This document shows positions 1 to 64,000 of a stretch of DNA of 64,000 nucleotides, piece by piece. The translations under genes were made by a program, and so were the position numbers. The DNA lies in contig QXWX01000030.1 of the NCBI GenBank assembly GCA_009911175.1, forward strand, positions 1-64,000, in the 5' to 3' direction. The notes beneath the pieces were generated by a model. The model was given only the letters and a program-made list of their open reading frames with translations, had not been told where the DNA came from and made no database searches. Position 1 is the first letter of the stretch. Every line of letters begins with the position of its first letter. The stretch is from Lachnospiraceae bacterium. Lineage in GTDB: Bacteria; Bacillota_A; Clostridia; Lachnospirales; Lachnospiraceae.

Positions 1-76
1 TGTGACTTCGGATTGCAACCGTACAGGTGGAAAAATTTTGCCATTTTGCGCAAGAAATTGTTGTTAAGTGCCTAAT
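1..76. mobile_element. Right half of a short palindromic non-autonomous element (copy 1)
   Basis: Bases 1-76 match 63888-63963 with no difference that I can see. There the same sequence is the right half of a complete element of about 167 bp. It begins in the right arm of a long hairpin and ends in CCTAAT, where the two copies diverge. The left half lies before the window. The end is only 16 bp upstream of the first gene's start codon, so the element may influence that gene's expression. Confidence 0.75.
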
Positions 77-92
77 ATAGTAGGAGGATATT

Positions 93-1097
93 ATGGCAAT
101 AAAAAAACTAAAAAATTATAAAACCGACGCCTTTATGACCCACAGTCCATTTCATTTTCAAGAAGGATACCAAATACAGATTGAAAACAGGAACAAAAAC
201 TGCTCGCACACCGAAATCGACACCCTTGCATTAAAAGGGTTGTTAAACTCTGTTGACTTTGAAATCCTGAAGCTTCTCGGAACCTACTGCTATGTCAACA
301 CCCACAACCTGAACTATGCTTTAAACCACACTCTTCCGGAAAATTACCGAAAACAAGATTACAAAAGAAATTTGAAAAAGCTGTCAGATGCCGGAATTCT
401 CCTTAAGTATTCCATCTGTATGCAGACTGACGGCGAGGGCAGCGCCCGTCAGATTGTTTCCCCTTTACGGTTTTATTCCTTATCCCCCGGAGCGCGCAGT
501 TATATTTCTTCCCTTATGGAAGTCCCATATATCTCCAACCAGACATTGCCTGCTTACCGGATCATTGAGTTGATGGCAGCCGCACAGCTTTTGATTCGTT
601 TTCAGGCATCCTACCGCAATTCCGTAAAAAAGATCCTTTTTAATCTGCATAAACAGATTGGCTCTCATCTGCTCCTTCTGGATGCATACATCCGTTATTC
701 CGCCAGCCAGGGGGACAGCTCCTCTCCTGCTGTCCATCTGTTTCTTTTATGCGGAAGGGATAACGGGGACAATTATGCTGATATAGTTCTTCGCAGCCGC
801 CTGCTCTTTTGCTGGCTTGACCGGCGCAAAGAGGAATATCCTTGCCATATGATTTTGCTTCTGTTAGAGAGTATCTCTGATATTCCCCCAGTTTATCTTC
901 AGGTTCGCAAGCCATATATGTCGGGTAAAACAGGCATTACAGATTCGTTGTATCCACTTTATTTTACTTTGGATACAAACGTACTGGTTCAACCGTTGTT
1001 TGATGCATTATTCCAATGTGAAATCGAAGAAGACTCCGGAAGATGTAAAATCAGCAAGATTTCTTTGGGAATGGCTGCTTCACTTTGCCATGGATAA
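93..1097 (+). CDS. Winged-helix replication-relaxation-like protein
   Basis: The product is 334 aa. The N-terminal part (about residues 50-110) reads as a winged helix: a helix around VDFEILKLLGTYCYV, then a basic recognition segment RKQDYKRNLKKLSDAGILLK. This resembles the replication-relaxation/mobilisation proteins of Gram-positive plasmids and integrative elements. The C-terminal 180 residues are alpha/beta and I assign no motif to them. The start is ATG 93 with AGGAGG 8 bp upstream. The gene stands alone, and a 13-bp palindrome of the par cluster lies 10 bp after its stop. A role in plasmid replication or mobilisation is inferred from fold and context. A transcription regulator is the main alternative. 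Confidence 0.5.
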   Translation: MAIKKLKNYKTDAFMTHSPFHFQEGYQIQIENRNKNCSHTEIDTLALKGLLNSVDFEILKLLGTYCYVNTHNLNYALNHTLPENYRKQDYKRNLKKLSDAGILLKYSICMQTDGEGSARQIVSPLRFYSLSPGARSYISSLMEVPYISNQTLPAYRIIELMAAAQLLIRFQASYRNSVKKILFNLHKQIGSHLLLLDAYIRYSASQGDSSSPAVHLFLLCGRDNGDNYADIVLRSRLLFCWLDRRKEEYPCHMILLLLESISDIPPVYLQVRKPYMSGKTGITDSLYPLYFTLDTNVLVQPLFDALFQCEIEEDSGRCKISKISLGMAASLCHG

Positions 1098-1106
1098 AAG
1101 GGAAAA

Positions 1107-1119
1107 CCTAACCGTTAGG
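1107..1119. repeat. parS-like 13-bp palindrome, site 1
   Basis: CCTAACCGTTAGG, one of seven copies of CCTAAC-S-GTTAGG between 1.1 and 5.5 kb. It lies 10 bp after the stop of the first gene. Clustering around parA/parB suggests ParB binding; this is inference. Confidence 0.65.
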
Positions 1120-1387
1120 GTTTCACAGCAAAATTATCGGATTTGTATTGTTCACTAAAAATTTGTCTTATTATTTTTGTTCCTTTACGCTTTATACTTT
1201 TCACATTAATATATGCCATGTTATTATGGTATAATTTTTAAAATTTATTTTTTGCTTTATGCCAGGATGGAACCGGGGCTTTTGTCCATCTTCCACCATT
1301 TCTGCATTATGCAGTCATATTACAGGTTGATATGATCTATTGTGACTGCATTTGCAGCCACAGGCTATAAAGCCATGGGAGGTATAT

Positions 1388-2577
1388 ATGGGTACATTTC
1401 GTAATGTCTCTAAGGCAGAACCTTGTCCAATTTGCGGCAAATCCGACTGGTGCAGCATTCTCATCCCGGACAACGCCGCTTATCCCGGACAGCTTCTTTA
1501 CGTCTGCCGGAGAATCCACTCTCCCGAAGCACAGAGTCCAGTCAACGGCAAAACCTACTACTACATAAAGGAGCTTCCTGACAGTTCATGCCTTTATTCT
1601 GATATTGAGAAAAGAGGCCGGGTATCTGAAAAGTCTTTTGGTTACACCTATCGTCCCGCACAGGAAACCCCTGCCCCACCAGCCGACTATGGGACCATTC
1701 CTCTGCCTAACAACGATCTGGATTTAATTTATACAGATTTTATGAACCTGCTTTGCTTATCAAAGAAGCACTATGCAGGATTGCGATCCGAGAGATGGCC
1801 AAAGGACTTAATCAGAGATAGTTTTATACGTTCCCTGTCTTTTCCAAGAAAGTTTGACAGCGTCAAAGGGTTCTACAGTGACCATGTGGAACGGCACAGG
1901 ATTTGCCAGCTTTTGCTGAAAAAACACAAAACTCTGAAGGGAGTTCCTGGTTTTTATCAGGAGGCTGATCTTCAATGGACTTTCACAGGACACCCCGGAA
2001 TGCTGATACCTATCTATGATACTGACGGAATGTTGTACCGTATCCGGCTGCGCCTCGACCATCCAGGAAAAGATGAGAAAGGGAAGGAAAAGGATAAGTA
2101 TAAAAACTTTTCTTCATTTTACCCTTCAAAAGATAGCAATAACATTCTTTCGAATGAATATCTTAATGGCTGCCGGGCCGGCAGCCATATCGGGTTCTAT
2201 TTTCACCCTTCCACAGATGACCCTGGCGTATGCTATATTACAGAGGGTGAGAAAAAAGCAATCGTTGCAAACTATTTTCTGCGTTGCATTGTAATCTCGC
2301 TTCCCGGTGTAAATTCACATGCCAAATTAACCAAAACGGACAAATCCGGTAGATCCGTTCTTGATTTTTTGAAAACTCTGGGATGCAAGAGTGCGGTTGT
2401 TGCCTATGACGCCGATAAAAATGTTAATGAGCATGTCCATCGGCATGAAAAAAATTAGTAGCACTTTTAAAAAATCATTCATTTCATACGTATATCGGCA
2501 GCTGGAATCCAGGTTTCGGAAAAGGATTAGATGACATTCTGGTACTTGGGGTAAAGCCTCAGGTATTTCCAGTTTAA
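1388..2577 (+). pseudogene. Toprim/primase-like protein (DUF3854 type) with a frameshift in an A7 run
   Basis: The first frame runs from ATG 1388 (GGAGG at about 1379) to TAG at 2456-2458. The N-terminus has a zinc-finger-like CPICGKSDWC. Later come a toprim-like glutamate (ITEGEKKAIVAN) and DxD (VVAYDAD), the layout of DUF3854/primase toprim proteins of mobile elements. The run of seven A at 2448-2454 just precedes the stop. Reading -1 there continues through KKLVALLKNH, then SWNPGFGKGLDDILVLG, to TAA at 2575-2577, which looks like the family C-terminus. So the gene carries a one-base deletion, an assembly error, or a programmed -1 slip. It probably acts in primer synthesis or DNA handling for the plasmid. 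Confidence 0.6.
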
Positions 2578-2608
2578 AATAGAGGATGGTGTACCCATCC
2601 TCTCAGAC

Positions 2609-2621
2609 CCTAACCGTTAGG
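2609..2621. repeat. parS-like 13-bp palindrome, site 2 (overlaps parB stop)
   Basis: CCTAACCGTTAGG. The reverse strand supplies the last Thr codon and TAA stop of parB, so the site is built into the end of the gene. Confidence 0.65.
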
Positions 2622-3663
2622 TTTCCATTTTTAATGCATCAATCTTCTCATCAATGCTCTTTTTCAGCCCTTCCAGCGTTTCGATGACCACCGAGACTTC
2701 GTTGTCCTTGATTAAGGACTCCTCATCTAATACCTCATGGAGGCTCTTCGCACACTTCATGATTATTTTAGTCCCGTTTTTACGCCTGACGCGCACACCC
2801 GTTTTTTGCTCTGGCTTTTCATTTCTTCCAACAGCAGATTTCACATCGGATGAAAGCTGTTCTAATTTCAGATTACTAATCATTTCTAAAATCCGAACCT
2901 TTTTTACACTTTCAGCTCCTTCTTTTTCCGTCTGTTTCCGTATCATCTCTGCAAGGCTTCTTTGCTTCTCTTCATTCAATGTACTTGCACTGGAAAGTCC
3001 GGACCAGGAATAAACCTCCGAATCTGCCATTGTCTGCAACTCCGGTATCAGCTTCAAAAGCGCCCGGTACTTTTCAACGGATTTGATATCCAGTTCCATG
3101 TCAATAGCGACCAGTTCATTAATTGCCGTTATCTCTCCTTCTTTGAGCAACCCTTCCCTTTTCTTATGCTTAATCTCCATTTCATGAGCCTCAAAAAGTC
3201 CCTGAGCAAGTCTTGCCAGAATCATTGGCTTTTCCTTTCTGCCATGCAGATTGCCAAGAAACAGCCGCATCCTTCGCTCCCATTCCTCTTTTGGTGCTTC
3301 TGTAACCAGAACCGGATATTTATCAATACCGGCCAGCCGCCCTGCTTCTCTCCTGCGGTGCCCGGATTCTATCCTGTATTTCCCTTCATGCGGATATGCC
3401 AGAATGATCCCCTGGAAACCATAATCCTTCATGGATCGGGACAGCATTTCCACTTCAGATTCACCGTATATTTCAAGATTATAAGGATCATCTTCCAGCA
3501 TGTTATCTTCCAGATACCTTATCTTCTCTTTTACTTCGTCTGGAAGTTCATTTACATTCGTTTCATCCGTTATCTCCTTCTGGAAATCTTCTGATTTACT
3601 TGCTGCTTTCTGCATCGTATTACGTTTTGTAAGCGCCTGGCTTGCCAAACTCCTCTTTGCCAT
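2617..3663 (-). CDS. parB: ParB-like partition protein
   Basis: The product is 348 aa. Residues about 65-140 form a ParB/Srx-type domain with the diagnostic ESGHRRREAG box (GHRR at 101-104). A helix-rich HTH-like region (about 140-230) and a basic, charged C-terminus follow. ParB proteins bind centromere sites and work with a ParA ATPase to segregate a low-copy replicon. The ATG directly abuts the parA stop (0 bp between genes), and the ribosome site AAAGGGG lies inside the end of parA, so the two are co-transcribed and probably coupled. Palindromic sites overlapping its stop, upstream of parA and in the adjacent intergenic region are the natural candidates for its binding sites. Confidence 0.85.
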   Translation of the reverse strand: MAKRSLASQALTKRNTMQKAASKSEDFQKEITDETNVNELPDEVKEKIRYLEDNMLEDDPYNLEIYGESEVEMLSRSMKDYGFQGIILAYPHEGKYRIESGHRRREAGRLAGIDKYPVLVTEAPKEEWERRMRLFLGNLHGRKEKPMILARLAQGLFEAHEMEIKHKKREGLLKEGEITAINELVAIDMELDIKSVEKYRALLKLIPELQTMADSEVYSWSGLSSASTLNEEKQRSLAEMIRKQTEKEGAESVKKVRILEMISNLKLEQLSSDVKSAVGRNEKPEQKTGVRVRRKNGTKIIMKCAKSLHEVLDEESLIKDNEVSVVIETLEGLKKSIDEKIDALKMET

Positions 3664-4512
3664 TTATATTCCCCTTTCTTCCTGAATTCTCTCCTCCATC
3701 TCCTTCATCAGCATTTTATAATCCTTTGCAATCTCACTGCTTCCACAGCTGATGCAAAGCGGCCTTTTCTCCCACTCGCTAATCTGCATACTCGAATAAT
3801 CATGGCGGATCGTTGTCCGAAACAGCCGCATGGAAGTCCTTGTTTCATCCTCCATGCTGTATTCATATAAGGCTTTCTGATCCCCTTTATATAATTGTGT
3901 ACTTATATAAAACAACCCCAGTACCTGCAGTCTCTTGTTCCCATATTCCTCCCGCGCTTCGCGGCACCTGTCAATGACGTCTTCATATCCATGCGTACTG
4001 GTGTTCTTGGCGAGATGCAGAGGAACAATTACATAATCGCAGGCTACCAGGTAGGTCATTGTCACCATATTATGTGCGGGCGGAAAATCTATAAATATAT
4101 AATCATAATATCCATCCAACATATCAAGTTTGCGTTTCAGAAGATTCATGTCGGTTCCACTGTAATAATCCATATCTCCGCTTCCGAGAATAATATCCAG
4201 TTTTAAATTGATTTTCCTGAATTTGTTTCTCCATTTCCTGCGAGCGGAAAATTCACAGGTCCTGATATGATTATGAATATTCAGATCCTCCTCCAACAAA
4301 TTATAAAGTGTATCAATCCCCTCTTTTACTCTTCCGTTCTCCAGAACATCTTCATTGTCTTCATAGAAGAACTGAGTCAGATTGATTTGGGAATCCCCGT
4401 CAATCAGCAGAACCCTTTTTCCCGCTAATGCAAATTCGGCTGCCAGGTTGATGATAGAACTGGTCTTTCCCACGCCCCCTTTTCTGTTATAATCCCCTAT
4501 TACAATCGCCAC
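3664..4512 (-). CDS. parA: ParA-family partition ATPase
   Basis: The product is 282 aa. It carries the deviant Walker A box RKGGVGKTS at residues 10-18, switch region LLIDGDSQINLTQFF and Walker B-like YIFIDFPPAHN, typical of ParA/Soj/MinD ATPases that move plasmid copies over the nucleoid. The start is GTG at 4510-4512 with GGAGG 7 bp upstream. A 13-bp palindrome lies 22 bp before the start, so ParB bound there could repress the operon. It has no N-terminal HTH domain, so it is the short type of ParA. It is transcribed away from the replication operon at 5.3 kb. Confidence 0.9.
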   Translation of the reverse strand: MAIVIGDYNRKGGVGKTSSIINLAAEFALAGKRVLLIDGDSQINLTQFFYEDNEDVLENGRVKEGIDTLYNLLEEDLNIHNHIRTCEFSARRKWRNKFRKINLKLDIILGSGDMDYYSGTDMNLLKRKLDMLDGYYDYIFIDFPPAHNMVTMTYLVACDYVIVPLHLAKNTSTHGYEDVIDRCREAREEYGNKRLQVLGLFYISTQLYKGDQKALYEYSMEDETRTSMRLFRTTIRHDYSSMQISEWEKRPLCISCGSSEIAKDYKMLMKEMEERIQEERGI

Positions 4513-4534
4513 GCCGCTTCCTCCTTTTGCACAA

Positions 4535-4547
4535 CCTAACCGTTAGG
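4535..4547. repeat. parS-like 13-bp palindrome, site 3 (parA upstream)
   Basis: CCTAACCGTTAGG just upstream of the parA ribosome site, suited to autoregulation of parAB by ParB. Confidence 0.7.
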
Positions 4548-4760
4548 TTTCATATTTTATTACTTTTCTTATTATTACACATATGAATTATAATTTCAAC
4601 TTAAATTTTATCTTTAAGAACAAATTAATATTTTATAGATTTTAAAAATATATTTTTCAATTTAAATTATCTGACTTTACCACAGAAGAAATAAAATCAG
4701 AAATTCCGACATTTTCCTCGAATTAATTTTCTGAGAGTTTAAACAGGTAAAAGCCAAAAC

Positions 4761-4773
4761 CCTAACGGTTAGG
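4761..4773. repeat. parS-like 13-bp palindrome, site 4
   Basis: CCTAACGGTTAGG, the reverse complement form, in the par intergenic region. Confidence 0.65.
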
Positions 4774-4930
4774 TTTTGATAATTACTCTATTCACTTTAT
4801 TTATGTTTAATATTATTATTGTATACTGTATTTTGTATACATTGTATCTCTTTATATAATTTTATTTACCAGCCGTCTGTATTTCCGCATGCTTTTAAAG
4901 CTACTCTGAAGCAGTTACGGAATCATAAAA

Positions 4931-4943
4931 CCTAACCGTTAGG
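4931..4943. repeat. parS-like 13-bp palindrome, site 5
   Basis: CCTAACCGTTAGG in the par intergenic region. Confidence 0.65.
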
Positions 4944-5012
4944 GTCATTCTAAAAAAACATTTTGTTATCCCTGACCATAGGGCCATACCACATTTCGTA
5001 TAAAACACAGAA

Positions 5013-5025
5013 CCTAACCGTTAGG
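5013..5025. repeat. parS-like 13-bp palindrome, site 6
   Basis: CCTAACCGTTAGG, 82 bp after site 5. Confidence 0.65.
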
Positions 5026-5245
5026 GTGACAGCAAAAAATCCACCCCTTTGCGAAGCGAACTATAAATGGATCAAAAAGCTGAACCGTAACGAAATATTT
5101 TCTCAGACATACATATGAATTGACAATCTGACACATGATTGATATACTTTAAAAAACTTGTTTTTTGATCCCGGATGACCTTTGGTTTTCCGTTTCTTTC
5201 AATCCCTAGCGATAGGTGAAATAAGTTTTGATATACTATGTAGGC

Positions 5246-5268
5246 AGACATCCATTGATGTCTTTTTT
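5246..5268 (+). terminator. Hairpin plus T tract in the leader of the replication operon
   Basis: AGACATC and GATGTCT pair across a 4-nt loop and are followed by TTTTT. It lies between a likely -10 (TATACT 5232-5237) and the AAAGGAGG of the next gene, so it can act as an attenuator or as a stabilising 5' stem. Confidence 0.5.
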
Positions 5269-5287
5269 ATTTTAAAAGGAGGAAAAC

Positions 5288-7027
5288 ATGAACGAAACAA
5301 CAAATCTATTTATTATGCTTGGACTTATCGAGGATAAACCAGATAAATCCAATGAAAGTCAAGAAGATAAGGATTGCATGAATTACTTGTCAGAAGGGGA
5401 AAGAATATTATCATTAGCAAGGGAGAAAAAAGAACGGGTCGTTTTTAAAACTCATAACCTAACGGTTAGGTTGTGCGATTTAAAATATCCCCGGCTTGAT
5501 GTGGAAGAATATAAAGCCAAGCAGCAAATACAAAGTGCTATAGAAAGAGAAATCAAAAAAAATCTAAAAGAAATAAAAACGGAGGAATGTCTAAGTAGCA
5601 AAGGCATTCCTTTTTTATTGCACTTTGTTAATAAAAACTATGGCTGCAAAATCGAATCTGCATCCAACTTATTTGAAAAAGGATTAGCCAGGGATGTCAG
5701 CCGGTCGAACATTATTTTAACAATTAAAATAAAAGACACAACATTTTATCTTCCATGCAGTCCTGGGAAACGTTTCTCTAATGGCAGCTATCATTACAAA
5801 TCAAATCCTCGTCATTTCATCCATATGTACCATGCCGAAAACTTTTTTTATCCTTTGTTCGGAATAAACTGGCTTAACCAGCTGAAAATGGATTCTTTTG
5901 ACGATCCGGATATCGAAAATACCATGAAGCACCTGATTCGTGACTTGGTATCGATATTGGAAAATTATAAATGGGATATGACTGATCTGCCAAAATGGTT
6001 TTCCAGCTATCTGATCGATTGTGGTTATCAGGAGGATACAATACATAACTGTTATATCAAAGCATCCGGTTCCGAAAGCAAACCGGCAACACTCTATAAG
6101 GATTATTTCAAAAGCCATTCCGAACTGTTTAACCTACTTTCTTTTGTATATGGGGATTCCTATCTGTCTTATGATATTTTACTAAATGTTTCCGGGAAAT
6201 CTGCCATGATAGACCTGCCTTACTATTACAGAGAATACATATTCATGACATTAAGGCACTATATCGCAAACATACATAATCTTGCAGAGGAAGAAAAACA
6301 TCGAAATGAACTAAAAAGGATAGTCGCACGTGCCTACCAAACCAAGAAAAATATTCCAAAGCATGTCGTACATAAAATGAAATCCTCAGAATTAAACACA
6401 TATTTCGGCTTTATCGAATTTGACGAAGATGTAGACCTGAATCTGGTTGATTCCATAACGGAAGAATTCAAGAAATTAAACCAGAATATTTTCAATGGCT
6501 ATATAAGCAAAAACGTTGCTCTGCGCTTTCGGAAACTTGGGAAACACCATGCAACTGGTCTGTATTATCCCTCCATTGATACTATGGTAGTTGATTTCAG
6601 GCATCCAACATCTTTTATCCATGAATATTTTCATATGCTTGATGATATGCTCGGCGACCTGTCCATGAAATGTGAATTTGACCAGGTGGCACTGCAATAC
6701 CAGCAGCTTCTGATATCTTCTGTGGAAAAAGAACGCGAGGAGGGAAAGGAAATTCTGCCAAAAAAGGGGAAATATAATCTTAACTATTTTCTAAGAAAGT
6801 GTGAGATTTTTGCACGATGTGGCGAAATACATTTATTCCGCAATCTTCACATTGTCAGTTCCCTTCTAAAGCCTGAAGAAACCCATTATTTCGCTTACCC
6901 GGATGATAAAATCCTAAACAGTATGATTGGGGAATATTATACAAACTTATTAGACAGAATGAAAAATATATCTTATAAAACAGGAGAAGATGTATATGAA
7001 AAAGATCTACATATCGCATCTGTCTGA
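5288..7027 (+). CDS. HExxH-motif protein of the replication operon
   Basis: The product is 579 aa and I do not recognise a family with certainty. The clearest motif is FIHEYFHMLDDML at about residues 443-455, an HExxH signature of zincin metallopeptidases. It is preceded by MVVDFRHP, as in metallopeptidase-like domains of large mobile-element proteins. The N-terminal third is charged and helical. The start is ATG 5288 after AAAGGAGG. It is the first gene of an operon with an OB/HD protein, delta' and DnaX, and its end overlaps the next gene by about 30 bp. The codons for HNLTVRL contain a complete 13-bp par palindrome. A protease role in plasmid replication or establishment is only a guess. 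Confidence 0.45.
   Translation: MNETTNLFIMLGLIEDKPDKSNESQEDKDCMNYLSEGERILSLAREKKERVVFKTHNLTVRLCDLKYPRLDVEEYKAKQQIQSAIEREIKKNLKEIKTEECLSSKGIPFLLHFVNKNYGCKIESASNLFEKGLARDVSRSNIILTIKIKDTTFYLPCSPGKRFSNGSYHYKSNPRHFIHMYHAENFFYPLFGINWLNQLKMDSFDDPDIENTMKHLIRDLVSILENYKWDMTDLPKWFSSYLIDCGYQEDTIHNCYIKASGSESKPATLYKDYFKSHSELFNLLSFVYGDSYLSYDILLNVSGKSAMIDLPYYYREYIFMTLRHYIANIHNLAEEEKHRNELKRIVARAYQTKKNIPKHVVHKMKSSELNTYFGFIEFDEDVDLNLVDSITEEFKKLNQNIFNGYISKNVALRFRKLGKHHATGLYYPSIDTMVVDFRHPTSFIHEYFHMLDDMLGDLSMKCEFDQVALQYQQLLISSVEKEREEGKEILPKKGKYNLNYFLRKCEIFARCGEIHLFRNLHIVSSLLKPEETHYFAYPDDKILNSMIGEYYTNLLDRMKNISYKTGEDVYEKDLHIASV
5458..5470. repeat. parS-like 13-bp palindrome, site 7 (inside a gene)
   Basis: CCTAACGGTTAGG within codons 57-61 of the HExxH gene. 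It is intact despite the coding constraint, which supports a DNA-level function. Confidence 0.6.
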
Positions 7028-8009
7028 ACATCTGGCAGAAGAACTGGAAAAAGAGTTTTATCTAAAGGAAATTGCCTTAAGCTATACAGAAGGAAATGGA
7101 ATCCCATATCTGTTCCTGAAACTCCAGGATAAAACCGGCGTTATCTACGGACGGATATGGGAAAATAATATAGACGAGAGATACCTTCAATTTAAAGGCA
7201 AAGTCATCAAAATATGGGGCGAGGTGCTAAAAAACTACAAGAACCAGTTAGAGTTCACAATTCAAAAAATAAGCCCTGTAACCGAGTATTCACTCAGCAG
7301 CTTTATTGACGGTTTAAATGAGCTGGAAAAAGAACATTATTTAAACCTGCTAGATAAACAGAGCAGTTTAGTCACACATGCCCCCTTCCGGGAACTATTA
7401 AATCTGGTATTGAAAGGTCAAAAAAACAGACTGGCTGAAACTCCTGCCGGCCTGACCTGTTCGGGCGCATATAACGGCGCCCTGCTCGTCCAGACCGTAT
7501 CTGTCACAAGCATTGCAATCCAGATTATACGTTCACAAAAGATGTACGCATACCATCCGGACCTCAAGATTCCATATCAGGAAGACTTGCTAATCACTGG
7601 CTCCCTTCTGTTCGGCATCGGAACTACAAACCTTTATACACCTTTTCCCGAAGCGGAAAAAGTCAGTGAGTATGCGCTGCTCCCTAAAGATATCCTAAGC
7701 ATACAGATCATTGAATCATATATAAAAGAAATGAAACACCATATTTCGACAGAAGATAAAAATCTTCTTTATAATGTAATCCAAACTGCTTATAAAAAGG
7801 AAAGATGGAAGGCTATGAACCGGGAAGCATTAATATTGAACCTTGCATACACATCTTATTTGCAGATCAGTAATATGGAATTTTATATGACAGAAAACCA
7901 GCAGAAAAGCGGGGCAGTATACGTTTCAAAACTCAATAACTATTTATATTTGTCTAAAACGAACCTACAAGGAGGAATTGGAAATGCACCAACATCTATA
8001 CATAAATAA
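6996..8009 (+). CDS. Degenerate YhaM-like protein (OB fold plus HD-like domain)
   Basis: The product is about 337 aa. The N-terminal 90 residues read as an OB-fold nucleic-acid-binding domain (KTGVIYGRIW, then FKGKVIKIWGEVLKNY). The rest follows the layout of the YhaM 3'-5' exonuclease HD domain. The metal ligands appear lost: the usual GGLLEHT is NGALLVQT, and the usual ALLHDIGK is SLLFGIGT. It is therefore likely a non-catalytic nucleic-acid-binding relative. The start ATG 6996 is 9 bp from AGGAG; ATG 6990 is also possible but too close. It overlaps the preceding gene, and its end overlaps the delta' start, indicating tight coupling with the clamp-loader genes. Confidence 0.5.
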   Translation: MKKIYISHLSEHLAEELEKEFYLKEIALSYTEGNGIPYLFLKLQDKTGVIYGRIWENNIDERYLQFKGKVIKIWGEVLKNYKNQLEFTIQKISPVTEYSLSSFIDGLNELEKEHYLNLLDKQSSLVTHAPFRELLNLVLKGQKNRLAETPAGLTCSGAYNGALLVQTVSVTSIAIQIIRSQKMYAYHPDLKIPYQEDLLITGSLLFGIGTTNLYTPFPEAEKVSEYALLPKDILSIQIIESYIKEMKHHISTEDKNLLYNVIQTAYKKERWKAMNREALILNLAYTSYLQISNMEFYMTENQQKSGAVYVSKLNNYLYLSKTNLQGGIGNAPTSIHK

Positions 8010-8892
8010 AGATACAATGGACGAGATTGAAAATTATCTCTCACTGACCGAACCGCCGGGTATTATACTACAGGGTATTCCAGGGCTTGGGCAAGAGCTT
8101 ACGGCAAGATATATAGCTGCAAAGCTTCTAAAGTGCCAGGAGTCAGACCTTGAAAAAAATCCCGACTATTACCAGACAGCCCAATCGGCCCTGAAAGTAG
8201 ATGATATTGAACAGCTTCTCGAAGCGAGCCGCCGTAACAGTATTGGAGATTCAAAAGTATTTATTCTTTTTTGTGCCCATACTATATCGAGGACAGCACA
8301 AAACCGTCTTTTAAAACTATTAGAAGACAGAGCTTCAAGTAATAAGCTGATTATTGTCTCGGAAAAAGACAGCCTGCTGGATACCATCAAAAGCCGCTGT
8401 TATTCTGTCCTTTTTCACCCGCTTAGGGAAGAAGAGATGGAAAAATATCTGAAGGAATTAAAAATTGATAAGGATTGTATTGGCTTCGTAGGTTTTTTAA
8501 CGGAAAATGCTCCTTATTCCATTACTGCATCTATGGAAGGGATAAATGAATACATGGACTGCTACAGGAGGATCCGTCAGATAACTCTCCGGGAAAATTT
8601 ACTGCAATTACTTCATGTACTGAAAGAAAAAGACGATAATGAATTCTTCAAAAATCATGAAGCACATCCTGTATGGAACATACGTATGCTCTTATATCCT
8701 TTTTATCAGTTTTTAGCAGAATCTCCCAGGAAAGTTCCCAGTAAGGGATATCCCTTCCCGGATACGTTATATACAAGAGCACAAGCATTAGAAATCATGG
8801 AATATGGACTGGAGCATTTATCCATGGCTCAACGTTCCTATACGAAAAACGATTATTTCAATCTGATACGATATATAATCCAAATAAAATAA
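7984..8892 (+). CDS. holB: DNA polymerase III delta'-like clamp-loader subunit
   Basis: The product is about 302 aa. It has an AAA+ fold like the delta' subunit. The P-loop position reads GIPGLGQE with Lys replaced, as expected for the non-ATPase delta' subunit. AQNRLLKLLED and IKSRCYS correspond to the conserved segment ending in the SRC motif. In the clamp loader delta' works with gamma/tau and delta to open the sliding clamp. The start ATG 7984 has GGAGG 8 bp upstream; a TTG six bases earlier is less likely. It is followed by dnaX after 13 bp. No delta (HolA) homologue is evident in this window. Confidence 0.7.
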   Translation: MHQHLYINKDTMDEIENYLSLTEPPGIILQGIPGLGQELTARYIAAKLLKCQESDLEKNPDYYQTAQSALKVDDIEQLLEASRRNSIGDSKVFILFCAHTISRTAQNRLLKLLEDRASSNKLIIVSEKDSLLDTIKSRCYSVLFHPLREEEMEKYLKELKIDKDCIGFVGFLTENAPYSITASMEGINEYMDCYRRIRQITLRENLLQLLHVLKEKDDNEFFKNHEAHPVWNIRMLLYPFYQFLAESPRKVPSKGYPFPDTLYTRAQALEIMEYGLEHLSMAQRSYTKNDYFNLIRYIIQIK

Positions 8893-8905
8893 AAGGAGGA
8901 ATTTT

Positions 8906-10279
8906 ATGTTATACTCAACATATAGGCCGCAAACATTCAAAGAAGTAGTAGGGCAGGAAAATAATATCTTAACGCTGAAAGAACAGTGTAAAACAAAAAA
9001 ATTTGATTCTGCCTATCTTTTTGCAGGCCACAGGGGAACAGGAAAGACGACCATTGCACGTATCCTTGCAAGAACAGTATGCTGTGAGGCCCCAAGTGAA
9101 AACGGTCCCTGCAATCAATGCAAAAACTGCAGGTCGATTCTGGAAGGAAAAACATTAGACTGTATTGAAATGGATGCGGCATCGCATAACTCTATTACAG
9201 ACATAAAGGAACTTATTGTATCAGCCCAGTATATGCCTACCATATTGCCGAAAAAGATATATATCATAGATGAAGTACATAATCTTTCAGCAGCTGCATT
9301 TGACGCACTCCTGAAAACAATCGAGGAACCGCCGGAACATTGTCTGTTCATACTCTGTACGACAGAAATGCATAAAATTCCTGCAACTATACGTTCCAGA
9401 TGTTCTATTTACCAGTTCCGGACTATATCAATTGATGTCATCTGCGGCAGACTGTCCTTCGTTTTAACTGAAATGGGAAAACAGTATGAGGATGATGCCA
9501 TAAAGCTGATCGCAAAACAGGCTGACGGGTCTATGAGGGATGCCCTCAGTATCACAGAAAAGCTAATGATCTCCTGTGAAAAAGTAACAGTAGAGCATGT
9601 GATGAAATCCCTTTGCCTTATGGATAGCGAGGTTGCTTTGCAGATCATGCGTTCGCTTGTAAATGGTGACGGCAGGCAGGCAATCCTCTTGCTTCAGAGA
9701 ATCTGCGAAGAAGGGAAAAATTTGGTGCAGCTGGTCGATCATATACTCCAATGCTGTACGGATGGGATCGTTCTTTCTGCATCATCTGGAACTGCAGCTT
9801 TATATAATACAAAAGAATATCAGGATGCACTGTATGAAATAATTAGTTCCTGCCAAATTGAAATATTATTCTGGTATGTGGAGCAATTCAGTATTCTTCG
9901 TGAAAAAATAAGGAACAGTCTGAATCCTTATATGGACGTCCTTGTATACCTGATAAAATGTTGCAACATAAAACTCCCTCAAAGTGACACAGCAGTGTTG
10001 CTTCAACGAATCAGTGTTTTGGAGGAAAAAATACTCAGTCATGAATGCGGTTCTGTGCATAAAGAAGATTCCGACAAAATTGAATTAAACGATAACATCG
10101 TCAATGATTCCGATGACAGTTTTCATACAGGCTCAGACATGGATGAAAATCCATTTACAGTTGACACAGAAACATTTGAAAATGAGCAGGCCGGCCTGGT
10201 TCCGGCACAGGATGTGAAGGAAGAGACCGATGACGGAATGGATGATTATATACTAAGCTTACTCGGAGGTCATCTTTAA
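8906..10279 (+). CDS. dnaX: DNA polymerase III gamma/tau subunit (clamp-loader ATPase)
   Basis: The product is 457 aa. Typical start LYSTYRPQTFKEVVGQ, Walker A GHRGTGKTT at 41-49, zinc cluster CNQCKNC near 69-75, Walker B region IYIIDEVHNLS and IRSRCSIYQF. It is the ATPase of the clamp loader and connects polymerase and helicase in the longer tau form. Here the C-terminus is short and acidic, so it is gamma-like rather than full tau. The start ATG 8906 follows AAAGGAGGAA. It is the last clear gene of an operon with delta', which with the clamp gene at 20.4 kb gives the element a private clamp/clamp-loader set. It is an additional DnaX, divergent from host dnaX if the host has its own (inferred). 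Confidence 0.9.
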   Translation: MLYSTYRPQTFKEVVGQENNILTLKEQCKTKKFDSAYLFAGHRGTGKTTIARILARTVCCEAPSENGPCNQCKNCRSILEGKTLDCIEMDAASHNSITDIKELIVSAQYMPTILPKKIYIIDEVHNLSAAAFDALLKTIEEPPEHCLFILCTTEMHKIPATIRSRCSIYQFRTISIDVICGRLSFVLTEMGKQYEDDAIKLIAKQADGSMRDALSITEKLMISCEKVTVEHVMKSLCLMDSEVALQIMRSLVNGDGRQAILLLQRICEEGKNLVQLVDHILQCCTDGIVLSASSGTAALYNTKEYQDALYEIISSCQIEILFWYVEQFSILREKIRNSLNPYMDVLVYLIKCCNIKLPQSDTAVLLQRISVLEEKILSHECGSVHKEDSDKIELNDNIVNDSDDSFHTGSDMDENPFTVDTETFENEQAGLVPAQDVKEETDDGMDDYILSLLGGHL

Positions 10280-10523
10280 CTCTGCCAATCTTCCTGCTGT
10301 ATGGTATGATTATAGCTATATATTTTCCCAGACAGGTTACTATAAATGGAAATATAAGAATGCGAAGAGAAAACATTTCTTATTTGCAACAATTCTGGAA
10401 TGCTGTGAAAGAACGTCTGATTCCTATTCTTTTAAGACAAATCTGTATCCTGTATACGTGATTGCAGCAAAATATATAGATGTCTGTGGGCTGTTTTTTT
10501 GTAAAATCGAATATATACGTTAA
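10257..10523 (+). other. Open frame downstream of dnaX without a standard start
   Basis: A frame of 88 codons is open from 10257 to TAA 10521-10523. Its translation is protein-like, with WYDYSYIFSQTGYYKWKYK and LYPVYVIAAKYIDVC, but has no ATG, GTG or TTG. It begins inside the dnaX end near a GGAGG at 10265-10269. It may be a decayed gene, a gene with a rare start codon, or chance. A shorter ATG frame (from about 10307) overlaps it in another phase. Confidence 0.25.
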
Positions 10524-10773
10524 GTAGTTCAGAATACCTCATCTATGATTATGGGGTATTCTGAAAATAAACTATAAATTAATGTAAAAACGTGTTATAC
10601 TAAAATTGTTCTATGGATCTGATAAGATTATTCTGTGGATATATGTATGGGGAGGGGAGTAAAACCTTATATATATATTTATCATAATATAATTCATATA
10701 TAGTTATATATATAATTGATAAATGCTGAATATGAAAAACCCCGTATTTACAAGGGAAAATGGAAATATAGAC

Positions 10774-10920
10774 GGATGAGAAACTTCCAGTGTGGATGAA
10801 AGTATGCCTCTGTGGAAGATTTTTTTATAATGTAGATGAAAATTTTCGCAGAAGGATGATATTTTTCACTTGTGGATGAAAATTTTCAATTTTGTTCCCA
10901 AAACAATAGATATGGATGAA
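10774..10920. repeat. 20-bp-phased direct repeats containing DnaA-box-like TGTGGATGA
   Basis: The core GGATGA or a close variant recurs at 10774, 10794, 10814, 10834, 10854, 10874 and 10914, exactly 20 bp apart with one unit (10894) missing. The best unit is TGTGGATGAAAATTTTC (10871-10887); 10831-10847 differs by one base. TGTGGATGA is close to the reverse of a DnaA box. The tract lies in a convergent intergenic region of 770 bp (10280-11048) with no certain gene. It could be iterons of a second origin, an incompatibility locus, or binding sites for the adjacent winged-helix protein. Confidence 0.7.
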
Positions 10921-11048
10921 TCGCAAAATAGTTTTTATATGGTAAGGTAAAGTTATCCTTTCAAAAATGGAATAGATTTATTGATTTTCCGGCTAAAAGA
11001 AGGGGAATCACTGGCTGGAAATAAAAAAGGGCACAACAAAAAGACCCA

Positions 11049-12302
11049 TTATGCCGTCTGGAATAATGAAGATTCCTGCCGGTTATTCTTATCGTGGAGA
11101 ATGGTCCGTATAAGGGCGCCTATGCTTGTGACTTTAAACTGTGAGTTATAATTTTCATAAACATAACCGATACAGTTTTTGACTGCATCAAATGTATATG
11201 TAGTGCAGAGAACCCCTAAGTCCTTATATTCCTTTGCGGATAAGTGGAAAGGAACAAATAAGGATTTATCCAGCTTTGTCAGAGTTTTGGTCAGAATTCC
11301 CTCCTGGGCCAAAAAGGATGCGTCAGCCTTGTCGGGCCGGATTTTTGTAAGGATACTCTGGTTTATGCAGTCCATTGCTTTATCGAGGCTGGAAATGTAA
11401 TCTTTTATAAGGGAAGTATTCTGTGCAACATTCTTATCATAATTCCTGCGGCCATGGCAGAGGGGATTCATTTTTAAATGGATATGTTCTTCGTCACCGT
11501 CAAAAGCGACCGAAAAAAGCTCCGAAACAGAAGATAAAGCATGCCGTATGATTCCTGGCTTACAGTAGTTAGGAAGAAAACGGCGCAGGAAATCATAATC
11601 CTGCGTGACAGTCAGTTCTTTTTCCGGATTACGGTTCGTATCAATATCTAAAGCAGCGCGCAGAAAAATCCGGAGCTGGTTCAGGTCTGTAATCTGAATC
11701 AGCTTCTCCAGACATTCATAATTAAATGTGGCATATCCCCGGCCGCCTTTATCAGCAGGAAGAGAATATGTTTCATATTCAGTCAGGATGACCTGGATCC
11801 TTTTTTTAGAAAGTCCATCAGATGAACACATAATATATCCATATTCCTGCAATACAGAATTAGCATTTTTAACGGAACGGACGGTGCAATCAAGCATGCC
11901 GGCCAGCTCTCTGGGGGAAAGGCCGCGCACTAAGCCATGCTCATCAGGACTGGCAAAATGATAGATGAGCAGCAGCTTTAAGGCTATGGATTTTAACCTT
12001 TTGGCATTTCCAAAAATATTTTTCTCGTTCACGCTTTTACACGTTTCATGTACAACTGTTTTGTAAACGGCACAGGGGCAGTTCTTACAACGGTTCTTGG
12101 CTTCTTTCTGAACCTCCTCCGGCATAAACTCATAAAAATCAATGTTCTTGTAATTATCGCACGCAAAACAGCCAGACGCTGCATAATCCAGTTCCTGGCT
12201 TTCTGTATAGATGACTTCTTTATGGTTTTTCTGAATTCCGATTGCTTTGATAAAAGGAGCTTTACCGATCCGTGCATATTTTGATAATTCCAAGCTAATC
12301 AC
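11049..12302 (-). CDS. Cysteine-cluster winged-helix DNA-binding protein, replication-associated
   Basis: The product is 417 aa. The N-terminus has cysteines CFACD (about 44-47) and CKNCPC (about 70-75), which could bind a metal or an iron-sulphur cluster. A winged-helix region follows at about residues 110-170 (LSPRELAGMLDCTVRSVKNANSVLQEYGYI), like an ArsR/GntR-type reader head. The remainder is helical and unrecognised. It lies between two repeat arrays: the 20-bp repeats are downstream of its 3' end, and the large iteron array is upstream of its 5' end. A role in initiation or copy control is plausible, but a transcriptional regulator fits the domains equally well. Confidence 0.45.
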   Translation of the reverse strand: MISLELSKYARIGKAPFIKAIGIQKNHKEVIYTESQELDYAASGCFACDNYKNIDFYEFMPEEVQKEAKNRCKNCPCAVYKTVVHETCKSVNEKNIFGNAKRLKSIALKLLLIYHFASPDEHGLVRGLSPRELAGMLDCTVRSVKNANSVLQEYGYIMCSSDGLSKKRIQVILTEYETYSLPADKGGRGYATFNYECLEKLIQITDLNQLRIFLRAALDIDTNRNPEKELTVTQDYDFLRRFLPNYCKPGIIRHALSSVSELFSVAFDGDEEHIHLKMNPLCHGRRNYDKNVAQNTSLIKDYISSLDKAMDCINQSILTKIRPDKADASFLAQEGILTKTLTKLDKSLFVPFHLSAKEYKDLGVLCTTYTFDAVKNCIGYVYENYNSQFKVTSIGALIRTILHDKNNRQESSLFQTA

Positions 12303-12536
12303 CTCATGTCAGAATATTGATTCAGGACAAACAATAAAAATATATGTCTGTACCACAAAAACACCCAATATTGACTGATTCGGCAATAATACTTGAAAAT
12401 AGAGAAAGAATAGTCTATAATATTAATGCAGTATCAGCCATTGGTCAATAGCAGTATATATGATTGATCTCTGATTGATATTGTAGTAGTAGCTAAACCG
12501 CCAAGAAAAGCTACTGTAAGTATATTTTATATTCGA

Positions 12537-12583
12537 TGTGGATAACTTTTTTGAAACCGCCAAATTTCACAAAGTTATTCACA
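12537..12583. other. Inverted pair of DnaA boxes next to an AT-rich stretch
   Basis: TGTGGATAA at 12537-12545 and TTATTCACA at 12575-12583 each match the DnaA box consensus (TTATNCACA) in opposite orientation. They sit in 13-bp inverted arms (TGTGGATAACTTT and AAAGTTATTCACA) with one mismatch. An AT-rich segment follows, then the iterons. This is the usual composition of a plasmid origin. Confidence 0.65.
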
Positions 12584-12654
12584 TTTTTTTATCAACATTC
12601 TAAATATACTACATATTTTTGGATTTGTAAAATCAAAAAGTCGCACCCGAAAAA

Positions 12655-13607
12655 GCGGACTAAATTGAAAAAACTATGTGTTTAAAGGGGATTTTAAATA
12701 TATTTTTTCTGCGAATTTATGATACAAGAAAATGGGAAAATGCGGAAAAGCCTTGATTTTACGGGGTTTTTAAGGATTCGGGACTTTTTAGAAAAAAAGT
12801 GAAAAAAATTTTTTATAAAAAAGAGCCATTTTTTATGGACTAAATTGGGAAATCATGACAGATTATAAAAAAGAAGCCGCAAAAAACGGACTAAATAGAA
12901 GATTTTAACAGGAATCATGGCTGAGTTCTCAAATTTTCCTCAAAAGATCTGTATTGGGGGAAAGATATATTTTTTGGGGGAAATCATACAATGAAAAAAG
13001 TGTACCCTTTAAAACGGACTAAATAAAAAAATCAGAAAAAATACACCCCAAATAACGGACTGAATAAATTTGAAAGAAAAAAGTACCCTTAAAAAGCGGA
13101 CTAAATGAAAAAAAATAGAAAAAAATACCTAAAAAAGCGGACTAAATTCATCTTTTGTAGGTTGAATCGTGGGAAAGATAGCGACAAAATTAATGGATCT
13201 GCTATCTGAAACAAAAAGATAGCGACAAAATCAGTTTATCTGGTACAGAATGATAAAGATAGCGACAAAATTAAAATTTGTATTTAAATGGCGGCAGCCT
13301 TTCGTGAAAAAAACACCTGAAAAAGCGGACTAAATGGGGAACGAGGAAGGAATGAATAGAAAAAATGAGCCTGAAAAAGCGGTCTAAATAAAAGGGGCAG
13401 GGATACAGATTCATGAAAAATGTACCCGGATTAGCGGACTAAATAGAAACCGGGAATGTGTACAAACTGAAAAAATGTGCCGTAAAAAGCGGACTAAAAG
13501 TATATTTGGTGTAAAGAAAAGCAGAAAAAACATACCCTCAAGAACGGACTAAATGATGAATCGGAGCATATAGAGATAAAAAGTGCACCCAAAAAAGCGG
13601 ACTAAAT
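12655..13607 (+). repeat. Iteron family A: 13 copies of (AAAA)RCGGACTAAAT
   Basis: The core GCGGACTAAAT or a variant starts at 12655, 12835, 12886, 13014, 13055, 13096, 13137, 13325, 13379, 13434, 13489, 13544 and 13597. All copies are in the same orientation, mostly preceded by ACCC-N2-AAAAA. Spacing is exactly 41 bp for 13014-13137 and 53-55 bp for 13325-13597. Regular spacing by near-integral helical turns indicates cooperative binding of an initiator on one face of the DNA. The best candidate binder is the protein coded at 13740-15398. No gene is visible in 12303-13739. Confidence 0.8.
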
Positions 13608-13713
13608 GATAAAAATGAGGGATATATCAGCAAAAGATAACGACAAAATCGAGATATGCGGTATAGGTGATGGAAGATGGAGACAAAGTTCCGGATTGAG
13701 ATAGCGACAAAGT
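13174..13713 (+). repeat. Iteron family B: six copies of AAAGATAGCGACAAAAT
   Basis: Copies start at 13174, 13215, 13255, 13633, 13673 and 13697; the last two are less exact and end in CAAAGT. The first three are spaced 41 and 40 bp and fill the gap in family A between 13137 and 13325, so the two families share one phasing. The last three lie between the A array and the 3' end of the initiator gene. A second protein, or a second domain of the initiator, may read them. Confidence 0.75.
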
Positions 13714-13725
13714 TTTAAGGGCAAG

Positions 13726-13763
13726 AAACCGCAGAAAGCTTAATCTGCTCCTGCGGTTTTTGT
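13726..13763 (-). terminator. Terminator at the end of the initiator gene
   Basis: AAACCGCAG and CTGCGGTTT pair around 16 bp that include the stop codon of the minus-strand gene. T runs on either side allow action in both directions. Confidence 0.6.
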
Positions 13764-15398
13764 GATATCGACACATTCTACATCAATAATCTTTGAAGGA
13801 TCATCAAGCGCTTTTGTATTAAACTCATAAGCAATCAGTTCTTTGGAGTCCAGTGGGAGGAACTGGATTGTAACAGCAGAGTTTTTATTGATAAACTCAA
13901 AATCTTTAATTACAATCTGCTCTGATTTCAAAATGGACATATGGTTTGTCAGCTCTTTGACCAGGGCAGCGTTTCCGATTTTCTGAAGCTTCATGTGCAG
14001 GCGGAAATAATTCAGCGGAAGGGTCTTGGTATAGGAGTTCTTGGCATATTCCGTAAGGCGCTCCTGTTGAAGGATCATCATGATGCCCTTTGTCTGCGGA
14101 GAGTCAACACTTTTATAGGAGTCTGTTAAAATATTGATGTACTTTTTCTGGACATAGGTGCGGATCCACTGCTCAGAAGGGGTGTATTGGAAATAATTCT
14201 CCTGGAAGTTGATGTACAGGTAATTCAGCAATCCAAGGGATGTTGTTTCAATAAGTTCACCGGTCTCCCGGCTCCGCACAGTAATCGTATAATCATAGTT
14301 TTTCAGTTTTTCCAGCCGGTTTCCAATGTCTTCATAGTGTTTTTTCTTTGGAACCCGGATATTGAAAACCCTTCTTGTAAATTCCCTTAAATCAACCCGG
14401 ATGTGCTGGGTTGAAAGCGTTTCTCCATTGATCAGATTAAAGAGCTGCGTCATAATCTCGCGGTCTTTCATATCCAGTTCCCGCTGTTTCAGGTTAATCT
14501 GGAACTCTTTCATAATCTTAGAGAGATTTTTTTCCGTGACTGTACTTGGAAGATTCACGTCCGGATTATATTTTACCGTAATGTCGCCTTCTATCCCCTT
14601 GTCTTCGTCCTTATAGCTGTACTGGTTGAAAAAGGTAAGTTCATTTTCTAACAGTTGCGGCTCGAAATCCATTACCGTGCTTCGGAACGAGAATAGTGGA
14701 TGCTCGTTGAATTCGGTGGGGTATTTTGTATTAAAGCCTTCAATCGATCCGCCAAAGGCATCCTTTATAATTAGAAGGGACTCGAAGGTGATGTCATTGA
14801 TGAAAGCGTTGGCCAGAGTCTTGGTCGGCTTCTGGGCCGTAAAAGAAAAATCTGTAATAGGAGCGGTCGTATCGGAACGCCAGTTGTCAATTTCATTGTA
14901 CTTGTCGAGCATGATCTCCTCAATGGTCCGGTCATCATCCTGTGAACGGTCCATATTATTGATTAATGACGTGGATTCCGCATATTTTCTCAATAACCGG
15001 GGATTTTTTGGCCTCATTTTCTCTGGAGGCCCCATTTCTTCCTTGATACTGTTGAACCAGTTCCTTTTATATACGCGCCGGTTCTCGCGGTAGGTACGAA
15101 TCGACTGCTCAATATTTTCCTTGGAAAGTGCAATATATGTACAGACGGTGATAATATCCTCCAGTGATACGGACTTTCTGCGGGAATCTTTTTTGTCCTG
15201 GGAAGAAGGCTCCGTATCTGATGCCCTGGATAAAGGTTTTGTGGTTTTGATGTAGTTTTCATCTATATATAACTCTGGCTTTTTACCCCTGATATACTTC
15301 TCATAAGTGGCAATCAGGTTTTTGTGGATATTTGGCTGGATGAATAATGCTATCTTTTCATATTTCTCATATTGGTTGCTATCTATCATATCTGACAT
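13740..15398 (-). CDS. Putative plasmid replication initiator
   Basis: The product is about 552 aa. The start ATG 15398 has GGAGG 8 bp upstream; a GTG nine bases earlier overlaps the ribosome site. The central and C-terminal parts are basic and contain two regions that read like the paired winged helices of Rep_3-type initiators, around FTRRVFNIRVPKKKHYEDIGNRLEKLKNYDYTI split by loops (about 335-375) and a later helical block with YAKNSYTKTLPLNYFRLHMKLQ split likewise (about 445-470). The N-terminal 150 residues are charged and helical. The gene reads into an origin-like region with DnaA boxes and 19 iterons. I infer that it binds the iterons to open the origin. No direct family match can be claimed. 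Confidence 0.5.
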   Translation of the reverse strand: MSDMIDSNQYEKYEKIALFIQPNIHKNLIATYEKYIRGKKPELYIDENYIKTTKPLSRASDTEPSSQDKKDSRRKSVSLEDIITVCTYIALSKENIEQSIRTYRENRRVYKRNWFNSIKEEMGPPEKMRPKNPRLLRKYAESTSLINNMDRSQDDDRTIEEIMLDKYNEIDNWRSDTTAPITDFSFTAQKPTKTLANAFINDITFESLLIIKDAFGGSIEGFNTKYPTEFNEHPLFSFRSTVMDFEPQLLENELTFFNQYSYKDEDKGIEGDITVKYNPDVNLPSTVTEKNLSKIMKEFQINLKQRELDMKDREIMTQLFNLINGETLSTQHIRVDLREFTRRVFNIRVPKKKHYEDIGNRLEKLKNYDYTITVRSRETGELIETTSLGLLNYLYINFQENYFQYTPSEQWIRTYVQKKYINILTDSYKSVDSPQTKGIMMILQQERLTEYAKNSYTKTLPLNYFRLHMKLQKIGNAALVKELTNHMSILKSEQIVIKDFEFINKNSAVTIQFLPLDSKELIAYEFNTKALDDPSKIIDVECVDITKTAGAD

Positions 15399-15569
15399 CT
15401 TATTCACCTCCGTAACAGCAAGCGTCTATTTTCTTATTATATTATAAAGGGAAAAAATATGCAAACTTTTCCGACAGCAGCTATCAGTATGGAACAAATA
15501 AATCAGATGTGCCTGGTTGTAAGAAGAGAGGAGTTACTGTAAAATGGATAACAAAAGGGAGGTGGATAT

Positions 15570-15770
15570 ATGGAGAACCATATGTATCGGGGGAATATCG
15601 GACCGGGAAGCCGGGTAAAAATCATTTTAAAGAAGGATCAGAAATCAGGTAAGCTGACAGAGGGGTACGTGGACAGGATACTTACTAACCGGCCGGTTCA
15701 TACCAGAGGTATCAAGGTCATGTTAAAGGATGGGCAGGTAGGCAGGGTACAGCAGATACTGGAGCCGTGA
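15570..15770 (+). CDS. ywbE: YwbE-family small KOW-like protein (DUF2196)
   Basis: The product is 66 aa. The sequence GSRVKIILKKDQKSGKLTEG, then VDRILTNRPVHTRGIKVMLKDG, then VGRV matches the compact YwbE/DUF2196 family, a KOW-like beta-barrel of unknown function that is probably nucleic-acid binding. The start ATG 15570 follows GGGAGGTGG. It is the first gene of a rightward series (methylase, helicase, clamp, transfer genes) in which terminator-like hairpins stand before several genes. A KOW-like protein in that position makes an RNA-polymerase or ribosome-related role worth considering, but that is speculation. Confidence 0.8.
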   Translation: MENHMYRGNIGPGSRVKIILKKDQKSGKLTEGYVDRILTNRPVHTRGIKVMLKDGQVGRVQQILEP

Positions 15771-15930
15771 AACAATGACAAACAATGACAAAGAGAATCT
15801 AAACGGAAAAAAGAATTGCGGTTTCAGGGAAAGAATGGTAAACTAGAACAAACCTGATTTGTTTTATTCCGAAATCTTTAGATTTGGAAAGATGGGGGAA
15901 TTCCTGGAAACAGGTCTATGCATACAGAGT

Positions 15931-15958
15931 AAAAGGGCACCTTGCGGGGTGCTTTTTT
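15931..15958 (+). terminator. Terminator-like hairpin before the methylase-fold gene
   Basis: GCACC and GGTGC pair across a 6-nt loop followed by TTTTTT. It stands 48 bp before ATG 16006. Confidence 0.65.
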
Positions 15959-16005
15959 GTTACCCGTTTTGCGGTCAGGAAATCATATAAAAGGAGGATA
16001 TTTTT

Positions 16006-17085
16006 ATGGAGCAACATGTAAAGAAACAGAATTCATTTTTTCAGACAAGAATGAATCAGGCAAAGCTTGGGGCGTATTATACAGACCCGGCACACTGCCA
16101 ATGGATTGCTGGGCTTTTGGATTTCCCAGAAAATGAGGAAGTCTGCGGCCTGGAGCCCGCTATCGGTGACGGAAACGCGATTATTACGGTCATGGGGCGC
16201 AGAAACAACGAAAACATACATATTTTCGGGGTAGAGTTAAATGAGGCCACAGCAGATATGGCAATCAATCATCCATTGATTGATGAATGTATCTACGGTA
16301 ATTTTTTGACAGATGCGGTTATCACAAAAGGCGCATTTTCCTTCTGCTTTGCGAACCCGCCCTATGGGGAAGAAGACGGGGAGAGGCTGGAATGGAGATT
16401 TTTCAACAAAATCGTACCATGCCTGAGAGAACAGGCTATCTTTGTTTTTGTCATTCCTTATTATGTAATGGCCGAGTCTATGTTTTTAAAGGCATGGCAC
16501 ACGAATTTTATCACGGAATGCTGCTACCGTTTTCATGAACAGGAGTATAAAAAGTGGAAGCAGGTAGTCCTGATTGGAAGGAAAGCAGAAAAGCGGCCAA
16601 TAGATGGGGAGCAGCTGGCAAAGATAAAAAAGGATATCGACTCTCCGGAGAAAATCCCGCTTTTGCCGAAAGGGTATGACGGAAAGAAAATAAGAGTGCT
16701 GCCATCTAAGAAAAAAGATATAGCGGAATTTAAAAACAAGGAATTCAATGCCGAGCGTGCAAAGAGATGTCTGGGAAAGAGTGCGCTTAATGATCTGGTG
16801 AAAGAGAAGATAACACAGCAGAAATTTATTGCGGATAACCTGAGCAGGCCCCCGATCATGCCAAATGCAGGACAGATGTATCTGATGGCAATATCCGGCG
16901 CCGGGCAGGGGCTTGTGGGTTCGGAAGCGTCCAGTGACCTGCATCTGCAGAGAGGAATGGTTACAAATGTAGAGGAAAGTGAGATGCGGATGGACGAGAA
17001 TGGCAGAATGGTAGAGGCAGTTCAGCGATTTTCCAAGGTTGGCTTCCAGATTATTGAAAATAGTGGAATGATACGCAGATTGTAG
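16006..17085 (+). CDS. DUF6094-type N6-adenine methyltransferase-fold protein
   Basis: The product is 359 aa. GAYYTDPAHCQWIAGLLDFP and CGLEPAIGDGNAI form the SAM-binding motif region, and FCFANPPYGEE at about residues 113-123 holds the catalytic NPPY motif of N6-adenine DNA methylases. The arrangement matches the DUF6094 proteins that precede a large helicase and a clamp in Lachnospiraceae integrative elements. It has no restriction partner next to it, so it is likely a solitary methylase or a repurposed fold used in element replication. The start ATG 16006 follows AAAGGAGGA. The C-terminal 130 residues are charged with no recognised motif. Confidence 0.75.
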   Translation: MEQHVKKQNSFFQTRMNQAKLGAYYTDPAHCQWIAGLLDFPENEEVCGLEPAIGDGNAIITVMGRRNNENIHIFGVELNEATADMAINHPLIDECIYGNFLTDAVITKGAFSFCFANPPYGEEDGERLEWRFFNKIVPCLREQAIFVFVIPYYVMAESMFLKAWHTNFITECCYRFHEQEYKKWKQVVLIGRKAEKRPIDGEQLAKIKKDIDSPEKIPLLPKGYDGKKIRVLPSKKKDIAEFKNKEFNAERAKRCLGKSALNDLVKEKITQQKFIADNLSRPPIMPNAGQMYLMAISGAGQGLVGSEASSDLHLQRGMVTNVEESEMRMDENGRMVEAVQRFSKVGFQIIENSGMIRRL

Positions 17086-17089
17086 GGAG

Positions 17090-17113
17090 AACAGGCAGGA
17101 GCCTGTTTTTTTT
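17090..17113 (+). terminator. Terminator-like hairpin between methylase and helicase genes
   Basis: AACAGGC and GCCTGTT pair across a 4-nt loop and are followed by T6. It ends 18 bp before the helicase start and so directly precedes its ribosome site. Confidence 0.7.
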
Positions 17114-17131
17114 AACGAGGAGGAAAAGAAT

Positions 17132-20100
17132 TTGCATGTAACAGCAGGGAATATAATTACCCATCTATATTATGCAGTAGCGGCGGACGGCAGACTGCTG
17201 ATCTTGTCAAACTTTAATGAAGATTTTATGTCTGTGGCGGGTTTATGTGCCAATATCGGCTTAGGGACGGAATCTGTTGCAATCATAGAGAATGGGAAGT
17301 ATATAGAGACATTTCCGCCGGCAGCGGAGGTGGATAACTATCAAGTAAAGATACAAAACGGACGCGAGTGTCTGTATCAGGGTGTGAGCCTGTCAAGACT
17401 TATCAGTAGAGAATACCTTTTTATTGAGAAAAAGAACTGGGAAGAGCAGTTGTATGCCTATCTGATGAACCAGTTTGAATTTCCAATCCTGCGCCGCTGG
17501 ATCCCGTATGTGACAGAGGAAGCCATGGCAAAAAAGCTTTTACACATATCGGAGATGAAGGTGATCGGGGAAACAGGGCTGTTTGACGGGTATGAAATCT
17601 GGCATTCAGAAATGACAAATGAAGCGCTTCTTTCCATTCTGCAGGCGGGTCTGTCAGATAAAAAGATCCATATTTCAGAACAGGAGCAGCGGCCACTGGA
17701 TTTCTCAGATATGGACGATTATTTTAACAAATACGGGCATACGCTGGTTGATAACCTGGAAAGACTGCTGAAGCCATTGACATCGATGAAGGATAAAGTG
17801 GAAGAGCTTACGTTTATCGGCAAGAGTTTATACCCACAGCAGGCGGCTGTCGTGAACGGCGCGGTTGAATGTCTGAAAAAAAAGAAATATGCATTTCTCA
17901 TTGAAAGCATGGGAGCAGGCAAGACCCTTCAGGGGCTGGGGGTTGCTGAGGCTTTTTTTAACCAGGAGTATCTTAGGAAGCATTCTGAAAAGACCGTAAA
18001 GGAGGTTTATACGGACGGCAGGCTGATAAAGTTCAGGGTTATCATCATGTGTCCGGCGCATCTGGTACATAAATGGGAGGAATTTATCTATGAAGAAAGT
18101 CCTTATGCGAAGGTAGAGATTATTGAAAAGCTGTCACAGCTGACTGCGCTCAGAAAAAAGGGGAAAACTCCGGCAGGGAAAGAGTATTATATAGTCGGGA
18201 AAGACACTGGGAAATTATCCTATGCCTATATGCCGACTCCAACCCAAATAAAGGTTAAGAAGCCTAAAGTGCCTGTATGCAGCCATTGTGAGAAGGAGTT
18301 TCCGGCTGACCTGCGGTCATCTTGTGGGTGCGGGTGCCGTAAATGGGAACTGATGGAACAAAGAGAGGCCATAAAGGGGATAATATGTCCGAAATGCGGT
18401 GAAATACTTCTGGCTGCAGACGGATCGGGAAGTATTGATGAGACGACAGGTGAATACAGAGTCCTGATGCCGGAGAATTTTGCCCAGCAGAACAGTGCGA
18501 ACCGTTTCTGCCGGTGCTGCGGGGAGATTCTGTGGATGCCGGCCTGTGAACCGATTGACAACAGGATTATGTATTGGAAGCCGAAGGAAAAGCCAAAGAA
18601 ATGGAAGAAAATATCACACTATGCGAACCGTGCCATGAAAGGCAGAAAATCTGTATGGGTTATGAAGGGCAGAGAAATGCTGTACAAGGAGCTCAATCAG
18701 CTTACAGAAGAAGAGATAGAGGAGATGGACATCTATGGGCCAAGGCGCTTTGGACTGACACGTTATATCAAAAAGTATCTGGCCGGGTATTTTGATCTGG
18801 CGATTTTTGATGAAGTACAGTCTTACAAGGCAGGCGGGAGCGCACAGGGATATGCCATGCACGACCTGATAAAGGCAAGCAGGAAACAGCTGGCACTGAC
18901 AGGAACAATAGCAGGAGGATATGCATCGGATCTTTTTTATACGCTGTTCAGGCTGGATCCTGGCAGGATGCGGGCAAAAGGCTATCGGTACAGCAGTGCG
19001 GGAGAAAGGAGGTTTGTTGAAAAATACGGAACGGTGGAAACGGTCTATGAAATCAAGGAAGGGGGGAATTACCATTCAATGTCGCGCGGGCGGGTGATAA
19101 CACCGCAGCGCTGTCTGCCGGGCATATCCGTGCTGATCTTTACAGAATTTTTGCTGGACACGTCCTTGTTCCTGGATCTCTCAGACCTGAGCAGATATCT
19201 TCCGAAGCTATATGAAGATGTGGTCATCGTGCCTTTGGAGAGCCGGATATATGAGGAGTATTGCCGGGTAAGGGCATGCATGAAGGAGGAAATGAAAGAG
19301 AGGAGCGGAAAACTAATTATGGGGAGTTTTCTGCAGTTTTCTCTTTCTTATACGGATATGCCGTATAACCGCGGATCGATACTTTCCCCTGCGACAGGGG
19401 AGATGATTGTAGAACCGGAAGACTTAAGCTGCCTGATAGAAGAGGGAAAGCTTCTTAATAAAGAGCAGAAGCTGAAAGAGATTGTAAGCAGGGAGCTTGG
19501 CGAAGGAAGAAATTGCTTTATCTACTGTGAGTATACCGGAGAACGGGAAAGATCCATATCCTATCGGCTAAAGAATGTTTTAGAACAAACCTGCGGCCTG
19601 TGCGGGTATGAGGTGGTTGTGATAGAAAGCGCATATCCCGCCGCAGTAAAAAGGGAGGAGTGGATGCACCAGAAGGCTGCGGAAGGCGCCAGGGTGTTCA
19701 TCACAAATGCGAAATGTGTTTCAACCGGACTCGATTTTGCATTTGTTTATCAAGGAAAAAAATATAACTATCCGACAATTATATTTTACCAGCTTGGGTA
19801 TGACATGATTACAATCTGGCAGAGCAGCCGCAGGCATTACCGGCTGAACCAGACAGAAGAATGCAGGACATACTATCTGGTTTCAGAGAGGACCATTCAG
19901 ATGGATGCCGTTGAGCTGGTGGCGACGAAGGAGGTTGCGACCAGTTCCATACAGGGACATTTCTCGGCGGAAGGGCTGTACACAATGGCACGCGGGATAG
20001 ACCCGCGCGTAATCCTTGCGCAGTCTGTAGCGGATAAAAGCGAAAAGAAAGAGCAGGGATTAAGGAAGATGATGGATGTCCTGAATGAACGGAACAACCA

Positions 20101-20359
20101 GGGCCGGGAAACGGCCAGCTATAAAAAGATGATGGTTTTTTCTGAACTGACGGGTTTAAGCGAAGTCCCCGTCCTGGATGACCCGTTCGGCGAATATGAA
20201 GCAGCTACGGGACGGGACATACTGGATCTGGTTTTTGCTTTCGACAACCATAATGCAGGGGAGCCGGAGGATATCACCCCTGTGCAGGAAGAAACAGTGG
20301 ATTCAGAAGAGCCGGAGGATACAGAGCTGAAAGAACTTTTAGAGTTATTATTTTTTTAG
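17132..20359 (+). CDS. Large SNF2/DEAD-type helicase with internal zinc fingers
   Basis: The product is 1075 aa. The start is TTG 17132 with GGAGG 8 bp upstream; the ATG four bases later is out of frame. Q-motif-like YPQQAAVVNGAVE, Walker A ESMGAGKTLQG near residue 260, ATP-dependent motif DLAIFDEVQSYKA near 556 and motif III LALTGTIAGG form lobe one. FITNAKCVSTGLDFAF and QSSRRHYRLNQ (near 897) form lobe two. Between lobe one motifs are four cysteine pairs (about 381-466: CSHC, CGCGC, CPKC, CRCC), probably zinc ribbons. The acidic C-terminal tail may bind partners. It likely remodels or unwinds DNA during element replication. It lies in one operon with the methylase and the clamp. Confidence 0.8.
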   Translation: MHVTAGNIITHLYYAVAADGRLLILSNFNEDFMSVAGLCANIGLGTESVAIIENGKYIETFPPAAEVDNYQVKIQNGRECLYQGVSLSRLISREYLFIEKKNWEEQLYAYLMNQFEFPILRRWIPYVTEEAMAKKLLHISEMKVIGETGLFDGYEIWHSEMTNEALLSILQAGLSDKKIHISEQEQRPLDFSDMDDYFNKYGHTLVDNLERLLKPLTSMKDKVEELTFIGKSLYPQQAAVVNGAVECLKKKKYAFLIESMGAGKTLQGLGVAEAFFNQEYLRKHSEKTVKEVYTDGRLIKFRVIIMCPAHLVHKWEEFIYEESPYAKVEIIEKLSQLTALRKKGKTPAGKEYYIVGKDTGKLSYAYMPTPTQIKVKKPKVPVCSHCEKEFPADLRSSCGCGCRKWELMEQREAIKGIICPKCGEILLAADGSGSIDETTGEYRVLMPENFAQQNSANRFCRCCGEILWMPACEPIDNRIMYWKPKEKPKKWKKISHYANRAMKGRKSVWVMKGREMLYKELNQLTEEEIEEMDIYGPRRFGLTRYIKKYLAGYFDLAIFDEVQSYKAGGSAQGYAMHDLIKASRKQLALTGTIAGGYASDLFYTLFRLDPGRMRAKGYRYSSAGERRFVEKYGTVETVYEIKEGGNYHSMSRGRVITPQRCLPGISVLIFTEFLLDTSLFLDLSDLSRYLPKLYEDVVIVPLESRIYEEYCRVRACMKEEMKERSGKLIMGSFLQFSLSYTDMPYNRGSILSPATGEMIVEPEDLSCLIEEGKLLNKEQKLKEIVSRELGEGRNCFIYCEYTGERERSISYRLKNVLEQTCGLCGYEVVVIESAYPAAVKREEWMHQKAAEGARVFITNAKCVSTGLDFAFVYQGKKYNYPTIIFYQLGYDMITIWQSSRRHYRLNQTEECRTYYLVSERTIQMDAVELVATKEVATSSIQGHFSAEGLYTMARGIDPRVILAQSVADKSEKKEQGLRKMMDVLNERNNQGRETASYKKMMVFSELTGLSEVPVLDDPFGEYEAATGRDILDLVFAFDNHNAGEPEDITPVQEETVDSEEPEDTELKELLELLFF

Positions 20360-20373
20360 GAGGATAAGATATT

Positions 20374-21543
20374 ATGTTTAAAATGAAAGTACACAGCGGG
20401 GCATTTGTAGAAACCATGAGAAAGGTATCAATCGGAATACCCGTATCAAGCCAAAAAGGTGAAAGTGACGGGGTAAAGATTGTTTTTTACAAATCGATTA
20501 AGGGAATGCCGGATATGAGCAAGGGGATCTTCCTTGCCTTTGACGGGAAGGTTCAGGCAGTGAGCTCTATGGATATCAGTAATGTAACTGCTGATGTAGA
20601 AGAAGCGGAGGTACATATCAGCGGGAAGAAAGCGCTTGCTGCTGCAAATGCGTATGCGGCGCTGGATATGGCCCTTGAAATCGAGATTGACAAGGATGTG
20701 AAGATTTCCGCGGCAGGAAATAAAGTAACCCTCCCGCTTGGCCAGAAAATCGTGGCGTTAAAGCCGGATGGCCGACTCCTGCAGGAAATTGAGATGCATA
20801 CGGAGGATTTTATCAATTTCGTGAACTTTGCCTCCAGCTGCTATGGGGAAGAAAAAGGTAGCCGCGGTCTACATTGCGTTGGAATCCGTATAGATCCGGA
20901 AAAGAAGGTCATGATAGGGGCAAGCAGCAACGGTACCCGCTGCGCTTATGCAGAATCCCAGAATGTCACGTTCCGCCCGGTTAAAAATAAAGAGGAAGGG
21001 GCGGCCGACAATAAAGTCATTACTGTGGTGATAGAGGGCAAGACTTTGAGAAACGCAGTAAAGAATCTGGAGAAGAAGAAGGTGACCATAGGGATTGACG
21101 CGAAAATGCTGCGGATAAAATGCGGCAGCGATGTGGTTATGATCATGACACAGGAGATTCCGTTTCCGATGGATGCGATACTGCAGGTGATGGACAGGAC
21201 TAAGCGGGTGGGAGCGTGGAAAGCCCGGCTGACCAATGTTCTTCAGGCGCTTGCAATCTATGAAATTACAATGGAGACACCCTGGCTGGAAATTAAAAAG
21301 CAGGGGGAGACGCAGGTAATCCTGCAGGGAAAGGACGAGCAGTCAAATGCCGCTGTAATCTGTGCACAGGATGGGGACATACAGACAGTGGCAGTAAATG
21401 AAAAAGAATTCAAGAACAGCCTGTCCGTTTTTTCAAAAGAAAAGGATATTATCATAGAAACGATGTCGGATAAGATGCCGATTGTGATGCGTCAGCATGA
21501 AGATGATAAGAATAAGATTTTTCTGATGCCGGTTTCAGAATAA
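20374..21543 (+). CDS. dnaN: Divergent DNA polymerase III beta sliding clamp
   Basis: The product is 389 aa, close to the usual DnaN length of 360-380. It ends with MPIVMRQHEDD and NKIFLMPVSE, similar to the C-terminal strand of DnaN, and shows repeated beta-alpha-beta units such as FINFVNFASSCYG and LRNAVKNLEKKKVTIGID. Overall divergence from host DnaN is high. The clamp holds polymerase on DNA, and its loader may be the element-coded DnaX/delta' at 8-10 kb. The start ATG 20374 follows AGGAGGATAAG, 14 bp after the helicase stop. Placement just before the PrgI transfer genes is typical of Lachnospiraceae integrative elements. Confidence 0.65.
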   Translation: MFKMKVHSGAFVETMRKVSIGIPVSSQKGESDGVKIVFYKSIKGMPDMSKGIFLAFDGKVQAVSSMDISNVTADVEEAEVHISGKKALAAANAYAALDMALEIEIDKDVKISAAGNKVTLPLGQKIVALKPDGRLLQEIEMHTEDFINFVNFASSCYGEEKGSRGLHCVGIRIDPEKKVMIGASSNGTRCAYAESQNVTFRPVKNKEEGAADNKVITVVIEGKTLRNAVKNLEKKKVTIGIDAKMLRIKCGSDVVMIMTQEIPFPMDAILQVMDRTKRVGAWKARLTNVLQALAIYEITMETPWLEIKKQGETQVILQGKDEQSNAAVICAQDGDIQTVAVNEKEFKNSLSVFSKEKDIIIETMSDKMPIVMRQHEDDKNKIFLMPVSE

Positions 21544-21746
21544 AACGGCGTATATTATCTGTTTGTTAATTTTTTACCAAAATGGGAGAATTTGTACTAT
21601 ATTGGGAGAAAAAGGATTCATTTGTAGATTCCTTATATTTCCGGCTATGTGCGTAGCTTGCAGTTATCTACTTTTTCGTTTATGATTTGGATAAGGATAA
21701 ACACATGTGATTTATACAAATTTCATATAATGGAGGAGGCTTGCAC

Positions 21747-22115
21747 TTGAAGATTTTTTGTGTAGCCGAACGACTTGCTGTCCCTGCGAGGAGGCTGGGC
21801 GTTATGGCTCTGGCTGCGTCAGCATCGGAGTGGGACTTTATGACAAGCAGTCCCGGTGAATCCGGGGTCTTTAATTCTTTGATCGCAAAGATGAAGGATA
21901 TTGGGGCTTCCGGATATGAACTGATGTTGACACTGGGCATTATAGGGCTTGTTTTCTCAATCATCTTTACGGCGGTATCGCTTCTGCTTACAAGCAATGC
22001 CCAGAAGAAAGAGGAGAAAAAGAGCCATGCGTTAGTCATATGTTTAGCCGGAATTGTTATTTTTTCAGTTTTTAGCATCATCGGGTTTTTTAAGTCGATT
22101 GGCACAGGTTTATAA
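21747..22115 (+). CDS. Small pilin-like transfer membrane protein
   Basis: The product is about 122 aa. The start TTG 21747 lies 7 bp after GGAGG; TTG 21741 is too close. An N-terminal stretch ending in GVMALAASASE looks like a signal peptide with an AxA site. Two membrane segments follow (LMLTLGIIGLVFSIIFTAV and LVICLAGIVIFSVFSIIGF). This is the layout of VirB2/TrbC-like pilins and of the small membrane proteins placed before PrgI in Gram-positive type IV secretion operons. It has the same architecture as the lipoprotein two genes downstream. Confidence 0.55.
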   Translation: MKIFCVAERLAVPARRLGVMALAASASEWDFMTSSPGESGVFNSLIAKMKDIGASGYELMLTLGIIGLVFSIIFTAVSLLLTSNAQKKEEKKSHALVICLAGIVIFSVFSIIGFFKSIGTGL

Positions 22116-22119
22116 CATG

Positions 22120-22146
22120 ACAGGACCTCCGGGTCCTGTTTTTTTT
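22120..22146 (+). terminator. Terminator-like hairpin before the PrgI gene
   Basis: ACAGGACC and GGTCCTGT pair across 4 nt, followed by T8. It lies between the pilin-like gene and prgI within one apparent operon, so it probably sets a step-down in expression. Confidence 0.75.
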
Positions 22147-22164
22147 CATTTGGAGGTGGAAGAG

Positions 22165-22515
22165 ATGTCCAGGTTAGGTGTATTCCCGATACCGGGGGAA
22201 TTTAAGAGTGAGGACAGATGGTTCCGGTATTTTAACAGAAAACAGGCGCTGGTGCTGGTAGTCAGCGGAATCATTGACTATAGGGTGCTTATGGGGGCAA
22301 GTGCGAAGGGGATGCTGGTTCCTGCACTTATAGTCATGATATTTTTAACCCTGCTGGTGATGGGGATCGTCATGATCCGCCTGCCGGTGGATGCAATGTT
22401 CTTAGCCGGCGGAGGGATCACGATTGATGAATTGATCTTCCGGATTTTCTACCGGATGATACACGGGGAGATTTATGTAAAAAATTATGACGGTAGAGAC
22501 GGGGAAGAACTATGA
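22165..22515 (+). CDS. PrgI-family transfer protein
   Basis: The product is 116 aa. It begins with VFPIPGEFKSEDRWF, has two adjacent membrane segments (VLVVSGIIDYRVLM region and ALIVMIFLTLLVMGIVMI), then IRLPVDAMFLAGGGITIDELIFR divided by a turn. This is the pattern of PrgI/VirB3-like inner-membrane subunits that normally precede the VirB4 ATPase gene. The start ATG 22165 follows GGAGGTGGAAGAG. Its stop overlaps the next start by 4 bp. Confidence 0.75.
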   Translation: MSRLGVFPIPGEFKSEDRWFRYFNRKQALVLVVSGIIDYRVLMGASAKGMLVPALIVMIFLTLLVMGIVMIRLPVDAMFLAGGGITIDELIFRIFYRMIHGEIYVKNYDGRDGEEL

Positions 22516-22925
22516 GAAGCATGATGAAAAGAAAGCAAAGAGGGCTTTTACTTCTGCTCCTTTTGGTTTTGCTTGCGGGGGCAGGCGGGTGTGCAAAGGA
22601 AGGCGGGGAAGATCCCTTTGATTTCTCGAAAATTGAGCCTAAAGACCTGAACCCGTGGACCTATGTGGAGGATACTGCGCTTTCTGAAAGCGGCCCCCTT
22701 ACAGACCTTGCAGCCTCGTCCTCAGAGCTTGGAATTACCGTAGGAATCATGGGGATTGTGTTTTCTGTATTTTATATGGTGATCCGGATCTGTTTTATGC
22801 GTAGCGCGGCAGCGAAGGAAGATGTAAAACGTGAGGCGCTGATGAAAGGGATGATTGCGATTATGCTGTTCAGTATCCCGTTCTGGCTTGCGCTGTTCAA
22901 ACAGTTTGCAGATTTATTAGTGTAG
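22512..22925 (+). CDS. Lipoprotein of the transfer operon
   Basis: The product is 137 aa. The N-terminus MKRKQRG is followed by a Leu-rich helix and lipobox AGAGGC, predicting lipidation at Cys near residue 27. Two further membrane segments follow (LGITVGIMGIVFSVFYMVI and LMKGMIAIMLFSIPFWLALF). The two-helix core resembles the pilin-like protein at 21747, suggesting related roles. The gene overlaps prgI by 4 bp and is probably translationally coupled. No enzymatic motif is seen. Confidence 0.55.
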   Translation: MRSMMKRKQRGLLLLLLLVLLAGAGGCAKEGGEDPFDFSKIEPKDLNPWTYVEDTALSESGPLTDLAASSSELGITVGIMGIVFSVFYMVIRICFMRSAAAKEDVKREALMKGMIAIMLFSIPFWLALFKQFADLLV

Positions 22926-22941
22926 CAGAAGAGGGAGAGAC

Positions 22942-23967
22942 ATGCAGATAATAAACGATTTGGTAAGAAACATACAGATGATTGCGGCTGCGGTTATTAT
23001 AATCCTTTTATTATTTGGCGGTATTGGAGTATATCTGTTCCGCACAAGAAAAACGGCGGCCGCGGAGAAGGAGGTGGATTACTCTGAGTTCAGGAGAAAG
23101 GATGTTATGGAGTACGTGAAGCTGGATGATGTTGCAGAGGATATGCTGGTTTCAGATAATGGCAGGCGGTTCATTGCGGCAATTAAATGCCAGGGTTTTT
23201 CGTTCGCCGATGCCGAGGTAGAGGAAAAACTCCAGACGATCCGGGGCTATGTGACATTTTTTAATGTGCTTGATAATAACCCGATTCAGTACCGGCAGTC
23301 GGCCCGGGATGTGAACCTTGACGGACTGATTAAAGACTATCAGGAACAGGCGGCAAGGCTGCAGGAACGCCGTTTTTCCCTGAATCTGGACTATACCGAT
23401 ACAAAAGAAGAATCAGAAGCGCCGGATCTCCTGGCAGAGGATTATAACATCTATTATGAGAAATTGAAACAGATGCAGAGGGAACTGATCTCATTAGGCT
23501 ACCAGATTGACCAGTTAAATGCACAGATCCAGTATATGACGGCCATCTCAGGAGAAAATGCGGAGGCAAAGCGGGAGGAGATATACGTCTTTGACTGGCA
23601 GTACAACGCGGTTGACTTTTCCTCTCAGACGCTGGAAGAACAGGAGGTCTATCAGCGTGCGGAAGCGCAGCTTAAGGAAAAGGCAAGCGCATATATCACT
23701 GCGCTGCGAAACTGCGGAGTCCATGCCAAACGGATGACCGGTGTGGAGCTCTTAGAGGAGATCCGGAGATACACACATCCGGTCTCGGCAGCAAAAGGGA
23801 CTGTAGAGGATATTGTACAGTCAGCGTATGACAGTATCTGTGTTTCCAGTGATTCATTAAAGGAGCTAGAAGAAGCAGCGAACAGGAAGATTGTGGAGAA
23901 AATCGTACAGGAGGTCCGCACAGATGCAGGAAGGAGGCAGAGCCATGCGAGAATTACTAATCCATAA
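22942..23967 (+). CDS. Membrane-anchored transfer protein, VirB4 N-domain-like
   Basis: The product is 341 aa. It has one N-terminal membrane helix (IQMIAAAVIIILLLFGGIGVY), then a soluble part that includes DNGRRFIAAIKCQGFSFAD and RGYVTFFNVLDNNPIQYRQS, similar in pattern to the N-terminal non-ATPase region of VirB4/TraC proteins. A coiled coil runs from about 125 to 195. No Walker motif is present, so it is probably an accessory of the type IV secretion ATPase complex. It starts 16 bp after the lipoprotein gene. The next gene starts inside its end. Confidence 0.45.
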   Translation: MQIINDLVRNIQMIAAAVIIILLLFGGIGVYLFRTRKTAAAEKEVDYSEFRRKDVMEYVKLDDVAEDMLVSDNGRRFIAAIKCQGFSFADAEVEEKLQTIRGYVTFFNVLDNNPIQYRQSARDVNLDGLIKDYQEQAARLQERRFSLNLDYTDTKEESEAPDLLAEDYNIYYEKLKQMQRELISLGYQIDQLNAQIQYMTAISGENAEAKREEIYVFDWQYNAVDFSSQTLEEQEVYQRAEAQLKEKASAYITALRNCGVHAKRMTGVELLEEIRRYTHPVSAAKGTVEDIVQSAYDSICVSSDSLKELEEAANRKIVEKIVQEVRTDAGRRQSHARITNP

Positions 23968-25198
23968 CCGGACAATGGTTTTTATGGTCATAGCAGGACT
24001 TCTTATAACCGCTTTCATAAAGGCGCCGGTACCGACTGCTTTGCTGGCACACAGCCCGGCTTCGCCGTCTATGGCTGCTTTTGTCATGTATCAGAAGTTC
24101 CTGAATTCGGTGCCATTCTACCGTCAGGAAATGGACTGGCTCCAAATGGGAGCCCCGCTTGCCAGGGAAACGACTTCTAACTGGTGCATTAAATGTGCGC
24201 TGGCCTATTTCGAGCCTGTTTATGACCGGCTTCATGAATATCTTGTCAAGCGTGACCTCCTCCATGCGGATGAGACTGTCTGTCAGGTTCTCCATGAGGA
24301 GGGGCGGGCGGCGACTTCCACCTCATATATGTGGATCTATCTCACAGGAAATGACGGCCTCCCGCCCATCATTCTTTATGATTATCAGCCCGGGAGAGCA
24401 GGGAATCATGCGAAAAATTTTCTGGAAGGATTCTCCGGACTGCTGGAATGCGATGGCTATACTGGATACAACAGTGTAGAGAATGTGATCCTGGTATGCT
24501 GTCTTGCGCATTGCCGGAGGTATTTCTTCGAAGCAGTTCCGGCAGCCCGCCGAAAAAAGATAAAACTGCTGGACATCAACTCACCGGAAGAGATCCCGGA
24601 AGATGCGGCTGACCCGGAAAAAGCAAAGGAGGACAAGAAGATCCCGGCAGAGATCGGACTTTGCTATTGCAACAAGCTGTTCCGTATAGAACGGACACTC
24701 AAAGCCATGTCTCCGGAAGCGCGTAAGAACAAACGCCTGGAATTGGAAGTCCCTGTCTGGGACAATTTCTGGTCCTGGCTTGCAACGGTAGAACCGCTGG
24801 GCGGAAGCCTGTTGGAAAAAGCAGTAAACTATGCGGCTAACCATAGGGAGCTTCTGGGCAACTACCTGCTGGATGGGAGATGTGAGATCTCCAATAACCG
24901 GGCGGAACGATGCGCAAAATCCTACGCAACCGGGAGAAAGAACTTTCTTTTCCACGATACTGTGAATGGCGCGAGATCAAGCGCCATCATCTACAGCCTG
25001 GTAGAAACGGCAAAAGCAAACAACCTAAACGTGTTCCAATACCTTTATACACTGTTGTTGTACATGCCAGACTATAAACAGGAGTCCGTAGGTGTGGAAG
25101 CAATGATGCCGTGGAACGACTTTATAAAGGAACGATGTTCCAAGGTGATGGACACGGAAACAGAAACACCGGAGAACCGGGGGCAGATACCGCTCTGA
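23945..25198 (+). pseudogene. Chimera: start of a transfer gene fused to a truncated IS66 TnpC transposase
   Basis: The first 25 codons (MRELLIHNRTMVFMVIAGLL onwards) are the membrane N-terminus of a transfer gene whose start overlaps the previous gene by 23 bp. From about 24020 the frame continues in phase as IS66 TnpC: APVPTALLAHSPASPS, the DDE residues in HADETV, CDGYTGYN and EISNNRAER, and the C-terminal GRKNFLFHDTVNGARSSAI. The TnpC N-terminus and the tnpA and tnpB genes are missing. This is therefore the scar of an IS66 insertion followed by deletion. The fused protein could still be translated but is unlikely to transpose alone. Confidence 0.8.
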
Positions 25199-25215
25199 TA
25201 GCTGCCCCTTATTTG
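24020..25215 (+). mobile_element. IS66-family remnant, 5' truncated
   Basis: It contains the catalytic half of TnpC and about 15 bp past its stop. The left end of the IS is absent, since it joins transfer-operon DNA in the middle of the transposase. I could not fix the right terminal repeat. Confidence 0.65.
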
Positions 25216-25342
25216 TGATGAAAAAACAATCGTTGATAAAAGCTATATTCGCTTATAGTTCCAGGATTCTATGAGCCTTTCCAGTTTTGAACTTATAATT
25301 CTTATATACTTCGGTTCATTAAGAACTTGATTATAAACAAAT

Positions 25343-25530
25343 CCCTGAATCCGTGAACCCAAAAGGTGAAAATGTGCTAAAAATCGAATAACTGCAAGGG
25401 TTTTAGGATTATATGATTCTAAATATTTTTTCACTATTGGGTGAAAGCATTGTAGGAAAACATATCGCCAAAGGCATAATATTTTCAAATTCTCCGAAAA
25501 AATTTCACCCAAATGGTTCACGGATTCAGG
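25343..25530. repeat. Inverted repeat in the IS66-virB4 gap
   Basis: Arms 25343-25371 and 25503-25530 share CCTGAATCCGTGAACC and a GGTGAAA/TTTCACC end in inverted orientation. The gap 25199-25633 holds no certain gene. A frame in phase with virB4 is open leftward from 25634 at least to about 25500 but does not read like family sequence. The repeat may be ends of a degraded small element. Confidence 0.5.
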
Positions 25531-25633
25531 AAATCTTGAATCACATCATTCACTTGTCAGTCAAAAAGATTATCCCACAGATTTTAGAATATGTAAAACC
25601 GGTAGGTTATTCATCGCTTACCTTGAAACGGGC

Positions 25634-26762
25634 GTGATTGTAAACTTACATATCCACAGTATCGACCAGACGGAAGCCATTAAGACCGTCAAGCGCAAAA
25701 TCACCGACCTTGACAAAATGAAAATCGAGGAACAGAAGAAAGCCGTCCGCGCAGGGTACGACATGGATATAATCCCGTCCGACCTTGCCACGTTTGGCGG
25801 CGAAGCGAAAAATCTCTTGCAGGACTTACAGAGCCGCAATGAAAGAATGTTCCTCTTGACTTTCCTTGTGGTGAACATGGCAGACACAAAAAGAAAGCTG
25901 GAAAATGACATTTTCGCGGCGGCGGGGATTGCACAGAAATATAACTGCGCCCTCACCCGGCTTGACTACCAGCAGGAAGCGGGGCTGATGTCAAGCGTCC
26001 CTATCGGTGAGAACCTTATCCCCATACAGCGGGGCTTGACGACTTCCAGCACAGCAATCTTTATCCCCTTTATCACACAGGAGCTTTTTCAGAGGGGCGC
26101 AAGCCTTTATTACGGGCTGAACGCTCTTTCCAACAACATGATCTTATGCGACCGCAAGCAGCTTAAAAATCCCAACGGCTTGATCTTGGGAACGCCGGGA
26201 AGCGGGAAATCCTTTGCGGCGAAGCGGGAAATGACAAACGCTTTCCTCATTACGGACGACGACATTATTATCTGCGATCCCGAAGCCGAGTATTACCCCC
26301 TTGTGCAAAGATTACAGGGACAGGTGATAAGGCTTTCCCCCACCAGCCCGCACTACGTCAACCCTATGGATATAAACCTCAACTATTCCGAGGACGACAA
26401 CCCGCTTGCGCTGAAAAGCGATTTTATCCTCTCCCTTTGTGAGCTGATCGTCGGCGGCAAGGAGGGCTTGCAGCCCGTGGATAAGACCGTCATTGACTGC
26501 GCTGTTAGGAACGTGTACCGTCCTTTCCTTGCAGCCCCCGACCCGGCAAAAATGCCGATTTTGGGCGACCTTTACGACGAGCTTTTGAAGCAGCTGGAGC
26601 CGGAAGCGGCGCGTATCGCGGCGGCATTGGAGTTTACGTTTCCGGGAGCCTTAACGTCTTTAACCACAGGACAAATGTAGAGCTTAACAACCGCCTTGTC
26701 TGCTTTGACATTAAACAGCTTGGAAAGCAGCTCAAAAAGTTAGGTATGCTGATTGTGCAGGA
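25634..26762 (+). pseudogene. VirB4-type conjugation ATPase fragment, truncated and frameshifted
   Basis: The reading IVNLHIHSIDQTEAIKTVKR, NLIPIQRGLTTSSTAIFIPF and Walker A LGTPGSGKSFAAKRE matches VirB4/TraE-like ATPases of Tn1549-type elements. The 5' part is missing. Near 26640 the run gagtttacg lacks one T relative to the expected gagttttacg, so the frame ends at 26680. In the next frame GSLNVFNHRTNVELNN and FDIKQLGKQLKKLGMLIVQ continue to about 26762. There the sequence joins the end of an XRE regulator gene on the other strand. The gene cannot give a working ATPase. Confidence 0.8.
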
Positions 26763-27063
26763 TTCCCGTATCGCTCATATCGTCCAGCAAAGCGTCAAGC
26801 TGCCGCCGCTGGGTATTCTTCCCGGCGGGCTGCTCCAAAAGGAATTGGTCTACCGAGATATTGTAACGCAGCATAAGCTCAAAGAATATCTGTAAACTGG
26901 GGTGCTGCCCCTTATTCTCAATATTCGCAAGGTAGCGCGGGGATATATACATTTCGTCGCATACCTTTTTCCGGCTTTCCTTGCGCCCTTTCCGGGCTGT
27001 CTTAATTGCTTCCCCAAAAGCCTTAAAGTCGTATCGTGGTACTGGTCTTTTTGCCATATTCAT
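26740..27063 (-). pseudogene. XRE-type HTH regulator with a truncated C-terminus
   Basis: The product is 107 aa. An HTH_3 domain lies at about residues 10-65 (FGEAIKTARKGRKESRKKVC, then YISPRYLANIENKGQHPS). Family members of Tn1549-like elements continue after RRQLDALLDDMSDT with a longer tail. Here that tail is replaced by GILHNQHT, which is encoded by antisense virB4 sequence. The DNA-binding part is intact, so the protein may still function. The junction at about 26762-26770 marks a deletion between two parts of an integrative element. Confidence 0.65.
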
Positions 27064-27158
27064 TCACCCTATTACATTTTACTGTTCACCTTTCTTTTTG
27101 GATATGTCTACACAGTACCTATCAATAGCTTAAATAATTCCTATTTCTGCATAGAAAC

Positions 27159-27175
27159 TTTACATCAATTTTACA
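27159..27175 (+). promoter_or_regulatory. Pho box of the pst operon
   Basis: TTTACA-N5-TTTACA, two direct repeats 11 bp apart, matching PhoP/PhoB-type boxes of Bacillota. A possible -10 TATGAT lies at 27208-27213, before pstS at 27261. Confidence 0.65.
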
Positions 27176-27260
27176 ATGCCGCGATATTGGATTTGATTTT
27201 TGTCCTGTATGATATAGCTGTAAACTTCAAGAAAAACAAAAAGCAAAGGAGATTCAAAAA

Positions 27261-28154
27261 ATGAAAACATCAAAAAAATACTTGGCATTTGCCCTTATGA
27301 GTGTTCTAATGCTGTCTGCATTAACGGGGTGCAGTAATAAGAACGAGGGCGATTCAGCCAAATTTGACACAGCAAGAGAGATCAATGTACTTACCCGCGA
27401 AGATGGCTCGGGGACACGCGGCGCGTTCATAGAGCTGTTTGGAATCGAGCAGAAAAATGAAGCGGGAGAAAAAATCGACTATACAGCAGACACCGCCGCC
27501 GTTACAAATTCTACGTCTGTTATGATGACAACGGTTGCCGGGGATTTATACTCTATCGGATATATTTCTCTTGGCTCCATGAATGATACTGTAAAGGCGA
27601 TTCAGATCGACGGCTGCGAAGCAACGATTGAAAATATCAAAAATGGTACATATAAGATTGCGCGTCCCTTTAACATTGCGACAAAGGACGGTTTAAGTGA
27701 CACAGCGCAGGATTTTATCGACTTCATTATGAGTGCGGACGGTCAAGCAGTGATTGAAGAAAATGGATATATTTCTGTATCTGACGCGGGAAGTTACAGC
27801 GGGGAAATGGATTCGGGCAAAATTATTGTAGCGGGTTCCAGCTCTGTCACCCCGGTTATGGAAAAACTCAAAGAAGCCTATCTTGAGAGAAATCCGGGCG
27901 TTACGATTGAGATACAGCAAAGTGATTCTTCTACTGGTATGTCTGACACAATAGACGGAACCTGCGATATAGGCATGGCTTCCCGTGAGCTGAAAGATTC
28001 CGAAATGGAAAAAGGACTGACCGCTACCGTAATTGCAATGGACGGTATTACAGTGATTGTTAATAATGACTGTCCCATAAATAACCTTACAAGTGAACAG
28101 GTAAAAGATATTTTTATGGGTAATGCGGTTCGTTGGAGTGAAATATCACAGTAG
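27261..28154 (+). CDS. pstS: Phosphate-binding lipoprotein PstS
   Basis: The product is 297 aa. A signal peptide with lipobox LTGC gives lipidation at Cys24. The mature part has the periplasmic-binding-protein fold with phosphate-loop-like VLTREDGSGTRGAF and VAGSSSVTPVMEKL, and an ending typical of PstS (TVIVNNDCPI and QVKDIFMGNAVRWSEI). The order of the two halves resembles the circular arrangement common in Clostridia PstS. It captures phosphate outside the membrane for PstCAB. The ATG follows AAAGGAGATTC. It is the first gene of a seven-gene phosphate module under a Pho box. Confidence 0.9.
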   Translation: MKTSKKYLAFALMSVLMLSALTGCSNKNEGDSAKFDTAREINVLTREDGSGTRGAFIELFGIEQKNEAGEKIDYTADTAAVTNSTSVMMTTVAGDLYSIGYISLGSMNDTVKAIQIDGCEATIENIKNGTYKIARPFNIATKDGLSDTAQDFIDFIMSADGQAVIEENGYISVSDAGSYSGEMDSGKIIVAGSSSVTPVMEKLKEAYLERNPGVTIEIQQSDSSTGMSDTIDGTCDIGMASRELKDSEMEKGLTATVIAMDGITVIVNNDCPINNLTSEQVKDIFMGNAVRWSEISQ

Positions 28155-28211
28155 GATTTTAAGGGGCTGCGGTAAGAAAGCCGCCGCCCCTTTTCAATAA
28201 GGAGCATGATT

Positions 28212-29060
28212 ATGAAGAATATAAAAGAAAAAGTGATGAAACTGCTTTTTTTCTTGACAGCCCTTGTTTCCATAGCAGCGGTAATTCTAATCTGCATATT
28301 CCTGTTTGCAAGCGGTATCCCTGCAATAAAAGAAATAGGCGTTTTCAAATTTTTGCTGGGTACAAGCTGGAAACCCGCAAATAATCTCTATGGGATTCTC
28401 CCTATGATCGTCGGCTCTTTCTATGTAACTGCCGGAGCATTGATTATTGGCGTACCGATTGGAATATTGACAGCGGTATTCATGGCAAGATTTGCTCCGA
28501 GAAGTATCTATGCGCCTTTGAAAGCTGCTGTTAATCTAATGGCGGGGATTCCGTCGGTTGTGTACGGTTTTTTTGGATTGGTAGTCTTAGTGCCTTTTAT
28601 TCGGGAAGCCTTTGGCGGGCGCGGTATGAGTGTACTTACTGCTTCTGTCCTGCTGGGGCTGATGATTTTACCTACCATTATCAGCGTTTCGGAAACTTCA
28701 ATCCGGGCTGTCCCGGAAAGTTACTATGAGGGAGGGCTTGCTCTTGGAGCTTCCCATGAAAGAAGTGTATTTTTTACGGTTCTTCCCGCAGCAAAGAGCG
28801 GTATTTTTGCAGGGGTTGTATTAGGGATTGGGCGGGCAGTCGGTGAAACAATGGCGGTTATGATGGTTGCCGGAAATCAAGCGGTTATCCCGGACAGTAT
28901 GCTTTCCGGCGTTCGGACACTGACCACAAACATTGTATTGGAAATGGGATATTCTACGGATTTACACCGTGAAGCGTTAATTGGTACGGCTGTTGTCCTG
29001 TTTGTTTTCATTCTCATTATCAATCTGTCCCTCTCCCTGTTCAAAAGGAGGGTGAAATAA
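28212..29060 (+). CDS. pstC: Phosphate ABC transporter permease PstC
   Basis: The product is about 282 aa with six membrane segments. It has the binding-protein-dependent permease loop around ESYYEGGLALGASHERSVFF (EAA-like motif) and the PstC-type GIPSVVYGFFGL. It forms the channel with PstA. ATG 28212 is favoured over 28206 because it is 7 bp from GGAG. The next gene starts directly after its stop. Confidence 0.9.
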   Translation: MKNIKEKVMKLLFFLTALVSIAAVILICIFLFASGIPAIKEIGVFKFLLGTSWKPANNLYGILPMIVGSFYVTAGALIIGVPIGILTAVFMARFAPRSIYAPLKAAVNLMAGIPSVVYGFFGLVVLVPFIREAFGGRGMSVLTASVLLGLMILPTIISVSETSIRAVPESYYEGGLALGASHERSVFFTVLPAAKSGIFAGVVLGIGRAVGETMAVMMVAGNQAVIPDSMLSGVRTLTTNIVLEMGYSTDLHREALIGTAVVLFVFILIINLSLSLFKRRVK

Positions 29061-29927
29061 ATGGTTGGAAAATTGAAACGGAAATGGTGCGCATACAGAC
29101 GCGACCCTAAATCTTTTGTTCTCTTTCTTTCTGTATGCCTTGCAGCATTGATTACAATGCTTGCGCTTATTTTTATTATTGCATACATATTGATAAAAGG
29201 GATTCCAAATTTAACGCTGGATTTATTTGACAGCAAATATACAACAGAAAATGTGTCCCTGCTTCCAGCACTTATCAATACACTGTTCATTATGCTGCTT
29301 TCCCTGCTGTTTGCGGTTCCCGTAGGAATTGGTGCTGCAATTTATCTGACAGAATACGCAAGACGGGGAAATAAGCTGGTTCATATCGTAGGTATTACCG
29401 CTGAAACATTGTCCGGGATTCCGTCAATCGTTTATGGGCTGTTCGGTTCCCTTTTCTTCGTGAAATATCTTGGGCTGGGGTTGTCTTTGCTGTCCGGGGC
29501 TTTGACATTAAGCATTATGATTTTGCCGCTTATTATGCGGACAACAGAAGAAGCCTTGCGAAGCGTTCCCGACAGTTACCGCGAGGGCAGCTTCGGGCTT
29601 GGAGCCGGAAAGCTACGAACCGTATTCTCTATTGTCCTGCCCTGCGCCGTTCCGGGTATCTTGTCCGGCGTTATTCTTGGAATCGGGCGTATCGTCGGGG
29701 AATCGGCGGCACTGATCTTTACTTCCGGAACCGTTGCAGAAATAGCAACAAGTATTTTTTCGTCGGCAAGAACTTTATCCGTCCATATGTATTCTATTTC
29801 GGGTGAGGGACTGTATATCAAGCAGACTTACGCAACTGCGGTTGTATTATTGGTTGTTGTCATTCTGATAAATGCACTTTCTGGGTTTGTGGCAAAAAAG
29901 ATAGGAGGTAAAAACACAGATGGATAA
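29061..29927 (+). CDS. pstA: Phosphate ABC transporter permease PstA
   Basis: The product is 288 aa with six membrane segments. [16 protein letters not shown] and the EAA-like loop [20 protein letters not shown] are typical of PstA. The start ATG 29061 lies after AGGAGGGTGA inside the end of pstC. Its stop overlaps the start of pstB by 8 bp. Confidence 0.9.
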
Positions 29928-30669
29928 AATCGTGGTTGAGGATTTGGATTTATTCTACGGAAACTTTCAAGCCTTGAAAAAAATAAATGTGGCGTTTAAG
30001 GAACACGAAATTACCGCGCTGATCGGACCGTCGGGCTGCGGTAAATCGACATTATTAAAAACATTGAACCGAATGAATGACTTGGTGGAGGGCTGCCACA
30101 TCAAAGGGACTATCCGTTTAGACGGTGAAGATATTTATGGAAATATGGATATTAACCTACTGCGTAAACGTGTGGGAATGGTATTTCAAAAACCGAATCC
30201 GTTCCCTATGAGCATTTATGACAATGTTGCCTTTGGAGCAAGGACGCATGGTATCCGTTCTAAAGCTGCGCTGGACGAAATTGTAGAGCGTTCCTTAAAA
30301 GGGGCGGCAATTTGGGACGAGGTAAAAGACAGGCTGAAAAAATCTGCGCTTGGTATGTCGGGCGGTCAACAGCAGCGTCTTTGCATTGCCCGCGCTTTGG
30401 CAGTGGAGCCGGAAGTTTTGTTGATGGACGAACCGACCAGCGCACTTGACCCTATTTCTACGGCAAAGGTAGAGGAACTTGCCGCAGAATTAAAAAAGGA
30501 CTATACCATTGTCATTGTGACACATAATATGCAGCAAGCACTCCGAATTTCCGACAGGACAGCGTTTTTCCTGCTTGGGGAAATGGTGGAGTTTGGAGAA
30601 ACAGAAAAATTATTCTCCATGCCGCAGGACAAGCGGACAGAGGATTATATTACGGGGAGGTTTGGATAA
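29920..30669 (+). CDS. pstB: Phosphate ABC transporter ATPase PstB
   Basis: The product is 249 aa. Walker [11 protein letters not shown], PstB-type [18 protein letters not shown], signature [16 protein letters not shown] and Walker [14 protein letters not shown] are all intact. It powers phosphate uptake. The stop TAA overlaps the ATG of phoU. Confidence 0.95.
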
Positions 30670-31310
30670 TGCGCCTAAAATTTGATGAACAGTTAGATTT
30701 ATTAAATAAAGAGTTGATTACAATGGGGGCTTTTTGTGAAAATGCGATTGCTATGTCCGCAAAAGCTCTGACAGAGGGGAATCCCGCGCTTGCAAAGGCT
30801 GTTCCCGATCTCTCTGTTCAGATAGACCACAAGGAGCGCGAAATTGAAACTATGTGTCTAAAGCTACTCTTACAGCAGCAGCCCGTGGCAAAAGATTTGA
30901 GGGTTGTATCGTCCGCGCTGAAAATGGTGACAGATATGGCAAGAATCGGAGATCAATCCGCAGACATAGCGGAAATTATCACATTAGCCAATATCCACGC
31001 CACCGACGACACACAAGTTATCCATGATATGTCGGTTGCTGTCATTAAAATGGTAACGGACAGTATTGACGCTTTTGTGAAAAAGGATATGCAGATGGCG
31101 AAAGCCGTGATAGATTATGATGATGTGGTGGATTCCTTTTTCGATAAGGTGAAGAAAATGCTGATTGAACTTTTCAGCAAGCCCGAAACAGACGGTGAGT
31201 ATGCCATAGACCTGTTAATGATTGCAAAATATTTTGAACGTATCGGAGATCATGCGGTCAATATTGCAAAATGGGTTCTGTTCTCAATCACAGGGAACAA
31301 AGAGGGGTGA
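30669..31310 (+). CDS. phoU: Phosphate signalling protein PhoU
   Basis: The product is 213 aa, of usual length. Two PhoU repeats carry the metal-binding-type motifs: the first with SALKMVTDMARIGDQSADIA, the second with MIAKYFERIGDHAVNIAKW. PhoU links PstB activity to the histidine kinase and limits phosphate uptake. It is translationally coupled to pstB (ATAATG overlap). Confidence 0.95.
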   Translation: MRLKFDEQLDLLNKELITMGAFCENAIAMSAKALTEGNPALAKAVPDLSVQIDHKEREIETMCLKLLLQQQPVAKDLRVVSSALKMVTDMARIGDQSADIAEIITLANIHATDDTQVIHDMSVAVIKMVTDSIDAFVKKDMQMAKAVIDYDDVVDSFFDKVKKMLIELFSKPETDGEYAIDLLMIAKYFERIGDHAVNIAKWVLFSITGNKEG

Positions 31311-31393
31311 ACATACCGCCATTGATGAAATATAGGTAATATGGTATGATTGAGTTCGGAATATTGCCACAGGAAAGAAAGGAGCAGATTTAC

Positions 31394-32068
31394 ATGATTT
31401 ATTGTGTTGAGGACGACAGCTCTATCCGTGATCTGATGATATACACATTAAATTCTGCCGGATTTGAAGCAAAAGGTTTTGACGGCGCGGACACCCTTTT
31501 TGACGCTTTGCAGACAGAAAAACCCCAGCTTATTATGCTTGATATAATGCTTCCCGGCGAAGATGGCATTTCCATATTGAAAAAGCTGCGTATGCAGGGG
31601 ACGACAGAGGATATTCCTGTTATTATGGCGACAGCCAAAGGAACCGAATACGACAAAGTAACCGGGCTTGATTTGGGAGCTGATGATTACCTTGCAAAGC
31701 CGTTTGGCATGATGGAAATGATTTCCCGTGTGAAAGCGGTATTGCGCCGTACAAGTCCGAAAGAAGAAACTAAAAAGCTAAAAATTGGTAATTTAGAATT
31801 GAATTTGGAAACATATATTGTACTTGTAAACAACGAACGGGTTCAGTTGACACTGAAAGAACATAAGCTGCTCCATACTTTTATGGAAAACCCCGGACGG
31901 GTGTTTACACGCGATCAGCTTCTTGAAATGATATGGGGCATTGACTACATAGGAGAAACCCGAACCGTAGATGTTCACATTGGAACACTCCGAACAAAAT
32001 TAGGCGAATGTGGGAGCTATATTGAAACGGTACGGGGAGTTGGGTATCGAATGGAGGGGGAAGTATGA
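31394..32068 (+). CDS. PhoB/PhoP-type response regulator
   Basis: The product is about 224 aa. The start ATG 31394 (MIYCVEDDSS) follows AAAGGAG; the upstream extension lacks a ribosome site. The receiver domain has the acidic pair at VEDD, phospho-acceptor in LDIMLPGEDG and Lys in YLAKPFG. An OmpR/PhoB winged helix follows (LTLKEHKLLHTFMENPGRVF and TVDVHIGTLRTKL). It probably binds the Pho boxes at 27159 and 33776. It overlaps the kinase gene by 4 bp. Confidence 0.9.
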   Translation: MIYCVEDDSSIRDLMIYTLNSAGFEAKGFDGADTLFDALQTEKPQLIMLDIMLPGEDGISILKKLRMQGTTEDIPVIMATAKGTEYDKVTGLDLGADDYLAKPFGMMEMISRVKAVLRRTSPKEETKKLKIGNLELNLETYIVLVNNERVQLTLKEHKLLHTFMENPGRVFTRDQLLEMIWGIDYIGETRTVDVHIGTLRTKLGECGSYIETVRGVGYRMEGEV

Positions 32069-33720
32069 CGAAACGAATTTTTCGTTCAATCTGCCTTGTC
32101 GCATTGACTGTTTTTCTTGCGTCTGTTGTCCTGTTCATGGGTGTTCTGTATGAATACTTTTCAAATGTTGAACAGACACAGCTAAAAATGCAGACAACCC
32201 TTGCCGCACAGGGCGTTACAAATGAGGGCATTGATTATTTCCATGATTTGAAAGTGAAAAATTATCGTATATCATGGATTGATACAGAGGGAAATGTTAT
32301 TTTTGATAGTGCGTCTGATACTGCGGAAATGGAAAATCATTTAGAGCGGGAAGAAGTGCGGGAAGCCCTTTCTTCGGGCTATGGTGAAAGTAAACGGTAT
32401 TCTGCTACTTTGATGGAGCGTTCGTTTTATTCTGCGCAGAAACTTGATGATGGCACTGTATTACGGCTTTCCATATCTCAAAATTCTATTTTGACGCTCC
32501 TTTTAGGTATGACACAGCCGATTTGCATTATATTTGTGATCGCGCTGATTCTTTCCATTGTTTTAGCTATTCAAGTTTCAAAAAAAATAGTAAAGCCATT
32601 AAATGAAATTGATCTTGATAATCCGTTGTCAAATGAGGGCTATGATGAGCTTTCCCCTTTTTTACGGCGTATTGACAGCCAGCAAAGACAGCTACGGGGG
32701 CAGAAAGCCGAGCTTCTCCAAAAAGAGAATGAATTAAATACGATTATCGGCAGCATGAATGAGGGCATGATTCTCCTAAATCAAAAAGGGAAAATTATCA
32801 GTATAAACCCTGCGGCAAGAAAACTGTTGGACGCTGGCACAGACTGTATCGGTTCTGATATGCTGTCCTTATGCCGTAATCTTGAATTGCAGGAAATCCT
32901 TACGAAAGCCTTGCACGGAGAACGGGGCGAAAACATTATCCGGCTACATGGAGAAAGCTATCAAATTGACGCTGACCCGATCACTTCTGAAAACATTGTG
33001 AAAGGAGCCGCGCTTTTCTTTTTCAATGTGACAGAAAAAGAAAAAGCGGAACAGATACGGCGCGAATTTACCGCTAATGTGTCCCATGAATTAAAAACCC
33101 CGCTTCACTCCATTTCCGGGTATGCGGAGCTTTTGAAAAACGATATGGTAAAGGAGAATGATAAAATACCCTTTGCCGGAAAGATTTATGATGAAGCCGG
33201 ACGAATGATACGGCTTGTGGAGGACATTATCAGTCTTTCGCACCTTGACGAAGGTGCGGACGATATGCAGAGAGAAAATATCGACCTATACACATTGGCA
33301 GAAAAGGCGGTACAGAGCTTAGAGCCACAGGCAGATACCGTATGTGTTGCATTGGAGCTTTCCGGCGTTCCGGCTCCCCTTAACGGCATACCACAGCTTT
33401 TATACAGTGTGATTTATAATCTTTGTGACAATGCGATTAAGTATAACCATGAAAACGGAAAAGTAATGGTGAACATACAGAATGAAAACGGCATGGTAGT
33501 TTTATCAGTGGAGGACACGGGGATAGGAATTGCACCCGAACATCAAGAGCGGATTTTTGAGCGTTTCTATCGTGTTGATAAGAGCCATTCTAAGGCAGTA
33601 GGGGGAACCGGGCTTGGGCTTTCTATTGTGAAACACGCCGCTAAAATCCATAATGCTAAAGTTGATGTAAAAAGTCATGTCGGAAAAGGCACGACGGTTA
33701 TTGTAACATTTCCAAAATGA
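32065..33720 (+). CDS. phoR: PhoR-type sensor histidine kinase
   Basis: The product is 551 aa. Two membrane helices (about 10-27 and 150-172) flank an extracytoplasmic sensor. A PAS domain lies at about 225-330, the phospho-acceptor His near 340 in ANVSHELKTPLHSISGY, and HATPase boxes N (YNLCDNAIKYNHENGK), G1 (VEDTGIGIAPEHQ), F (ERFYRVD) and G2 (GGTGLGLSIVKHA). It senses phosphate status with PstB/PhoU and phosphorylates the preceding regulator. It is the last gene before a strong terminator. Confidence 0.9.
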   Translation: MTKRIFRSICLVALTVFLASVVLFMGVLYEYFSNVEQTQLKMQTTLAAQGVTNEGIDYFHDLKVKNYRISWIDTEGNVIFDSASDTAEMENHLEREEVREALSSGYGESKRYSATLMERSFYSAQKLDDGTVLRLSISQNSILTLLLGMTQPICIIFVIALILSIVLAIQVSKKIVKPLNEIDLDNPLSNEGYDELSPFLRRIDSQQRQLRGQKAELLQKENELNTIIGSMNEGMILLNQKGKIISINPAARKLLDAGTDCIGSDMLSLCRNLELQEILTKALHGERGENIIRLHGESYQIDADPITSENIVKGAALFFFNVTEKEKAEQIRREFTANVSHELKTPLHSISGYAELLKNDMVKENDKIPFAGKIYDEAGRMIRLVEDIISLSHLDEGADDMQRENIDLYTLAEKAVQSLEPQADTVCVALELSGVPAPLNGIPQLLYSVIYNLCDNAIKYNHENGKVMVNIQNENGMVVLSVEDTGIGIAPEHQERIFERFYRVDKSHSKAVGGTGLGLSIVKHAAKIHNAKVDVKSHVGKGTTVIVTFPK

Positions 33721-33746
33721 AACATTAAATTGTATAACCATTTTTC

Positions 33747-33772
33747 AAAAAAGCTGCATACGGCAGCTTTTT
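33747..33772 (+). terminator. Terminator of the pst-pho operon
   Basis: AAAAAAGCTGC and GCAGCTTTTTT pair across ATACG. The T run lies in the right arm, so the hairpin is potentially bidirectional. Confidence 0.85.
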
Positions 33773-33775
33773 TGT

Positions 33776-33828
33776 TTTACATGGATTTTACAATTTCAAG
33801 ATATTGGATTTGATGTTGACTTGATAAT
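33776..33828 (+). promoter_or_regulatory. Second Pho box and promoter copy, without its gene
   Basis: TTTACA-N5-TTTACA at 33776-33792 is followed 24 bp from its start by GATATTGGATTTGAT, exactly as in the pstS promoter (27159 and 27183). The two promoter segments are thus related copies. A -10-like GATAAT lies at 33823. No phosphate gene follows; a 36-codon frame begins at 34031. Confidence 0.6.
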
Positions 33829-34030
33829 ATCTAAATAAAACAAAAGAAATGGAAATACCTGCTAATGCGGGAAAAGACAAAAACCGCTGACAGGTAGGAT
33901 TTTTGCGTTCATTTTCAAGAATCGACATAATGGGTGGTTTTGAAAAATCAAAGCCGCCGTTTCTTTTTTATCTTCTCAAGGAATGACGCGGTTTCACTGT
34001 TAAAAGCGGCAGCTAAAGGAGGTAGCCGCC

Positions 34031-34141
34031 ATGAAGCACATACCGTATCGACAAAATCCGACGGTCATTGACATATCAAAAAAAGCCCGTCCACCGCCGG
34101 GGGAAATTCTACCCACGAATATGAACTGTCTAATCAACTGA
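34031..34141 (+). CDS. Short ORF of the sigma module
   Basis: A 36-aa frame (MKHIPYRQNPTVIDISKKAR, then PPPGEILPTN) has a strong AGGAGGT 9 bp before ATG 34031 and ends before a terminator hairpin. It is basic and proline-rich. I do not recognise it. Its ribosome site and position just upstream of an element-type sigma factor suggest that it is a translated small protein or leader. Confidence 0.4.
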   Translation: MKHIPYRQNPTVIDISKKARPPPGEILPTNMNCLIN

Positions 34142-34162
34142 ATACTGCTTACAATTCCTCTG

Positions 34163-34194
34163 CGCCCGTCTGCAACTTTGTAGACGGGCGTTTT
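34163..34194 (+). terminator. Terminator-like hairpin upstream of the sigma factor gene
   Basis: CGCCCGTCT and AGACGGGCG form a GC-rich stem, followed by TTTT. Confidence 0.7.
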
Positions 34195-34329
34195 GTGTTC
34201 CCCCGGCAAAATTTTTTCAAAAAGTTTGCAAAATCACCGCCTATTCGGGGGTGCGCGGTTTTGAGGGTTTATGAAAGGGGACATCAGAAAAAATCACCCG
34301 CTTTCGCGGCTGCGAAAGGAGGTGAGAAC

Positions 34330-34809
34330 ATGAATGAACCGAACCGTACCCAATGGCAAATCCGTTGTGCTTTTAATGGCTTTTGCAAACAGGCATTGAA
34401 GCGCGAAGCAATGAACGCCCACAGGGACACAAAGCGGCAGCAGTCAAGGGAAGTAACATTCTCCGATCTGTCACCACTGGAAGAAAGCCAGCTTGTTACC
34501 TACGACAGATATTTTGCAGATGATGAAGCTGAACAGTCTTTCATTATTGCGGGAAAAGAGATAACCGCAAAGCTGCTTGCCGAAGCCCTGCGGAGCTTGC
34601 CGGAAGAAAAGCGCGAAACTATCCTGCTGTATTATTTCTTCGATATGAGCGAAACCGAGATTTCAAGGCTCTGCAACATTCCGAGGACAACAGTGAAGTA
34701 TCGCCGCAACAGCTCTTTTGAGCTACTAAAACGCTATTTGGAGGAACGCGCCTATGACTGTCAGCCAGCAACCCCAACAAGATTCCCGCAGGACAAAATG
34801 AGCCGGTAG
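34330..34809 (+). CDS. Conjugative-transposon sigma-70-like factor
   Basis: The product is 159 aa. It has FNGFCKQALKREAMNAHRD in the region-2-like part and a region-4 HTH (LRSLPEEKRETILLYYFFDM and TEISRLCNIPRTTVKYR). This is the small sigma-like protein found in the regulation module of Tn916/Tn1549-type elements. ATG 34330 follows AAAGGAGGTGAG. The C-terminal PTRFPQDKMSR tail may be read past the usual overlap with a second small gene. A paralogue is coded in the opposite direction at 36280-36738. Confidence 0.7.
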   Translation: MNEPNRTQWQIRCAFNGFCKQALKREAMNAHRDTKRQQSREVTFSDLSPLEESQLVTYDRYFADDEAEQSFIIAGKEITAKLLAEALRSLPEEKRETILLYYFFDMSETEISRLCNIPRTTVKYRRNSSFELLKRYLEERAYDCQPATPTRFPQDKMSR

Positions 34810-35282
34810 GCGAAATTTGGTACTGTGGTAGAATCTTGCTCTAAGAAAGTGGCGGCTTCCTCTGTGTGGGCTTCCGTCAATACCTTTAGTGCTGCAAACG
34901 GGGATTTTGCCAAAGCTGCGGAAACATTTCTCCCTCTGATACCTACAAACCTGCAAAATGCAAAATGGACGTTGATTTGCGGAAATTTCCCCTTATTCCT
35001 TACAACACCACACAAGCCGGAATAGGCGGAGATTTACGGAAATTTCTCTTTGCCTGCCCTCCACGGACAGCTTGCGGATTTGCCAAATGGGAGAGGAAAT
35101 TTCTTTCTATCCCCTTTGCACGGCATAATACTGGCGATTTTTCAAAATGCCAAAAATGGGCGCAAAAAAACAGGAAACCTTTTCTTGATTTCCTGTCTTG
35201 GTGTGCCGTTCCATGTAGCGGCGGTTATTCAGTTTACAAATAAGCCGGATTTAATTTGCCCCAGTGTTGTTCCTTTTCGCAA
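34810..35282. other. Intergenic stretch with repeated GCGGAAATTT motifs
   Basis: No convincing gene is seen. GCGGAAACATTTCTCC, GCGGAAATTTCCCC, TACGGAAATTTCTC and GAGGAAATTTCTTT occur between about 34915 and 35110 in the same orientation. They could be remnants of repeated protein-binding sites. The frames across the region are short. Confidence 0.35.
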
Positions 35283-35582
35283 TTACAGCAAGTAATTATT
35301 TTCCCGGTTTGCAATCTGCAAACCAACCAATTTGTAGGTTGCATATCCTCCCATAACCAGCGGCTCTGCTTTGCAAATTTCTTCTGCTTCTTCACGGCTC
35401 TCTGTTTTTAGGATATACATACCTGCCATTCCCGGATAGCCTTTAAAGACACCGCAGATTTCCAGCTTTCCCTCATCGTCCAGCTTTCTTATGTTCTCAA
35501 CGTGTTCCATAACTACCTGTTTTGTCATTTTATTATAGGTCTTGCTTTTCTCAATCATCATCATATACATCAATTTTTCCAT
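35283..35582 (-). CDS. YciI-like family protein
   Basis: The product is 99 aa. It has the compact ferredoxin-like YciI pattern: MYMMMIEKSK start, HVENIRKLDDEGKLEICG and GMAGMYILKTESREEAEEICKAEP. YciI-like proteins are small enzymes or binding proteins of mostly unknown substrate. It is often linked to YafY/WYL regulators, and one is coded at 36869. The start is ATG 35582 (CAT on the plus strand) with GGAGAAAAT upstream. Confidence 0.7.
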   Translation of the reverse strand: MEKLMYMMMIEKSKTYNKMTKQVVMEHVENIRKLDDEGKLEICGVFKGYPGMAGMYILKTESREEAEEICKAEPLVMGGYATYKLVGLQIANRENNYLL

Positions 35583-35660
35583 ACGATTTTCTCCTTTACA
35601 TTCTATGGGGATTCACTGAGGGTATTATATTATATTTATCCGGCAATAGCAATCTGTCTG

Positions 35661-36089
35661 TCATGCTCTGGAAACAAACTTATAGCCCACGCCTATAACG
35701 GTCTTTATGTAGGTAGGCTTGCGGTTGTCCGGCTCTATCTTTTTTCGCAAGTTGCAAATTACATTGGCAACGCTTGACTGGCAGCTTTCACTTTCCATGC
35801 TCCATACAGTTTCAAAGATTTGCGCCTTTGTAAATACCCTCCCCGGACTGGTGGCAAGGCAACAGAGTGCGCCATACTCTAAACGGGTGAGATTTATGTC
35901 TGCCCCGCCTTTCAGTACCCGGCGTTGGTGTAATCTGATTTCCAATCCTGGAAAAATCAGTGTGGGGAAGTGTGGCGGCGGCATGGCTTCCAGCGGTATT
36001 ATATGGGCAAGGCCAGCTATGGCTTTTTCAATCGCTTTTTCTTCTGTGCCATTGAATGTAAGCATGACTATTTTCCCGACAAATCTCAC
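35661..36089 (-). CDS. OmpR-type winged-helix regulator without a classical receiver domain
   Basis: The product is 142 aa. The C-terminal winged helix contains NLTRLEYGALCCLATSPGRV, FTKAQIFETVW and VANVICNLRKKIEPDN, then IKTVIGVGYKF. The N-terminal 45 residues are too short for a phospho-receiver domain. Such proteins occur in the regulation module of Tn1549-like elements. The start is uncertain: GTG 36089 lies next to GGGAGG, and ATG 36065 is an alternative. Confidence 0.65.
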   Translation of the reverse strand: MRFVGKIVMLTFNGTEEKAIEKAIAGLAHIIPLEAMPPPHFPTLIFPGLEIRLHQRRVLKGGADINLTRLEYGALCCLATSPGRVFTKAQIFETVWSMESESCQSSVANVICNLRKKIEPDNRKPTYIKTVIGVGYKFVSRA

Positions 36090-36095
36090 CTCCCA

Positions 36096-36308
36096 TTATG
36101 TAGCCTGTCCGTCAAACCGAAAACGGAACAAAGCAGAGATAAGCCGCTGTTTTATGCTATCCTCGGTGTCTGTATCTATATGACCATTTTCAAGGGCTGC
36201 CATACGGATACGCTTGCTGTAATGTCGTAAAACCTCTTCCACGGCTTCCGGCTCTCCGCTGGTCGCCCGGACAATCGTTTCATAAGGCAAAAGATTCGGA
36301 TTCCCCAT
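36096..36308 (-). CDS. Helix-turn-helix protein of the integrative element
   Basis: The product is 70 aa. LLPYETIVRATSGEPEAVEEVLRHYSKRI, split at SGEP, is the conserved core of the small HTH (HTH_16-type) gene that follows the sigma factor in Tn916/Tn1549-type elements. The start ATG 36308 follows GGAGGTG and overlaps the end of the sigma gene by 29 bp. It likely participates in control of excision and transfer. Confidence 0.75.
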   Translation of the reverse strand: MGNPNLLPYETIVRATSGEPEAVEEVLRHYSKRIRMAALENGHIDTDTEDSIKQRLISALFRFRFDGQAT

Positions 36309-36738
36309 GTGAAAGCACCTCCATTTCTTTATGCAGGAGTTGTAAAGTCCTATGGATTTGATACCCGGTCGTACTCCGGCAGCGTCCGTACATTTCCCCG
36401 ATTTCCCGCTGTGTGTAATGCCTGAAAAAGTAAAGGAAAATGATTTCCCGGTTTTTCTCCGGCAGAGCTAACAGGGCGGCGGCAAGTTTTCCGTTGGTGA
36501 GGATAACTGTCTGACCGCACATCGTAATGGAGTATTTTTCATAGGGTGCTTCAAAATATTCGTCTGTTGTGCCTAAAGGGTAAAACTTTTCTTCTGTGAG
36601 GTATTCAAGGGATATTTCTTTTTGTCGCCGTCTGCTCCTGTCACGCCATGCGTTGATAGCCGCAAAGCGTATGACGGTCTTGCAAAAGCCGTTGAACGTA
36701 TACATGATATGTTCTTTGTATGCTTCTGTACAAGCCAT
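36280..36738 (-). CDS. Conjugative-transposon sigma-70-like factor (second copy)
   Basis: The product is about 152 aa. MYTFNGFCKTVIRFAAINAWRD corresponds to the N-terminal part and LLALPEKNREIIFLYFFRHY, TQREIGEMYGRCRSTTGYQI to the region-4 HTH. The start ATG 36738 (MACTEAYKEH) lies after AAAGGGGGG; a longer frame to 36837 has no ribosome site. It is paralogous to 34330-34809. The two modules converge towards the YciI region, suggesting that two integrative elements or an inverted duplicate are merged here. Confidence 0.75.
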   Translation of the reverse strand: MACTEAYKEHIMYTFNGFCKTVIRFAAINAWRDRSRRRQKEISLEYLTEEKFYPLGTTDEYFEAPYEKYSITMCGQTVILTNGKLAAALLALPEKNREIIFLYFFRHYTQREIGEMYGRCRSTTGYQIHRTLQLLHKEMEVLSHGESESFAL

Positions 36739-36830
36739 AAATGATTCCCCCCTTTCTCCCACATGGGGCGTGCATGGTTTCGTTTTAATGCTATATTGCA
36801 TTTGGTACATGGATAGTTTATCATAGAATA

Positions 36831-36847
36831 GTGACAAGGGCTGTCAC
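36831..36847. promoter_or_regulatory. Possible operator of the WYL regulator gene
   Basis: GTGACA and TGTCAC flank 5 bp in the space between divergent genes, 22 bp before the start of the WYL regulator. Confidence 0.35.
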
Positions 36848-36868
36848 CATTCGGAAAGGAGTTCAAAA

Positions 36869-37837
36869 ATGTCAAAAGCAGAACGGCTTATCGAGATGAT
36901 GATAACAATAAATGCAAAAAAAGATTTTACTGTAGGCGAATTGGCAAATGAATTTTCCGTATCAAAAAGAACCATACTACGTGACTTGCAAGAATTGGAA
37001 CAAGCTGGTTTCCCTCTTTACTCCGAAGTTGGGGCGGCGGGTGGGTATCATATCTTAAAAGAACGCATTTTGCCGCCTATTGCTTTTTCAGAAAGCGAAG
37101 CAAAAGCTATTTTCTTTGCCTGTCAAGCCTTGCAATATCACCGTGACTTGCCGTTTGAACAGGAAACCATATCCGTCCTAAAAAAATTTTTGAATTGTCT
37201 GCCATTAGATGTACAAAACAGTATTACGCAGATTCAAAACAAGGTAGTATTTTGGATTCCAGACAGACATTGCGATTCGCCATTACTTAAATCAATGTTC
37301 CTTGTTGTGATAAACCGTCATGCCGCAACAATACGGTATTCGTCAACATATTCTGAAAGTACACGCACAATTATACCTATCGGCTTATATGCTATGAATG
37401 GACTTTGGTATTGCCCCGCCTATTGTACAACGGCAAATCAAATCAGAGTATTCCGGGTTGACCGTATTAAAGAAATCATAGAGGAAAAGCCCTATCCAAA
37501 AGGGAAATACCCTATTCCTACGTCTATTCAAGAATATCTTGAAAAAACAGATGTTAGGAATGATTACCATATGAAAATCCAACTAACGGATATAGGCGTT
37601 AAACGCTGTGAAAGTGAATGTTTACTTGCAAGCGGATTAACAACATTTCCAACGGGCGGCGGGATAATCGACATGGAAATAAATCATGCAGCTTTAGAAT
37701 GGGTTGCCGATTATATATTGCCATTTGGGAACAACGCCACTGTGTTAGCACCATTGGAGCTAATAAAACTAATGCAGCAAAAAATATATGAATTACATCA
37801 GCATTATTGCAGTTTGGAAACAAGTATGAATGAATGA
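36869..37837 (+). CDS. YafY/YobV-type WYL-domain transcriptional regulator
   Basis: The product is 322 aa. The N-terminal HTH_11 spans about residues 1-60 (FTVGELANEFSVSKRTILRD and LQELEQAGFPLYSE). The WYL domain follows with LYAMNGLWYCPAYCTTANQI and RVFRVDRIKEI, then a WCX-type C-terminal domain (LEWVADYILPFGNNATVLAP). Such regulators bind ligands or nucleic-acid signals through the WYL domain. The start ATG 36869 follows AAAGGAG. YciI at 35283 is a typical associated gene. Confidence 0.8.
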   Translation: MSKAERLIEMMITINAKKDFTVGELANEFSVSKRTILRDLQELEQAGFPLYSEVGAAGGYHILKERILPPIAFSESEAKAIFFACQALQYHRDLPFEQETISVLKKFLNCLPLDVQNSITQIQNKVVFWIPDRHCDSPLLKSMFLVVINRHAATIRYSSTYSESTRTIIPIGLYAMNGLWYCPAYCTTANQIRVFRVDRIKEIIEEKPYPKGKYPIPTSIQEYLEKTDVRNDYHMKIQLTDIGVKRCESECLLASGLTTFPTGGGIIDMEINHAALEWVADYILPFGNNATVLAPLELIKLMQQKIYELHQHYCSLETSMNE

Positions 37838-37860
37838 GAGGGATTCCGTCGTCATCGGCA

Positions 37861-38005
37861 TTGTGGGAATGTGTATAACTGGCTGTCTCATGGAATTGTG
37901 GGTAACTCTGTTTGCAGGACGTGGGAAAGCTGCACTTTAGCTTTTCCATGTGCTGTGAATAGAGTTATCCATGATTCCATAGCCTGTTATGCACATTTCC
38001 ATAAT
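37861..38005. repeat. Very long imperfect inverted repeat with DnaA-box-like motifs
   Basis: Arms 37861-37909 and 37961-38005 are about 45 nt each. Both contain, in inverted orientation, GAATGTGTATAAC or GAAATGTGCATAAC, then ATGGAAT and GATAACTCT or GGTAACTCT. A small internal hairpin (GGAAAGCT and AGCTTTTCC) occupies the loop. TTATGCACA within the right arm matches a DnaA box. The whole may extrude as a cruciform. Candidates are oriT or a single-strand origin; nothing here proves either. Confidence 0.55.
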
Positions 38006-38116
38006 GTTTGTCTTTTGGTCTTTGGCTTCTTTGGTTCGGAATAGTGTGGTGCTGGCGGTCTATCTCTTGTTTTCGGTTGCTTGCTTCTTTACCGTACATG
38101 AGCATTCGCGCCCGAT

Positions 38117-38212
38117 TGCGATAGGTAAGCCTACAGTTTCAAATGTTTCCGGCTTTTCCCCCGCTTAGCACCGTGCATGCGGCTTTCACCGCACACGGCG
38201 CCCCATCGAATT
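38117..38212 (-). ncRNA. 3' tail of a group II intron (domains V-VI)
   Basis: On the minus strand a domain V-like hairpin (GCCGTGTGCGG, GAAA loop, CCGCATGCACGGTGC) is followed by a GCGGGGGAAAAG linker, a second stem and TTACCTATCGC, the usual look of group II intron 3' ends. No intron-encoded reverse transcriptase frame is present upstream on that strand, so only the 3' end remains. A short minus-strand frame nearby (ending LRKLAGTPVIA) is unassigned. Confidence 0.5.
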
Positions 38213-38352
38213 TAGAAATTGTTCATTTTAAACATAACTTACACACTTCGTTACAGCATTAAAAGATTTGTTATGCGATTACAGGCGTTCCCGCCAGTTT
38301 TCGCAGTTTATTCAGTTTTTCCAGTTGTTTTTTGTTCAGTTGGAGTTCATTT

Positions 38353-38738
38353 AGGCTGATGAAGAAGAAGGCAAGACTGATGGGGGTACGGTTTGCGGCC
38401 AGCCTGTTTTATAAGGAATGGAGGCCAAAGGATATGGTGTGTATGGGAATATCCATGTTTATCTCCCGGTCAAAAGCCGGTGAGCAGTATCTTGACAGCA
38501 TAGGAGGCGATAACCGCATAGAGCAGGAGGGCAGCTATCGGAAGTGTGTTTTTCTTGTGGAAAACAAAAAGAGATTAGAGAATGGAAGGAGTTATTTAAG
38601 AGGAAAGGCAAGGAAGAATTAGGAATTAGTGGCAGAAATGATGAAAAGAGAATAAGCCAGGAGAAGTATCAGGAAAAGTATAAAAGGCAGGATTTACAGG
38701 TAAATGAATTGATCGCAGGAATAGGAACAGACCTATAG
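38353..38738 (+). pseudogene. Unrecognised disrupted gene region
   Basis: Two overlapping frames share this stretch. One starts MKKKARLMGVRFAASLFYKE at about 38353 and stops at 38622. The other runs to 38738 and reads EVCFSCGKQKEIREWKELF, then KRKGKEELGIS. The second looks like the authentic end, a CxxC-type start followed by a charged helix, so a frameshift may separate two halves of one gene. I do not know the family. Confidence 0.3.
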
Positions 38739-38773
38739 CAGCAATGAATGAAAAAGATGTCAAGGGAAGGAAG

Positions 38774-39373
38774 ATGAAAATGAGTAGATTTTTAAAATTA
38801 CGGACAGGAAAAAAGCTGGAGGTTTGGCCGAGATATTATGCATATAATAGGACTTTGGCAATTGCATTGTTTGAGGAGGGTGAGCCATATGGTAATCTTA
38901 CCTGCTGCCTGGACGATGCACCGGGAAGAAATTGCGCTTATATTGATGTAAATAATATGGGGGTGGATATTGTGGACGTGCTGGAGAAAGAAGGGTTCGG
39001 GAAAAGAACCGGAAAAAAGCATCAGTCCGGCTATGTGGTGTATCCGGAATTTTCATTTAAGAAGGAAGTGTTAAGGGATTGCACAAATGAAAATTATGAG
39101 AAGTATCTTACATGGCAGGAGACCCTTGGGGAGGATGAAGAATATCTTACTGCGAGTTGTCGGATCTGTTATAAGGATTTTTGTTTTACCGTGAAAAAGG
39201 AAGAGGCACAAAAATACCGGGAGTATCAGGATGGTGCGCCATATCTGATACAGAATGTTTTTCCAAACATGTCCTGTGAGGAAAGAGGGCTTTTTGCAAA
39301 AGGCCAGAATATGTGTGGTACATGTTTTAAGGAGATGTTTTCCTTTTACCAGGGAGGAGCTGAGGAAGATTAA
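38774..39373 (+). CDS. DUF4313-type protein
   Basis: The product is about 199 aa. NRTLAIALFEEGEPYGNLTC and YIDVNNMGVDIVDVLEKEGFG match the DUF4313 family common on Lachnospiraceae plasmids and integrative elements, of unknown function. The C-terminal half has two CxxC-like pairs (ASCRICYKDFC and MCGTCF), perhaps a metal site. The start ATG 38774 follows AAGGGAAGGAAG; ATG 38744 is possible. The gene stands alone. Confidence 0.65.
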   Translation: MKMSRFLKLRTGKKLEVWPRYYAYNRTLAIALFEEGEPYGNLTCCLDDAPGRNCAYIDVNNMGVDIVDVLEKEGFGKRTGKKHQSGYVVYPEFSFKKEVLRDCTNENYEKYLTWQETLGEDEEYLTASCRICYKDFCFTVKKEEAQKYREYQDGAPYLIQNVFPNMSCEERGLFAKGQNMCGTCFKEMFSFYQGGAEED

Positions 39374-39466
39374 ACAATATTTTTGCTTTTTTCCTGTAAT
39401 GAATGGAAAGAGTACGGTAGTATGAGGCTGGTCGGGATATCAATGGATTTGGAGGTAATCTATATT

Positions 39467-39688
39467 ATGGTTGGATCAAAAATAAAAATCGGTGATATGC
39501 TGTACTAAAGCGATGATAAAAAAGAGTCATGGGAGAACTTTCAACGGGATTATAGATTGGGAGAGGTAGAATTAGATCGGTTGAAATACGGTTTTGTAGA
39601 TACATACGAAGAATATAGTACATCGAGCCAGGAATTTGCTGAAGAGTTTTCCGAAGCAGAGGATGTCTGGAAGATGCTGATGGAATAG
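39467..39688 (+). pseudogene. Small ORF with an in-frame stop
   Basis: From ATG 39467 (GGAGG 11 bp upstream) the frame reads MVGSKIKIGDMLY, then TAA at 39506-39508. It then continues open for 59 codons (SDDKKESWENFQRDYRLGEV and so on) to TAG 39686-39688. The text after the stop is protein-like and acidic. This is probably a 73-aa gene killed by a point mutation, lying before a terminator. The family is unknown. Confidence 0.45.
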
Positions 39689-39694
39689 TAACAC

Positions 39695-39738
39695 ACCTGC
39701 TAATCCGATATTGTTTGTGCAGTATCGGATTAGCAGGT
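39695..39738 (+). terminator. Strong terminator
   Basis: ACCTGCTAATCCGATA and TATCGGATTAGCAGGT pair perfectly over 16 bp across a 12-nt loop, followed by TCTTTC. Confidence 0.7.
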
Positions 39739-39739
39739 T

Positions 39740-40031
39740 CTTTCGCTATACATCGAGCAATGAACATCCATTGTTGATATGACATAGATAAAAATATTTT
39801 TAGATATGTTGTGATAGTCAGCGGATATGATAAAAGATGTTGTCGCATTATATAGAAAAATGTATAATGACTATATTATCAAATGTATAGAAGTTTGAAA
39901 AAGTATGATGAAATTTTGTCATAGATATTTTGTATATTTGGAATGTTTGAAAAGGTAACTCATGATAGTATTCTGATTAGCTTAAAACAGTAAATGTTTT
40001 GGAATTTGTTACAATAATCTTTAGAGTATGA
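39740..40031. other. AT-rich gap without a gene
   Basis: No frame with a ribosome site is seen. It lies between a terminator and an ABC-ATPase remnant. Confidence 0.5.
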
Positions 40032-40172
40032 TATCATGTGTCATCGAAACAGTATATGGGAGATGAATTGCAGGTGAAATTGATCAGCGAAGCGCCTCCC
40101 CGGATGAACTGCAGTCCCTGTGAGGCAACGCTTGAGGATGCTTACATTTATATTGCGAATAAGGAACTATAA
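40032..40172 (+). pseudogene. C-terminal remnant of an ABC transporter ATPase
   Basis: The frame reads SSKQYMGDELQVKLISEAPP, then CEATLEDAYIYIANKEL. The LEDAYIYI end corresponds to the conserved C-terminal segment of export-type ABC ATPases; compare NLEDLYLYYF in the intact gene at 48790. Everything upstream is lost. Confidence 0.5.
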
Positions 40173-40201
40173 TTGTAATAAGAATATATGTATTGCGAAA
40201 T

Positions 40202-40228
40202 GTACATAATAATGTTATTATTATGTAC
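40202..40228. promoter_or_regulatory. Operator palindrome of the toxin-antitoxin operon
   Basis: GTACATAATAA and TTATTATGTAC are perfect 11-bp inverted arms 5 bp apart. They end 2 bp before the AGGAGG of the antitoxin gene. This is the usual place for autoregulation by the antitoxin or the complex. Confidence 0.7.
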
Positions 40229-40245
40229 AAAGGAGGTGCGTTTAA

Positions 40246-40509
40246 ATGCCAGTAATTAAGCCAATTACGGAACTTAGAGATACAAATGCAATATCTGAAA
40301 TTTGTCATAAGCAGCAACAGCCGGTGTTTATTACAAAAAATGGGTATGGAGATTTGGTGGTTATGAGCATAGAAGCTTATGATGAATTGATCAACATGAA
40401 CAGAATTGACAAATCAATCCTGGAGGCGGAGCAGGAGGTGTCAAATGGAGCAGAACTGTTAGATGCAAGAGAGGCTCTAAGTCAATTGAGGAGGAAACAT
40501 TTTGGATAA
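40246..40509 (+). CDS. Phd/YefM-family antitoxin
   Basis: The product is 87 aa. The N-terminal DNA-binding fold has IKPITELRDTNAISEICHKQ and PVFITKNGYGDLVVMSIEAY, the signature of Phd/YefM antitoxins. The acidic C-terminal tail should wrap the toxin. The start ATG 40246 follows AAAGGAGGTG. It overlaps the toxin gene by 8 bp, and a perfect palindrome lies upstream. Confidence 0.85.
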   Translation: MPVIKPITELRDTNAISEICHKQQQPVFITKNGYGDLVVMSIEAYDELINMNRIDKSILEAEQEVSNGAELLDAREALSQLRRKHFG

Positions 40510-40804
40510 ATATACTGTTAAGATGTTTCCGCAGGCTTATCGTGATATAGACAAAATCTATGAACAGGCACTTCTTAATGATAATTACGGTGACAATGCA
40601 TTAATGCTGGCACAAAGGCTTGAAGATGCGATTTTCAGCTTAGAAGAGCAGCCCTATCGTGGAGCGGAGCGTAAATATGGGTTCTATGCTCATAAAGGGT
40701 ATCGTCAGTTATTTGTTTCTGGTTACATTATTATCTATGAAGTATTGGATTCAGAAAAAATAGTTGCAGTGCTTACAGTTAAATATAGCGGAAGTGAATT
40801 TTAA
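40502..40804 (+). CDS. RelE/ParE-family toxin
   Basis: The product is 100 aa. YTVKMFPQAYRDIDKIYEQA at the start and FSLEEQPYRGAERKYGFYAH, YRQLFVSGYIIIYEVLDSE later match RelE/ParE toxins, which either cleave mRNA on the ribosome or poison gyrase. The sequence alone does not decide which. The start is TTG 40502 inside the antitoxin end, so synthesis is coupled to the antitoxin. The AGGAGG at about 40489 serves it. Confidence 0.85.
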   Translation: MDKYTVKMFPQAYRDIDKIYEQALLNDNYGDNALMLAQRLEDAIFSLEEQPYRGAERKYGFYAHKGYRQLFVSGYIIIYEVLDSEKIVAVLTVKYSGSEF

Positions 40805-40811
40805 TCTTTCG

Positions 40812-41006
40812 CTATATTTTTTCTATGGGAATTTGAATCTGGACAACGGCATCCTCCGTTCGGTCGATTACATTTTCATTGATGATGACCTCATAGGAGA
40901 ACCCGGATAATGCGAATACGTTTTCACTGGCAAAATCAAAGATTTTCTGATAGCATGCAATTGCGTTTGCGGGAGACTCCTGAGCAGCAATGGGAAACTG
41001 TATCAT
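40812..41006 (-). pseudogene. C-terminal fragment of an effector-binding (GyrI-like) regulator
   Basis: The 64-codon frame reads ACYQKIFDFASENVFALSGF, then YEVIINENVIDRTEDAVVQI, QIPIEK. This corresponds to the last 60 residues of the BmrR/GyrI-type ligand domain attached to MerR- or AraC-type regulators. No DNA-binding domain remains. Confidence 0.5.
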
Positions 41007-41062
41007 GGGAGTGGGACTTTTTATTACGGATACTGGGCGGTCTGGCTGTGACAGGGCAATTT

Positions 41063-41608
41063 ATGAGGGATAAAAGGTGGATGGAGACAGAAGATATTAT
41101 TCTTGGGAAAGCAAAATATGAGGACTGGAGATCCATATACTGTAATGTCTGGTCAAGGCCGGAGACGGCGGAATATATGATATGGAAAGTGACGGCTGAT
41201 GAGGATGAGGCCAGGGAGAGGATACAACAGACGGTCGCATGGCAGGAAACCCATGATGCGTGGCTGGTTTATGAGAAGATCAGCGGGCAGGCCATCGGAT
41301 TTGCCGGAGTGGAGGAAACAGGGCCGCACATTTATCATGAGACTGGTATTGCCCTGGGTCCGGAGTATGTCGGAAGGGGATATGGGAAACAGATACTGTG
41401 TTTATTGATGGAATACTGCGTTTCATTAGGCGGTCAGGAATTTTATTATTCTACGCGGACAGGGAATCTTGCTTCAAAGGCGTTGGCATTATCCTGTGGA
41501 TTGGTATACCAGCATTCGGAGCAGAAGACAGACCAGCGTAGTGGAAAAACTTATGAATTGGAGATTTATAAAAAGAATCTGAAATGTACAGGGAGTGAGA
41601 TTGAATGA
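41063..41608 (+). CDS. GNAT-family N-acetyltransferase
   Basis: The product is about 181 aa. It has the acetyl-CoA-binding motif A with GIALGPEYVGRGYGKQILCL (R/Q-x-x-G-x-G/A type) and the preceding beta strands (DAWLVYEKISGQAIGFAGVE). It is similar to ribosomal-protein alanine acetyltransferase-like enzymes (YSTRTGNLASKALALSCGL). The substrate is unknown. The start could be ATG 41063 or 41081; the longer frame to 40910 runs antisense to a regulator fragment and is not credible. It overlaps the next gene by 4 bp. Confidence 0.8.
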   Translation: MRDKRWMETEDIILGKAKYEDWRSIYCNVWSRPETAEYMIWKVTADEDEARERIQQTVAWQETHDAWLVYEKISGQAIGFAGVEETGPHIYHETGIALGPEYVGRGYGKQILCLLMEYCVSLGGQEFYYSTRTGNLASKALALSCGLVYQHSEQKTDQRSGKTYELEIYKKNLKCTGSEIE

Positions 41609-42051
41609 AGCCGGAGGAGATTTTGGAGTATTGCATGGAGAATCTGGAAGGGAGTGTCCTTGTGGAGAGCTGGGGAGAAAAGGCAATTTTTTATAATCCC
41701 GGCCGTGCACTGAAACGGGGCGTGTATATATTGACGGTCAAGGAGAAGGATGGCAATAATGACAGAGGTTCGAAGCTTAACAGACCAGGAATTTACCGGG
41801 TGAACCTGGGTGTCCGTAAGGAGACGTTTGTGAAGCTGTTTGGGGCTGTGCCACAACGTCCGGGGGCAGGCGGAATTGTGGAAATGGATTATGATTTTTC
41901 TACGGTTGACCGTTTTTTGCCGCATCCGGTTTATGCGTGGATGGGGTGGCTGTGTGTCCTGAACCCATCGGAAAAGACTTTTGAGGATTTAAAGCCATAT
42001 ATCCAGGAAGCCTATGAATACGCAAAAGAGAAATTTTCCAAACGCAAATAG
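41605..42051 (+). CDS. DUF6194-type protein
   Basis: The product is 148 aa. MKPEEILEYCMENLEGSVLV, WGEKAIFYNPGRALKRGVY and HPVYAWMGWLCVLNPSEKTF match the DUF6194 family (function unknown). These are often coded near acetyltransferases and small stress enzymes. It is coupled to the GNAT gene by a 4-bp overlap. Confidence 0.7.
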   Translation: MKPEEILEYCMENLEGSVLVESWGEKAIFYNPGRALKRGVYILTVKEKDGNNDRGSKLNRPGIYRVNLGVRKETFVKLFGAVPQRPGAGGIVEMDYDFSTVDRFLPHPVYAWMGWLCVLNPSEKTFEDLKPYIQEAYEYAKEKFSKRK

Positions 42052-42174
42052 AGAAAGAAGGCAGGAGGCTTGCAACATTTGGAAATGAGTATCTGCAATA
42101 TTAAGAAAAAAGTCTGCGGCTATATTGGCAGAAAATGATAAATCGGAAGCTGTAGTTTAGAGGAGATAATGATA

Positions 42175-42585
42175 ATGAATGGAAAAGAAGTGCGTGTAGG
42201 CGTGAGTTTACTCGTTGGTAACATGGACAACATGGTTCGATTTTATAGAGATATATTAGGCTTTCAAACGCAATGGAATGGTGGTTCATTTGCAGACTTT
42301 GAAACAGCGAGCGGTGAATTATCCTTGTTTATGTATAGCAGAGAAGAATTTGTCAAGGCAATAGGTGAGGACTATATTCCTCCAAATGGTATCAACCAGA
42401 CTTTTGAAATTGCCCTCTGGTTGCCCAGCTTCGCTGATGTGGATTCAGAATATGAACGTCTGTCGAGGTTAGGGGTGCAGTTTCCCACAGGAGAACCCAT
42501 TACTTATCCTTTTGGTATTCATAATTTTTATGTAGCAGACCCAGAGGGAAATTTACTAGAAATCGGAAGTGCAAATGCAGTATAA
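42175..42585 (+). CDS. VOC-superfamily (glyoxalase/bleomycin-resistance fold) protein
   Basis: The product is about 136 aa. VGVSLLVGNMDNMVRFYRDI, then LGFQTQW, and the ending FYVADPEGNLLEIGS are typical of VOC proteins. Two beta-alpha-beta-beta-beta modules are expected with metal ligands at the usual Glu near the end. It may be a dioxygenase, glyoxalase or antibiotic-binding protein. ATG 42175 is 9 bp from AGGAG, better than ATG 42169. Confidence 0.8.
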   Translation: MNGKEVRVGVSLLVGNMDNMVRFYRDILGFQTQWNGGSFADFETASGELSLFMYSREEFVKAIGEDYIPPNGINQTFEIALWLPSFADVDSEYERLSRLGVQFPTGEPITYPFGIHNFYVADPEGNLLEIGSANAV

Positions 42586-42592
42586 ATCAGGA

Positions 42593-42650
42593 TTGAACAA
42601 AATCGCTATGCCACAGCCTTGGCAGGCCATCGCACAGCGATTTTGTTCAA
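42593..42650 (+). terminator. Hairpin after the VOC gene
   Basis: TTGAACAAAATCGCT and AGCGATTTTGTTCAA pair perfectly over 15 bp around a 28-nt loop. The hairpin falls inside the long N-terminal extension of the next frame, supporting the later start of that gene. Confidence 0.5.
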
Positions 42651-42709
42651 TTAAAATTTGTCGAGAAGCTACAGAGAGTGTAAAATTAGGATTTCATAAG
42701 GTGAAGATA

Positions 42710-43381
42710 ATGGCTAGAGAAGTAAAATGGACAAAATATCTATGGTTGAGCCTGCTCTTGTTTGGAGCATTTATGCTTGAATATTTTTCAATATTTGTAA
42801 TCGAATTCATGATTCTGCATGTAGATATATGGAACTATACCGCAAACCAAAGAAGCGTTCATTGTATGATAATGGTTTTTATATGGGCAGTTGTTATTGT
42901 AATGGCACTATTTTTTTCGCAGAAGTATTATCACTTTCCCTCAAGAGAAAATAAAGAGGATCATCCTTCTTTGAAAAATTGGGTCATAACATTTTCCTGC
43001 TTAATCTGCTGCAAAATCTTGACTTTTATAGATTGGCATACTCTAAAAGTATTTGGTGAAGTTCAAGGTAAAAATGCATACCAATTCTGTGCACAATATT
43101 TATACTATCTTTTTGAGGTAATGCTTGTTACTCTAATCATAATGTATGGGCAAAAAGCGATTGAAACCTTGTTGAAAAAAGAAAGTCCGATTCCTTTCGG
43201 TGGTATCATATTGGCTGTGACATGGGGAGCGTTTCATTTTGTGTCGAGAGGAGTAGGACTTGAAATATGGAATGGAATTTCTACTATGATATTTTCTGTT
43301 CTTAGCGGTGTAATGTATTTACGACTAAACAGAAAATGTTTGTATAGCTATCTTTTTATCGCTGTAGGCTATTTACTATAG
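42710..43381 (+). CDS. Integral membrane protein, CPBP-like
   Basis: The product is about 223 aa with six predicted membrane segments. The C-terminal part (ILAVTWGAFHFVSRGVGLEI, then FSVLSGVMYLRLNRKCLYSY) resembles the second half of CPBP-type intramembrane proteases, including a GxFHF-like histidine. I do not find the EExxR motif, so activity is doubtful. The start ATG 42710 follows AAGGTGAAGATA. No operon partner is clear. Confidence 0.45.
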   Translation: MAREVKWTKYLWLSLLLFGAFMLEYFSIFVIEFMILHVDIWNYTANQRSVHCMIMVFIWAVVIVMALFFSQKYYHFPSRENKEDHPSLKNWVITFSCLICCKILTFIDWHTLKVFGEVQGKNAYQFCAQYLYYLFEVMLVTLIIMYGQKAIETLLKKESPIPFGGIILAVTWGAFHFVSRGVGLEIWNGISTMIFSVLSGVMYLRLNRKCLYSYLFIAVGYLL

Positions 43382-43435
43382 ATTGCAATGAATTGATTGC
43401 TGTATTGAAGTTATAAGGAAGAATAGGTGACCAAT

Positions 43436-44542
43436 ATGAAAATGAAATCCAAGAGAAAAATTCTCATTATTGTATTATCTGTAGTTATTGTGCTGTTCAT
43501 TGCCGGAGATTGGGCATTATCCGTGATAATATACAACGAAAATTTTAACCAGCGTTTTGAAAGTGATGAGGCGTTTATACGGCATGTTGATGATTTTGAC
43601 GGATTGCAGCGCACGAAATATGAGTTTGTTTCCAATAAGGGACAGAAATTGACGGGATATCTGTACACCACGGAGGAAAAACCGCATGGAATCGTTGTAA
43701 TGTCTCACGGATTTGGCGGTGGCGGGCACAACTCTTATATGGACTGCGCAAATTATTTCGCGCATCATGGATACTGTGTTTTTTCTTATGATGCTACGGG
43801 AAATGATGAAAGCGAAGGTGAAGGAGTTGGAGGACTTCCACAGGGAGTCATAGATCTTGACTATGCAATCACATTTGTGGAAGAAAGTGGGAATTTCCCA
43901 GATCTGCCAATCGTTTTATTCGGGCATAGCTGGGGCGGTTACAGTGTTTGCAGTGTACTTACCTATCATCCTGAAGTAAAAGCAGTTATCGCGTGTTCCG
44001 GTTTTAACTCTTCATCGGATATGTTTGAAGCAGAGGGGAAAAAACAGGCAGGGAACGGTATCTATCTTATATTGCCGTTTGTGAAGCTCCACGAGAGGAT
44101 GAAATACGGCGGCTATGCCTCAAATACTGCGATGGACGGATTTTCAGAGAGCGATGCCGCCATTATGATCCTGCATAGTTTGGATGATGAAGTTGTTCCA
44201 GCCAAATACGGCTACGACATTTATTATGAAAAATATAAAGATGATTCCCGGTTTCGTTTCATTCATTTCCAGGATAAGGGACATAATTATTTCAATGATG
44301 AAACCTATAGGGATGAATTTAATGCGGAATTTGACAAATGGCTTGAAACACTGGATTACGATTATAATGTCTCCGAAAACAAAGAACGGTTTTCGAAGGA
44401 TAGAGCTGACTATATACATAAAAACCTTGACAGGGAAAAAAGGTTCAATTCATTAGATTTGGAGCTGTTTGGGGATTTTGTTGGTTTTTATGATGAAAAG
44501 ATACACGGGGTTATCAAAAGTGAAGAGGCTTTCGAGAAATGA
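43436..44542 (+). CDS. Membrane-anchored alpha/beta hydrolase
   Basis: The product is about 368 aa. An N-terminal helix (KILIIVLSVVIVLFIAGDWAL) anchors or exports it. Then come the oxyanion-loop VVMSHGFGGGGH, nucleophile elbow FGHSWGGYS (Ser), acid in ILHSLDDEVVP (Asp) and DKGHNYF (His), giving a complete Ser-Asp-His triad. It is probably an esterase, lipase or peptidase acting at the cell surface. The start ATG 43436 follows AGGTGACC. A strong terminator follows. Confidence 0.85.
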   Translation: MKMKSKRKILIIVLSVVIVLFIAGDWALSVIIYNENFNQRFESDEAFIRHVDDFDGLQRTKYEFVSNKGQKLTGYLYTTEEKPHGIVVMSHGFGGGGHNSYMDCANYFAHHGYCVFSYDATGNDESEGEGVGGLPQGVIDLDYAITFVEESGNFPDLPIVLFGHSWGGYSVCSVLTYHPEVKAVIACSGFNSSSDMFEAEGKKQAGNGIYLILPFVKLHERMKYGGYASNTAMDGFSESDAAIMILHSLDDEVVPAKYGYDIYYEKYKDDSRFRFIHFQDKGHNYFNDETYRDEFNAEFDKWLETLDYDYNVSENKERFSKDRADYIHKNLDREKRFNSLDLELFGDFVGFYDEKIHGVIKSEEAFEK

Positions 44543-44553
44543 TTAGTCCAAAA

Positions 44554-44592
44554 TAGCGAGAGCTGTAACCAATGTGGTTACAGCTCTCGCTA
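44554..44592 (+). terminator. Strong terminator after the hydrolase gene
   Basis: TAGCGAGAGCTGTAACC and GGTTACAGCTCTCGCTA form a perfect 17-bp stem with a 5-nt loop, followed by AATTTTT. Confidence 0.85.
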
Positions 44593-44758
44593 AATTTTTC
44601 CCTAAATTTGCAAATATGGCACTTTATTTTGCAAAAGTGGACTGTCTCGTTGAAAGTAATGGATAAAGTAGATACAATAAAATTATCTTTGTAGCAATGA
44701 AAGAATTTTTTTATTACCGGAAAGCTATGGAGTAATAATGTATACGGAGGAAAACATA

Positions 44759-45193
44759 ATGAAATCTATTTGTGGAATTGATTGTACGAACTGTGAATTA
44801 AGCAGCACTTGTAACGGGTGTGCGGCAACAGGAGGCCAGCCTTTTGGGGCGGAATGCCTTGTTGCACAATGCTGTAAAAAAGGCAAGACAGCGTTAAGTG
44901 AATTGAAAGAAAAGCTGATTGCGGCCTTCAATGCGCTTCACATTCCGGATATGGAAGAAGTAACAGAGCTGAATGCGCTGAAAGGTTCCTTTGCCAACAT
45001 TGAATATGCCCTTCCCAACAGCCAGATTGTAAAGTTTTGGGATGACAACAGGATCTATCTGGGGAACCAGCTGCAAAAAAAGGACAGCGACAGGTGCTAC
45101 GGGATCATCGCTGACGAGAAATACCTCATGGTGTCTGAGTACAGCGGCTTTGGAACTGATGCAGAGATTATTGTGTTCAAACGATGGAACTAA
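44759..45193 (+). CDS. DUF3795-type cysteine-rich protein
   Basis: The product is about 144 aa. The N-terminus is cysteine-rich (CGIDCTNCELSSTCNGCA and CLVAQCCKKGK), probably binding zinc or another metal, as in DUF3795 proteins. The C-terminal half (SQIVKFWDDNRIYLGNQL onwards) is a separate small domain. The function is unknown. The start ATG 44759 has GGAGG 10 bp upstream. Confidence 0.7.
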   Translation: MKSICGIDCTNCELSSTCNGCAATGGQPFGAECLVAQCCKKGKTALSELKEKLIAAFNALHIPDMEEVTELNALKGSFANIEYALPNSQIVKFWDDNRIYLGNQLQKKDSDRCYGIIADEKYLMVSEYSGFGTDAEIIVFKRWN

Positions 45194-45238
45194 AATGGAT
45201 CTTCTGGAAAAAACAATAAAAGAGTGGAGGGACGTCCA

Positions 45239-45637
45239 GTGAAGATCTCAAGAGTGACAGCACAATTTCCCTGTGATTGTAAAACGGTCTGGGATATTGT
45301 TACAGATAATGAGAATTTTGAATGGCGAAGTGATTTATCTAAAATCGAAATAATTGATGAAAATCGTTTTGACGAGTATACAAGGGATAAATTTGTAACA
45401 CATTTTCGGATCACTGCAAAGGAGCCATACCGAGAATACCGCTTTGATATGGAAAATCAGAACATGAGAGGTCACTGGAGCGGCATATTTGAGAGCTGCG
45501 ATGATGGTACACAGATTACTTTTACAGAACAAGTCCAGGTGAAGAACCCGATTATGAATTTGTTTGTAAAGGGGTATCTGAAAAAGCAGCAGGTCGGGTA
45601 TATTGCAGATCTCAGAAAAGCGATAGCAAAATTGTAA
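45239..45637 (+). CDS. SRPBCC-family (START-like) protein
   Basis: The product is about 132 aa. It begins KISRVTAQFPCDCKTVWDIV, then TDNENFEWRSDLSKIEII, and ends GYLKKQQVGYIADLRKAI, the helix-grip pattern of polyketide-cyclase/START-like proteins that bind hydrophobic ligands. The start GTG 45239 lies 8 bp from GGAGG. No partner enzyme is evident. Confidence 0.75.
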   Translation: MKISRVTAQFPCDCKTVWDIVTDNENFEWRSDLSKIEIIDENRFDEYTRDKFVTHFRITAKEPYREYRFDMENQNMRGHWSGIFESCDDGTQITFTEQVQVKNPIMNLFVKGYLKKQQVGYIADLRKAIAKL

Positions 45638-45763
45638 GTTGGAGGATTAAGCAAGTAAAGAAGTGCAGCTTCCTGGGAAAAAGCGGATGAAAGTTAATGC
45701 CTTTCTAAGAGGAAATATACTGGAGACGGGAACGCTGCTGAAAAGAGTGGAGGAGACGACAAA

Positions 45764-46195
45764 ATGAGAAATCCAGAACAAACAATAGGAAACTTAATAG
45801 ATAAGCAGAAAGTTTCATTCATTGCCTCGATTTCCGCGGAAGGTTTCCCAAATATGAAAGCTATGCTGCCGCCCAGAAAACGAGTGGGAATCAAGGAATT
45901 TTGGTTTACAACTAATACATCTTCTATGCGGGTAGCTCAATACAGGGAAAATCCAAATGCCAGCATTTATTTTTATGACAAACGTTTTTTCCGTGGAGTT
46001 ATGCTGATTGGCACCATGGAGGTTTTAGAGGATGCTGAAGCTAAGCAGATGATCTGGCTTGAGGGTGATACTATGTATTATCCCCAGGGCGTGACAGATC
46101 CTGATTATTGTGTTTTAAAATTTACTGCTGAAAAAGGGAGATACTATTCTAACTTTAAATCAGAAGATTTTGATGTGCTGCCCATGAGCATATGA
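45764..46195 (+). CDS. Pyridoxamine 5'-phosphate oxidase-like flavoprotein
   Basis: The product is 143 aa. It has a split-barrel FMN-binding fold with FIASISAEGFPNMKAMLPPR and FWFTTNTSSMRVAQYRENPN, then ASIYFYD. This is the short PNPOx-like type, often a general stress or flavin-reducing protein, not true PdxH. The start ATG 45764 follows GGAGG. Confidence 0.8.
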   Translation: MRNPEQTIGNLIDKQKVSFIASISAEGFPNMKAMLPPRKRVGIKEFWFTTNTSSMRVAQYRENPNASIYFYDKRFFRGVMLIGTMEVLEDAEAKQMIWLEGDTMYYPQGVTDPDYCVLKFTAEKGRYYSNFKSEDFDVLPMSI

Positions 46196-46224
46196 AAGAA
46201 AATATCTGTGTGGCAGGAGATGGC

Positions 46225-46499
46225 TAAAGATAAGTAAAATATTATTATTAGAGGACGATGTGAGTCTGGTAGATGGACTCAAGTATTCTCTAGGGAAGAA
46301 CGGATTTGATGTTACGGTTGTACGGACAGTGGAAAAAGCCCTTGAGTCCCTGTCAATTATCAGTGAGTACGATCTATTACTGCTTGATGTTACTTTACCG
46401 GATGGAACAGGATTTGATGTATGTGAAAAGGTAAGACGGCAGAATAGGCAGATACGTGGATACAATCAGTGCGCCATAGATTTTGGAAAGATAATTTGA
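46225..46499 (+). pseudogene. Truncated response regulator
   Basis: The frame reads ISKILLLEDDVSLVDGLKYS, then LLLLDVTLPDGTGFDVCEKV and RRQNRQI, the first two thirds of a receiver domain with its acidic pair and phospho-Asp. The last part of the receiver and the whole DNA-binding domain are missing, replaced by RGYNQCAIDFGKII. At the expected start the codon is ATA (46225) rather than ATG, 5-10 bp after AGGAGA, so translation initiation is also impaired. Confidence 0.55.
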
Positions 46500-46508
46500 G
46501 GTTAATCA

Positions 46509-46910
46509 ATGATTAAAATATTATTTGTAGATGATAATTTCGATTGCTTAAAGATTCTGGAGCGTGTGTTTAGGAAAGAGTTTATCGTATATACAACGTC
46601 GGGAGTGAATGCGGCAATGGAGATTCTGAAAAATAAAAAGGTCAATTTGGTCTGTTCTGATTTGCATATGCGCGGTGAGACAGGTGTTGTTCTGCTACAG
46701 GAGATGATACGGAGCGACATGAATATACCGTTTATTTTGATGTCCGGTGATATTGACAGTATGGAAATAAAGAGGGCAGAATCTTATGGGGCAGTCTTTC
46801 TGGAGAAAAACGGGGAGTTAGCCTCTCGGATTAAGAGAATTGCGGTTTCAGTAGAGAAAAAAGGAAGCCAGGCAATTGGGGAGATGCCAGCATGCGTAAA
46901 AAAATATTAA
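46509..46910 (+). CDS. Stand-alone receiver-domain protein
   Basis: The product is 133 aa. The receiver fold has VDDN, phospho-acceptor in VCSDLHMRGETG, Ser in ILMSGD and Lys in FLEKNG. There is no output domain. It overlaps the next response-regulator gene by 19 bp and could act as a phosphate sink or connector for the kinase at 47554. The start ATG 46509 has TTTGAGG upstream. Confidence 0.75.
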   Translation: MIKILFVDDNFDCLKILERVFRKEFIVYTTSGVNAAMEILKNKKVNLVCSDLHMRGETGVVLLQEMIRSDMNIPFILMSGDIDSMEIKRAESYGAVFLEKNGELASRIKRIAVSVEKKGSQAIGEMPACVKKY

Positions 46911-47566
46911 TAGCGGATGATGAAGCAGATATTGTGTCAATGCTTCGTGCCTTTTTTGAAAGCAAAGGATATTTTGTCCTGTCAGCCGTAAATGGAACAG
47001 AAGCATTAAAGCAAGTGGAACAGGAACCGGATATTATCTTGCTTGATATTAATATGCCCGGACTGGATGGCCTGAAGGTTTGCGAACGTATTCGGGATTA
47101 TGTGTCCTGCCCTATTCTTTTCTTGACTGCGCGAATAGAAGATACAGACAAAGTAAAAGGGTTTGCCGTCGGCGGTGATGATTATATTGTCAAGCCCTTT
47201 TCCCTTATGGAGCTTGAAGCAAGGGTGACTGCGCATTTGCGCCGGGAAGCAAGGCGTACCTTTGATGCACAGATCAAGTTCTCCGGTGACCTGACGGTTG
47301 ATTATTCAGAGCGCTGCCTTTTCTTTGAGGGGCAGCGTCTTGGTCTTGCTAAAAAAGAATTTGATATTGTGGAACTGTTATCTCAAAATCCGGGACAGGT
47401 TTTTACGAAAGAACGGATTTATGAGCGCATTTGGGGTTATGACAGCATGGGGGACAGCAGTGTTGTGGCGGAGCATATCCGAAGGATACGGTCAAAGATT
47501 GCAGCATATACGGACAGGGCATATATTGAAACAGTTTGGGGGTGCGGATACAAATGGAGAAAATAA
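46892..47566 (+). CDS. OmpR-family response regulator
   Basis: The product is 224 aa. The receiver has IADDEAD, LLDINMPGLDG and IVKPFS. The winged helix has LAKKEFDIVELLSQNPGQVF, SVVAEHIRRIRSKI and ETVWGCGYKW. It forms a two-component system with the following kinase (13-bp overlap) and probably controls the ABC genes at 48790-50738, the arrangement of peptide-antibiotic (SpaRK/LanRK-like) response systems. Confidence 0.9.
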   Translation: MRKKILIADDEADIVSMLRAFFESKGYFVLSAVNGTEALKQVEQEPDIILLDINMPGLDGLKVCERIRDYVSCPILFLTARIEDTDKVKGFAVGGDDYIVKPFSLMELEARVTAHLRREARRTFDAQIKFSGDLTVDYSERCLFFEGQRLGLAKKEFDIVELLSQNPGQVFTKERIYERIWGYDSMGDSSVVAEHIRRIRSKIAAYTDRAYIETVWGCGYKWRK

Positions 47567-48729
47567 AGCACTATAGACTGAATTTATCTCTTAGGAAAAG
47601 TCTGGTGCTCTACGTGGCAGTTTTTGCGGTACTTGCTCTTATTCTCTCTATCATGACAATTTCCATATGCGATAACACAGTGGATACAATAAGGAAGTCT
47701 TACCCGTTGGCCGGTGAAAAATATTACCTGACAAATGAGCAGGGCAAACGACTGGGCGACGGCACCTATATCGGGAATGTACCTGTTATGCCTTCCGGGC
47801 AGGATGAACGTATTATCACTTTATTAGAATTGTTTTCTACGATTGCTGCACCTGTCTATTCCGCATTATGTATTATAGCGGCAGCATTTCTGTTTTACAG
47901 GGACAAGCTGAAAAAGCCGCTTGCAAACTTGCGCATTGCGGCTGAAAAAATATCAAATAATGACTTGGACTTTGCGGTAGGATACGACAGTAAAGATGAG
48001 TTGGGGGAGCTTGTGGATTCCTTTGAAATCATGCGCGCGGCTCTTGTAAATAATTTTTCTGAAATGTGGAGGCAGGTCGAAGAACGGAAAGCACTCAATG
48101 CTGCATTTGCCCATGATTTGCGTACCCCGCTTACAGTATTAAAAGGCTACAATGAAATGCTGCAGGTAAATGCAGATGAACGGACAAGAAAAATCGCTGC
48201 TACTATGGGAAAACACATATCCCGTATGGAGGCTTATGTAAGCAGTATGAGCAGTCTCAGGCGTTTGGAGGACACACAGCCGAAGTACGAGGCGGTTTCT
48301 CTGCAGCCGTTTTTGTCTTCTCTACAGGAAAACGCACAAATGGTATGTACACAAAATAGAAAAGCATTGCACCTGCAAAATGAGGTGCCTGCCTGTGAAC
48401 TTTTTATAGATAGATCGTTCATTTTACAAGTATGCAATAATCTGTTAGCAAATGCCGTCCGCTATGCCCGGACGTCCATTACATTGTCTTTTTCTTTACA
48501 GAATAAAGGATTGCTGATCATGGTATTGGATGACGGAAAAGGCTTTGATAAGAATATTGTACGTAAGGTAACGAATCCATATTTCACAGAAGAAGACCGT
48601 GCGGAACACTTTGGCCTTGGATTATATATCTGCAGGCTGCTCTGCGAACATCATGGCGGATATCTGAACATTGATAATACGCCGAATGGAGCTATGGTAT
48701 CTGCATTTTTCAAAAATCTTTCTTTGTAG
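47554..48729 (+). CDS. Sensor histidine kinase
   Basis: The product is about 391 aa. Two membrane helices (near 20-42 and 105-130) flank a short extracytoplasmic loop. A HAMP region follows (EKISNNDLDFAVGYDSKDEL), then the phospho-acceptor in FAHDLRTPLTVLKGY, N box (CNNLLANAVRYARTS) and G boxes (VLDDGKGFDKN and HFGLGLYICRLL). The small sensor loop suggests sensing at or in the membrane. The start ATG 47554 follows GGGGGTGCGG. Confidence 0.9.
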   Translation: MEKIKHYRLNLSLRKSLVLYVAVFAVLALILSIMTISICDNTVDTIRKSYPLAGEKYYLTNEQGKRLGDGTYIGNVPVMPSGQDERIITLLELFSTIAAPVYSALCIIAAAFLFYRDKLKKPLANLRIAAEKISNNDLDFAVGYDSKDELGELVDSFEIMRAALVNNFSEMWRQVEERKALNAAFAHDLRTPLTVLKGYNEMLQVNADERTRKIAATMGKHISRMEAYVSSMSSLRRLEDTQPKYEAVSLQPFLSSLQENAQMVCTQNRKALHLQNEVPACELFIDRSFILQVCNNLLANAVRYARTSITLSFSLQNKGLLIMVLDDGKGFDKNIVRKVTNPYFTEEDRAEHFGLGLYICRLLCEHHGGYLNIDNTPNGAMVSAFFKNLSL

Positions 48730-48789
48730 ATAAAAAGTTGAAATTTACGCGTTATACTCGTCATAAAAACATAGGAAAGGAAGTTTGAC

Positions 48790-49665
48790 ATGGTTTTAAA
48801 AACAGTCGGGCTGACCAAACAATTTGGCGGGAAGACAGCCGTAAATGATTTGAACATTACTTTATCAAATGGTGTTTATGGACTATTGGGGGCAAATGGC
48901 GCGGGGAAAACTACATTTATGAGACTGCTGTGCAATCTTCAAAAACCTACTTCTGGAAGAATATTTCTGAATGGGAAAAACATTGCAGGGCTTGGAGAAA
49001 AGTATAGGAATCTTTTGGGATATCTGCCGCAGCATTTTGCGTATTACCCCGATTTTACCGCACTTGATTTTCTGCTGTATGTTGCAGCTCTAAAGGGAGT
49101 GGGTGAAAAAGCGGCGCAGAAAAAATCAAACGAATTACTTGAAGAGGTAGGATTATCTGCAGAAAGCAGACATAAAATTAAAACCTTTTCCGGCGGTATG
49201 AAACAGCGATTGGGAATTGCACAGGCAATGTTGAATAACCCGCGTATATTAATCTTAGACGAGCCGACAGCAGGGCTTGACCCTAAAGAGCGTGTCCGTT
49301 TTCGTAATCTGATCAGTGCATTTGCAAAAGATCGTATCGTAATCTTATCTACCCACATTGTTTCTGATGTAGAGTTTATTGCAGAGGAAATTATTATGAT
49401 GAAATCCGGTTCAATTATTCACTTCGGGAAACCACAGGAGATCACGTCTGAAATCAATGGGCAGGTGTGGGAGTGCATTGTCCCATCGGCAAAGGCGGAG
49501 AAATATGCAGCAGCATTTAACACCAGCAATTTGCGCAACATGAATAATAACAAAACGGTTTTACGGATCATTGCAGATCATCCGCCTATGGCAGATGCTT
49601 CGCAGGTGCAGCCTAATTTGGAAGATTTGTATCTATTTTATTTCAAAGGAGGCACAGAAGAATGA
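48790..49665 (+). CDS. ABC transporter ATPase (antimicrobial export/immunity type)
   Basis: The product is 291 aa. Walker A GLLGANGAGKTTF, signature FSGGMKQRLGIAQAML, Walker B ILILDEPTAGLDP and the C-terminal NLEDLYLYYF place it in the BcrA/CcmA-like export ATPases. It overlaps its permease by 4 bp. Position behind a two-component system suggests peptide-antibiotic or lantibiotic immunity. Confidence 0.9.
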   Translation: MVLKTVGLTKQFGGKTAVNDLNITLSNGVYGLLGANGAGKTTFMRLLCNLQKPTSGRIFLNGKNIAGLGEKYRNLLGYLPQHFAYYPDFTALDFLLYVAALKGVGEKAAQKKSNELLEEVGLSAESRHKIKTFSGGMKQRLGIAQAMLNNPRILILDEPTAGLDPKERVRFRNLISAFAKDRIVILSTHIVSDVEFIAEEIIMMKSGSIIHFGKPQEITSEINGQVWECIVPSAKAEKYAAAFNTSNLRNMNNNKTVLRIIADHPPMADASQVQPNLEDLYLFYFKGGTEE

Positions 49666-50738
49666 AAAAACTAATTCAATTTGAATTACGAAAAATATTT
49701 TCAAAACGCCTGACACAGATTGCTTTGCTTTTTGTACTGTTTTTTTCTGCCATTTTGGGGTTTTCCAGCTATCAAAATAAATACGCATTTGATGGAGTGA
49801 GCAAGGAAGGGACAGGAAAAACAGCCGTAGAGATTGATAAGGAGATTGCGGCGAAATATGAGGGAGTATTGACAGATGAAAAAGTTCAGCAAATGATGAA
49901 TGACTTTGCTGCCCAAACGAACTTACATGGAATGAATGCTGCGTATCTCTATCATAACGCTCTGCAGTCTGCAGTTTTTACGCGGTTTTCTGATATGAAT
50001 GGAAACTGGAACGGTGTTCGTGTTTCGGATGCATTTGGCGGTGAGGAAGTCAGGATTGGTTATGTTGACGGCTGGCTTACAACGAGCCAGAACATGGTTA
50101 AGATTTTTTTCATTCTTTCGCTGGTTATTGTTATTATGACCGCACCTGTTTTCTGTGGTGAATATGGCGGAGTGGATAATATTATCCTTACAAGTAGATA
50201 TGGAAGGACGAAATGTGGGGCGGCGAAAGTGGGCGCTGGTTTGATTGCTGCATTTATAGTGACACTGGCAGTAGCTGCCGTCAATATTTTGTTTGCATTT
50301 GTTCTATATGGAAGAGATGGATTGAATTGCAGCGTTCTTTTTGCGCCTATGCCATTTGATAATGGGTATATTCCTTTTAATATTACCTGTGGAACTTTGC
50401 TGAAATATCAAGTTTTGCTGGCTTTTACGGGAACATTGAGTGTTGCGGGAATTACGCTGCTAATCTCAGCTATCAGCAGGAATCAGATGGTGGCTCTGGT
50501 TGCTTCAGCGGCAGTGTACTTTTTCCCTGCTGTATTACCCATTTCGGAAAGTAATCCATTGTTTCGGTTTATAGGGCTTTTACCTATGTATCATGCTCAA
50601 TTTGTTTCTCTCATGTCAATAGAACAAATGGATAACGGCATATTATATGCAATATGGGTTATTCCGACGGCATTTATTTTTATAGAAACAGGTGCTTTTG
50701 CTTCCCGTAGATTTTTTGCGAATCATCAAGTCACATAA
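49662..50738 (+). CDS. ABC-2-type permease
   Basis: The product is 358 aa. One N-terminal helix, a large extracytoplasmic segment (about 40-140), then five C-terminal helices (for example FFILSLVIVIMTAPVFCGEY) give the ABC-2 layout. The pair with the preceding ATPase presumably forms a homodimeric exporter. The start ATG 49662 overlaps the ATPase stop. Confidence 0.8.
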   Translation: MKKLIQFELRKIFSKRLTQIALLFVLFFSAILGFSSYQNKYAFDGVSKEGTGKTAVEIDKEIAAKYEGVLTDEKVQQMMNDFAAQTNLHGMNAAYLYHNALQSAVFTRFSDMNGNWNGVRVSDAFGGEEVRIGYVDGWLTTSQNMVKIFFILSLVIVIMTAPVFCGEYGGVDNIILTSRYGRTKCGAAKVGAGLIAAFIVTLAVAAVNILFAFVLYGRDGLNCSVLFAPMPFDNGYIPFNITCGTLLKYQVLLAFTGTLSVAGITLLISAISRNQMVALVASAAVYFFPAVLPISESNPLFRFIGLLPMYHAQFVSLMSIEQMDNGILYAIWVIPTAFIFIETGAFASRRFFANHQVT

Positions 50739-50837
50739 AGAACGGGAGAAATAAATGAAATCACAAATACTATAATATTTCCTGTTAGGCAAAGGAATGC
50801 CAAGCTGGTGATAATTTTTATAAATCCAAGGTTACTT

Positions 50838-50871
50838 TCTATTATATTTCAGGTATCTGAAATATAATAGA
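50838..50871. promoter_or_regulatory. Perfect 15-bp-arm palindrome upstream of the MerR-type gene
   Basis: TCTATTATATTTCAG and CTGAAATATAATAGA flank GTAT. The site ends 4 bp before the ribosome site of the regulator gene, fitting autoregulation. Confidence 0.7.
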
Positions 50872-50887
50872 TGCAGGAGGGATGGAA

Positions 50888-51901
50888 ATGGATTATCTCA
50901 CTGCTGCAGAGATTGCAAATAAATGGAAAGTGTCCAGCCGGATGGCTGCTTATTATTGTGAGGCCGGAAGGATAGAGGGCGCTGTAAAAAAAGGAAAGAC
51001 CTGGTTTATTCCGGCCGACGCTCCAAAACCCTTGGATAAGCGTTATTCCAGAGATACTATCAAAGCAAAAGAGAGTCAGGCAGTTGGCGACATACTTGTA
51101 GATATTGCGGAATCGGCGGTTTATCATATGAAAGATATTTTTGAACATCTGGGGTTTACCCGTGAAACCCTGCGGTATTATGAGGAAATCGGACTTATCA
51201 AGCCGAAAAGAGGGCAGTATAGCAGATATCGTGAATTTGACTTGTTTGACATCTACCGTTTGATGGCGATTGATTTCTATAAGAAACGGGGATTTTCACC
51301 AGTTGCCATCAAAGGAATACTAGAGGCAAAGCCAGAGGAATATGCCGAAAAGCTTCAGCAACAGTCAGACAGCCTGCAGGCTCAGATAGACCGGCTTTCT
51401 CAGATACAGAAGCGTCTGAAGGAGACACAGCGTTTTTATCAGGAGTTTTCCGAGAATACCGGTAAGCTTGAGATCCGGGAACTACCGCTTTATTATGTGG
51501 CAGAGCGGTTTCCTTCCGTAGCTTCCTTTGGAGAGTACAGGAATAAAGTGCTGCGGTTTCTCAACGTGGAGAATGAGGATATTCTTTCAAGCATGGTTCG
51601 GACGCTTACTTTTGATGAAACAGGTTACAAAGGCTCAGAAATGTATGTAGTAAAACCTGCCGGAAAAATAGAACATGAGAAGCAAAATGTTTATCTGGAG
51701 CATGGAAAATGCCTGTATACCACATTGCTTGCAGATAATAATGACACTTCGGTTCCGGAAAAGATGTTTTCTCTGTGCCATGCATGGGCAAAAGAAAATC
51801 AGGCAGCGTTTCGCGGTATGGTGTATATTTTTGTCCGTATGGCGATGCCAAATGAGGATATAGACAAACACATTTACGAAGTATGGGTTCCTCTAAAATG
51901 A
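50888..51901 (+). CDS. Double-HTH MerR-type regulator with GyrI-like ligand domain
   Basis: The product is about 337 aa. An excisionase/MerR-like HTH at 1-45 (YLTAAEIANKWKVSSRMAAY) precedes a second, classical MerR head (HLGFTRETLRYYEEIGLIKP and FDLFDIYRLMAIDFYKKRGF). A coiled coil follows, then a C-terminal effector domain (GSEMYVVKPAGKIEHEKQ onwards). The tandem HTH is unusual. The likely target is the flavoprotein-ABC operon downstream, whose promoter has the 19-bp spacer typical of MerR control. The start ATG 50888 follows CAGGAGGGATGGAA. Confidence 0.75.
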   Translation: MDYLTAAEIANKWKVSSRMAAYYCEAGRIEGAVKKGKTWFIPADAPKPLDKRYSRDTIKAKESQAVGDILVDIAESAVYHMKDIFEHLGFTRETLRYYEEIGLIKPKRGQYSRYREFDLFDIYRLMAIDFYKKRGFSPVAIKGILEAKPEEYAEKLQQQSDSLQAQIDRLSQIQKRLKETQRFYQEFSENTGKLEIRELPLYYVAERFPSVASFGEYRNKVLRFLNVENEDILSSMVRTLTFDETGYKGSEMYVVKPAGKIEHEKQNVYLEHGKCLYTTLLADNNDTSVPEKMFSLCHAWAKENQAAFRGMVYIFVRMAMPNEDIDKHIYEVWVPLK

Positions 51902-51915
51902 ATTACACTTTCCTC

Positions 51916-51946
51916 TTGACTTGGGGGATTCCACCGGCTTTACAGT
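51916..51946 (+). promoter_or_regulatory. MerR-type promoter with 19-bp spacer
   Basis: TTGACT (51916-51921) and TACAGT (51941-51946) are separated by 19 bp, the overlong spacing remodelled by MerR-family activators. It lies between the MerR-type gene and the operon from 52002. Confidence 0.6.
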
Positions 51947-52001
51947 ATTATTTGCAGGGCCGGTTTTTTTTGGCCCTATTGAATAGAAGGGAGAAAAAAG
52001 A

Positions 52002-52514
52002 ATGAGGCTGTTAATTATCAATACATTGCCTAAAGAGCATCTGCTGGCAGAAAAAGCAATATGCCGCCTGGAGGAAAAGACGGCGGAGTGTAAGACATTT
52101 TATATAAAAGATATGAAGATAACACCTTGTATTGGCTGCAATGCCTGTTGGTTAAAAACACCTGGTATTTGCGCTGTCAAAGATGATTACGAACAGATCC
52201 TAAGGGCTTATTTGCAATATGATGTTACTGTTTTTATCTCTGATACGACACTAGGATTTGTTGGCTATAAAATGAAAAATATAATAGACCGGATGCTGCC
52301 CATGGCGACTATGTATACCAGAATTGAAAACGGACAGACACGCCATGTTCCTCGTTATAAAAAAGAATTCCAATTCGGGCTTCTATATGCAGGTGAAGGA
52401 AATAAGGATTATTTATCACACTGGATGAGTCGGTTTTGTTTGAATTTTCATGGAATCAGTCTGGGGGCATATCCAATTGAAGCGTGGAAGGAGATGGCTG
52501 TATGCATTTCGTAA
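52002..52514 (+). CDS. NAD(P)H-dependent flavodoxin-like oxidoreductase
   Basis: The product is 170 aa. LIINTLPKEHLLAEKAI at the start and the motif CIGCNACWLKTPGICAVKDD are typical of NADPH-dependent FMN reductases. SDTTLGFVGYKMKNIIDRML is the flavin-contact segment. It is probably a quinone or xenobiotic reductase. It shares 13 bp with the next gene and is under the MerR-type promoter. Confidence 0.75.
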   Translation: MRLLIINTLPKEHLLAEKAICRLEEKTAECKTFYIKDMKITPCIGCNACWLKTPGICAVKDDYEQILRAYLQYDVTVFISDTTLGFVGYKMKNIIDRMLPMATMYTRIENGQTRHVPRYKKEFQFGLLYAGEGNKDYLSHWMSRFCLNFHGISLGAYPIEAWKEMAVCIS

Positions 52515-53176
52515 TGATCAGCGGTGCTGCCCGTACACAGTCTAAGAGCAACACTGCGAAGATCCTTGCTGCATTTGGCGCGGGTTTGAATAGCAGCGGG
52601 AATACATCGGAGACTTGGTATCTCTCAGACCGAAAACAGTGGAAGAGAGCAAAGGCTGCGTTTGAAGAGAATGAGAATGTCCTGTTTGCCCTGCCGCTTT
52701 ATGTAGAGAATGTGCCAGGGATTATGCTGGAGTTTTTAGCAGGTGTATCTGCAAAGGAACAGCCGGGAACCCAAATATCCTTTCTCCTGCAGGGAGGATT
52801 CCCGGAAGTATCTCAAGGACGATGCTGCGAAGAATTCTTAAAAATGCTTCCGGCACAGCTTGGATGTGCGTATGGCGGAACGATCATCAAAGGAGATATG
52901 TTCGGTCTCAGCCTGATGGGAGGAAGACTAGGAGCAAAACTGTTGCAGCCATTTGTGGAAGCCGGACAGCAGTTTGGAAAGGATGGTTATTTCCGGCCTG
53001 AAATCATGGAGTCTTTCTCGATACCGGAATATCTTTCGGCAAAGCAGATCCGCATTGCGAATGGCCCGCTCCGATATGTTCAAAGATTCGTGATGTGCTG
53101 TATTGCAAAAAAACTTGGGTGTAAGACAAGATTGGATGCAAGGCCATTAAGCGGAATTAATTCATGTGGTATGTAG
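52502..53176 (+). CDS. Second flavodoxin-like NAD(P)H oxidoreductase
   Basis: The product is about 224 aa. FVMISGAARTQSKSNTAKIL gives the phosphate-binding loop of flavodoxin-like folds. NVLFALPLYVENVPGIMLEF is the second conserved segment. The usual cysteine motif is absent, so it may not be catalytic alone and may pair with 52002-52514. The start ATG 52502 lies 8 bp after AAGGAG. The ABC ATPase starts 12 bp after it. Confidence 0.65.
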   Translation: MHFVMISGAARTQSKSNTAKILAAFGAGLNSSGNTSETWYLSDRKQWKRAKAAFEENENVLFALPLYVENVPGIMLEFLAGVSAKEQPGTQISFLLQGGFPEVSQGRCCEEFLKMLPAQLGCAYGGTIIKGDMFGLSLMGGRLGAKLLQPFVEAGQQFGKDGYFRPEIMESFSIPEYLSAKQIRIANGPLRYVQRFVMCCIAKKLGCKTRLDARPLSGINSCGM

Positions 53177-53188
53177 GAGGAAACGAAG

Positions 53189-53905
53189 ATGGTACAAGTT
53201 CGTGAAGTAGTCAAGGTCTTTGATGGAAAGGAAGTGCTGCGGCATCTCAATATGAGTGTGGAACGCGGCACTATCTATGGGCTACTCGGTGCAAACGGCG
53301 CCGGAAAGTCCACTACGTTCAAATTAATCTCCGGTTTACTGCAGCCAAATACAGGAGCCATTCAATTTGATGGAGAAGAAATTCAGGTTCAGGACAGAAA
53401 ATTTCTGAAAGAGATGGGAATCTTGATTGAAACGCCGGTATTTTATGAGCATTTGTCAGCGAGAGAAAATTTGGAGATTCATTTGGCTTATATGGGATGT
53501 AAGTCAACAGCCATTGATAATAGTTTGCAGATGGTGGGGCTTGCTGATACCGGAAAGAAGCCGGTTTCTAAATTTTCTCTCGGCATGAAGCAGCGGCTGG
53601 CCATTGCCAGGGCAATCAGCCATTCACCGAAGCTTCTGGTATTGGACGAACCAGTCAACGGCCTCGACCCTATGGGTATCCGGCAAATGCGGGAACTGTT
53701 TTTGGCGTTGGTCAAAGATTATGATATGACAGTTTTGATTTCCAGCCACATATTAAGCGAAATCGAGTATATAGCTGACAGGGTGGGCGTGTTGGTGAAT
53801 GGGAGTATTGCCAGAGAAGTACCTATGTCGGAAGTAAGGGAAATCTGTCCAGAGGGACTGGAGGATTATTTTGTCAATATCATGAGCGGAGGTACGGAAA
53901 AATGA
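53189..53905 (+). CDS. ABC transporter ATPase
   Basis: The product is 238 aa. Walker A GLLGANGAGKSTTF, signature FSLGMKQRLAIARAIS and Walker B LLVLDEPVNGLDP are present; Val replaces the usual Thr after DEP, as is common in antimicrobial-peptide exporters. It overlaps the permease gene by 4 bp and belongs to the MerR-controlled operon. Confidence 0.9.
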   Translation: MVQVREVVKVFDGKEVLRHLNMSVERGTIYGLLGANGAGKSTTFKLISGLLQPNTGAIQFDGEEIQVQDRKFLKEMGILIETPVFYEHLSARENLEIHLAYMGCKSTAIDNSLQMVGLADTGKKPVSKFSLGMKQRLAIARAISHSPKLLVLDEPVNGLDPMGIRQMRELFLALVKDYDMTVLISSHILSEIEYIADRVGVLVNGSIAREVPMSEVREICPEGLEDYFVNIMSGGTEK

Positions 53906-54609
53906 ATTTAATGAGGATGGAATTGAAAAAAACAAATATTAAATCCTATTTTTTTGCTGCGTCCGCTATTTTCATCTGTCTTTTAGGGCTGGCTTACATA
54001 TTTGCTTGGGTGCCAAGCCTCGGCACAGCGGATCCGTACGCCGTGGAACTATTTTCTACCTATCAGGGAATATCAGCTATGGGAGGGGCTGTCGGACTTA
54101 TGGCATTTTCAGCTTTAGCATCTGCCATGGGATACCGGTATGTGATAAGGGAGTACAGCGGTGCAAATGTAATTCTTTTGTTCACATACCCCGTTGATAG
54201 GAAAAGTATAGTATGGGCCAAAATTAAACTGTTGTTGCTGTTTGTTTCTGCTTCAATACTTGTATGTACATTTGGCAGCTTTATCGTATTTGCACTTACA
54301 GGTTATATGTTTTCACTGTTGGACGATAATCTGCAGTTTATAGATATTGCTATAGCATATCGAAATGCCTTGGTACTGGCATGTCTTGCGGATGGAATCA
54401 CCCTTTGTTCTTTACGCATTGGATTTATAAAAAAATCTAATTCAATGACAATTATCAGTGCGATTCTACTCAGTATGCTGTTGGTGAATATGGCAGCGGA
54501 TATCAATCAAAGCTTTGCGATTATGTTCAGCTTGTCATCTGTAATATTTGTGACGGGGCTCCTGTTGACATTTAATATGGTACGGAAAGTCGAAAGAATG
54601 GAAATATGA
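53902..54609 (+). CDS. ABC-2-type permease
   Basis: The product is 235 aa with six membrane segments (for example FFAASAIFICLLGLAYIFAW and ASILVCTFGSFIVFALTGY) and no other domain. It pairs with the ATPase before it. The nearest relatives are likely lantibiotic-immunity or multidrug permeases; the substrate is unknown. Confidence 0.8.
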   Translation: MNLMRMELKKTNIKSYFFAASAIFICLLGLAYIFAWVPSLGTADPYAVELFSTYQGISAMGGAVGLMAFSALASAMGYRYVIREYSGANVILLFTYPVDRKSIVWAKIKLLLLFVSASILVCTFGSFIVFALTGYMFSLLDDNLQFIDIAIAYRNALVLACLADGITLCSLRIGFIKKSNSMTIISAILLSMLLVNMAADINQSFAIMFSLSSVIFVTGLLLTFNMVRKVERMEI

Positions 54610-54651
54610 TATAAAAAACAGAAAGAACAGTCTAAGCTATTCAGAGAAACA

Positions 54652-54698
54652 TTGACAAACGAAAGCCTTTTCCATATAATTAAACTAATAGTTTAATT
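54652..54698 (+). promoter_or_regulatory. TetR gene promoter with overlapping operator palindrome
   Basis: TTGACA at 54652-54657 and TATAAT at 54675-54680 have a 17-bp spacer, a near-consensus promoter. AATTAAACTA and TAGTTTAATT (54678-54698, one central base) form a perfect palindrome that starts within the -10 box and covers the start site, ideal for repression by the adjacent TetR protein. Confidence 0.85.
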
Positions 54699-54710
54699 AT
54701 TGGAGGGATT

Positions 54711-55355
54711 ATGGGAAGAAGAAAAAAAGAACCGAGAGGCGTGCATCGGGAGAACATTGCCTCTGCTGCAGCCGTGCTTTTTATGGAAAAGGGAATTTCC
54801 CAGACATCTATGGATGATATTGCAAAAGCAGCAGGTTACAGTAAGGCAACGCTTTATGTGTATTTTGAAAGCAAGGAAGAAATTGTCAGCGTATTGGTAT
54901 TGGGCAGCATGAAAAAGCTCTGCGCCTACATCTCATCTGCCATACAGCATCAGGAATCCACACGTTCAAAGTATGACCTTATCTGCAAGGAACTGGTACG
55001 GTACCAGGAAGAATATCCGTTCTATTTCAAAATGACGCTGGAAAAAATAAAGTTTCATTTTGAGAGCCAGGACTTCTATCCGGAGGAAAGGGAAACTTTT
55101 CAGGTGGGAGAAGAGATTAATGAAATGATAAAGACTGTTTTGATGTCCGGTATGGTAAAGGGCGACTTGCGGGCAGATTTAGACATTGCGCCTGTTTCGT
55201 TTTCCTGTTGGGGAATGTTGTCAGGGCTGATTCAGTTTACGGCAAGTAAAGCGGATTACATCAAACAGTCCATGGGATTATCCAAAGAACAATTTCTTCA
55301 ATGTGGATTTGATATGATCTACCAGTCTATTGCAGGTATGGAGGTAAAACAATGA
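54711..55355 (+). CDS. TetR-family transcriptional repressor
   Basis: The product is 214 aa. The N-terminal HTH is clear: ASAAAVLFMEKGISQTSMDDIAKAAGY split by a turn, then SKATLYVYFESKEEIVSVLV. The C-terminal ligand domain is unassigned. The start ATG 54711 follows GGAGGG. It shares 4 bp with the flavoprotein gene and heads an operon of redox proteins, so it may sense an oxidant or quinone-like compound. Confidence 0.9.
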   Translation: MGRRKKEPRGVHRENIASAAAVLFMEKGISQTSMDDIAKAAGYSKATLYVYFESKEEIVSVLVLGSMKKLCAYISSAIQHQESTRSKYDLICKELVRYQEEYPFYFKMTLEKIKFHFESQDFYPEERETFQVGEEINEMIKTVLMSGMVKGDLRADLDIAPVSFSCWGMLSGLIQFTASKADYIKQSMGLSKEQFLQCGFDMIYQSIAGMEVKQ

Positions 55356-55921
55356 TCCAGAAGCAAGCGCTTGCGATTTTAGGGAGCCCTCATTCGAGTG
55401 GAATTACAGCAACTATGTTGAAACATTCTGTTAATGTGGCAGAAAAAGCGGGATATGCCGTTACCAAAATCAATTTATATGAAAAAAATCTTGCCTATTG
55501 TACAGGATGCAGGGCATGTTTAAAGACAGAGCAATGTGTGCTGAAGGATGATATCCATGAAATTACTTCTCAGCTTGGGGCATGTCAGGTCGTGATCCTT
55601 GCTGCTCCCGTATATTGGGCAAATGTTCCGGCTCCTGTGAAAAATCTTTTTGACCGGTTGCTTGGAATTGCTATGGAAGAGACGAGAGCTTTCCCCAAAC
55701 CAAGATTGTGCGGAAAGAAATATATGTTGCTGACCGCCTGTAATACCCCGGCTCCGTTTTCCTGGATATTCGGGCAAAGCAGAGGCGCAATCCGTAATAT
55801 GGATGAATTTTTTAAAACTGCCGGTATGAAACCAATTGGGAAAATCGTCTGTGCCAATACAGGAAAGAGGAAGGCCGTACCAGACCACATCTTGAGAAAG
55901 ATTGAGAGGCGATTCAAATGA
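55352..55921 (+). CDS. NAD(P)H-dependent flavodoxin-family oxidoreductase
   Basis: The product is 189 aa. LAILGSPHSSGITATMLKHS is the flavin-phosphate loop, and CTGCRACLKTEQCVLKDDI is the cysteine motif of the iron-sulphur flavoprotein/FMN reductase group. AAPVYWANVPAPVKNLFDRL is the second flavin contact. It is coupled to tetR (4-bp overlap) and to the FMN-binding protein that follows (4-bp overlap). Confidence 0.85.
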   Translation: MIQKQALAILGSPHSSGITATMLKHSVNVAEKAGYAVTKINLYEKNLAYCTGCRACLKTEQCVLKDDIHEITSQLGACQVVILAAPVYWANVPAPVKNLFDRLLGIAMEETRAFPKPRLCGKKYMLLTACNTPAPFSWIFGQSRGAIRNMDEFFKTAGMKPIGKIVCANTGKRKAVPDHILRKIERRFK

Positions 55922-56325
55922 GACAACATAATAAAAAGTTGCTTGTAGGCGTTGCTGCAGCCACGGTTTTTTTAGGACTGATTGTTCTGACAGTTTATTT
56001 GAAAAGTGTATGGGATTATAAGCAGGCAGTACAGGAAATTTCCATTGGAGATGTCCGTATCAGTGATGTTTCCGACGGAGTTTATATTGGAGAATGCAAT
56101 GTCAATTTCATTTATGCGAAGGTTGAAGTTACAGTACAAAATAAAGAGATTGAGAAAATCAGGATATTAGAGCATAAAAATGAACGCGGGCAGGTGGCAG
56201 AGACGATTGTGGATCAGATTGTTTCGGAACAGAAGATTGATGTGGATGCCATATCGGGTGCGACCAACTCAAGCAAGGTCATAAAGAAAGCTGTTGAAAA
56301 TGCTCTGGAAAACGGTTTGCAATAA
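55918..56325 (+). CDS. FMN-binding-domain membrane protein
   Basis: The product is 135 aa. An N-terminal helix (LLVGVAAATVFLGLIVLTVYL) anchors it outside the membrane. The FMN_bind domain follows with VDAISGATNSSKVIKKAVEN, whose SGAT motif is the site of covalent flavin attachment by ApbE-type transferases. With the preceding flavoprotein and TetR it makes a small electron-transfer operon. No ApbE is seen in this window. Confidence 0.85.
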   Translation: MRQHNKKLLVGVAAATVFLGLIVLTVYLKSVWDYKQAVQEISIGDVRISDVSDGVYIGECNVNFIYAKVEVTVQNKEIEKIRILEHKNERGQVAETIVDQIVSEQKIDVDAISGATNSSKVIKKAVENALENGLQ

Positions 56326-56384
56326 ATTTTTCTGCTATCGTGAGGGAAAGCGCTGTCTAATGAGACAGGAGAACCGGATTAAAA

Positions 56385-56428
56385 ATGCCAAAAAAAGTCG
56401 AGACTATATTCTGGAACAATGCTATACT
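56385..56428 (+). promoter_or_regulatory. AraC-type box and promoter of the UvrA-like gene
   Basis: ATGCCAAAAAAAGTCGAGA (56385-56403) and TGCTATACT with -10 TATACT at 56423-56428. The same two elements at the same 38-bp distance occur at 59865-59908 before the ABC operon. Confidence 0.7.
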
Positions 56429-56460
56429 GCGAACAGAAAATTTAAGAAAGGGGAACAGAT

Positions 56461-58713
56461 ATGCCGCATCAAGACAGCATTATCATAAAGGGATTGTGCC
56501 AGAATAACCTGAAAAATATTTCTCTTGAAATTCCAAAAGAAAAAATTATTGTATTTACCGGAGTTTCCGGTTCCGGAAAGTCCAGTATTGTATTCGATAC
56601 GATTGCCGCAGAGAGCCAGCGGCAGATGAATGAAACGTATACGGCATATATTCGGAGCAGGCTCCCCAAGTTTGAGAAGCCGAAAGCAGAGAAGATTGAA
56701 AATCTGTCTGCATCGGTCATCATTGACCAGACAAGGCTTGGAGGGAATGCCCGGTCTACCGTAGGGACGATCAGCGATATGTATTCTGCCTTGCGTCTTC
56801 TCTATTCACGTATCGGGGAACCGTATGTGGGTACAGCTTCCTATTTTTCTTTCAATAATCCAAACGGGATGTGTCCGGAATGCTTTGGAATCGGTAAGGT
56901 GATGGAGCTTGATATTTTGCCGTTGATTGCAGAGGACAAGAGCTGGAATGAGGGGATGGTGGATCTCCCTACATTTCGTGTGAATAACTGGTATTGGAAA
57001 CAGTATATAGGAAGCGGTTTATTTGACCCTGAAAAAAAATGGCGTGATTATACGGAAGAGGAACGCAACCTCCTGCTATATGGCTCCAGGGAACAGGGCG
57101 GAGAGCGTGTGTCGAAGCAAGTAGAGGGAATCCATAATATGATGAGCCGCCTGCTTCTGAAACGTGACAATTCCGATATGAGCGAGACATCCATGAAACG
57201 TCTGGCAAATTATGTGCATCCTCTGGAATGTCCGCTCTGTCATGGGAAACGCTTAAATTCTGCAGCGCTTTCCTGCAAAGTCGCAGGTTACAGCATTAAC
57301 GAGATGTGCGGGATGGAGCTTACAGAGCTTCGGAAAGTGTTGGAAACCATTACAGATCCAAGGGGCAAGTCGATTGCAGAAGGGCTGGTTACAACTCTGA
57401 ACCGGATGATCGACATTGGGCTTCCTTATCTTTCCCTGAACCGGGAGTCTGCCACTTTATCAGGCGGTGAGGCGCAGCGTCTTAAGCTTGTACGGTATAT
57501 GGGAAGTGCGCTTACCGGAATGACTTATATATTTGATGAGCCGAGTACCGGAATGCATCCGCGGGATGTCCACCGTATGACAAAATTGCTCTTGTCCTTG
57601 CGGGACAAGGGGAACAGTGTTTTGGTGGTGGAGCATGACAAGGATGTGATTTGCATTGCAGATGAAGTGATTGATATCGGACCGTTGGCGGGGAGAAAAG
57701 GCGGGGAAATCCTATATCAGGGAAGCTATACCGGGCTTTTGGATTCTGGCACTCTAACAGGTAATGCCATGAAAGCGTTGATACCATTGAAAGAAACGAC
57801 CAGAAAACCGGAAGGGTTTCTTCCGGTCCGAAACGCAAATATCCATAACCTGAAGAATGTTTCCACTGATATTCCACTAAATGTATTGACCGCTGTGACC
57901 GGTGTGGCGGGTTCGGGGAAGAGTTCTCTGATTCGTGATATTTTTGCAAAGCAGTATGAGGAACGGGTGATTTTAGTGGATCAATCTCCGGTGACGGCCA
58001 CAGGACGCTCTACGCCTGCAACTTTTTTAGGATTTTTCGATGATATACGTAAACTGCTGGCGAAAGAGAACGGTGTAGGTGCAGGCTTGTTTTCCTTTAA
58101 CAGTAAAGGGGCATGCCCGGACTGTAAAGGACGGGGAGTGATTGTGACAGAGCTGGTTTTCATGGATCCGGTGACGACCACCTGTGAGGCCTGCGGCGGC
58201 AGCCGGTACAGTGAAGAAGCCCTTTCGTATTCCTATCATGGAAAAAATATTGTGGATATTCTGGACATGAATGCGGAAGAAGCAGAAGAGTTTTTTTCAG
58301 GCTGTCCAAAGATTCGCAAAGCTGTACATGCTATGGTGGAGGTTGGGTTATCCTATCTATCATTGGGGCAGCCTCTGTCTACGTTATCCGGCGGAGAGCG
58401 CCAGAGGGTGAAACTGGCAAAATATCTGGATAAGAGAGGCAATATCTACGTGCTGGATGAACCGACAACGGGGCTTCATGCTTCGGATGTACAGGCAGTC
58501 ATGGAGCTTTTGGACAGTTTTGTAAAGCGGGGCAATACGGTAATTGTGATAGAACACAATATGGATGTGGTAAAGCTGGCAGATTATGTGATTGACATCG
58601 GTCCGGATGGCGGAACATCCGGAGGGGAAATTGTCTTTACCGGAACTCCGTCAGAGATGGCTTGGCATGGGAAAACGATTACGGCTGAATATTTACGGAG
58701 GTCTTTGCAATAA
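56461..58713 (+). CDS. UvrA-like ABC ATPase (short, resistance type)
   Basis: The product is 750 aa, against about 940 for UvrA. Two ABC cassettes are present: Walker A FTGVSGSGKSS with signature LSGGEAQRLKLVRYMG and TYIFDEPSTGMHP; then TGVAGSGKSSLIRD with LSGGERQRVKLAKYLD and IYVLDEPTTGLHA. Zinc modules CPLCHGK and CPDCKG/CEACGG are present. The UvrB-interaction region is shortened. Such UvrA2/DrrC-like proteins protect against DNA-intercalating drugs. The start ATG 56461 follows AAAGGGGAAC. It is probably activated by the AraC-type regulator at 58861 through the box at 56385. Confidence 0.9.
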   Translation: MPHQDSIIIKGLCQNNLKNISLEIPKEKIIVFTGVSGSGKSSIVFDTIAAESQRQMNETYTAYIRSRLPKFEKPKAEKIENLSASVIIDQTRLGGNARSTVGTISDMYSALRLLYSRIGEPYVGTASYFSFNNPNGMCPECFGIGKVMELDILPLIAEDKSWNEGMVDLPTFRVNNWYWKQYIGSGLFDPEKKWRDYTEEERNLLLYGSREQGGERVSKQVEGIHNMMSRLLLKRDNSDMSETSMKRLANYVHPLECPLCHGKRLNSAALSCKVAGYSINEMCGMELTELRKVLETITDPRGKSIAEGLVTTLNRMIDIGLPYLSLNRESATLSGGEAQRLKLVRYMGSALTGMTYIFDEPSTGMHPRDVHRMTKLLLSLRDKGNSVLVVEHDKDVICIADEVIDIGPLAGRKGGEILYQGSYTGLLDSGTLTGNAMKALIPLKETTRKPEGFLPVRNANIHNLKNVSTDIPLNVLTAVTGVAGSGKSSLIRDIFAKQYEERVILVDQSPVTATGRSTPATFLGFFDDIRKLLAKENGVGAGLFSFNSKGACPDCKGRGVIVTELVFMDPVTTTCEACGGSRYSEEALSYSYHGKNIVDILDMNAEEAEEFFSGCPKIRKAVHAMVEVGLSYLSLGQPLSTLSGGERQRVKLAKYLDKRGNIYVLDEPTTGLHASDVQAVMELLDSFVKRGNTVIVIEHNMDVVKLADYVIDIGPDGGTSGGEIVFTGTPSEMAWHGKTITAEYLRRSLQ

Positions 58714-58860
58714 ATCGAGTGTTTTACCTGGCCGGAATCTAGTACAGCATTGCATAATTAACAGTGAATTCTGCGAGGTTGTACCAGATTCATTAACTGT
58801 ATGGTTTTTGAATCTGGATTCTGACAGGGTGGAGCATTAGCAGTATATCAGGAGGATGGT

Positions 58861-59772
58861 ATGAACGAACAAATGGAGGCTGTTCAGAGGATGCAGGAAT
58901 ATATTGAGGGACATTTGGAAGAAGAACTTACATTAACTCAACTTTCGGAAGTTTCCCTCTATTCCCCATGGCATTCCTACCGGCTGTTTAAGAATTATCT
59001 GGGGGCAACTCCGGCGGAATATATTCGGAAGCTGCGTCTTACACGTTCCGCTATGCGTCTGAAACAGGAGCAATGCCTTGTTGCAGAGGCTGCTTATGAG
59101 TGCGGCTTTGGAAGTGTAGACGGATATACCCGCGCTTTTTACAAAGAATTCGGCTGCAATCCGGGAGAATATGTAAAGGATCCGGTTCCGATTGTGCTTT
59201 TTATCCCTTATGGTGTGAAATTCAAAGAATTAAGGAAGGATGTTGTTGATATGGAAAATTTACAGAGTGTTTTTGTACAGGTAATCCGAAAGCCAGAGCG
59301 CAAGGCGATCATCAAGAGGGGAATTTCTGCAGAGGATTATTTTGATTACTGCAGCGAGGTAAGCTGTGACATATGGGGCATTCTTATGAGCATGGATTCC
59401 CTCTGCGGGGAGCCTGTCTGCCTCTGGCTGCCCGAAAGCTATAAGACGCCGGGCACATCTACTTATGTGCAGGGTGTGGAAGTGGAGTCAGGTTATGCGG
59501 GGGAAATACCGGAGGGGTTTGATATCATTTCCCTGCCTGCTTCGGAGTATCTGGTTTTCCAGGGGGAGCCGTTCAGGGAAGAGGATTACTCTCAGGCAAT
59601 CCTGTCCGTACAGTATTCTATGAACCAGTATGATCCGGCGGTGATTGGTTATGAATGGGATGACAGAAGCCCACGTATCCAGCTGGAACCGCGGGGGGAA
59701 CGGGGATATATTGAATTGCGCGCAATTAAAGCAATTAAGGGGTATCCTCAGAAATCGGCTGAACGGACATAA
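58861..59772 (+). CDS. AraC-family regulator with GyrI-like ligand domain
   Basis: The product is 303 aa. The N-terminal double HTH includes LTLTQLSEVSLYSPWHSYRL and VAEAAYECGFGSVDGYTRAF with YKEFGCNPGEY. The C-terminal effector domain (about 125-300) has the GyrI-type end RSPRIQLEPRGERGYIELRA. Rob/SoxS-like drug-sensing activators have this layout. It lies between two genes with identical promoter boxes (56385 and 59865) and is the likely activator of both. The ATG follows AGGAGGATGGT. Confidence 0.9.
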   Translation: MNEQMEAVQRMQEYIEGHLEEELTLTQLSEVSLYSPWHSYRLFKNYLGATPAEYIRKLRLTRSAMRLKQEQCLVAEAAYECGFGSVDGYTRAFYKEFGCNPGEYVKDPVPIVLFIPYGVKFKELRKDVVDMENLQSVFVQVIRKPERKAIIKRGISAEDYFDYCSEVSCDIWGILMSMDSLCGEPVCLWLPESYKTPGTSTYVQGVEVESGYAGEIPEGFDIISLPASEYLVFQGEPFREEDYSQAILSVQYSMNQYDPAVIGYEWDDRSPRIQLEPRGERGYIELRAIKAIKGYPQKSAERT

Positions 59773-59800
59773 ATCAATAGAATAAGAATAAAAATGAAAG

Positions 59801-59831
59801 CCGAGGTGTTAGTCACCCCGGTTTTATTTTT
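59801..59831 (+). terminator. Terminator of the AraC gene
   Basis: CCGAGGTG and CACCCCGG pair with one mismatch across 5 nt, followed by TTTTATTTTT. Confidence 0.7.
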
Positions 59832-59864
59832 CCGTATGTATGGATTGTGTCTGCGTTTTCAAAC

Positions 59865-59908
59865 ATGCCAAAAAAAGTCGAGAAGATATTTCCGGGTAAT
59901 GCTATACT
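59865..59908 (+). promoter_or_regulatory. AraC-type box and promoter of the ABC operon
   Basis: ATGCCAAAAAAAGTCGAGA at 59865-59883 is identical to 56385-56403, and TGCTATACTGC with -10 TATACT 59903-59908 lies at the same distance. Confidence 0.7.
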
Positions 59909-59943
59909 GCAATCTGAAAACAGGAATAAGAAAGGAGATAAAA

Positions 59944-60675
59944 ATGGGAAAAGCGAAAGAAGCCATCAGAGTAAGCGGCCTTACGAAAATCTATAACGGG
60001 AAAAAGGTGTTGGACGGCTTGAATCTTTCTGTTAAGAACGGCACGGTCTTTGGGCTGCTGGGGGCAAACGGTGCGGGGAAGAGTACAACGATTGAATGTA
60101 TCTTGGGAACTAAGCGTGCAGAACAGGGAACGGCTCTTGTGCTGGGGTGTGATCCAAGAAAAGAACGGCGGGCATTGTTCCAAAAGGTAGGCGTCCAGTT
60201 CCAGGAAGGAGATTATCAGCCGGAGATTAAGGTTTCCGAGATATGCGAGGAAATCGCATGTCTATATGATAATCCGGCTGACTGGAGAGAGCTCTGTGAA
60301 CGGTTCGGAATCGGAGACAAGCAAAAGAATGCAGTGAAAAGTCTGTCCGGAGGTGAACGTCAGAGGCTGTTTATTGTCCTGGCACTTATCCCGTCGCCAG
60401 AGCTGGTATTCTTAGACGAGTTGACAACTGGGCTTGATGTCAAGGCAAGACGGACGGTCTGGAAGATTCTGGAAGAGCTAAAAATGCAGGGGCTGACTAT
60501 TTTCCTCACTTCGCATTTTATGGATGAGGTGGAAGCGCTCTGTGATGAGATCTGTATCCTGAAGAAAGGGAAACCAGTATTTTACGGCACCGTAGAGCAG
60601 GCAAAAGAACAGAGCGGATGTGAAAAATTTGAGGACGCTTATTTAGAATTTTCAAATGAGGAGGCAGATGTATGA
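59944..60675 (+). CDS. ABC transporter ATPase
   Basis: The product is about 243 aa. Walker A GLLGANGAGKSTTI, signature LSGGERQRLFIVLALI and Walker B LVFLDELTTGLD; Leu replaces the usual Pro of DEP. It resembles drug-export ATPases of the DrrA/CcmA type. The start ATG 59944 follows AAAGGAG; the longer frame to 59794 crosses the terminator and the promoter. It overlaps its permease by 4 bp. Confidence 0.9.
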   Translation: MGKAKEAIRVSGLTKIYNGKKVLDGLNLSVKNGTVFGLLGANGAGKSTTIECILGTKRAEQGTALVLGCDPRKERRALFQKVGVQFQEGDYQPEIKVSEICEEIACLYDNPADWRELCERFGIGDKQKNAVKSLSGGERQRLFIVLALIPSPELVFLDELTTGLDVKARRTVWKILEELKMQGLTIFLTSHFMDEVEALCDEICILKKGKPVFYGTVEQAKEQSGCEKFEDAYLEFSNEEADV

Positions 60676-61412
60676 GGACATTTACAAAGCTTTTGAAAAC
60701 GGAACTGAAATTGAATATACGAAACATGAATATGGTTATTTTTGCGGTAATTATGCCGGTAGTGGTGTTGGCCGTCCTTGGAATCATTTACCAGTCCAAG
60801 CCGGCTTTTCCCGGAGCAGAGTATACATTTCTGGAACAATCTATGAGCGCGGTGTGTACGATTTCTATCTGTGCCGGGGGTCTTATGGGTCTGCCGATTG
60901 TGGTATCGGAATACCGGGAACGAAAAATCCTGAAACGTTTTCAGGTGACTCCTGTAAGTCCGGTTATGTTGCTGGTGGTAGAATTTGCGATTTATGTATT
61001 ATATGCTCTTGCTTCTATGGTTCTTCTCTTCCCGGCAGCCGCCTGCTTCTGGGGAGTGACTCTTCGCGGGAGCTGGCCTGCATTTATCGGGAGCTGGCTT
61101 CTTACATTGGTTTCTACATTAAGTATCGGTATGATGGTAGGCGGGATTGCAAAAGACACGAAAATAGCCAGTGTGATAGCCAGCGTCCTGTATTTTCCAA
61201 TGCTGATATTCTCAGGGGCAACCGTTCCGCTTGAGGTTATGCCGGGGATGCTGCAGAAGATTGTCAGATTGTTCCCCCTGACACAGGGGATACAGCTTAT
61301 GAAATCGGCTTCGCTTGGACTGCCGGCGGGGAATCTGTGGCAGCCGGTATTGGTTATGGTAGTTGTTACCATTGTTTGCATGGGAATTGCGGTGAAATGT
61401 TTTAAGTGGTAA
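60672..61412 (+). CDS. ABC-2-type drug-export permease
   Basis: The product is 246 aa. Six membrane segments, with the DrrB/ABC2_membrane signature around SVLYFPMLIFSGATVPLEVM and RLFPLTQGIQLMKSA. It forms an exporter with the preceding ATPase under AraC control. The substrate is inferred to be a hydrophobic drug. Confidence 0.9.
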   Translation: MRTFTKLLKTELKLNIRNMNMVIFAVIMPVVVLAVLGIIYQSKPAFPGAEYTFLEQSMSAVCTISICAGGLMGLPIVVSEYRERKILKRFQVTPVSPVMLLVVEFAIYVLYALASMVLLFPAAACFWGVTLRGSWPAFIGSWLLTLVSTLSIGMMVGGIAKDTKIASVIASVLYFPMLIFSGATVPLEVMPGMLQKIVRLFPLTQGIQLMKSASLGLPAGNLWQPVLVMVVVTIVCMGIAVKCFKW

Positions 61413-61541
61413 TAACAGCTACATTGCTTGTAGGATAGATTGGAACAAGGTCAGATGGGACGGCCAGAAGCAGGGGAGCTGCGTATAAATGAAAGCCATT
61501 TGTGGAAAAATAAAAGTATCTTTCTATGGAGGGCAGAACAT

Positions 61542-62387
61542 ATGCGCAATTATTTTTATGGCTGGTATTTTAAATGCCAGTCGGAAAACCAGACCTTGTC
61601 AATCATCCCTGCGGTTCACAGATCAGGACAAAAGAAATCTTGTTCCATTCAGGTCATTACGGAGAATCATGCTTGGAATGTTGATTATCCTGCCGCGGCA
61701 TTCCACCGGACAGGAAAGGATATTTGGATCGGAAAGAGTCGGTTTGGAGAGAGGGGAATTCTTCTGGCAGTACATACGCCAAAGCTGGATATAAGCGGAG
61801 AATTGAGGTTTGGCCCCCTTTTTCCTTTGAGATATGACATCATGGGGCCGTTTTCCATATTTCCTTTCCTGGAATGCCGGCATAGTGTGCGGAGTATGCG
61901 GCATTTGGTCTATGGAAGGATGAAGGTGAATGGGCAGGAATATTTGTTTCAGAATGCGGTGGGATACTGGGAGGGAGACGAAGGACATTCTTTTCCCAGG
62001 GAATATGCGTGGACGCAATGCAGCTTTCCGGGAGGTTCGCTGATGCTGGCTGTGGCAGATGTCCCGGTTGCCGGCTTTCATTTTCGGGGCGTCATTGGTG
62101 TTGTGCTGTGGAAGGGCAGAGAATACCGGCTGGCAACTTATCTGGGGGCAAGAGCGGTGCAGGTTCGCGGCGGGAGGCTTCGGATTGTGCAGGGGAATCT
62201 GGAATTAGAAGCCAGGCTGTTAGAAAAGGTCAGGAGCCCTCTGAAAGCTCCGGCTAATGGGGATATGGTAAGAACGATTCATGAAAATGCAGCCTGCCGG
62301 GCATTTTATGCATTCCGAAAAGGAGAATATCCTCTCTTTTCTTTTACGACGGACAGGGCCTCTTTTGAATATGAATTATTGGAGTAA
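61542..62387 (+). CDS. Tocopherol-cyclase-family-like protein
   Basis: The product is about 281 aa. It begins MRNYFYGWYFKCQSENQTL, contains IGKSRFGERGILLAV and the paired beta strands LRFGPLFPLRYDIMGPFSIF and GYWEGDEGHSFPREYAWTQ. This is the tocopherol-cyclase-like beta-barrel family, which in bacteria occurs without vitamin E synthesis and probably binds a lipid. The start ATG 61542 lies after GGAGGGC. It is 130 bp after the exporter and likely in the same operon. Confidence 0.7.
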   Translation: MRNYFYGWYFKCQSENQTLSIIPAVHRSGQKKSCSIQVITENHAWNVDYPAAAFHRTGKDIWIGKSRFGERGILLAVHTPKLDISGELRFGPLFPLRYDIMGPFSIFPFLECRHSVRSMRHLVYGRMKVNGQEYLFQNAVGYWEGDEGHSFPREYAWTQCSFPGGSLMLAVADVPVAGFHFRGVIGVVLWKGREYRLATYLGARAVQVRGGRLRIVQGNLELEARLLEKVRSPLKAPANGDMVRTIHENAACRAFYAFRKGEYPLFSFTTDRASFEYELLE

Positions 62388-63009
62388 ATGCAACATTTTG
62401 TTAATTTCTCCAAATCTAATATTGTTGCGGTTCCATAATATTGTGTTTTTACTGTCTTTGTATCTAGATCAAATTCCAGATAGACGACTCCTTTACCATA
62501 TTTTTGTCATTATACTTTATTAAATCGAATGATTCCGTTTGTTTCAATTCTTTCTGCCATATTTGAAAATTTGGAAATGCGACTTGCAGAGGGATAAAAA
62601 TCGACCTTCTGCTTTGGAACTGTCATTGTTTTTCTTCCTCTGGCTTTTACTGTATGACCTTTTCTGGTTCCTTTCTCTGCAACTATTGATCTACTCATTC
62701 TCGTTCACCCCAGTTTTTACTTTATCCGAAAATTACTAAATCATTTGCAAGTATATGTTAGTTCTAATACTATCTGGACAAAGCCAAGTTTCTGCCCTCC
62801 ATGATAAAGATAATTTTAGTATACCACAATCTACTTTGAATTACTATTGAGTATTCGTTTTTCTTCCGTTAACGGTGATTGGTTTTTTGGTAGTTTATTG
62901 CCTGAAGGATGCTTTTGCCGAAATATATTATGCGTTGCCAGAGCCGATTGCAGTTTCTTTTATTGTTACACTCCATAAATGGAGGAAAAATACGCTGTTC
63001 AGCATCGGG
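62388..63009. other. Intergenic region with no certain gene
   Basis: Short frames only. A minus-strand frame of 62 codons (62510-62698, MSRSIVAEKGTRKGHTVKAR onwards) is basic and plausible as a small protein, but its ribosome site (GGGGTGAACGAG) is weak and I do not recognise it. Confidence 0.4.
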
Positions 63010-63258
63010 GGTGGGACAGTCCTGTACGCACGTTTAAACGGCGAGGACGAGGAAGTATGGGGAGTTACATGATTTGGATTATGAGAAGTATCCCGATGAA
63101 CATTGTAAAAATGCAGAGGAAATTATGCGGGAGCGGGGATTGACGAAGTCCATATCTGTGCGATGATATGCCATGGATATGGTCACTGTGCGGATACGAA
63201 GCTGGAAGAAGTATTGTTCACGGTGGAAGAGAGGACTGGATGTTGTTCAATTGGATGA
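63010..63258 (+). pseudogene. HD-domain hydrolase remnant, frameshifted
   Basis: Three frames give consecutive parts of one family. GEDEEVWGVT is followed by HDLDYEKYPDEHCKNAEEIM, then RERG, then in the next frame IDEVHICAMICHGYGHCADT and KLEEVLFTVEERTG. This is the predicted HD-type phosphohydrolase with HD and CHG histidines. A small deletion at about 63070 and a shift at about 63140 disrupt it, and both ends are missing. Confidence 0.65.
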
Positions 63259-63379
63259 AGTGATTTGGGAAATCATAGAAGGTAAAGCTGATAGCGTAGT
63301 CAATATTTTTGAGTGTTTGATGCTTTTAAAAATGAAAGGTGGTATAATATCCTTATATTTTATTTTAAGGAGCATAAAA

Positions 63380-63796
63380 ATGAGTACATTTAAAGATTGG
63401 GAAGCATACAAAAGATTAAAAGATCGTGGGGATACGAATTCTGTAGTAGATGTGTTGAAAAATAAGAATACTGGAGATTTAATTGTAAGAAAAGTTATTT
63501 ATGGGATTGAGCAGCCTTTGTATCAAGCTGTATTTACAAGGGAAATGCGTGCATTGCATAAATTAAATAAATGTTCGAACATTGTTAATATACTAGGAGA
63601 AGATTATTTAGCCATATCCGCCACTAAAGAAAAGGTCGGTGTGATTTATTTAGAATATATAAATGGAGTTGAACTAGGAAGAGCATCTATTGAGAATTTT
63701 ACATCGAAGGAAAAGTTTTCAATTATAAAACAATTGTTAGATGCAATTGAAATATCGCATTCTAATGAAATCATTCATAGAGATATTAATCCTAAC
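63380..63796 (+). pseudogene. Ser/Thr protein kinase-like gene, interrupted in the catalytic loop
   Basis: Start ATG 63380 after AAGGAG, with a TATAAT at 63343. The kinase N-lobe is present: RKVIYGIEQPLYQAVFTREM around the Lys and Glu region, and VIYLEYINGVELG at the hinge. The catalytic loop IIHRDINPN is reached at 63796. The frame then enters a 167-bp element and stops at 63892. After the element NVMLTEDGQVKL resumes in the sequence (63964-64000). Removing 63797-63963 restores HRDINPN-NVMLTEDG in one frame, so the gene was intact before insertion. The rest lies beyond the window. Confidence 0.8.
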
Positions 63797-63963
63797 CCGG
63801 ATAAACCGGAAAAGCACAATACAAAAATTCTACCTGTACGGTTGCTAATCCGAAGTCGCATTTTCATTGCAATAAATTGCATAAAAATGTGACTTCGGAT
63901 TGCAACCGTACAGGTGGAAAAATTTTGCCATTTTGCGCAAGAAATTGTTGTTAAGTGCCTAAT
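63797..63963. mobile_element. 167-bp palindromic non-autonomous element (copy 2)
   Basis: The insertion splits CCTAAC from AATGTT in the kinase gene. It carries long inverted arms (CCTGTACGGTTGC at 63833, GCAACCGTACAGG at 63902, with AATCCGAAGTC/GACTTCGGATT inside). Its right end is CCTAAT, resembling the CCTAAC target that flanks the left end. No coding capacity. This pattern (insertion 3' of a short motif that is echoed at the right end, hairpins, no clear target duplication) recalls IS200/IS605-derived palindromic elements. The right half is repeated at 1-76. Confidence 0.7.
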
Positions 63964-64000
63964 AATGTTATGCTTACTGAAGATGGACAGGTAAAACTAC

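Follow-up and report, generated by a model that had tools for sequence, protein, structure and literature searches.

A candidate theta-type plasmid origin in Lachnospiraceae with two repeat classes between the genes for two predicted Rep-fold initiators

Origins with more than one kind of initiator-binding site, or more than one set of such sites, have been described in several replicons. According to the excerpt of the published account, RctB is a single initiator with two kinds of site, 12-mers and 39-mers, that have opposite effects (PMC5395669). The Plesiomonas chromid likewise has two site types together with an RctB-type initiator, and an excerpt of the same report gives GATC (Dam) sites in iterons as a feature of the Plesiomonas and Vibrio origins (PMC8826520). 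Two iteron sets flank one rep gene in the F-plasmid FIB replicon, as outlined in part of its description (PMC11983097). For copy control, an excerpted account of pSK41 describes RNAI as complementary to the rep leader approximately 100 nt upstream of the start (PMC5703833).

The window analysed here, a stretch of 64,000 nucleotides from a Lachnospiraceae bacterium, resembles the RctB origins of Vibrio chromosome 2 and the Plesiomonas chromid in its RctB-like winged-helix initiator and its two kinds of site (excerpts of PMC5395669 and PMC8826520), but differs from them in having two initiator-like proteins, a CopA-like antisense RNA and Bacillota hosts, and in the absence of GATC from its repeat words (designated A and B), although GATC is present in some flanks. 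With the Rep_3 iteron plasmids (F/RepE, R6K/pi and pPS10/RepA) it shares direct repeats beside the genes and predicted tandem winged helices, whereas it has two such proteins per origin, a second class of site at a fixed helical step, and protein sequences that fall under the Pfam cut-off. It shares with R1 CopA (RF00042) and pSK41 RNAI a predicted counter-transcribed RNA with stem-loops in the initiator leader. We consider the array to be a theta-type plasmid origin served by two Rep-fold initiators, one of which (Rep2) would be dosed by the RNA and an A site, and we put the probability of this reading at about 0.68. In the accessible portions of the open-licence literature, no account was found of a dual iteron array with two Rep-fold initiators, which is weak evidence of absence. 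The features of the repeat region and its flanking genes are as follows.

11049..12302, minus strand: Rep2 gene, encoding a 417-aa initiator-like protein; probable start TTG at 12293
12655..12665, plus strand: A iteron 1, operator-like, with its start 23 bp upstream of the −35 element of the Rep2 gene
12835..12896, plus strand: scattered A iterons at 12835 and 12886
13014..13147, plus strand: A array 1, four copies at 41-bp steps
13177..13271, plus strand: B array 1, three copies of GATAGCGACAAAAT at steps of 41 and 40 bp
13325..13607, plus strand: A array 2, six copies at steps of 53–55 bp
13636..13713, plus strand: B array 2, at 13636, 13676 (3 mismatches) and 13700
13740..15407, minus strand: Rep1 gene, encoding a 555-aa initiator-like protein; a start at the ATG at 15398 would give 552 aa
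Starts of A copies 1–7, plus strand: 12655, 12835, 12886, 13014, 13055, 13096, 13137
Starts of A copies 8–13, plus strand: 13325, 13379, 13434, 13489, 13544, 13597
Starts of B copies, plus strand: 13177, 13218, 13258, 13636, 13676, 13700

All 19 repeats, 13 of class A and 6 of class B, thus lie on the plus strand within the 1.4-kb gap between the two minus-strand genes. An earlier note on this DNA had described this number and single orientation, and both are borne out by the copy positions and by shuffle counts. The word RCGGACTAAAT matched 14 times in the window at up to one mismatch, with 13 of these matches within the array (mean of 1.96 and maximum of 6 in 100 shuffles), and B matched 8 times at up to two mismatches, 5 of them within the array (shuffle mean of 0.69, maximum of 3); these counts rule out chance repeats. 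The A copies at 12835 and 13055 carry two mismatches each relative to GCGGACTAAAT. The order is A3 (scattered)-A4-B3-A6-B3, so that the order A4-B3-A6-B3 given in the earlier note holds for the arrays but omits the three scattered A copies that precede them. Each A site in the window extends over approximately 30 bp, with a left element, ACCC, and an A-run at fixed distance before RCGGACTAAAT. The B consensus is GAT(A/T)GCGAC(A/T)AAAT, with variants present. The AT fraction of the region reaches 0.74 (100-bp steps).

Searching genome contigs with the Rep1 alignment yielded 10 loci, 9 of which (all except L023) contain both genes and both repeat classes in the orientation of the window, giving a group of ten with the window. 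Four of these (L015, L016, L017 and L019), near-identical to the window, were excluded from the phase test and from the one-strand repeat count; those that differ from it are L018, L020 (Schaedlerella), L021 (Hespellia), L022 (Faecalicatena orotica) and L024, the last with Rep1 truncated by the contig end. Every A and B match at up to one mismatch lies on one strand in each of the six non-identical loci. In the A sites of L022, the left element is ACGCAC and the right element is kept. Iteron DNA gave no match among PLSDB plasmids.

Within array 1, the A-to-A steps are 41, 41 and 41 bp and the B-to-B steps 41 and 40 bp, and the A-to-B switch is 40 bp between the first letters of the two words used. 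The 41-bp register that the earlier note proposed stands within the arrays, but its claim of a spacing of exactly 41 bp across the A-to-B switch does not, this switch being the step that departs from the rest. The single 37-bp step mentioned in that note can, by its end points, only be this switch. Given that the switch is the exceptional step, the register depends on where A and B are anchored. That a single helical phase is common to the entire array was rejected at 10.5 bp per turn, at which the 19 window sites gave R = 0.11 (P = 0.81); at 10.0 bp the values were R = 0.52 and P = 0.005. The second A array, with its steps of 53–55 bp, loses phase at a period of 10.5 bp (R = 0.28), whereas a period of 11.0 bp would suit it (R = 0.88). 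What survives of a common phasing is the step from the last A to the first B, which is conserved modulo the helical turn. At the first such junction this step is 40 bp in the window, 40 in L018, 51 in L020, 51 in L021, 113 in L022 and 50 in L024; at the second it is 39 bp in the window, 39 in L018, 93 in L021, 70 in L022 and 91 in L024. All 11 steps, from the six non-identical loci, fall within 7.0–9.0 modulo 10.5. The four near-identical loci have the same steps as the window, 40 and 39.

With equal junction values merged (those of L018 with the window, and the 51 of L020 with that of L021), the eight distinct values gave P = 0.00017 at 10.5 bp and P = 0.0009 over periods of 10–11 bp in comparison with distances jittered by up to 10 bp, in a test that was post hoc and applied to loci that share ancestry. 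One A-like word with two mismatches was omitted from the A list of each of L020 (at 1053), L022 (725) and L024 (1295). The first B of L024 was taken to be a degenerate copy at 797 (3 mismatches), and the alternative first B at 838 would give a step of 91, or 7.0 modulo 10.5; a further B-like word of L024 at 1190, with more than 3 mismatches, was added by eye for the site alignment. The five B-to-A steps (67, 94, 148, 68 and 74) showed no phase (P = 0.57). The A-to-B steps being in phase and the whole array not, the relatives keep the A-to-B rotation rather than an array-wide phase.

This asymmetry bears on the possibility that the B repeats are a centromere (parS) or host-factor sites, the former for a ParA/ParB pair located approximately 9 kb from the array:

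2617-3663, minus strand: ParB-like gene (replicon context)
3664-4512, minus strand: ParA-like gene (replicon context)

Direct-repeat centromeres beside origins are known, which, with this distance of the Par genes, speaks for such a role. A conserved A-to-B helical step without a conserved B-to-A step argues against it, as does the position of B inside the Rep1-Rep2 gap in 10/10 group loci, with two arrays in nine of them and one in L020, which has a single A-B module. We regard this explanation as very improbable and retain that of B as a second class of origin site.

The predicted structures of both flanking proteins contain two tandem winged helices of the RepE/pi type. That of Rep1 comprises a helical NH2-terminal part followed by the two winged helices, in a RctB/RepE-like fold; the prediction resembles RctB domains 2-3 with modest scores, the best structural match being RctB itself (Foldseek TM-score of 0.35 by target length, which is modest), and superposition on RepE and pi over both domains gave an rmsd of 12–14 Å. 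That of Rep2 consists of an NH2-terminal part bearing cysteines that are nearly invariant, two winged helices in the RepE54 arrangement and a helical COOH-terminus, and it matched RepE with a TM-score of 0.52 by target length (Foldseek), again modest. The probable TTG start of Rep2 at 12293 is preceded by GRGGTGA in all seven loci checked. At the level of sequence, neither protein of the window passes a Pfam or NCBIfam cut-off. Rep3_N (PF01051) matched no window protein, and it matched 3/41 Rep1 relatives at E ≤ 0.01 (best 9.7e-5) and 0/59 Rep2 relatives. RepA_N was found in no window protein at E ≤ 0.1 and in none of the 59 Rep2 and 41 Rep1 family members at E ≤ 0.01, and a search of solved structures by sequence with both families returned nothing under E = 0.1. 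Recent duplication as the source of the two genes was rejected (HHalign probability of 0.29%). Neither Rep1 nor Rep2 matched phage records, and the three stretches of viral contigs that fitted a Rep1 pattern were all unconfirmed.

The RctB-like fold of Rep1 gives rise to the strongest rival model, in which one initiator of the RctB type reads both site classes, with A starting replication, B restraining it or pairing origins, and the other protein acting as an accessory factor or loader. The best structural match of Rep1, the presence of two winged helices in each predicted structure, and the precedent of two site kinds with opposite effects (excerpt of PMC5395669) are all in keeping with this model. 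The two winged helices and the RctB precedent likewise bear on an alternative offered in the earlier note, one initiator with two DNA-reading domains plus a second factor. A and B also both end in GACWAAAT. In L022, the core agrees in 8/8 letters with B copies GATAGCGACTAAAT (shuffle P = 0.0045), but in the window the shared core is weak and not significant (shuffle P = 0.11). Moreover, a separate RepE-type double-winged-helix protein adjoins the array and is conserved together with Rep1 in most loci seen. On balance we consider a single initiator somewhat unlikely, and we continue with the interpretation of an origin served by both proteins.

The DNA between the iterons and Rep2 contains an apparent antisense RNA locus, with two hairpins followed by a T run, and a facing promoter for Rep2.

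12393..12421, plus strand: predicted antisense RNA promoter, TTGAAA-17-TATAAT (11/12), from a promoter-word scan
12428..12590, plus strand: predicted antisense RNA of approximately 163 nt with a T-run end; fold z of −4.9
12487..12516, plus strand: hairpin I of the RNA, loop with AACCGCCAA
12535..12585, plus strand: hairpin II, loop with AACCGCCAA, followed by the T run
12537-12545, minus strand: DnaA-box-like word TTATCCACA, inside hairpin II
12575-12583, plus strand: DnaA-box-like word TTATTCACA, inside hairpin II
12603..12631, minus strand: predicted Rep2 promoter, TTTACA-17-TATATT; its leader of approximately 290 nt would span the antisense RNA

The scan found 25 promoter-like words against 18.1 expected, and TTGAAA-17-TATAAT scored best. 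Its −35 element is the same in 10/10 loci, and its −10 element is TATAAT in nine and TATACT in L024. Hairpin II was absent from the terminator list of the same scan. The loop word occurs in both hairpins of the window, in hairpin I only of L021 and in neither hairpin of L022. The DnaA-box-like words are located only inside hairpin II, and conservation of this hairpin as a pair of DnaA boxes was rejected because L022 retains the pairing and loses the boxes. Among seven distinct RNA sequences, 97.5% of the pair cells are standard and seven pairs have changed on both sides, compared with at most 48.5% and at most three two-sided changes in slid controls; four of five covariation measures exceeded all 500 shuffles, the exception being further pair types (161/500), although the structure was derived from the same alignment that was counted and the result is thus favoured. 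A covariance model of the RNA matched the ten group loci and a related contig at 91 bits or more, the matches in group members arising by construction or near-identity. Elsewhere among the stretches from 41 sources, no score exceeded 29 bits, and matches on the reverse strand inside the group reach 35 bits.

The nearest Rfam family was CopA, at 25.7 bits and E = 0.021 in a 501-base search; the families after it are unrelated and score at most 20.5 bits. Membership in CopA was rejected, given that this score is below the gathering cut-off of 60 and that the RNA is absent from the matches at gathering score. Still, CGCCAAA of the window aligns to the CopA loop, and R1 CopA and the Inc RNA of ColIb-P9 use similar CGCCAA loops. 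The RNA looks like CopA and may work like it. It differs from CopA and RNAI in that its target would be a RepE-like initiator and in the lack of a leader peptide common to all seven loci checked, with candidate frames before Rep2 in only three of them. The Rep2 promoter word, TTTACA-17-TATA[TG]T, faces the antisense promoter in 10/10 loci, and the predicted Rep2 leader, approximately 231–387 nt long across loci, would contain the complement of the RNA. The first A copy starts 23 bp upstream of the Rep2 −35 element in 10/10 loci. A conserved operator resembling A or B was sought upstream of rep1 as well, and none was seen. Autoregulated Rep genes offer an analogy that hints at A being read by Rep2, whose promoter has an A site beside it and not a B site.

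The computed features (the repeats and their conservation, the A-to-B phase, the predicted folds, the gene order, the RNA covariation and the turn in GC skew described below) suggest the following scheme. The array would be the origin from which a large plasmid, presumably of low copy number, replicates in the theta mode. The A copies would be its main iterons, bipartite sites of approximately 30 bp with ACCC as the left element and CGGACTAAAT as the right element, of the kind that a Rep-type initiator reads with its two winged helices. The B copies would form another class of site, one B array following each A array at a fixed helical step on the side towards Rep1. The flanking genes would encode two different initiators of one fold class, Rep1 being RctB-like and Rep2 RepE-like. 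Rep2 would be the limiting initiator, its synthesis held down by the antisense RNA and by the A site beside its promoter, and Rep1 and Rep2 would jointly cover the A-B modules, in fixed rotation at the A-to-B junctions, and open the origin. We infer binding by either protein, which site class each of them reads, a need for both, and an RNA that is made and limits Rep2. Only tentatively, and at less than even odds, do we propose the more specific arrangement of a heteromeric complex of two initiators unrelated in sequence, in which one reads A and the other B, the two being helically locked at the A-to-B junctions and only Rep2 being dosed by RNA so that it licenses a constitutive second initiator. 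The earlier note had also suggested a replication origin and a composite initiator complex. The former, as a prediction, is well supported by iterons between two predicted Rep-fold genes, the conserved order and the skew turn; the latter is supported at the level of anatomy, namely two flanking initiator-like proteins and a conserved A-to-B step. If correct, the scheme would define a replicon type with two Rep-fold initiators, give names to both genes and mark a copy-control RNA; it would also offer a natural test of whether two initiators can share one iteron array, and parts for a vector that replicates in gut commensals.

For GC skew we turned to a longer contig of a closely related plasmid, C1 of genome G010 (287,404 bases), to which the window matches at 98–99% over most mapped pieces and at 83% over one; window positions of approximately 24.0–38.4 kb have no long match in C1, and two window stretches map to both of its ends, so that up to 13 kb is probably counted twice. 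The cumulative skew of C1 has its minimum at 231.6 kb (235.9 kb after detrending) and its maximum at 111.4 kb, with an amplitude equalled by 0/1000 shuffles of 2-kb blocks. The iterons map by BLAST to approximately 239.1–240.2 kb, 3–9 kb from the skew turn. The skew of this contig fits bidirectional replication from the iterons or close by.

Related loci also occur beyond this group. A 627-kb megaplasmid of Lachnospira eligens has the same order, Rep1-iterons-Rep2-ParB/ParA, with identities to the window of 21% for Rep1 and 33% for Rep2. It resembles the window in this order and in having composite iterons plus a second, solo class, but differs in its iteron sequences, the A and B words finding no match in its gap at 2 and 3 mismatches, and in the absence of a match to the antisense RNA model at E ≤ 1. 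One genome of genus g9 carries Rep2 at nearly the L. eligens coordinates, and on this basis we take g9 to be Lachnospira. Both genes are present in the g9 loci L038 and L039 and in L040, which belongs to another genus, and L042 has Rep1 together with the NH2-terminal 30 residues of Rep2, where its contig ends. In L013, L038, L039 and L042 there are 4–6 composite repeats and 3–4 solo repeats in opposite orientation; the second site class is thus not restricted to the group of the window. By eye, a reverse frame resembling a glycosyltransferase seems to separate Rep1 from the iterons in L038 (3100-4500), and L040 has approximately 15 AGGCGARRAATATGG repeats with alternating right ends, TTTCAT and GAGCAT, between its Rep1 and Rep2 relatives (3300-4350).

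Both genes also match plasmids of Aneurinibacillus (with Rep1 on the opposite strand), Paenibacillus, Virgibacillus, Pontibacillus and Exiguobacterium. The proteins at the Rep1 position matched in 7/7 cases at E ≤ 5.3e-15 (these five Bacilli genera, L. eligens and Alkalihalophilus), and those at the Rep2 position in 7/8, the miss being Alkalihalophilus. Six Bacilli loci carry both genes, or a gene at the corresponding position. Their gaps contain a largest repeat family of 7 to 11 copies and only one clear repeat class among the families listed, indicating that two initiators do not require two site classes. A Priestia koreensis plasmid has a similar gene order, by order alone, and Clostridioides yielded a Rep2 match. 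Genome surveys found Rep1 in 5/61 and 6/397 genomes and Rep2 in 5/392 genomes, as well as in 14 of 22 genomes of genus g9. Both genes are mostly annotated as hypothetical in the plasmid records examined, and the origins of these large Bacillota plasmids are therefore in effect unnamed.

Rep1 need not always have a Rep2 partner, given that no Rep2 was found beside it in the stretches of Robinsoniella, Niallia and Priestia megaterium. In the latter two, Rep1 matched and no Rep2 match was found among the long frames of the stretch; in Robinsoniella (L023), a Rep1 relative at 7992-9536 has other genes next to it instead of an adjoining Rep2, with repeats read over only approximately 2.4 kb downstream of Rep1, and this copy is perhaps an orphan or domesticated. 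Occurrence of rep1 alone speaks for a rival reading in which the locus is two once-separate replicons that now adjoin, rep2 with A and rep1 with B, only one of them working; a precedent comes from staphylococcal plasmids that carry two initiator genes, one of which is in some cases inactivated (excerpt of PMC5703833). Such a fusion is nonetheless improbable, with both reading frames intact and their order retained between Lachnospiraceae and Bacilli (rep1 being inverted in one case), and with A and B arrays that alternate in fixed phase instead of lying side by side.

Several other genes of the window were noted. Replisome parts of its own seem to be encoded on the plasmid at 6990-10279 and 20374-21543, with two genes resembling DNA polymerase III clamp loaders (E = 2.8e-41 for the gamma/tau-like one and E = 4e-15 for the other), a weak match to an OB-fold protein and a weak sliding-clamp-like gene (E = 0.00099, below the cut-off). 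Adjoining the origin, at 16006-20359, are a DUF6094-type methyltransferase (E = 2e-21) and then a 1075-aa SNF2-like protein, the latter a weak match below the cut-off (E = 0.0003). A group II intron match of 57 bits (Rfam) is located on the minus strand at 38115-38203.
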